Source: Antedon mediterranea | Lineage: Eukaryota; Echinodermata; Crinoidea; Comatulida; Antedonidae | DNA length: 64,000 nt | NCBI RefSeq assembly: GCF_964355755.1 | Contig: NC_092671.1 | Location: 14,738,501 to 14,802,500 of the forward strand | Direction of reading: 5' to 3' | Shown: piece after piece, positions 1 through 64,000 of the stretch | Position numbering within the stretch: the stretch's first letter is position 1 | How the letters are laid out: the number at the start of each line of letters is the position of its first letter | Translations under genes and position numbers: made by a program | Notes under the pieces: model-generated | Database searches by the model: none | Seen by the model: only the letters and a program-made list of their open reading frames with translations | Told to the model about the DNA's origin: nothing

Positions 1-629
1 TCGTGTATTTTATTTAATTTCATTGAAATACATTGTCTATGTGTCGCTAATATACAGATAATGCTCCTTGCGTAATAAGGTGATCTTTTTTTGTAAAATA
101 ATTCTGTAAATACAGTTTTATTGTTACTAATTACTGTAAAAAAAATTGGAATACTAATATGGTTTGTGTGTCGTTTCATTTATTTTATTATAAATCGAGT
201 CAAAACAATCATTAAATGGTTTGAAATTGTATTGTTTTATTTTTTTAAATAGTTTTGCATTTAAGTGGTCTTGGTTTTTGTAATTCATTTTTAACTTGAA
301 AATTGTTGTGAAGTGTGTTGTTTATTTCCTTAAACTGTTTGATTACAAATAAAGTGTTCACAAATAAAATGTCTGTCTTTTTGTAATTAAAAACAATTTT
401 ATAATATGTGAAAATTGTTAAATTTTAGTTGAAAATTCATTCATTGTGTAATGTTGTATTAACTTAAGTAAATGTAAATGAATAGCTGTAAACTGTTTTC
501 TACATCAATAAATGATTATAGAGGACAGCGCTGACTATTAGATTTAAGTAGTTTAGGGTTTAAGTAAGTTAAAATATTACTCATACAAATTTAACTGTAA
601 TTTTAATAATTTGCTGTAATCATTTCAGA
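1..629. other. AT-rich non-coding stretch left of the tandem array
   Basis: No open reading frame, splice-bounded exon or RNA gene was recognised here. The stretch is T- and A-rich and contains scattered AATAAA-like hexamers (for example near 350-370). It runs directly into the polypyrimidine/AG acceptor of the first exon-like block at 630. If that array is genic, this would be its upstream intron or an upstream gene's 3' flank; the window edge cuts off the rest. Confidence 0.4.
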
Positions 630-1232
630 GCACATCTGGATGTACAGATACAAGACTGTCTGAACCAATTACAGGTAAAAAACACCATACAGTATGTACC
701 TATGATTAATTTTAGTTTTTATATTTCTTTTCAGAGCTCACCTATGGATGTACAGATACAAGACTGTTGGAACCAATTACAGGTAAAAAACACCATACAG
801 TATGCCTATGATTAATTTTTGTTTTTATCTTTCCTTTCAGAACACACTTATGAATGTACAGATACAAGACTGTTGGAACCAATTACAGGTAAAAAACACC
901 ATACAGTATGCCTATGATTAATGTGTGTTTTTATATTTCTTTTCAGAGCACACTTATGGATGTACAGATACAAGACTGTTGGAACCAATTACAGGTAAAA
1001 AACACCATACAGTATGCCTATGATTAATGTGTGTTTTTATATTTCTTTTCAGAGCACACCTATGGATGTACAGATACAAGACTGTTGGAACCAATTGCAG
1101 GTAAAAAACACCATACAGTATGCCTATGATTAATGTGTGTTTTTATATTTCTTTTCAGAGCACACCTATGGATGTACAGATGTTGGAACCAATTACAGGT
1201 AAAAAACACCATACAGTATGCCTATGATTAAT

Positions 1233-2451
1233 CAATAGGGTTGGTGAAATTCAGTCCAAAATATGCAGAATTTTTCCAAAATACGTCAAGTTGAGGGCGC
1301 TATACTAATCCAAAATACGCGAGTCTTTCCAAAATACGTCGACTTGGGGGCGCTATTCATTTTCCAAAATACGTGAATTGTCCAAAATACGTCAAGTTGA
1401 GGGCGCTAGTCATTTTCCAAAATACGCAATTTGTCCAAAATACGTCAATTTGGAACCGCTTGTAATTTTCCAAAATACGTCAACTTGAGAGCGCTATTCA
1501 TTTTCCAAAATACGCAATTTAAATAACTCCTTTACTTCTTCTAACCAATTAATTATTGATATTATTTTAATCACAATACCATATGCTTTTTATTATTATA
1601 TATTATATGAAATAATTATTATGTTAGATTTCAGATTAGGTAACTTATTAGACCATAAGTACTGTACATTAAATTGAAAGCGATGTTGGTCTGTCGAGCT
1701 CGGGAAAAATATCGATTTTGTAGATCACCAAATATATAACACATACCTATGACTATACTTAAATACTATATACGTACATGCTGGTTTTGTAGCCGGTTTA
1801 TGCCGCATTTAAACTAGCTACGTCTGGCAATGCAATCGTACATCGTTCAGACATTATTAACGTATATTATAGGCACTGTCTATTGACTGATGTTGGCACA
1901 TATTTGTTGTTTTTCAGTAATAAATGATTACATTGAAAAATAATAATTGGCTACTCTATGACATTTTATTTACAAAAAATTCTGCCTTCTAATACTTTCA
2001 TTTATAACTAAAATGTACTTGTTTGTTTTATTCCAAGAAACTTTTTTTGAATACATTAAACTGTAATTTTACCTTACACTCTCAATATGATACATTTGGA
2101 AAGGCTCTCGTATTTTGGAAAAAAAGTTTGCCGCCCTCAAGTTGACGTATTTTGGAAAATTACTAGCCGTCCCAAATTGCAAATTGACGTATTTTGGACA
2201 AATCGCGTATTTTGGAAATAAATAGCGCCCTCAATTTGACGTATTTTGGACAATTCATGTATTTGGGATGATTTATAGCGCCCTCAACTTGACGTATTTT
2301 GGACAATTCACGTATTTTGGAAAATGAATAGGGCCCTCAAGTCGACGTATTTTGGAAAGACTCGCGTATTTTGGATTAGTATAGCGCCCTCAACTTGACG
2401 TATTTTGGAAAAAATTCTGCGTATTTTGGACTGATGTTCACCAACCCGACA
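1233..2451. mobile_element. Foldback/MULE-like non-autonomous DNA transposon with 9-bp TSD
   Basis: A 1,219-bp insertion in the intron-like part of one array unit. It is flanked by the direct duplication ATGATTAAT (1224-1232 and 2452-2460), which is array sequence. Its two ends are inverted copies of each other over roughly 290-350 bp. These arms are built from short subrepeats containing CCAAAATACGTCAA and GGGCGCTA, alternating in spacing. The centre (about 1520-2090) is AT-rich without a reading frame. Long subrepeat-rich inverted arms with a 9-bp duplication are typical of Mutator-like or foldback elements. No transposase is present, so it must have been mobilised in trans. Confidence 0.85.
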
Positions 2452-2670
2452 ATGATTAATGTGTGTTTTTATATTTCTTTTCAGAGCTCACCTATGGATG
2501 TACAGATACAAGACTGTTGGAACCAATCACTGGTAAAAAACACCATACAGTATGTACCTATGATTAATGTGTGTTTTTATCTTTCTTTTCAGAGCTCACC
2601 TATGGATGTACAGATACAAGACTGTTGGAACCAATCACAGGTAAAAAACACCATACAGTATGCCTATGAT

Positions 2671-4368
2671 TAATGTGTGTTTTTATATTTCTTTTCACAG
2701 AACACCTATGGATGTACAGATACAAGACTGTTGGAACCAATCACAGGTAAAAAACACCATACAGTATGCCTATGATTAATGTGTGTTTTTATATTTCTTT
2801 TCACAGAACACCTATGGATGTACAGATACAAGACTGTTGGAACCAATTACAGGTAAAAAACACCATACAGTATGCCTATGATTAATGTGTGTTTTTATCT
2901 TTCTTTTCAGAGCACACCTATGGATGTACAGATACAAGACTGTTGGAACCGATCACAGGTAAAAACACCATACAGTATGCCTATGATTAATGTGTGTTTT
3001 TATATTTCTTTTCAGAGCACACCTATGGATGTACAGATACAAGACTGTTGGAACCGATCACAGGTAAAAAACACCATACAGTATGCCTATGATTAATGTG
3101 TGTTTTTATATTTCTTTTCAGAGCACACCTATGGATGTACAGATACAAGACTGTTGGAACCGATCACAGGTAAAAAACACCATACAGTATGCCTATGATT
3201 AATGTGTGTTTTTATATTTCTTTTCAGAGCACACCTATGGATGTACAGATACAAGACTGTTGGAACCGATCACAGGTAAAAAACACCATACAGTATGCCT
3301 ATGATTAATGTGTGTTTTTATATTTCTTTTCAGAGCACACCTATGGATGTACAGATACAAGACTGTTGGAACCGATCACAGGTAAAAACACCATACAGTA
3401 TGCCTATGATTAATGTGTGTTTTTATATTTCTTTTCAGAGCACACCTATGGATGTACAGATACAAGACTGTTGGAACCAATTACAGGTAAAAAAAAACAC
3501 CATACAGTATGCCTATGATTAATGTGTGTTTTTATATTTCTTTTCACAGAACACCTATGGATGTACAGATACAAGACTGTTGGAACCAATCACAGGTAAA
3601 AAACACCATACAGTATGCCTATGATTAATGTGTGTTTTTATATTTCTTTTCACAGAACACCTATGGATGTACAGATACAAGACTGTTGGAACCAATTACA
3701 GGTAAAAAACACCATACAGTATGCCTATGATTAATGTGTGTTTTTATCTTTCTTTTCAGAGCACACCTATGGATGTACAGATACAAGACTGTTGGAACCG
3801 ATCACAGGTAAAAACACCATACAGTATGCCTATGATTAATGTGTGTTTTTATATTTCTTTTCAGAGCACACCTATGGATGTACAGATACAAGACTGTTGG
3901 AACCGATCACAGGTAAAAAACACCATACAGTATGCCTATGATTAATGTGTGTTTTTATATTTCTTTTCAGAGCACACCTATGGATGTACAGATACAAGAC
4001 TGTTGGAACCGATCACAGGTAAAAAACACCATACAGTATGCCTATGATTAATGTGTGTTTTTATATTTCTTTTCAGAGCACACCTATGGATGTACAGATA
4101 CAAGACTGTTGGAACCGATCACAGGTAAAAAACACCATACAGTATGCCTATGATTAATGTGTGTTTTTATATTTCTTTTCAGAGCACACCTATGGATGTA
4201 CAGATACAAGACTGTTGGAACCGATCACAGGTAAAAACACCATACAGTATGCCTATGATTAATGTGTGTTTTTATATTTCTTTTCAGAGCACACCTATGG
4301 ATGTACAGATACAAGACTGTTGGAACCGATTACAGGTAAAAACACCATACAGTATGTACCTATGATTA
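2671..4368 (+). repeat. Higher-order repeat: two 849-bp blocks of eight array units
   Basis: Within the microexon-like array, the segment beginning at 2671 recurs almost unchanged from 3520. The offset is 849 bp, that is eight units. Both blocks start with two adjacent units that carry the variant TTCACAG acceptor, followed by a unit with TTTATCTTTC in its pyrimidine tract and then GATCACAG-ending units. A related block appears to begin again near 4462. This indicates recent segmental expansion by unequal exchange of multi-unit blocks. Confidence 0.7.
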
Positions 4369-6025
4369 ATGTGTGTTTTTATATTTCTTTTCAGAGCACA
4401 CCTATGGATGTACAGATACAAGACTGTTGGAACCAATTACAGGTAAAAAACACCATACAGTATGCCTATGATTAATGTGTGTTTTTATCTTTCTTTTCAG
4501 AGCACACCTATGGATGTACAGATACAAGACTGTTGGAACCGATCACAGGTAAAAACACCATACAGTATGCCTATGATTAATGTGTGTTTTTATATTTCTT
4601 TTCAGAGCACACCTATGGATGTACAGATACAAGACTGTTGGAACCGATCACAGGTAAAAAACACCATACAGTATGCCTATGATTAATGTGTGTTTTTATA
4701 TTTCTTTTCAGAGCACACCTATGGATGTACAGATACAAGATTGTTGGAACCAATTACAGGTAAAAAACACCATACAGTATGCCTATGATTAATGTGTGTT
4801 TTTATATTTCTTTTCAGAGCACACCTATGGATGTACAGATACAAGACTGTTGGAACCGATCACAGGTAAAAAACACCATACAGTATGCCTATGATTAATG
4901 TGTGTTTTTATATTTCTTTTCAGAGCACACCTATGGATGTACAGATACAAGACTGTTGGAACCAATCACAGGTAAAAAACACCATACAGTATGCCTATGA
5001 TTAATGTGTGTTTTTATATTTCTTTTCAGAGCACACCTATGGATGTACAGATACAAGACTGTTGGAACCGATCACAGGTAAAAAACACCATACAGTATGC
5101 CTATGATTAATGTGTGTTTTTATATTTCTTTTCAGAGCACACCTATGGATGTACAGATACAAGACTGTTGGAACCGATCACAGGTAAAAAACACCATACA
5201 GTATGCCTATGATTAATGTGTGTTTTTATATTTCTTTTCAGAGCACACCTATGGATGTACAGATACAAGACTGTTGGAACCAATCACAGGTAAAAAACAC
5301 CATACAGTATGCCTATGATTAATGTGTGTTTTTATATTTCTTTTCAGAGCACACCTATGGATGTACAGATACAAGACTGTTGGAACCGATCACAGGTAAA
5401 AAACACCATACAGTATGCCTATGATTAATGTGTGTTTTTATATTTCTTTTCAGAGCACACCTATGGATGTACAGATACAAGACTGTTGGAACCGATCACA
5501 GGTAAAAACACCATACAGTATGCCTATGATTAATGTGTGTTTTTATATTTCTTTTCAGAGCACACCTGTGGATGTACAGATACAAGACTGTTGGAACCGA
5601 TCACAGGTAAAAAACACCATACAGTATGCCTATGATTAATGTGTGTTTTTATATTTCTTTTCACAGAACACCTATGGATGTACAGATACAAGACTGTTGG
5701 AACCGATCACAGGTAAAAACACCATACAGTATGCCTATGATTAATGTGTGTTTTTATCTTTCTTTTCAGAGCACACCTATGGATGTACAGATACAAGACT
5801 GTTGGAACCGATCACAGGTAAAAAACACCATACAGTATGCCTATGATTAATGTGTGTTTTTATCTTTCTTTTCAGAGCACACCTATGGATGTACAGATAC
5901 AAGACTGTTGGAACCGATCACAGGTAAAAACACCATACAGTATGTAGCTGTGGTTAATTCTTTTTATCTTTCTTTTTAGAACACACCTATATAGAGATAA
6001 TAGACTTTTGGAACCAATCACATGT

Positions 6026-6830
6026 AAAAACACAAATTATGTACCTATGAGTAAGACTAACCATATTATCACATGTACCATTAACTATTTATGACCATTA
6101 CTCTGTTCAGTTGTTGCTAATAAAGAATACCATAATGGTGGGATACTGTGAACAAATTAAAGCTAGCTACGTACTGGTACATTAAACATATTCGAATCTC
6201 ATATCTGTAATAATAATATTTATGAATGTAAATGACAAGAATAGATACAGTATTAAGAATAATACTACCAGGTACCATGTTGTTATTGTATATTTGCAAG
6301 ATCGATCGATTTTGCTAGTGGAGAAACATCCAAGAATTGCCAAAGGTAGAGTTTGTCAGTTGCAAAGAAATTGGTCTAAAAAACACATTTTTCGTACAAA
6401 TTTGCCATTCTAATATAGACTATTATGGATAAAGGAGAACTAGTATAAGACTTATGGTTTAGGAGGAGATAGAGGAACAAATTTTGGCTTAATGCTATTG
6501 TAATATAGATTAACCAAAATGATACCAAGGTAATTCATAAAATAGTATTGTATTGTATATTTCTAGTATTTACTGACATATTTAGAATATTTACCTACAG
6601 TAGCCATACTACTAATTGTCGCCGATACTTGAAAAGAAAACAATTATGTATTTCAATTATTTAAATATTCATTAGGTTATCTAGGTAATGAATGAATGAA
6701 TTTGATAACTTATATATAGTTAGCATTCCTCAACAAAAGAGCATATAAAGGTTATTTTTACATTATTTATTGTTAACTTTTTTTAAAACTCTTTAAAAAG
6801 TTCAAATATCTAAATTATAGAGGGCGGTGT
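6026..6830. other. Intergenic stretch between the array and TPCN2
   Basis: About 0.8 kb of AT-rich sequence separating the last decayed array unit from the TPCN2 promoter region. Short open frames on both strands (for example a 63-codon one at 6222-6413) have no recognisable similarity and no convincing splice context. I see no clear terminal exon for the array here. Confidence 0.4.
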
Positions 6831-6846
6831 TTGTTCCAACCACCTC

Positions 6847-6854
6847 TCACGTGA
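6847..6854. promoter_or_regulatory. TCACGTGA E-box (CLEAR/M-box-like) upstream of TPCN2
   Basis: The palindrome TCACGTGA lies 118 bp before the TPCN2 start codon, in a less AT-rich patch that probably contains the core promoter or 5' leader. TFEB/TFE3/MITF family factors bind CACGTG E-boxes with this flanking pattern (CLEAR element GTCACGTGAC) in promoters of lysosomal genes, and TPC2 is a lysosomal channel. The site is seen directly; its use is inference. No TATA box in a convincing position was identified. Confidence 0.5.
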
Positions 6855-6866
6855 TTAAATAAAAAC

Positions 6867-6923
6867 ATGAGTTTTGTGGTGAAGCAGCAGCGAAGTCTAA
6901 AGACGGTACAAACATTTTATTAG
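6867..6923 (+). CDS. Possible 18-codon upstream ORF in the TPCN2 leader
   Basis: An ATG at 6867 opens a short frame that ends in TAG at 6921-6923, 48 bp before the TPCN2 ATG and not overlapping it. If transcription starts upstream of 6867 this would be a uORF able to reduce initiation at TPCN2. The ATG has a C at -3 and A at +4, a poor initiation context, whereas the main ATG has A at -3 and G at +4. The transcription start is unknown, so this may simply be promoter DNA. Confidence 0.25.
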   Translation: MSFVVKQQRSLKTVQTFY

Positions 6924-6971
6924 AACATTTAAAATAGCAGTGATGATTTACAATACTTTTATTTAGTTAAA

Positions 6972-31755
<24,784 letters not shown>

Positions 31756-32180
31756 TAGTGAGTTAATGTACTTACAGAGGGTAAGTATAGTCATTAATTG
31801 TTGTAGTCTATTATAATATGGATTCCAAAAAATGTCATAGAATTTTGATATAAAATTTTGTTTTGATTTTATTTGTTTTGACCATAACATCAATTGTAGT
31901 AATGTTCTAACCCCAGTTCCTTATTTATTTTGTTCTTATTTAACCAGGGATTATTTTACAACTCCCTGAATTAACCACACACTAGACCATATTTTAGGTG
32001 TAGTTTTGTAGTTAAACATGTACACCTAACTAACTTAGTCGTACAAAGCTTATTTTGCCTGCTAGATTGTGTAAATTTGAAAAATGTTATTCAAATGAAT
32101 GTATATTTGAATAAAAACAGATTTTATGTTTTAATTAATAAACATTAAAATCCCCAAAATAAAGATAGTTTTCCTGCCCC
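31756..32180 (+). terminator. TPCN2 3' UTR with clustered AATAAA signals
   Basis: After the stop codon, the first clustered polyadenylation hexamers are AATAAA at 32110-32115, 32137-32142 and 32158-32163, a plausible 3' end for a 3' UTR of about 400 nt. Later AATAAA sites exist, so longer forms cannot be excluded. Confidence 0.45.
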
Positions 32181-35100
32181 TGGTAAGAATATCTTTTTTT
32201 TTTTTATATTAGAAGTTTTAGAATAGGTGAAGTTCCTAGGGTCTTTAATATTTCCAAGGCCTTTAGATACTAACTTACCCAGTTAGCGGTTACGTTGTGG
32301 TTAGAATTAAGTGTCACCCGGTGCCTGGCTGGTGTCAGTTTAGGAAAGTCTTGTGTCAGTGATTATTGAGCAATGTTGATTTCTAATCCATGGATCAATA
32401 ACTGCAGATGGCTAAATGATTTTTAGTTTAGCACCCGGCATCATATCCTTGTTTTTTTTAAAGATTTGATTTGTGTTTTTTACAGTGTTTGAAATGAAAG
32501 TATTTATATACTTGATAAACAAAGATAAACGCCACTGTGGTTTTTTTTTTATTTCTTCAATGCTTTTTTGTTCCTGAGAATAGTTACAGGATCTTCTGAT
32601 CCATGGTGTATTTTTCTTTTTTCTTTCAATGTTGCTTGCAGTTAATATCCTATTTTTAGTGGAACACTAACTATTTTGTTAATAAATTGAAACTTCTGTT
32701 TAGCTGGAGATGTGGTAGCACACTCTCTGCTCCTGGTTCTCCCCTTACGGTGCTACAATTTTGCTTCACACTCTCAACTCTATGAGAGTACAGTCTTGCC
32801 CCTAACCATGATTTTACATTCTTTCCCCTAACAATAGAATACTATCCTTTCTTTACCTTTATGAAGGATTGATACCCTCAATCTGAACCTAAAGCCACTA
32901 TTATGAAATAGATTCCCATGCCAACAGTACGTAATTTTGTTATTACATTTTGAGGATTAACCTGGTTTTGAAACGCTTCAAACCTTTTAATCCTTAACGG
33001 TAATTCTAAAGCTTCGTTTAGACTTGTTAAACTTACACTTTTGCATTCATTCAACGTATTTCTTTATTGTTTATAGCTGCAGTGAAGGCCTGTGGTATTT
33101 GCTGACATTTTTCACTTGTGTTTGACTTGACTGCTGCACTCTATGCAGTCTTTTAATCTTTGGTAAAACTATCTTTTTTACTGCTCATCTTCTATTCAAT
33201 AGTTATGAATAGCCTCATTGAGAACTTCTGTTAAGTCATTGATGACCTTTTATTCACTGTTCACCAGAGGCATATTTGAGATTTTCAGAATTTTTATGAT
33301 AATATTATTAATCTCAATGGGAAAAAGATAAATATTTGACATCAGTTAGCTAATAAACATTTTATAAATGATAAACAAATTATTGTAAATAAATATTCTT
33401 GCCCACACTGTAAATACACACAGTTGTTTAATATTTAAAACAAAACATGATTTTGTGCTTAATGCAATATATTTACGTAAATAGCAATAATTTATCTATT
33501 TAGTAAGAATATTTACAGTATAATTTTGCCTAATCTTTAAATGTTATTAAGTTCTAAATTGTGCTATAAGCCATTGGCCCTGATTTGTGTACAGTATGCA
33601 AATGTTCGCTTTTCCAAGATGCTTTCATTATATAAATAAAGCATGGAGTTATTTCTCCATGAATAAAGTAATAATAATATTTTAACATGCATACATCTTG
33701 AAGTTTGCAGCATAATGGTTATCTTTTAATAACAGCTTTAATTATAGACCAAAAATCATAGTTATAATTTATACATTTTATTAGATTACTGTTTATTAAA
33801 TTTAACAAAACCAATTGACAGTAAGGCCATATAAAAAAATATATTTATCGTCCCCTCCCTTTTTTTCTATTTTTGCAAAAATGAATGTTTCATTACCAAA
33901 AATATATGAGATCTGATGAATAGACATACAGATCCATGAAGTTGGTGGATCCTCATAAATTGTTTCTCTGTTGTATTGTGTACACTACAGGCCATGTTTA
34001 TATTTTGCCACCTAAATACTGCTTTTAGAAAAAAGAAAAAACTCCACTACTGACAATTTTGAGGATATAGGATGATAAACAATTAATTTTTTTATAGGGC
34101 TCAAATTGTAAAAATTAAATGTATTTTTGTATAAGTAAGTTTGTAAATGAACAATAATAAATTGATTATAAAAACAGTTGTTGTATTTTTTATGTTGTAC
34201 ATTATAACTTTTTGCAGCCTGGCTGATTGAAGAGGAATCATTATTCATTACTTGAATTGCCTTTATTTTAGGTCATAGTCGTTTAGATTGAACCATATGC
34301 ATGATGAGTATGGTATGGTATTGGTGTCAAAAATCAAGTATTCAAGGTTGCCATGGCAGATTGAATGTTTTACAAGTTTGTTTGTAATCTAATGGCCATG
34401 TACTACATAAAGTACAGTATGCCATATATGACTTGTAATCCTGAGAATATTTTGTGGTCAAAAATATCTTTTGCACACCTACAAATTGGCAACCCGTTTT
34501 ACATCATACTATGCAAGTATTGAAGGCACCCCTGGTATAAAGGTGTTACCGTATTTGAAATGTGGTATCTCTGGTTCAATACCTTTGAAAGTTTCAATAT
34601 AATAACTGTAATCTTGTGTACTTAACCTATCGATTACTGCTTCCTATTGGACTTTATCCTCTTATATACCATAGTGCACTTTATAGTTCATATGGTAATT
34701 TCATCATGGATTCTCCTATTCTATGCCTCAGTGCTTTGCTGGCACAAAAGGAAATAACTCAACCTCTCAAAGGTAATTGAGAGGAACTAACAGATTAAAA
34801 TCTTATGTAGGGAAAAAATAGATCAGCCATGCTTTATACCTGCAATTTTGACTGCTACCGAGAGACGAGAGAATTACTCACTATCCAATCCAGAATGGAA
34901 CCCTTCAAATTGCTAGTCATAGGTCATTCCCCCTGGGTAATTATTAGGGGTTGTACACCTCCCTTTGTTAATTACCTAAACTGATTTCCATTTATAGAAT
35001 GTTATGGAATGTAGATCACCTGAAATCTGTTTTTGATATTATTTTGCATAATTTAATTATTGTATGAAACAGTTGGTTAATGAGACTTGTCTGGAGTTTG

Positions 35101-35902
35101 GATTATTATGAAAACATTGTGTAAACTTTGTATAATGTTGTTAGTCTTACCATAACCCCTCTCTTTACCATCACTTTCATGTCTACCTTTGTACGTGTAA
35201 TTAAGTCATTTTGATGTTAAAAAGATGATGGATTTTATATGTCAGCCACCTTTAATCCAGATGTTCTGTTATGTAAACTTTGCCTAATGTTCTAACAACA
35301 TGGATTACAAAAAGGATGAGAAGTAGTAAGCCATGAAGCCAAGCCAATCCCATTTATGACTAAAACTGTTTAATGCCTGGAATTCAGACTTATTAGTAGT
35401 GTGGAGAGATGGTAATGGATTTTGTTTGGAGTGGGTGGTCTTTAGGCATTTCATAGCATTTTAGTACCAGTCATAATGTTTATCTTCCTCATCAGTCAAA
35501 CAATTTGAAATTCTTCAATGGTTCAAGGGTGGATATAAAATTTGGGGATAAGGTAAGAAATTTGGCAATAAAATTTGAAAATTGGATCAAAGAGACATTA
35601 CTTGCAGACAGGACCTTGCCAACAACAATTCCTTTAATAAAAAAACAGATTATAGTTATACATTAGTAGGCCTACATGTAGTGTTTCTGGTTTAACAATT
35701 AAGCAAAGATGTTTTAATCATTAATTATTGTCTTCAAGTTGTCAGTCTTACTTATCTAATGTCAATGCACCAATTCCTCTGCCACAACTGTCATCAGTCC
35801 CATCCTTATCATATACCATGGCACAGTCAATTGTCATTCAAATCATTAAATACTGTATATGATAATCAAGATAGTTAATCAAGATAGTTAATCAAGCTTC
35901 CT

Positions 35903-35993
35903 TTTATTTATCAATTTATTCACTTTTATTTATCAATTTATTCACTTTAATTTATCAATGTATTCACTCTAATTTATCAATGTATTCACTTTA
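35903..35993. repeat. ~21-bp AT-rich minisatellite
   Basis: About four to five copies of TTATTTATCAATTTATTCAC with T/A and T/G variants. Just upstream, GATAGTTAATCAA is duplicated (35870-35896). Confidence 0.75.
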
Positions 35994-38900
35994 AATTCAA
36001 AGTTCATTCAGATGTAAAGTACATCTTCCTGATTTTATATCATTTGCAAAAAAAATTCAATGTTAAACAGCAATGCTTTCAATTCTATTGTTATGCCTGT
36101 TTGTAGTGTCTTTGTTATCTTCTACAGATTTAAAAATAGATTTTTCCAGGAAGATATTCTAAATTCTATTGTACCCAGTATTATCACTATGCTGTACACT
36201 GTGTTTAATGCTGGTTTAATTAATGATTGTCTAGCATTAACTCACTCCTCTATATAAAAGTGTGAATTACTATTCATTCCAGTGCCATTGTTGATGAGAA
36301 CCAGCTATGATTAAGTTCAAAGCCTGAGCAGATTTGCATTGATTATAGTAAACCCTACCGTCATTCTTTAATGGAGACCCACTTTATAGTTTGATTTAGT
36401 TCGCTTTTGGGAATCCTGTCTCTCTGTATTGTTTGTTATTTTTTTGTTATAATTATGTGAGACGAAATAAATGAAATGAAAAAAAAAAAAAATGAAATAT
36501 AATTCAGTACTACACTTCTAATTTCAGCAAATGTTAGGAGTCATTTAATGAACAATCATTCTAAACAAAGCACTAATCACAATTTAAAAAATCCTGTATA
36601 TCTTATTATGTAAAGGCTTGGCATTATCTAGTGTATAGGATCTGCAATCATAATGTTCATATGTATAGGGTATTTAAGGTAATCATTGTCAACTTTACAC
36701 CTATTCATCTGAAGTTACCTAATTTTGTAGTCAATTATGCCCACCATTGTTACAATTGTATTTATGGTAGACATGGTATTAAGCAAAGTGTTAAGTTAAA
36801 TAAGTTTCTTAACAAGTTCATGACTTAATTAAAACTCAAATGAGAGCTAATGAAGGCAGGTGCTACTTCTTTTTCCTGGTTCAGTAATCTTCTTGATTTC
36901 GTTACTGATTAACCCACAAATTATTTTATTTATAGGATAAATGAATTTCAGTTGTTTTAAACCAGCTTTTCAAAGTTTGGATAGTTGTTTTAAGGTGTTG
37001 CATTTATATTTTCTTTAGGCTTGTTATTTCTACTAATTGACCCACTACTGTAGCATTTCTATCTATACCTTTCTATAAAATATGAACATTGAAATGAGAA
37101 TGCTGGCCATTGTCGCCATTCAGCTGATTACATATATTTTTCATTACACCTGGTAAAATGCTAAAATTATCTCAATTCATTGCAAACATTTTTACAGAGT
37201 AACCAAAATAACTCAATTGATGACATGTGTAACAATGTAATTAGTCTGTGTGGGCTTCAACTTATCTGCACTGGTCAGCAGAGGTCACTTGTGCCAACTA
37301 CCTGTTTAGGGACACCTTTCTAGGGATACTGTTTGTTTTTAAGGTCCACTTTGATCATACCTACAAGGCTAGACTAGTTAATTGACTGTATGTTTTTATA
37401 TACCTAATGTCCAGGAGAGTTGGCATTTATGGGATATAAAGGATCAAGTGCTTATTTGAAAGATCATAATAAATAAAAATGCATTCTTTGAATAGATAGA
37501 TAGCCTTTTGTTGAGGAGGAGGTGGTATATTGCAATTATTGCAGATATTTTGGCAATATACAATAAGATAGCTGATGAAGGGCGTGTTCCTGGATAACTT
37601 GTTAATTAATGGCTGTTCATCTTGATTTAGCTGTTTAAGTTGACTTTTAGATTTTGTCATGGTGGAATTTTTGTGACTAGATTTGAGGGTGCTGGTGCCA
37701 GCAGTATGTTACAGGTGCTTACAAATTGTGTAAAGATTACCATCTCGTCTTCCTGTACCCTTCACCATCAGATATCTACTACAATGCCAATTTATATTTT
37801 TACTATGTGAACCAAGCAATACAGTAATCTATCAACACATTATCCTACCAAGAAGGATTTGATTTCTGATCCTTATTGAAATAAATCTGAACACTGATTA
37901 ACCCACACAGGGATGCAGCCTTGCCAGGGGTTGAGGACCTTATTTAGAAGGATGAGAATTTGGTAAATCACTAATAAATGTCCCATAAAAAAATACATCT
38001 CAGACATGTTGACAGATAGAGTGTAAATTACAAGTTTGAACATTTATCTAGAAAATGTTGTAATGATTTGTGATTCAGGAAATTTATACTACCTGCAGTA
38101 TTTTTGTATTGATAAATATTGGCTTGGCTGTGGTTGTTATGTATTAAATCTACCCTTTGATCTATAACCATATATATTATGGTTGTAGTACATTTACAAG
38201 TTGTTTTTTTTTTCAATCCATCCCATGCCCCCTTTGTTTTTTGGCCGCAGTCTATAGATTGTGGAACATCGCTTTTGGTACCTCACAATACAAACAGATC
38301 CTCATTAGTTCCTCAGGTAACAGACTGCACCCCACACCCTTTTAAGCAATTAGTACCGACTGGCTCCAAGTATCTTGTCACACACCAGGTGACAAAGCTG
38401 AGAAAATCTTTAGGTGGTAACCTTGATGTCCATTTGATAACTGACCACTCATAGCAGGATGCTAACAGGAAGTGGTCACTCACTGGGCTTTACAGTGTAC
38501 AAAGAATCAGATACAAATTTGTCAGGAATGTGAGATGGTTTTCATATCTTCTTTTTCTAAATAAGAAACATCAGCTGACTGGGCACTCCTGAATTCTTGT
38601 CTCTGGGAAATGTTCTTTATTTGATTATAATCCATCTTATATTTATTCACTTCTTGTTATTTCTTTGGCTGAGAAGTGTGGCATATAACAATTAACATGA
38701 ATGGTAGCACAGGCCGCCATGTTTACTTGCATTTTTGTAATAATGATATTTTGCGAACCACATATTGTGATATCATGTACTTGTTAACAGTTCAGGTCAA
38801 ATATTTAAACGATGTAATATTGAAAACATATTTAAAGTTGAGTATCATTTAAAGGGACTGAAACACAATATATACATCCAGATATGTATACTGTATAATC

Positions 38901-39249
38901 ATCCCACTCTAAAAGGCTTTAGAAATTCATAGTTGGCCATGCTGTAACTGACTTCCATAAAAAAAGTGATTATTTGTATTCAAATTGAGTAAAGTACATT
39001 AATGTAAAATGATTTATTATGGTATGTGATGCAAAGTACATATATTTATATATATAAGAATAATCTATAATTTACAATGTTTTATATATTTTTAATCCAT
39101 CAGATATTATTTATTGAACTGATATGGTTTTGTTTATTACAGAACAGTACATACAACACAGCACTTTATGTTATGTTATTGTTATGTTATTTATTTATTA
39201 TTCACAATTTTTTATTTTCCTTTAAGTTCTGTTATTTATTTGTTAATTT

Positions 39250-39380
39250 TGTAGCTTAAGTTAGTTAAGATGTTTTAAAAGGTACCAAGCTTGATTAGCT
39301 CCGGCTATAGCTTGGCTACCTTTTGTATTGATTAATTGTTTGATACAATAAAGAAGAACAACAGAACAACAACAACTGTA
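39250..39380 (+). mobile_element. Non-LTR retrotransposon 3' tail
   Basis: AAGCTTGATTAGCTCCGGCT, GCTTGGCTACCTTTTGTATT and TTTGATACAATAAAGAAGAAC followed by an (AACA)n-like run. This pattern (GCT-rich, "gctaccttttgta", "gatacaataaa" plus short repeat) is common at CR1/RTE-type LINE or dependent SINE ends. The upstream body was not recognised. Confidence 0.45.
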
Positions 39381-40260
39381 TCTTTAAATTGTATTTGATA
39401 GAACAGCAGCATATTATGTATAAATCCCATGATTGGTATTCACAAAATTAGGTACAAATTGCCTAGTGGCAGATGCGGTCAACGTCTGTTGTGGTATGTA
39501 TATCAGTTAGTATTACCCATGGTGGGCTAAGCAAATCAACCACCTCTACTTGACTTCTATCCCAACCTTTTTCCTTGTATCATTACTTCGACCTTTTGCT
39601 CCCTCTCTCTATCCTCTGGCTATGACAACTGACTAGACTATGGAACTGTTGCCTTGATCAAAGACAATGATGAAATGAAATACTGTACAGTAATTCACAA
39701 GTATTGTTTTTATTTACTTTGGCGCAGTAAACAAAATGTCTTTATTGAGTTGATTTGTTATTTTTGGTTGGTTAAAGACTGGCAAGGTACATTACGATCA
39801 AGTACTGTACTAATAAACATACAACCTGGGAATGTAGGCTTTTATTAGGAGTGTGTAATAAACCAAAAAATGTAGTATTTTACTAAAAATATGAGGTACT
39901 TCAGTATAATTAATCTTGGTCCTTAAAATATTTCAAATTGTCCATGCATATGGTGATAAGCAAGAGTAATAGTATACCTACCACTTAATTTTGGAATTTG
40001 CTATAGTTTAATTCTTCAAAAATTGTTTTGTTTTTTTAATTTTATTTGTTTACATTAATATTATTGAAACTGAGAGACAGTTAACCAATTAACACCAGCA
40101 ACTTACAATGTGATTAAGATGGCTAACCCTCGCTTGATTTCTTCTCACAGTTTTGGTAGATTCTAGGTCCAGACGTCAGACAATGTCATAATATGCATAT
40201 GTTGCAAATTGTAAATCTCTATAAATACAGTAATATATACATCTCTAGATGGCATCTTAA

Positions 40261-41389
40261 AATGGACCTGAAATGGAATTTCGATTTTCAAGAAATTCAC
40301 ACATGTTATTTAAATGTATCAAATTAACACAAACCCATACAAATAAAAACAAAATGTATAGTATTTTGAGTAAAAAAGAAATTTTAAGATACCATGGTAA
40401 ATTAGCGAAAATTACTCACGCCATTGCAATATTCTATTTCAACGGCCGTCGGAAGCCTCTATATTCACGACGTCACATATACACACGATGATATCGAGAG
40501 CGGGTATGCCGCCCGATAGTCAGTGAATGATCGACGGCCTGGAAAGATACGCGAAGCGTTGACACTAATACTAATTTATTCAATATCTAATGTTGTTGAA
40601 ATATAGGTCCCTAAAAAATGTACTTCGTTTGTTCTAAAACCCGAATTTAGAAGGCCTACCTCCCAAACCTTTACTAGGCCTAGGCCCCCAATCCAGTGCG
40701 CGGAGTCGATCCACCACCCACATCATGCGGCGAGGCTCCGTTTCATGTGCATCCAAGGACCAAAGCGATATCAACAACTTGCTGCGCTCATTGTCAAGCC
40801 AAAGTAAAATATGAATAAAATTCGTTTTCGAACTGCCTGATTCGTGACAAATAAATTATCATCTCATATTACTAATTTAATTCTGCTAAACTAAAAACTA
40901 AAGAAACTAACACATTTTAGCAGTATAAATTACGAACGATACAAAATACACGAACGGAAAATATGGATACGCATCATTGCGCACGGAGCTGTATCCCGGA
41001 CAACGTTGCCAGGCCAACTTCGGTATTGCCAGAAAAAAACCGTTGATTTTAAGATTTTAAATCGTCATTTACTCGATGAATAACCGTTTATACGGTAATA
41101 ATTTTATCTAAAAAAATTCTAAATACGTTTCTGCAAATGCACAAGCATTTTTTAGAAAATACTTCATAGATTTCAAGAGTTATAGCCAAAAAACTGCAAA
41201 TTGTCCATTGGAGGGATAGGAATATATTCGCAAAGTGACGTCACCCGCGAATTTTTTTGATTTTCAAATGGGGCTTTCCCCAAAAGGGCCAATTTATATT
41301 TTGTAACAATATACATTCTAGCAACACCTAATAGCCCCCAAAACATCATTCTAAAATGAAAAAAATCGAAAATCCATTTCAGGTCCATT
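40261..41389. mobile_element. TIR element flanked by TTAA (~1.1 kb)
   Basis: The left end AATGGACCTGAAATGGA (40261) is inverted at the right end (to 41389). Similarity continues over about 30 bp (TTTCGATTTT), and TTAA lies on both sides (40257-40260, 41390-41393). The interior is GC-richer than the flanks, has a CG-rich section at 40440-40800, and shows no transposase. TTAA targets suggest a piggyBac-type MITE. Confidence 0.75.
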
Positions 41390-41394
41390 TTAAG

Positions 41395-44300
41395 AGGAAA
41401 ATCTTTTGTCTTCATTTTCTGCCTAAGCACAGAATTTGTTTCCTGTATGGCAGATACTTATTTTGTTCCTGAACCCATGGATGGAGTTATTATTTTATAA
41501 CTTCATGCTGAACCTAATCCTTTGTCTATGCTTCCTTCTTATAGCAGAACATAAGGAAATACTTTAACTTCTTCTCACTAATTATCATTTCAATTTCTGG
41601 GATTTTTTTAATGTCAAAGTGGTACTAAATTACTACTACTGTACTAATCTGCTGACTTAAAATGTCGGTCATTTTCTGAGGTCCTTATCATTTACTTTCC
41701 TTAAACACTTTTCAATTTATCTTTGCTATGTTTTCCTAAATATAGCATGGTATTAGAAATTTGGTTGTTATTTCATTCCAAGAATTTACCACAATTTAAA
41801 GTAATTTACCTTACCAAGCCTGGATAATTTTGATTTGCTGCTTCACATAGGTGTGAATTGGTGATATAATGGTGTGTATTCTGTCAAAGTATCTCATCAA
41901 ACAGATTTATTCATTAGTAGTATGAGTGTGGTCTGTTCATCCCAGGAACCTATGCATTATCACAGGATACAAAAAGCAGATGTTGTGACAACCTAGGGCA
42001 CTGTATGCATTCCATGTATACCAGTAAATTAACATCAAATATGTTAAATTTAATATTTTGAGTTTTCATCTGAATTACCATTTCATAAGAAATTGAAAAA
42101 TGAAAATACTAAGTCATAATTGGAAAACCAAATTATACTGGAAGTTTTAAAATACCTCATCAGACAGGAATATGATTATGAAATAAAAATAAATGATTAC
42201 CATGTAATAGTTTTGTTTGTGAATTTACTAATAATACAAATACAAAATAATTTAATTGCAAATAAAAATATCACCCGTCTGAAATGATAGTTGATAAATA
42301 AAGTGGTATATGAGAACTAAAAATGACATTGACATTTTTGTAACTGAAGGTAAATTGTAGCACAATGTACATTCAGTTATAAACTATTCCTAAAATACCC
42401 TAGTAACCCGTTTTAAATACCTACCAACAATGCTGGACAGTTTTCCCAAGGAAAACAAAAACAAAATAAATAGTTTGGTATTTGTATTTTCAGATCCCGA
42501 TACAGATGTGAATTTCCGGTGGTCGGTTCCACTGACTGATAACCATCTAGGTGCGAACTTACAATAAAGAATATTAAACTCTTTTCTTAACCAGGCTTTG
42601 TATATCAATGAATGCTTTACCAATTAATTGTGAATGAAAACAATTTCTGTCTTTTTGACCTGGATAGGTTACTGTAGAATCTTTCTAATATTATATCACT
42701 ATACAAAACCTGAATAGAAGATGGTTTGTTTCGTTTTGTGTCAGACTAATTGTGCGATGGTTATCTAGTGTACAGTGATTCTCATGTACTCTTGACTTGC
42801 TAAAAGAATTTTTATTTCTGTTCACTATTAGTGACTTATAGATTGCATTTTATTGAATTTGTTTGTTACAAGCTCATACAAAAGCTTTCTTTTTACTCTA
42901 TATTTGGATTTTTTGCTACAATATATAGCCTTCATAATTTCCATATCTTTGAAATCATATTTTAATATGATTTCAAAGTTTTTTTTTTTTTAAAAGGGAT
43001 GGAGGAAAGTTTATAAGCAAACGTGTCTCTGTAAAGCCCATAGTATCCTATTCATATACCTCTGCTTTAAAGTTATATTTACTTGCTTATTTGCTTTAGT
43101 TGATTTAATTCTGATAAATGTTGAAAAAGTTTCCTTTGTTGTCAAAAGACAGCCACCACCTGTAACCATTCACATTTGTCATTTTGAAATGCCGCCCTCT
43201 TGTGTTAATGCATTTCCTAAAAGTTTGTACAAATGGCATGTCTAGATAGGCAGTACTGTATAGTGTGTAGTTCTAACTGTCATTGAGGATTTTTAATATT
43301 TAGCATACTGTACAGTATATTAATGCATGTACTCCAATCTATACTCCAATCCTGCATTGGAGGTATTGTATGTACAGTAGCTAGCTGCAAACCCCATACG
43401 GTGCCCTTGTACACAGTGCCCTTGTACACAGTGAGAAAAATAATTTGTTTCTTAATAAGCAAAGTACCACCATTAGAGGAGGTCTTGAAATAAAAACATT
43501 TACCTGAGAAATGTTTATCAACCACCAATAATACAGTTTTGGATTGTATTAAAACATTTAAAAGCTCAACATAGTATTAGTCTGTTGGGATCTATTTTTA
43601 GTTAACTAGAATTCTATAGGTATTTAAAGACACATCTGGGAAGCCATCACCACCTGTAAGATATTATTGTTTTTTAATATTGATGATGTCTGATGTTGTT
43701 ACCAAGTTATGTCTCCAGGTTAGAGCTGTGGTCAATTTCAATGTATAAACCTTTCAAGCATTAATGCACACATAATATATTTTAACATGAATTGTCCGAA
43801 ATGGATCATCTAACTCGTCATGGCCAAGTTCAAATCTAAATTCTAACAATTATCTTAATTTCCATAACTTTCCCTTTTGTACTCAACTTATTTTCTCAGC
43901 TCCCAACTATTTACCATTATAACAATACTTGATTGAAGTCTTAAATTTCTAGTCCTGAACTTCAACAATGTTCTCTGGTTTGTTAATTAAATCTAATACT
44001 TATTCATTATACAAGTTCATGTATTTTAAATGGTTCTAATTTATTAAAATAATTACACTCAATGTACAGTGTCTGTTTTATTAGGCATTATCTTCAAAGT
44101 ATACTTGAATAAAGAAATATTACACAATACACAGTAACTTTCCTGTATAAATATACTTTGCATACTTTGTGAATTTTTGTCTGGCACCTGGCTATATACT
44201 TTTATTATACAAAGCCTACTTTCTATTGAATTGTACTTTTGATTTATGTGGTACAAAGTTTAAAAGAAAATCTATGTCAGGTTGCTAGGTAAAGATATAA

Positions 44301-44700
44301 AAAAAGCCTTTGAATAGTTATCTATTGACCTTTTTTCTCATTAAATTGTTATCAAAATAAAGATGCAACTTTAATAATGTTTTAAACATGTATACAAAAT
44401 AAAATTGTAATATTTAGTTTGAGATGATGGGGATAAGTTTCCCTTCAACAAGACTTGGTGTAGTGTTAGCCAAGTGCAGAAAGTATAGCGAAAATGGGTT
44501 AACCAATATGTCTTCATTCAGTTTGCCTAAAGTATATTTTATAGGGTATTCTTTTCGCACTGCGCCTGTTAGGCAGTTATATTCAAGTATCAAGCGGTTT
44601 ACTACGGCTGAAAAAATTGGTATTTGGAAACTCGGACTTGGCATGTGCAAACCCCAAAGCACGTCTGGGAGAAGAGAGACTATGAGATGTATGCAGACAG
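41395..44700. other. AT-rich stretch without recognised genes
   Basis: Only short open frames. A small direct duplication (GTGCCCTTGTACACA) lies at about 43400-43432. At 43810-43840, AACTCGTCATGGCCAAGTTC plus AAATCTAA resembles a decayed Helitron-like tail of the intron-1 family. A 98-codon frame at 44424-44720 is discussed under findings. Confidence 0.4.
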
Positions 44701-44711
44701 TAGCCTATGAG

Positions 44712-46292
44712 GAGTGTTGACAAAGTTCGAGATATGCAAGGCACGCCAAATATTTGTGCGAGGCATCATTCTATCATTTCCAAAAGTGCGAGGCATGCGA
44801 TGCATATAGTTTACAATTTCAAAAAGGTGCGAGGCATATCTTAACGTCCTATTATGCTATATTATAGGCCTAATAATCAATTATTTATATTTTTATAATA
44901 GGCCTAGCGTATCTAAATAGATTCGTGTGTACACTCATCATGTTGTTTATTTTTATGTAACGATGTTTTTTTCATTCAAGTCATATCGTCTCAAATTTTA
45001 CTTTTACAAAAGTACCCAAACTGTTCAAAAGTTGTGCATCCATATGCGCCATATTTTTAAAATCTGAACGACAGTCTTCAACTTTCTATAAACAATCATT
45101 GTTATAGCGACACTTATCAAATGACTGCCATGCTTGTTGGCATTTTAACATGTCTCTCAAACATAGCAGAGTGAAAATAATATTTTGTCACACCCCCACG
45201 GCTCGATCCAGTAGACCTGAGAGATGGAAAATCCTTCTTCACTATTTAGCATATAGGTGAACGATTCTGCCCTGAGAGGATTCGGCCTTATGGCGATTTC
45301 CCTCCTATAGCATGTGGTTTCAGCAGCAACGCACAGACTTCTCTCTGAGCGGCGTGCCAAAGACATTTTTGTCATTCCATTCTCTAGGAAATCAACACGT
45401 GTACCTATCTCGCAAATAAAGTGAACAGCGATGGCCAGGATAAGTTTAATAACTGGCAGTGAATAAAAGGTAACTGATATGCCAATCAAATAACATGCCG
45501 CAAAGAAAACAATTCTGGAGCGATAATCGTAATACTAGGCCTAAAATTATACTTTAGCTAATATGCTTAGCCCTAACCTAGAGGCCTATGTAGAAAATAA
45601 TTTAATTTAATTTTGATATAATTGGTGTAATATTAATAATGATACACTATTCCTGTTTTAGTAGGCTAGGTATATTACGAGCGATTTTTTATTTATTGTT
45701 GTCCATGTACGTACTAATAAACCTGGCTCTAGTTTCCTTCGCTTGTATTTTGACTCCAAATTTGATATCTAATTATCATGTGAATACCACACCTTAGAAG
45801 TATGCCTCAGAAAGAATCGCATAAAAAGTAACAAATAAATCCTTAAATTAATGATTTTACAGGCGTGTTTCTCGTTGACTTTTAATTTTGCTCTTTTGGC
45901 GTTCCATAGAAACTAAAATATTGAACATTGAAATTGAATTTCGTGAACAGTATGCAAGAAAAACGTCTGTAAAATCATCAATTTAACGGATATTATTGTT
46001 TTTATGCGATTTTTCTTCATTAAAGTAGGCCTACTAATTCTAAGGTATGGTATTCAGGATAAAGTTGGTTAACAAATTTCAAGTTAAAATACAAGGCAGG
46101 TGCAAAAGGGAACTAGTGGGCCTAGGCTAATTCAATTTCGGTGATTTCCTGCCTCGCAATTTTTGGGAAATGATAAAATGATGCCTCGCATTTTTTGATG
46201 ATGCTAAAACGATGCCTCGCATAAATTTTTGACTTGCCTTGCTTGCCTTCCCTGCCTTGCGTGCCTTGCTGCCTCACACTTTCTTACTACCC
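44712..46292. mobile_element. Foldback/MULE-like element with 9-bp TSD (GCCTATGAG)
   Basis: GCCTATGAG occurs at 44703-44711 and 46293-46301, bounding a 1,581-bp segment. Its ends are imperfect inverted copies rich in the subrepeat GTGCGAGGCAT (left) / ATGCCTCGCA (right), including the segment around TATCATTTCC. A second inverted pair is nested inside (about 45785-45880 and about 45965-46055, sharing ATGATTTTACAG and TCGCATAAAAA). It also contains a 110-codon minus-strand open frame (45157-45489). It has the same architecture as the insertion at 1233-2451. Confidence 0.75.
45157..45489 (-). CDS. Unrecognised 110-codon ORF inside the foldback element
   Basis: The longest single open frame outside the tandem repeats. 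It runs from ATG (complement of 45487-45489) to a stop at 45157. Composition is less AT-biased than the flanks. The N-terminal part is hydrophobic (about residues 8-26 could be one membrane segment); the middle is charged and Arg-rich. I recognise no family. It may be chance, or a gene fragment captured by the element in the manner of Pack-MULEs. No splice context was evident. Confidence 0.2.
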   Translation of the reverse strand: MIGISVTFYSLPVIKLILAIAVHFICEIGTRVDFLENGMTKMSLARRSERSLCVAAETTCYRREIAIRPNPLRAESFTYMLNSEEGFSISQVYWIEPWGCDKILFSLCYV

Positions 46293-46301
46293 GCCTATGA
46301 G

Positions 46302-48600
46302 ACCTGTTCAATAAACATGTTTTCGTTTCCATAACCAGTTAAATGGCAGCCTGAAAATAATGTATAAAAGCACCCAATCGATTTGGTGTTACAATGCCAT
46401 TTAGCCGGTTATTGCTGTGCAACTTTTAGCTGCATTGCAAAATAACGGTAAATGCAGTAACATTTGAATTAACTGCCAGTGCCCATTGTATTTTGAGTAC
46501 TGCTAACGATTTCCGTCATTTCCGGCGTTTTTTTGTGAGAAATATTTCTTGTTTTAGTTTATGTTAGCAGAATATAATTGCTATTAAAATCTACAGTTGA
46601 TACTATACTTCATTGAAGATAATATGTTGGGTTACATGGCAGATTGGGATAACATAATTCGGTTATCACACTTGAATTGCTTTGTCACTGTCAGGACCCC
46701 AGTCAAAATGACGCAGTTAAGGTTGGTCCATAGACATAAAGTTGTTGTCTTTGATCATGATCAAACCACTTTGTCATATGTAATCAACATTACAATATTT
46801 CTTTAACAGACGCACATAATTTCATAACATAAAACTCTTTTCCCATCTCTTCTTCCTCTCCTCTTCACAAATGATGTTTATCTATCCTAAACCCTTTCCT
46901 CCTCCTCTTCACAAATGCTGTAAATCTATTCCAAAACCCCAAACATTTTCTCCTCTTTTCCCATCTTTTTATTGCCTCCTTTTTACAAATGATGCTAATA
47001 TATTATATTCTCATATATATTAGCATACATTTTCTCCTATATTTCTCAATTTTCTCATATTTTCTTTGTCTCTGGGCTTTCAGGAAGAATATCAACAGAC
47101 GAATGTCATTTAAAATTCTACTTAACCTGTCACCCAAGTAACCTATATGAAAGTTGATTTGAAGGAAAGAAACTGGAAATAGTAATCATAATATTTAATT
47201 TCCTTATCACATAGTTTTCAGGAGCTGAACTGTTTATATTATTTTTTGTTTTAAACCTGATTTTAGCTGTATGGTTTCGAAATAATTGAAATGAAAATAG
47301 AAGAAATAATTGGTTAAAGAATGTGTCATTTGGCAGCTCTATTAAGAAAATAGGACACTTTGTTGGGTCCCCTTAATAAATAAATGCTTTCAAAGACCTA
47401 CGTTAGCCAATAATTATATTCCTGTCTCATTCCTCTACAATCCTGGACCACCACTATAACTTTGTTTGTGAAATGTTTATTTCCAATGTCCTAAGACATG
47501 AAAACTCCCTTTCTGTTAATATTGTAAAAGGTAAATATTTTTACATATAATTTTAAGTTCAATCAACTTTCCAGGCACTCCACACATTTGGGCTAGCCTA
47601 TTAATTACATCTGGTTTTCTGGAAAAAGTTTATATACAGTATAATGATAAAAAAGAATTTTGGACCTTAGGAAAAGTCTGGTTTTGGGAGAGTTTCTAAT
47701 TTTCAAAGAGTATGGTAGTGGCATACCTTTTTCTATATTATGGAAGATTGTTTTTTTTTTTTTAGTTTAAAAAAAAAAAATCTTATATGTTTCCAGGTCA
47801 GCTCTTACAAAGTTAGGTTTGCACAAAGTATCTAGTCAGTTGTCTTTTTCATGTTCTTAGAACTAGTGTATTCCTTTCTGAGCGCCACCAGCTCTCAATC
47901 ACATTTTGATATTGTTTCCAACTCAACTCGCTCAAATACATATGACACGTCAGGTGTGTCAAAATGTTTATCTTTTTAACAATATTAAGCTAAATCGCTG
48001 TCTAGAATCCACCAAAGAGCATTGATGGTCTAGACTAGTAATACAAAGTATAACTGTTTTTAATTTCGGAATGTAAATAAATTAGGTCATGTTCTAGAAA
48101 GAATTACTAGTTTTCCATTCCAAAATGTTCGACTTCTTAACACCTTCGTGAGCAACATCTTTGCACTTTCAATCGTTTACTAATTATGACAGATTTATTT
48201 TATGAAAGTGTAAGCTTTAAAATGAGACTTCATATTATATTTCATTTGGTAGTTTGAAGTATGTCAAATCTATACCAGGATAAATAAAGAAGCCAGTTAA
48301 AATGAGGTAATTCAGAAGAGAAGGAAGTCGACAATATCTAATAGCATTCATAAACCTGTTACCAAAGTAGGTTTATTCATTTCAATGGTATTTGAGTGTT
48401 AATAATATGTGCTATTAACCATTTAAAAATGTTTACTTAGGCAGTCTCTGGTCTTTGGTTCTTTACATTCATGTGTCAACATTTGAAATGAAGTAATATT
48501 TCAACTTAAATTGAATCAACCCTGTTTAAAAGTTTATTCGGCAGGTTATTGAGTTGAAATTGAACTTTTGAGAATAATATAAAACATTTCTTGTAGCAAC
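46302..48600. other. AT-rich stretch without recognised genes
   Basis: Pyrimidine-rich segments (for example around 46840-47060 with repeated CTCTTCACAAATGATG-like phrases) and A/T runs. No exon or RNA gene was recognised. Confidence 0.4.
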
Positions 48601-49545
48601 AAGAGCATTTCATACGGGTAAATATTCCCTCCCCCAACCAATCACCCAGATCATTTCATACTGGTACATTCCCCCTCCCCAATCGAATCATTTAATACTT
48701 ACTTGTATATATTCCCCTCTAACCCCTCCCCCCCCCCAACCAATCAACATGATCATATCATACTGGTACATTCTGCCTCCCAATCAAATCATTACATACG
48801 GGTATGTATTTCCCCCTTTGCCAATCAAGCAGAGCATTTCATACGGGTACATATTCCCTTCAACCCCTTCCCCAACCAATCAACCAGATCATTTCATACT
48901 GGTACATTCTGCCTCCCCCCCCCCCCCCCAATCAAATCATTACACACAGGTATATATTTCCCCCTTTGCCAATCAAGCAGAGCATTTCATACGGGTACAT
49001 ATTCCCTCCAAGCCCTCCCGCCAACCATTCAACCAGATCATTTCATACTGGTACATTCTGCCTCCCCCCCCCCCCCCAATCAAATCATTACATACAGGTA
49101 TATATTTCCCCCTTTGCCAATCAAGCAGAGCATTTCATACGGGTACATATTCCCTCCAAGCCCTCCCGCCAACCAATCAACCAGATCATTTCATACTGAT
49201 ACATTATGCCTCACACCTCCCCCCCCCCCCCCCAATCAAATCATTACATACAGGTATATATTTCCCACTTTGCCAATCAAGCAGAGCATTTCATACAGGT
49301 ACATATTCCCTCCAACCCCTCCTGCCAACCATTCAACCAGATCATTTCATACTGGTACATTATGCCCCACCCCCCAATCAAATCATTACATACAGGTATA
49401 TATTTCCCCCTTTGCCAATCAAGCAGAGCATTTCATACGGGTACATATTCCCTCCAATCCCTTCCGCCAACCAATCAACCATATCATTTCATACTGGTAC
49501 ATCCCCCCAATCAAATCATACAGGTTTATATTTCCCCATTTCCTA
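48601..49545. repeat. C-rich ~148-bp minisatellite
   Basis: Five to six units of about 133-156 bp, each starting CAATCAAATCATTACATAC. Each is itself made of three related segments of about 50 bp around AGATCATTTCATAC(T/G)GGTACAT. Runs of 7-16 C separate them and account for most length variation. The first ~180 bp are degenerate units. The lack of stops in the + strand gives overlapping Pro-rich open frames (up to 333 codons) in all three frames, which is expected from a stop-free repeat and is not taken as coding. Confidence 0.9.
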
Positions 49546-52500
49546 TTTTGTTACTTGAATAGTTTCTGTGTAAACATTCCACCACCACACTACAGTAATA
49601 TTTCATACAACTTGCCATTTGTTATTAAAGTAAAAAGACAACCATTTTTTTTTCTTGTTGGAAAATACAACCATTTTCGCTTCCATGCAAACCTAAAATG
49701 TTAACAGAAAAGTAATCTTTGACCTGGCCTTGAAAGTATTCGATTTTAATTCAACTTGACAAACTTGTTAATAATTTTGAAATTCTTTTCGTTAATTATA
49801 TTGTTATTGGCCAGTTGTTTTCTATCTGAAGTTTTTATGAAATGCATATGAGTCACAGTTTGCTTGCTTTGTAATAACATGCAGTGATATCCTAGTAAAA
49901 TATACAGCTAGAAATTTGTAAAAAAGCAGGGATCAACTACATTATATAACATTTTATTATTATTAATATTTTCATAAATATTTATTTCTCTATAAATCTT
50001 TGCTGTAAAATCATGTTATACATAAAAAGTTCAAATTACTTTTTAATTGAGTTTCAATTCTATATTTTCTCCAGAGATAAATAGAATGTCACCTGTATTT
50101 CTCTGAAATTCTGCAGTATCTATTTATCTTGATGGAACTTTCAATTCCGGTGCTTTACCATTATAATAAACAATCTTGGTAGAAATGTTCAATTTAATAA
50201 CTTCCTTTTAAAGACTTTTCTTAAGAAAACTTACTTAGTTCATATGTTACATCATTATACTTAAAACCGCAACAAAGATTGAAACCATTAGTTATTAAAT
50301 CATATTATACATATGCTCTATCATTCCTTGCTATAAAATAAATGTAAAATGTAATAGATCATTTAGTATTAAAGAAAAGCAATTGGTTTAAATTTTTAAA
50401 ACCACCAGGAGGGATAACAATATACTGTACAAACAAATGAATATATGATGATCTGTTTTGAAATGCTGCTAATATTGTAAAATCAGTTGAGTTTTGTTGA
50501 AAGATGAAGCAATTTGTTTTTAAAGTATTGACAGTGCAAATGTATAAATCAAGATACTCAGTATATCTATAAGTGAAACTATGTTCATTACTTAGGAAAT
50601 GTTTATCAATTTACTCAAACTTAAGTGGTAAATTAAAAATGGTTGCAACTTGTAGAATGTCTAATCTATCTAATTTGTAAGTGAAACAGGACACAGTGGT
50701 TTACAGTAAAATGCTACTAGAAAACTGCCACCATTTATTTTCTGCTGTTTATTTAATTACTGTATGTATGTCCCACAGTACTGTAACATTGCGTTTCCGG
50801 TTATTATTCAATATTTTATTATGCCTTGGTATCGACATTGAAGCATCTACACATGCTCACTAACCAATTTGCGCGACACTGACAGATTCCAGAACTAAGA
50901 AAGTAAAATGAACCTCTTCTTTAATTCGGTCAGTAGGAACTGTAAAAAAACAGTAATCCCACCTTGTAAAGTGGAAGGTATGTACTGGTGGTACTGCTTC
51001 TTAAGTCCCACCCTATATTATTGACTAAACTTACAGTGAACCTTTCTATGTTTCTTCTTCTTAACTTGCCAGCTGATCCCTAATGTGACCATTGGAATTT
51101 GTGTGTAGTTAGTTGGTGAGATAGGTCAATGAACTACATGCCTTTAGGTAATATTTTCTAACTGCTCATGTTTTAAAGGTCATAGTCATAGACCAAAGGT
51201 CATATAGAAGAAGAAATATGTTTGACCTTTTTAAAGATTATACATTTTAGAATTTCTGATTCATTCAGGAACATCTCATATTTAATTGACTTGGAGATGA
51301 ACAGGAAATTCCTAGAAAAAAAAAAGTTGGGTGGTCGGTCGGTGGTACATGGTAGATGCTGCTTCATTTGGGTAATGTTACCACCTGGTGAAGTTTTTGC
51401 TTCTAGCGTTTGTAACATTGGGAAAGGTGAAGTGTTAGAGTAGACCAATTTGAAATAAATCGACATCCAATGCGTGTTGGCGACGCACTGGTGAATGTTA
51501 CAAATTCTAAGCTTCTAAATGAAGCTGGATTCTAATTGTCTGGAAATTGGGGTGATAGAAGTTCAGGTATTGTCTACTGCCCTAGGCTTTTGTAGTACGT
51601 GCGGACTCCATTTTTATCTTCATCTTTTTTAATCTTTCACTCTCTTCCCAACCTTAGAATTGTGTTCTCCTGTAGTTTATTTTATTACATTTAGTTACTT
51701 TATCATGACAATTTCCCATACTGTTTTCATAACCTTCATTTTCAGTTGATCAGAAGGTAAAGAAGGTTAGAAAATTAAAGGTCGGCTTCCATTTTATTAT
51801 TTTTGTAAAACCAAATACAGGTTTCACTCCAATTAAAAAGCCACAACGAATAATTTAAAATAACTTTGTGGATTTATGTTTATGTTGGCATATAATTGGT
51901 AAAAGTGAATGTACAAATTGAGATATAAATACTTGGTAGATGAATATTCATGACAAACACTATTCTATGCAATAAAAGTAGCAATCAATTTTTTCTTTAA
52001 GCTTTGAGTCTCTATGTTTTACTAGTGGTCATCTAGCCTCTAGGTAAGAATGCCCTCTGAACTTTTGTTACCTTTCTACAGCAGCATGTAGATATTACAG
52101 TACCTAGACCCACATCCTGGTTCATGCTGGCTCGCCAAATAGCTATATCACCTATATTATTTTATGAATGGCCTTGTTTTTATCACCCCCTCTACCCACA
52201 CCAGTATTTTAATACCTGGTCTACAGCAAAGGTCATAATTGACCACAGTTCTCATGAGGCATCCTTGCCTGGCAACATGAACAAGATTCGGATCTACAGA
52301 ATTTTGGAATGTTCCAGCCACAGGTTCGCACCACTGGCATACTTTCTATACCAATAACTTCCACCCATCCTTGACCCCCTCCATATGTAGAACATCTTAA
52401 GGTCATATTTAATTGTTCTTTCACAAGAAAACTTCCACTATAATTTCCTAATTCCCTAGGCACTATGGTATGAAAGTGCGGAACTTCTGTTGGTGTATAA

Positions 52501-53409
52501 AATGATATCTCACCACCTTAATCCTTAATATTTGGCTGCCATATTACTGCTGGCTATTTCATTTTATTACAACTTAATTATTTTTGACTACCATGGGTAA
52601 CTATTACCTCAGACCTACCTGTAAAATAACACCTGTAGTCTGTTCATTTGATGTATAGCAGAGCATTTAACATTTTATTTTTTTCATTTAGCATTTCGTA
52701 AATGTTGGCTGTACACAAGTGCATGAAAAAGAACACAACCACTTCTTGTTACAGTTGCCTCATAAAGAATTTGCGGGATATTGTATGTGTACTTTTATGA
52801 TATTATTAGCTATACACTCTGTCAATTCTTCACATAATGTAGTCCTTTATATAATAAATCACTAAAATTGGAATAAAACTTGAAGAAAACTATTTGTTTG
52901 TGTTTTTAAGGAGGTACCGACAGATGCCATCTGATTGGATAACATGAACCAAGCTACATCCAATTAGTCGGCTCTACACAAGGTCCTCAAGAAGCCTATA
53001 TTTCCACATAATACTGTTCATATTGTATGCTTTTAAAATATCATTTTCATGAATGTTATCAAGTTGGTAAGTGAATCTGGGATGTCTGAGTCGTCATACA
53101 AAAACTCCCACAGCATTTGACATCAACACCGTACACATTGTCTTTAGTCAAATAATCAAAGCGTAAGACAAGATTTAGTTCTGTTTTAGTTTGTTATGTT
53201 TAAATAAGTTTTTTTTTATGACATTCTACAATTACTTGTACAGACTAATATGTAAATTGTGCATAGTGTGTCACGGTTCTTCAGTATATTATCAATATAG
53301 TACCATCTGTTAGTCAGTCCAAACTGATTCCACAGTAGTACATCCCATTGCTCTCCCTTCATTTTCCTTCAGGGCTGTTCGTTTCATTTCATAGGCAGAT
53401 CCAGGTGTC
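49546..53409. other. AT-rich stretch without recognised genes
   Basis: No supported exon or RNA gene. Short frames on both strands lack domains. Confidence 0.4.
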
Positions 53410-53412
53410 TAA

Positions 53413-54445
53413 GACCCCATTTACACTTCAGCTTTTAGCGAGCTCGAGGCCGGCTCCGAGCCAAAAGTGCACAAGTGTAAACACTCTGGGAACAACCGAG
53501 CCGGCCTCGAGCCGGCTCAATTTTGAGCCTAGTCTAGAGTAGGCTTCGGGCCGGCAATTGCGGGCTTCGGGCCGGCACTTCGTATAGTGTAAACACTCGC
53601 GGTCATAAAATGAACGTTCTGGGTCAACTTATTGCTGATGAATCGGAAATTCTTCATTGAAATTAAATTGGTGAAGATAGTATACGCCTTTTTCACGAAA
53701 CGAAGACATCTTCGATCTATGACAAACAATGCCGTGCAACGAAGCGTAACCAACAGAAATAACATAGCGTTTTCATGGGATTTCAGGACACCATGCGGCG
53801 TCTATGCTTATAAACTGTGGTGTTTTTTCGATGGACTTAAGAAGTGAAAAAAAAAATTTAATTTTTTTTAATCACACAGTTATATAGGCTAATCTTTAAA
53901 GAACATTTTACAGTACAAATTTTGTCCATACGACTGTCCGTTGAGGAGTTACGAATTTTTAAGTAACTTGTCCTCCGAAAATAGGCTGAAAACGCTATGT
54001 TATTTCTGTTAGTTACGCTTCGTTGAACGGCATTGTTTGTGTTTTCATCGATCGAAGATGTCTTCCGTTTCGTAAAAAAGGCGTATTATCTACTACTATT
54101 CTTTAGAAAACGAGACGCAAACATTAGTAGTAAAGCAATAATACAATTGTTTTGATCCATATTAAATACCGTTATTTGATTCTTTTTTGATAAAGTTGAT
54201 AGGCCTAGGCCTAGTGTAGATCGACAACTTTTTAACTTTTTAAGACACACATGAGCGGATATGACGTGAATGTAGCGAAATCGTATCATCGAGCACTCTT
54301 CCGCGAGAGCAAGTGTAAACACAATAGTAGGGGCCCGAGGCCGGCTTTTTGGGTAAGTGTAAACACATTGCAGGCTAAAAAGAAAGCCGGCGTCGGGCCG
54401 ACTTCGGGCCGGCTAAGAAATCGTCGATGAAGTGTAAATGGGGTC
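53413..54445. mobile_element. Foldback TIR element flanked by TAA (Harbinger-like target)
   Basis: GACCCCATTTACACTTCA at the left end (53413) is inverted at the right end (to 54445), with TAA on both sides (53410-53412, 54446-54448). The subterminal regions carry repeated GAGGCCGGCTC / GTCGGGCCG motifs and several AAGTGTAAACAC copies. A nested inverted pair (about 53660-53780 and about 53985-54095) shares AACATAGCGTTTTCA and GAAGACATCTTCGATC. The 3-bp TAA/TTA duplication suits PIF/Harbinger. No transposase seen. Confidence 0.75.
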
Positions 54446-54448
54446 TAA

Positions 54449-57400
54449 GAGAAACCAGTTGCGTTCTTCCCAGTCTGGGTCCCCACTAAATTTTTTCAGT
54501 GCAAAAAGATAAGAAATTATTTTAAGTTTAACGCTTCATATCACAATTTTTAGGCTTAGATCCTTGATCTGCCATTGTATTTATTTTATATAAAGGTAGT
54601 TTATTTGTGATGTATATCAGTTTTTCTGTTATCATTACCTCCTTCAATGTCATTATGTGAAGGTTGCGTTCTCATTTACTTACTGATTGTTTATCTAAAC
54701 AAAAAAATGTAATATTTCCCACAAATTCTTGTAAAATATATATACTCATTTATGATCATGATTTGAGTTAGTGATTTCACTAAATTGAATATGTAGAGAA
54801 TTATATTTATTTTACTATATTATGTTTGTTTTGTGTTTTTATTAGATTTTTTTTTTGGTTATGATCCAGGGAAATTCAAGGCTGACAATTAAGAAAGGAG
54901 GGGGTATTGTGATGATGGTGGCTTGCAAGAATGTTTAGAACATAGCAAATGAAGGTGGGCTTATCTCCAGATTATAGGTGTGAATGGTTGATTATAGTTG
55001 ATTATCCTGGCATAATGAGAGGCACTTCACTTTGATGTTGACATGCCTCCAGGATCCCATAGCTGCAAGGCTAGATCAGACAAATTTCAATCAGGCTTAG
55101 CAACATAACTGTCTGCATACCAAAGTCAAAATATTATGCATATAGGTGCTGAGAGAGTTCATAGCATGTACCAACCTAAATTTCTTGGCAAGGCCAAGTT
55201 TCTTCCAATTAGAATGGCTAGTTGTTTTAAGCTAGATTTTCTATGTCAGCTATAAAGACAAACTCTTGAAGTGATTGAACTTCGTAATTGATACTTTCAG
55301 CCAATCCACTTACAGCATTCCATATCTTCAATCTATCACAGATTTCCTAAAAAAGCAATTGACTATTAATCTCAATTCAGTGCCTACAACGATTTGCATA
55401 GATACTTTTTAGCATAATTACTATATTAAAATGTTATGCCTCTGTGAATGTGTGGAAAAATCTCCAAAAAAAGGTTTATGTAGCTTAAATATGGTGTGGT
55501 TTGTGTCATAATTAATAATAAATTACTAAATATATGTGGTAATATTCCACAGTTTCATGGGGAAACTATTAAGAGAAGTTGTCAACATGGTAAGTGAATT
55601 TATTCGAGGAATTGTTTTTGCATATGATCTTAAAATAACTTTCCCTCTGGTAGGTTCATGTCTCATAAATATTCATGAATTAAATCCGCATGAATATTGT
55701 CAATTACAGGTGGTACAAACTTTAAATGTTACAACTCATGTCAGAGTTCAAAATCTAATAGTCATTAGGTACATATCTGGCCCTAGGGTATTGCTTATAT
55801 ATTTTTTTTGTCTACAGGGTATGAAATGAAACCTATGGGTTTTGTCTACAGGGTCTTATTAATAGAAAATTTACATGGCTTAATATGTCTCACAGTATCT
55901 ATAGTATAATATTAAGAAGTTTACCTCGCCGTAAGCCTCTATGACTCGGGGGCGGTATAGTATGCGGTAAAAGAAATAGTTTTATAGGATTGATTTTGTT
56001 TAGCTTCCGATTGCTTCAGGTTTCTTTATTAGCATAATGTGCATAAAAAGATTTTGTAGGATATTGAAGTTAAATAAAATCCTCTTAAATTGTGAATAAA
56101 ACTGGCAACAATAGAATAGAAATTTATGTTGTTTTATACTTTTATAGAATTACGTCACCCGTAAGGATATAAATCCCAAGTGTTTTGTATAACCAGTGGA
56201 ATGTGTTTGCAATGATTACCAAAGAGGTAATCTAAACATAATTTATATAAATTGGGAGAGGTTATTATAAGTCATTCCTCTTATTTTTTTATAAATTACT
56301 AATAAGCAGATATTTTTTAACAAATAAGTCAAATTTCTAGTGTCATTTACACTATATAAATAATAAGTTAAGTTAGCTGCAACACAATCGGGGTCTCAAT
56401 TTGACCCCAAAAACTGAACTCTGCAGTCTGCTGCACTGGGATGATTGCGGTCATCTCGCAGTCAAACTCGCGCGATAGGACCTAGGCCTAAGTCATTTTT
56501 ATTTCTCTAGATAGTGAGTATTTTATTTAACTAAAAAATGTTGACCGATGCCATTACGAGGTTCGTAAAAAATATGTGAAGGAAAGAAGATGAGGGGACT
56601 TGTCGGGAGTCGGAAGAAAGACTCGCGTATAGGCCTACATGTTTTTAAGAATATTGTAAAGCGTGTGAAAAATAGATGAGTTCAACTTGACAATATCAGA
56701 GGGTGCGACGTACCTATACTTTAACCAAGGACCACAATAACGTTTCAGGTAATAATTCCCCCTTCTATGATGAAATGGATGCTATTTCTTGGGGATCGCG
56801 CTATGCGAAAAAAAGTAAACATGACCTCGATCAAATCGCGCTTCCGCCTAACGAACTGCATTGTGGTGTATATAATGACGTCATTCATAACGAACGCACA
56901 TGGACGGAACCGGTTTTATTGGAGTAAAAATTGAGCTGCAACGCGATCTTTATTTATAAACAACAGCCGAAACCGGTTTCCAAAAAACCGTTCTTTTTTT
57001 ATTTTTCAATAGAAACAGGCCCTTACTACAGTATAAGTACAAAATGTTATTGTTACATTTGTAATTGATTAAAGTACAAATATTTGTATTATACTGTTAA
57101 GATGCAAATTCATTATGAGATATAAACTAAAGTAAGCAAAGTGGCACACAGCCAACATTACATCAGAACTATGGTAGGAGATACATACACATACATAGCA
57201 TTATATTGTTTTGATATTAACTTCAAAATTGTTCCAAACTTGGGCCAACCAACATTATACAATCCAATGGATATTAACCACTTGACCTGTTGTATGTTAG
57301 AATCTAAATTAAACTTTACTGATCTCTTCTTTGATGTAAATATTTACTGTCATCATGTGGTCACCAACTATTATCAGTTTAGTAAGTACAGTACTGTAGT

Positions 57401-60400
57401 TTCAGTAGTACTGTAATTCAAAACGAATTTTCAGAATTGGGAAATTCTAAAATCGCCACTTGAACAAAAAAGAGATACTTTCATGTATTTATGAAAAAAA
57501 ACACCCAAAAAATTGTACAATGTTTATAGAAGGAAGGAAGTTGTATATAGGCCTATCATAAAAAAATGGGGTTTTTTTATCTGTAATAAAATACATAAAT
57601 ATTTGATCTGGGTCATGGGCAAAAGTCACAGAGGTTCTACCTTAGGAAGAAGATATACGAGTATTAGCTTTGAGAAAGTGGAAATATAGACGATTGATGG
57701 ATTGACTTATTCAATTGACTGCGACTTATGATAATTTGTTAGCAAAGAAGGATAACATGGTAAGCCATGGAAACGGATTTAAGTACCCTGACCCAGTTGC
57801 CATTTTGTGATGAAGCACAGATGAGAAGAAAGCAGGAGAAAAAAGCCGCAGCATTCTCAACTTATTAGCTTTAAACACTCTGTTGAATTGGCCTTATTTT
57901 CTCCTAAATCATCAAATTAAATTGCAAATATTACTGTTTTACCCCAAGGATAGGCCTTTGAAGTGTTAAAAACCACCATTTTATGTCTTCAGAAGCTACT
58001 TGTTGTGGTTTTTATGGGTTAGTTTATAACTTTTTGTTTGACAACACTGAGAATGTTTTGATTGCCAAGAATTTGAATTAAGTTGATTTTTCTGAGAATT
58101 AAAATAAATTAATATCAATTTTAAATAAATTCTTTCAATATCAATTAAGAAATTAATTTGAATTAATTAAAAATACTAGTGTTTTAAGCATAGCCAGGAT
58201 TTAATGTTTTGCTTTCCACTAAAGTGGCAAAATCATCATTAAGCTAAGCTAGTGGGGCATATTTACAATCATTTCATTTTATCTAGTTCACAGGGCACAT
58301 CAGGAAAAAGTATAGTTTGTTTGAACCCTCAACCTTATGGTTACAGACTTGGTATATAGTTATAAAACTACAGTTAACTTTTTTATTGCTTTGTTAAATG
58401 ATGAAACAGGAACTTCTATATATTTTACAATGTTAATACCATACTGTTTAAATAATAGCATACATAAGCTATTTCTGCCAGTTATCACCTCATGCAGTAT
58501 GTATGGTATATTTCCAAGTGTGATAGTATCATAAAGATAATAAAGATTTATTGTATTTCATAAAACCTTCCTTCCTTAATTGCAGCAGTTAAGATAATTT
58601 AGATGAAATATGAATTCTTGAATGAAATTTAAGATACAGTCATCAGGATAAGGTTGATCAAATCAGTGTCCGGTTCTAATTCGTTTGTGATGTTAGGATT
58701 ATTAAAAGGAAAGTATGGATTAATTATCAAGAACTGTTTAGTGCTTAAGACAATGTAGGCAAATTTCAATGTTATAAGTTTATTACTGTATTATCCAATT
58801 TTTTCATTTATTGGGTCATTGATTTTCTTAAATTGTTTTCTTAGTGTTTAGCTCTATGTTTCGTATGATTTCACCTTTTTGTCCCTTTCCTCTATGTACA
58901 TTTTTATCCCCTTCATCTACCAGTTTGAGACTACTTTTAAACACTTCTTGTGTGAATCTTCCCAGCTATTTTGATTTGTTTTATTCCTTGACATCCATTT
59001 TTCTCCAAGTATTCTATATTTATATCCCATTTCTCTTATCTTTTGCTCTGCCCAGATCAGCCCACCCTATATTTAAAAAATTGTAATCCCAGAAGATAGG
59101 ACATTAAATTGAACTTATTTCAAAATCCTCGATCTGCCACTGTTGCCTGTGCTACCTGTTTTATACACTACTCCCTGTAAAATATCCTTTATCCACTTTC
59201 TCTGTGTACTGTATCCTATCCTATATTTACATCCCCTTCCCTGTGAAACCTGCTTGCCTATCTTTATACACCCTGTGTAAAGAAAAGTACAGGCCCAGCC
59301 ATCTTACAATGCTGTTTTTTTATGTGACAATTTCCTTATGTGGCATTTTGTTTATATTGTACATTAATAATTAATTTCATTTTTTTAATCCCTTTCCCCA
59401 ATGTTACATTTTATCCACCTCATCTTTTCCCTGTGGACACTTGTGATATACTTACTTGCTTCTCAACATACATACTTTCTTATGTTAAACAAGCCAATGT
59501 TGATCATAAGTGTACTTGAATTAAAAAAGGTGTAAGCTTACAATAGGCTAGTGCTATTTACAATTGATTTAGTGAAAGTAGACATAAGTTTAATAGAACT
59601 GATGGCATTCTTAGGTGTCATCCTTGGTGTCCAACTTGCCCTTAGGCTGAATGATATATTTCCTGTTCAGTGTTGTGTTTACTGATTTGCCTTTGAAGGG
59701 TCTACCTGTAGTGTTACCTTTTTAATTCTTCTTCAATCATTGGAATGTGGTTGCTAAGAGCTAACAGACATTTTATGCTGGAATGTTTACAGTAATGTGT
59801 ATTAAGAAAAGGATGTGTATGTTGTGAAATTGGTTATTCTGGTTTCGTTTTGATTTAGGATTTTGCTTTCCAACTTTCATCTATAGATAATCACCTTTTC
59901 GAAATATTTTCTTATCTTATATAACATCATCATGGTAACATCTTAGAATATAAATGTAGTACAGTATCTGGAGACAGAAATTACTATATTTATGTGGTAT
60001 TAACAATGTTTTCATTAGATATAGTTTTCATTAAAACAGAGTCTACTGTTTAACATTTAATGACAACTTAACTGACAAATATATTTTCTGTACCCAATGA
60101 CCTTTTGACATGTAACCTGGTTTCATATTGGATTGTCATTGATTGAGGACAATATGTACATTTTGTGTATACAAATTGATTGTCATTTATGTAGTGTTTG
60201 TATTCACTGCACCTGTCAATATAATTACCATATAAATCGGAGACCCTATTTAGCACAAAAACTTGTTTAAAATTACAACCAACAATGGTGTTGGTAGGCT
60301 TTTGGCACTGTGCTCACCCTCAAGACACATTTTTAAGGTCCCAAGGAACAATCTTTTTTATTAAGACAGTCCCATAGGCTGGTAGTAACTTGGGATACCC

Positions 60401-60470
60401 CTCTTTGTCTTGAAACATGTAGGCCTACATGGTAGGTATATTTGAATTGCAAAAAGTGCGACTTTTCTCC
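54449..60470. other. Gene-poor stretch with a GC-richer patch
   Basis: Mostly AT-rich without recognised genes. At 56370-56960 there is a CG-richer patch (ACTCGCGCGATAGG, AAATCGCGCTTCCGCC) holding a 74-codon + frame (56703-56927) with no recognisable domain; this could be a transposon fragment. 58850-59460 is pyrimidine-rich with loosely repeated CCTGT/ATCC phrases. Confidence 0.4.
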
Positions 60471-60479
60471 ATGTAGATT

Positions 60480-61140
60480 CAAGATTCAAGAAATTTTATT
60501 TGTCCATAAAAATGGAAATTCACTTTGCTTGGTAGATTAAAACAACAATAAAAAACAAACAAAAAATGTTGCAACAATTTAAAACGTGCAGTATTATAAA
60601 AGATTAAAATACAAGATAAAAAGTTAAAAATAAAAAAAAACTGTTAAAAATGTAAAACTATTTAATAATTTGCATTATCGTCTTACATTAGAATTAAAAA
60701 TATGAATTCTATTTACAACGAAGGATTTTCTAGTTCTACAAAGATTTGCTCTTGGAGGTCGTAACCTAATACCTGATCTATTTATGTCATAACAGTAATG
60801 TAACGGATGAGTGGGGTCTTTCATAATATTGTTTACTTTTTTTTAAATACTCTTTTCATAGATAAATGAACAAGGCGTTAGATCAGTTTTAATAATACGT
60901 TGTGCAATTTTACATGGTCTCTCAATATTTTTCTTTCATTATCAGTATAGTTACCATAAAAACATCCAATGCTAAAAATACTTTGAATAATACTTTGATA
61001 GAATTAAAATAGTGTTATCAACTCTAATTTGCTTGAGTTTTCTGAGAAAGTAAAGCCTTTGAGATGCCTTCTTGGAAATCATGATTGAGTTTGACTCCCA
61101 TGTAATGAGATTATTGTTGTCAAATTTATACACTATTAAT
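60480..61140 (-). pseudogene. Degenerate LINE reverse-transcriptase C-terminus and 3' end
   Basis: On the minus strand, the reading KKASQRLYFLRKLKQIRVD (complement of about 61010-61070) is followed, after frameshifts and stops, by a second stretch. That stretch has PCKIAQRII, NNIMKDPTHPLHYC and SGIRLRPPR...CRTRKSF (about 60900 down to 60720). These are the thumb and C-terminal motifs typical of CR1/Rex-type non-LTR retrotransposon ORF2 proteins. It ends near 60480 with a GAATCTTGAATC tail, as expected for a 3' terminus. The element is 5'-truncated and clearly inactive. Confidence 0.75.
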
Positions 61141-61384
61141 TAAAAAAGAGTAATAACAGGGTATGGTAAACTCTCAAATGGTGTTCTGACATAGGAGGAC
61201 CGGATGGTCCTGTGTCCTGCCTCTGGAAAACCATATCATTTAGAGGGATCCTGATGTGTATGTACTACTACTATACTGATTCCCCCACCCCACCATGCCG
61301 TAATAAGAAGAGCTTCTGTACCTTACAATACATAAAGAAAGATAGTTGTTTATGTAAGAGAATTACATTGCGTTAAATGTTATT

Positions 61385-61500
61385 ACGCACTCTTTTTGCC
61401 CGATTTCTGTTTTCTTGACTTACTTTTCAACTCGAAATTACGTTATACGAGCACGTCAAAAGTGACAGGCTACGCACGTGTAAATTAAAAAAAATATAAA
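61385..61500 (+). mobile_element. Fragment related to the intron-1 Helitron-like family
   Basis: The segment with TACGTTATACGAGCACGTCA and nearby CTACGCACGTGTAAAT corresponds to the shared internal segment (TCACGTCATACGAGCACGTA...) of the seven Helitron-like copies, in the same orientation but diverged. No hairpin or CTAG end seen. Confidence 0.45.
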
Positions 61501-61549
61501 TGTTTTTAAACATTTCAACATTTTTAAACATGTTCAGCAATTTCGGTCA

Positions 61550-61620
61550 GTTGGTAGGTTGGTCGGTCGGTAAACACTAATGAGCACGCGACTGCAGCCA
61601 TCTATATGGCCTTGTTGTTA
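61550..61620 (-). repeat. Dispersed repeat, copy 2
   Basis: Inverse copy of the repeat at 31111-31180, with GGTCGGTCGGTAAACACTAA, TGAGCACGCGACTGCAGCCA and ATATGGCCTTGTT. The GGTC motif is tandemly repeated at one edge. Confidence 0.6.
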
Positions 61621-64000
61621 AATGTTAAATCTAAAACTAAATAGATTTTTATTAAAAGAATAAAGCCAAGAGATATTTTCAATCTACCGTACAAGTAGAA
61701 ATTCCACAATTCCCAAAGATATATGCAATAAACAGTACATAAGACCACCATAGTGTGGGAAAACTCAATTAGAGAAGTTTAGAAGTGACTAGATTCTCTG
61801 GTAATTGAGTTCCGAATATGTTTCTAAATTCACCAGGAGACAACTTGAGGCCATCCTAGGGGAAATAGCTCAACTCTTGCTGTTCTAACTGTTACTGTTG
61901 CCTGTGTACATATAGTGTTACAACCAGTAGTTATTTACATGTATCGGATACATAGAACATCACCATATCCATGCTTACAAATATGCACCGACCTTAGAGT
62001 GTTAACTGATACATGAACAGTTGGTATGCCTTGAGTGTATTAGGAAAAATCAAGTCTGAAAATTAATTATATATACAGTATGTTGTTATGGTGGTTAATT
62101 ATCATTAATTAAGTTAATAAGTAATTATAAACAAAAAATATGTTCATGTTTATAGATATTGCATTTTTTTTTATTCAGGTTCAAATTAGTGGGCAATTCT
62201 CAGACTTCTCAGAGAACTTGGAAGACTGCTTGGGAAAATACATTGAATGTAGACTATAACATCAAATAAGATACTTTATTTTATTTATCGCATACAGACT
62301 CATACATCATGTCAACTATGATTTACATGTTCCCTATTAAATGTAAGAATCCCAGGGAGTGTATTTTGTTGTTTGTGTGTGGGTTGATTTGTCTCTTTTA
62401 ATGTATTTGGCAACTGTGATTGTATTCAAGTATCATCCATTATTTCCATTCATTTATTTCACATCCTAAATTGTGCACACTTAAGTCTAGATTGTTTCCC
62501 TACAGACATACTTTTGCCGGTATCACCGGTAAAATCCCGGATCATTCATGCATTTTCCACCGTTGTTCATTTTAAAATGTACAGTGTTGAGCTACATATT
62601 ATCAGTATATTCTATAACTGTGTTCCTTGGAGATTTTCTGTTAAATATAATGACATTTGCATTGATTTTTTTTTTTTTTTTTACTGGTCTATTGATTGAG
62701 AACATTTCGTAACATCTCTCATCTAAATGACACTACTCATTGGGTTTTTTTGTCTCAAATCTAAGTTAGTGTTAGTTAGTTAAGTGGAGGTATGAACAGA
62801 AGGCTTGTGATCGGGTTTGAGTCTCACCAGAGAATTATGGTACTTGCAGAGTTGTTTGAACGTATGTGAAAATATGAAAACATCTTACCTTCTCACATTT
62901 ACATCCTGTCCCAACAAAGAGAAAACATATTTTTTCAGATTGTTACTAAGCCATTGGCAAGCCCTATACTAGCTCTGTTGTATAAATATATATAGTATAT
63001 GCTAATTTGTAACTTTTTATAAAATTGTGTTCTTGTCACAGAACATTGATACTACTGTACTTAAATATAACTTTAGTGCGAGATTCTGTATTGTAGGTTT
63101 GCTTCAATTACATCTATTCAACAGTGATTTGCTGATAATACTAACTCGTACCAATATATGGAGGCCTAGATACGATAGGTAGTAAAATGTGGAATTATCC
63201 ATTCATCCATTTTCACTAATATTAACTAAGCTTATTCAAATGTGTATTACATTGTGATTAGTTGTGATATAATTGGTGATAACTGTGATTGCGAGTATCA
63301 AGAATATCTCATAATCATGGCTGTCTGACCCTTTCACATTTTTCAACCAATCTGTACGTTGCGTTGATATTTGTGGCAATTCGATTCCTTGCTAATATTA
63401 TATAGTTTAATAATATTGTAGTACTTTCACAATACTGCGTGTTGTGATCGAGTGTAATTCACGTCTAAATGCAAGCACTCTCGCACGCTGTATTCAATAG
63501 AATATCTAGAATAGAAACTGTGTCCATCAACTATTTATGTGAATTTTTATAGAGTAACAATTATTAAGCTATATATTTCAGTACTTACAGTAACAATATA
63601 ATTCTTTACACACCACAAAACTTGTGTCTCACAATTGTACAATTTTATGTCTAATTACTGTATTAAATAGTTGACTCAGAGTACTGTTGACTGTACAACT
63701 CTATTCTTCTTGTGTATGCTATTGTGATCACTAGTACAAAGTGCCAAAAATGATATGGTTTCAAATAATTGACATAGCGCCCTCTGTTGGACAGGTGTGC
63801 CAGGTGGATTGTGGTCTTAGCTTTGAAACACCTGTTGGAGTGCAGTGACCTTTACTTAGTTTCACATTACAGAGCAATAGGGCAGATGGGATGATGAATG
63901 TTATGCTAGGGTATTTGGTAAATAAAAGAATGTAATTAATTATTGATAATAACTAAAATAAAATATACCTAATTTATTTGTTAACTTATTGTAGATAATG
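61621..64000. other. AT-rich stretch to the window end, no recognised gene
   Basis: One exon-like spot was noted at about 62180-62259: a T-rich acceptor followed by an open phase-0 reading VQISGQFSDFSENLEDC... ending in TAA, about 26 codons. It is too short to support alone. Nothing else was recognised. Confidence 0.35.

What the first reader, a model, noticed from the sequence alone, without database searches (positions are those of the whole stretch)
630..6025. About 40 tandem 48-nt microexon-like units with intact splice signals and frame-specific silent variation
Seen: each unit has acceptor, 48-nt block, donor and branch-point-like motif, and the block is symmetric (phase 1-1, 16 codons). 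Recurrent substitutions (CCA/CCG, ATT/ATC, ACC/ACT, CTG/TTG, ACA/ACT) are silent in the frame reading EHTYGCTDTRLLEPIT but not in the other two open frames; A-run length changes sit in the intron-like part. Inference: a repetitive Cys-containing protein region of up to ~640 residues made from minimal (58-nt) introns and microexons, with potential for enormous splice variety, or its recent relic. I do not know a described family with this peptide.
Basis: partly seen in the sequence, partly recalled or inferred. Interest (0 to 1): 0.9.

Follow-up and report, generated by a model that had tools for sequence, protein, structure and literature searches.

The report
Spliced-RNA gene family of tandem microexons
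The repeat is probably not a long repetitive protein but part of a small family of apparently non-coding animal genes, each with a conserved start followed by tens to hundreds of tiny exon-like units whose splice signals are kept while their contents drift.

Summary
But only 32 of 40 blocks are 48 nt, so the frame shifts repeatedly, and the silent-site excess is weak (6 of 10; p=0.029, uncorrected for three frames).

Context changes the reading. Related arrays were read at four C11 places and one C9 place (354 unit hits in three of them). These five and the window array lie downstream of one promoter/exon-1 block (CCAAT boxes, AG|GTA(A/G)GT donor), which has 10 genome matches plus the window's own copy; two other copies read have no units within ~6 kb. 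C11 microexons are mostly 41 nt, spliced chains hold stops in every frame and no codon periodicity appears; C9 has 96-nt exons with stops in all frames. Over 214 distinct C11 units splice sites vary 1.6%, exon interiors 9.3%; pyrimidine-tract changes favour pyrimidines. In C9 this signal is weaker.

Best reading: a family of spliced non-coding RNA genes built of tandem microexons, Firre-like in plan but more extreme. No RNA data were available: transcription, splicing and function are inferred.

The parts
629..1232 (+). Microexon-like units 1-6 of the array; unit 1 block 629-674 (46 nt), unit 6 block 40 nt
1233..2451 (.). Inserted inverted-repeat element between units 6 and 7 (inside an intron-like part); ends CAATAGGGTTGGTGAA / TGTCGGGTTGGTGAA, target-site duplication ATGATTAAT at 1224-1232 and 2452-2460
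2452..6023 (+). Microexon-like units 7-40; 34 blocks of 44-48 nt with AG before and GT behind
5980..6023 (+). Last, degenerate unit (44 nt block, acceptor TTTTTAG, donor CAT|GTAAAA)

Best explanation
The array is the microexon part of one copy of a small family of spliced, apparently non-coding RNA genes. A promoter block with CCAAT-type boxes and a short exon 1 lies about 4.4 kb upstream of the array, outside the window (C2:14734537-14734750, same strand). The primary transcript would run through 5' exons and then through tens to hundreds of tandem exons, mostly 41-48 nt, separated by introns of about 58-62 nt. Shown: the anatomy, the paralogy of the gene starts, lower variation at splice signals than elsewhere in C11 units, no sign of coding constraint in the paralogs. 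Inferred: that it is transcribed and spliced, and that the many-exon RNA acts as a multivalent nuclear RNA (repeated exon ends and 5' splice sites as binding platform, in the manner of Firre) rather than through a protein.
For: Same promoter/exon-1 block upstream of the window array (nhmmer E 4.5e-9; alignment) and at 10 genome places; 8 read promoters align and all 8 keep AG|GTA(A/G)GT at the exon-1 donor; 6 of the 8 read loci have unit arrays downstream on the same strand. In 214 distinct C11 units (of 354 hits) AG and GT are each intact in 208, median dinucleotide 88%; splice-site mask varies 1.6% against 6.3% overall and 9.3% in exon interiors, same order in each of three clusters. Pyrimidine-tract changes go to pyrimidines in 121 of 185 against 131 of 409 at other pyrimidine sites. 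C9 array holds AGGTAAG 15 times against a mononucleotide-shuffle mean of 0.28. No codon periodicity; stops in every frame of C11 chains; C9 96-nt exons with stops in all three frames (read from the sequence).
Against: No RNA evidence at all. Units are homogenised copies, so counts are not independent; rotating the splice mask gives 4 of 102 positions as low (8 of 102 in C11 cluster a). The last 12 exon bases are as constant as the splice site itself (1.3%), which splicing alone does not demand. In C9 the signal is weak: AG and GT intact in 21 of 27 units each against a median of 67%. Two of 8 read promoter copies have no unit within about 6 kb. AATAAA signals stand before the array in C11 copies and, in number, between exon 2 and the window array (by eye), so transcripts might end before the arrays. 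A 456-residue stop-free run exists in one frame of the C11a chain (shuffled-order median 280, range 184-585).
Confidence: 0.62

Rival explanations
1. Neutral relic: an exon plus short introns of a once-spliced locus was amplified by unequal crossing-over; the arrays now are untranscribed or irrelevant minisatellites whose splice signals persist because the arrays are young.
For: High homogeneity of the window array (97% match); unit 6 and the last unit are damaged; splice signals in C9 are lost in 6 of 27 units at either site; two promoter copies without arrays.
Against: C11 units differ from each other and still keep splice sites and pyrimidine tract more than the rest; arrays keep position and strand behind a conserved promoter in 6 read loci.
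Confidence: 0.22
2. Coding array: the window copy encodes a Cys-containing 16-residue repeat protein from 48-nt symmetric microexons.
For: 32 of 40 blocks are 48 nt; 6 of 10 variable sites are silent in that frame; several C9 exons are also 48 nt.
Against: Eight of 40 blocks break the frame; paralogs have 41-nt blocks with stops and no codon periodicity; C9 has all-frame stops; one unconvincing hit among predicted proteins.
Confidence: 0.07
3. DNA-level element: the constant 20-mer AACCAATCACAGGTAAGAAA is a protein-binding site (CCAAT box) and the splice resemblance is incidental.
For: That 20-mer is the most constant part of the C11 unit; CCAATCACAG also occurs in the promoter block.
Against: In the window array the consensus reads CCGATC, with A restored in only 11 of the 32 blocks of 48 nt, so the CCAAT box is mostly absent; a TTTTCAG box and a pyrimidine tract upstream of the block are kept as well.
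Confidence: 0.05

Closest known systems
Firre long non-coding RNA of mammals (RRD exon repeat; passages of PMC4820808 and PMC7734150 seen)
   Same: A locus with local tandem repeats in which one repeat type makes many exons (RRD: 7 of 13 human, 11 of 23 mouse exons) and others lie in introns; lncRNA.
   Different: Exons here are about 41-48 nt against a 156-bp RRD, and number 40 to about 170 per locus; the family has several dispersed copies with one promoter; expression, nuclear location and hnRNPU binding unknown here.
Micro-exon genes (MEGs) of schistosomes (recalled; only a search listing seen)
   Same: Many very short exons in a row.
   Different: MEGs (recalled) encode secreted proteins from exons in multiples of three; here blocks break the frame and paralogs carry stops.
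Minisatellite / satellite DNA
   Same: Head-to-tail units with local homogenisation and higher-order periods.
   Different: Arrays sit behind a conserved promoter on the same strand, and splice signals vary less than the rest.

Membership tests
Protein-coding microexon gene | Exon lengths in multiples of three, one open frame through the chain | tested here: not met
   8 of 40 window blocks are not 48 nt; C11 blocks 41 nt in 285 of 330
Protein-coding microexon gene | Excess of silent changes / third-position variation | tested here: inconclusive
   Window array 6 of 10 silent, p=0.029 uncorrected; C11 paralogs show no periodicity in any frame
Protein-coding microexon gene | Homologous proteins known | tested here: not met
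   One unconvincing hit, 8000 candidates scored
Spliced long non-coding RNA gene with exon repeats (Firre-like plan) | Tandem repeat units coincide with exons, splice signals kept | tested here: met
   By sequence only; not by RNA
Spliced long non-coding RNA gene with exon repeats (Firre-like plan) | Own promoter upstream on the same strand | tested here: met
   By homology and motif content only (names of motifs recalled):
Spliced long non-coding RNA gene with exon repeats (Firre-like plan) | Transcribed, spliced and retained in the nucleus | not testable with these tools
   No RNA data
Firre itself (orthology) | RRD sequence homology / synteny | not tested
   Resemblance of plan only
Dispersed satellite DNA | Same unit at many unrelated places | tested here: not met
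   Window-unit search: 39 window and 54 C11 matches; C11-unit search: 389 matches, the listed ones all on C11 (list and candidates capped)
HDV-like ribozyme (end motif of C11 loci, side issue) | Nested double-pseudoknot plan P1-P2-P3-P4 (scheme recalled) | tested here: inconclusive
   Drawn by eye on two contexts; the plain MFE fold of the 104-nt stretch is another hairpin, -29.1 kcal/mol
HDV-like ribozyme (end motif of C11 loci, side issue) | Match to Rfam HDV models | tested here: not met
   No HDV match at E<=1 or E<=10
HDV-like ribozyme (end motif of C11 loci, side issue) | Self-cleavage | not testable with these tools
   Needs a bench assay

The most novel reading that the evidence does not exclude
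A family of RNA genes in which selection acts mainly on being spliced: arrays of up to about 170 microexons keep 3' and 5' splice signals while exon interiors drift, so that the RNA would bind or titrate splicing factors (U1, U2AF) many times over, or be held on chromatin through them. In three C11 copies the homologous region ends in a 77-nt motif that can be drawn like an HDV-type self-cleaving ribozyme and is shared with a young dispersed element; it could make the 3' end without polyadenylation.
Probability: 0.22. Interest if true: 0.9.

Novelty: new variant of a known kind. Interest (0 to 1): 0.66.

Why it matters
If transcribed, these would be unusually exon-dense genes and a natural test of what a non-coding RNA needs to keep: the six arrays read share a promoter and splice signals but differ in unit length, copy number and exon sequence. 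One could ask directly whether splice sites themselves can be the working content of a long non-coding RNA, and how tandem microexon arrays arise and are homogenised.

Tried and rejected
Rejected: protein repeat and DNA-only element (see rivals). Rejected: dispersed satellite (capped lists). Rejected: mobile element with clean ends for the C11 loci: upstream homology fades in patches, although the downstream end is sharp. Known RNA family: Rfam gave no match to the window array at gathering or E<=1, and for the C11 and upstream stretches only matches below gathering scores; the end motif matched nothing informative. Viral-contig scan with the end-motif core: one exact 17-mer match, which I take for chance (my own estimate, not a computed control). 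Paper searches listed no description of such an array among the rows shown; only 12 of 102 and only 8 of 36 were listed. Organism: not identified; a search of papers by assembly size found nothing. Neighbours are named from weak matches: TPC-like downstream (PDB TPC2 E 0.014; Ion_trans E 1.6e-4, below Pfam's cut-off); Ras-type exon upstream in L009 (E 0.0058, below cut-off; the name Rab21 is recall). Failed scripts: time-out; no result for want of a format flag; repaired.

Dropped rows: one search left out 22 of 354 C11 hits with 25 or more gaps and collapsed the other 332 to 214; one search left out hits without both sites (19 of 116, 14 of 180, 4 of 71 on C11, some of them stray matches outside the arrays, and 1 of 41 on C2); one search left 7 of 43 gapped hits out of its variation figures, and its exon caller mis-set two acceptors (two 60-nt calls are 47-nt blocks by eye).

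Full report
What is there. At 623-1232 and 2452-6030 lies one array of 106-bp units, split by an inverted-repeat insertion at 1233-2451 with a 9-bp duplication. Forty units carry a pyrimidine tract, an AG, a short block and GT. The blocks are 48 nt in 32 units, 46 in six, 44 and 40 in one each.

Relatives in the genome. A search with one unit found 39 matches in the window array and 54 diverged ones in three clusters on C11. Profile search of the fetched stretches counts 113, 173 and 68 units in the three clusters and 40 in the window. The C11 unit is about 103 bp with a 41-nt block (285 of 330 blocks with both sites called). Consensus blocks of window and C11 match at 36 of 41 aligned positions (with a 7-nt gap), introns at 44 of 55. 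The C11 arrays alternate with arrays of 102- and 157-bp units of a second repeat type that also has exon-like edges.

A shared gene start. The three C11 clusters share about 2 kb upstream, with two stretches of 93-99% three-way identity in 80-column steps: one with CACGTG and CCAAT boxes ahead of exon 1, one with TGACGTCA and GCGGGAAA (what such motifs bind is recalled). A profile of this region finds the same block upstream of the window array at L010:6037-6250 (C2:14734537-14734750), same strand, E 4.5e-9, and far below threshold (E 3.5) an exon-2-like acceptor (alignment). A genome search with 521 bp of it gives 10 matches on C11, C9 and C2, one of them the query itself; the window's own copy is not among them. 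Four more copies were read. C9:24112 kb has the promoter, homology through exons 1-3, 33 unit hits and 144-bp units of the second type. C11:18395 kb has the promoter and 10 units. C11:994 kb and C2:14607 kb have the promoter but no unit in the roughly 6 kb read downstream. Eight promoters align, with AG|GTA(A/G)GT at the exon-1 donor in all eight. Three copies could not be read.

What seems to be kept. Over 214 distinct C11 units (from 332 of 354 hits), AG and GT are each intact in 208, while the median dinucleotide is unchanged in 88%. The splice-site mask varies 1.6%, the whole unit 6.3%, exon interior 9.3%, intron interior 6.9%; each cluster alone shows the mask lowest of these. The last 12 exon bases vary 1.3%. 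Changes in the pyrimidine tract go to pyrimidines 121 of 185 times, at other pyrimidine sites 131 of 409. These counts are not independent, since units are homogenised, and rotating the mask gives 4 of 102 positions as low (8 of 102 in cluster a). In C9, AG and GT are intact in 21 of 27 units each against a median of 67%; in C11:18395 kb 10 and 9 of 10 against 80%.

Probably not a protein. No codon periodicity appears in any C11 frame. The in-silico spliced C11 chains hold 15 to 46 stops per frame, though one frame of the first cluster has a stop-free run of 456 residues. Of 104 distinct 41-nt blocks, 35, 25 and 11 carry a stop in the three frames. C9 has 96-nt exons with stops in all three frames (read from the sequence). 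The protein search with the 16-mer repeat gave one hit, a different repeat sharing a short word.

Mechanism. The best-supported account is a gene of non-coding type whose transcript is spliced through tens to hundreds of microexons. Transcription is inferred from promoter and splice-site conservation; what the RNA does is a guess: the repeated exon end with its 5' splice site may be a multivalent binding platform. The closest documented plan that I found is Firre, where one local repeat makes 7 of 13 human and 11 of 23 mouse exons and acts as a nuclear-localisation signal (PMC4820808, passages). It works like Firre on this reading; that it is Firre's relative is not claimed.

A loose end. The three C11 loci end in 128 bp identical in all three while the DNA behind it differs. 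Seventy-seven nt of it recur in a young dispersed element: its 19-nt core has 32 exact genome copies including the three; all 10 further copies that were fetched (of 29) belong to the element, which carries an OTU-protease domain (PF02338, E 2.9e-11). Helices can be drawn in the order of an HDV-like ribozyme, with a P4 hairpin differing in letters between the two contexts. Rfam does not match it and the plain fold prefers a hairpin that hides the GTAAG. It is a lead only; the window holds no such motif (a 13-nt pattern with up to two mismatches).

Limits. No RNA data, no related genome, organism unnamed, genome searches mostly unanswered and capped. On re-checking, the confidence of the main reading was set at 0.62 because the C9 signal is weak and two promoter copies lack units.

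Noticed in passing
L012 580-707 (minus); same in L014 and L020; L026 around 1490-1580: 128 bp identical at the downstream end of three C11 loci; 77 nt of it, drawable as an HDV-like double pseudoknot, recur in a young dispersed element.
   Followed up: partly
L025-L034: Young dispersed element, 10 of 10 fetched copies 95-99% alike over 1.9-3 kb, with an OTU-protease domain (PF02338) and tRNA-like pieces (tRNA by eye).
   Followed up: partly
window 1233-2451: Inverted-repeat element with 53-bp sub-repeats in its ends, inserted in the array; 9-bp target-site duplication.
   Followed up: partly
L012, L013, L015-L017, L020, L021, L045: Second repeat type (102, 144 and 157 bp units) with the core TGTAGCTAAG..AGGTTTAAGTT and CTGCAG|GT junctions, interleaved with the microexon arrays.
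   Followed up: partly
C11:1736732-1760292 (L015-L017): Arrays at 1738633/1750134 and 1741463/1752964 lie 11501 bp apart, those at 1745466/1756671 and 1747591/1758796 lie 11205 bp apart: an internal duplication.
   Followed up: no
L010 about 8160-10000 and window 1-400: Series of AATAAA-containing, GT-rich modules, partly a ~170-bp tandem repeat, and inverted repeats CACAGTTCATGTGAGCAG../..TGTGAACTGTG between exon 2 and the window array.
   Followed up: no
window 6972 onward; 22490-22650: Plus-strand gene start 0.9 kb behind the array and, further on, an exon resembling two-pore channels (weak scores).
   Followed up: partly
window 24118-24227: 5S rRNA-like match, Rfam RF00001, 51.5 bits.
   Followed up: no
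window 21427-21867 and 48779-49502: Further tandem arrays: 37-bp unit x 12 and 148-bp unit x 4.9.
   Followed up: no
L019 8815-9132 (minus): Exon resembling COX5A (recalled, not searched) 1.6 kb behind the end of the third C11 locus.
   Followed up: no
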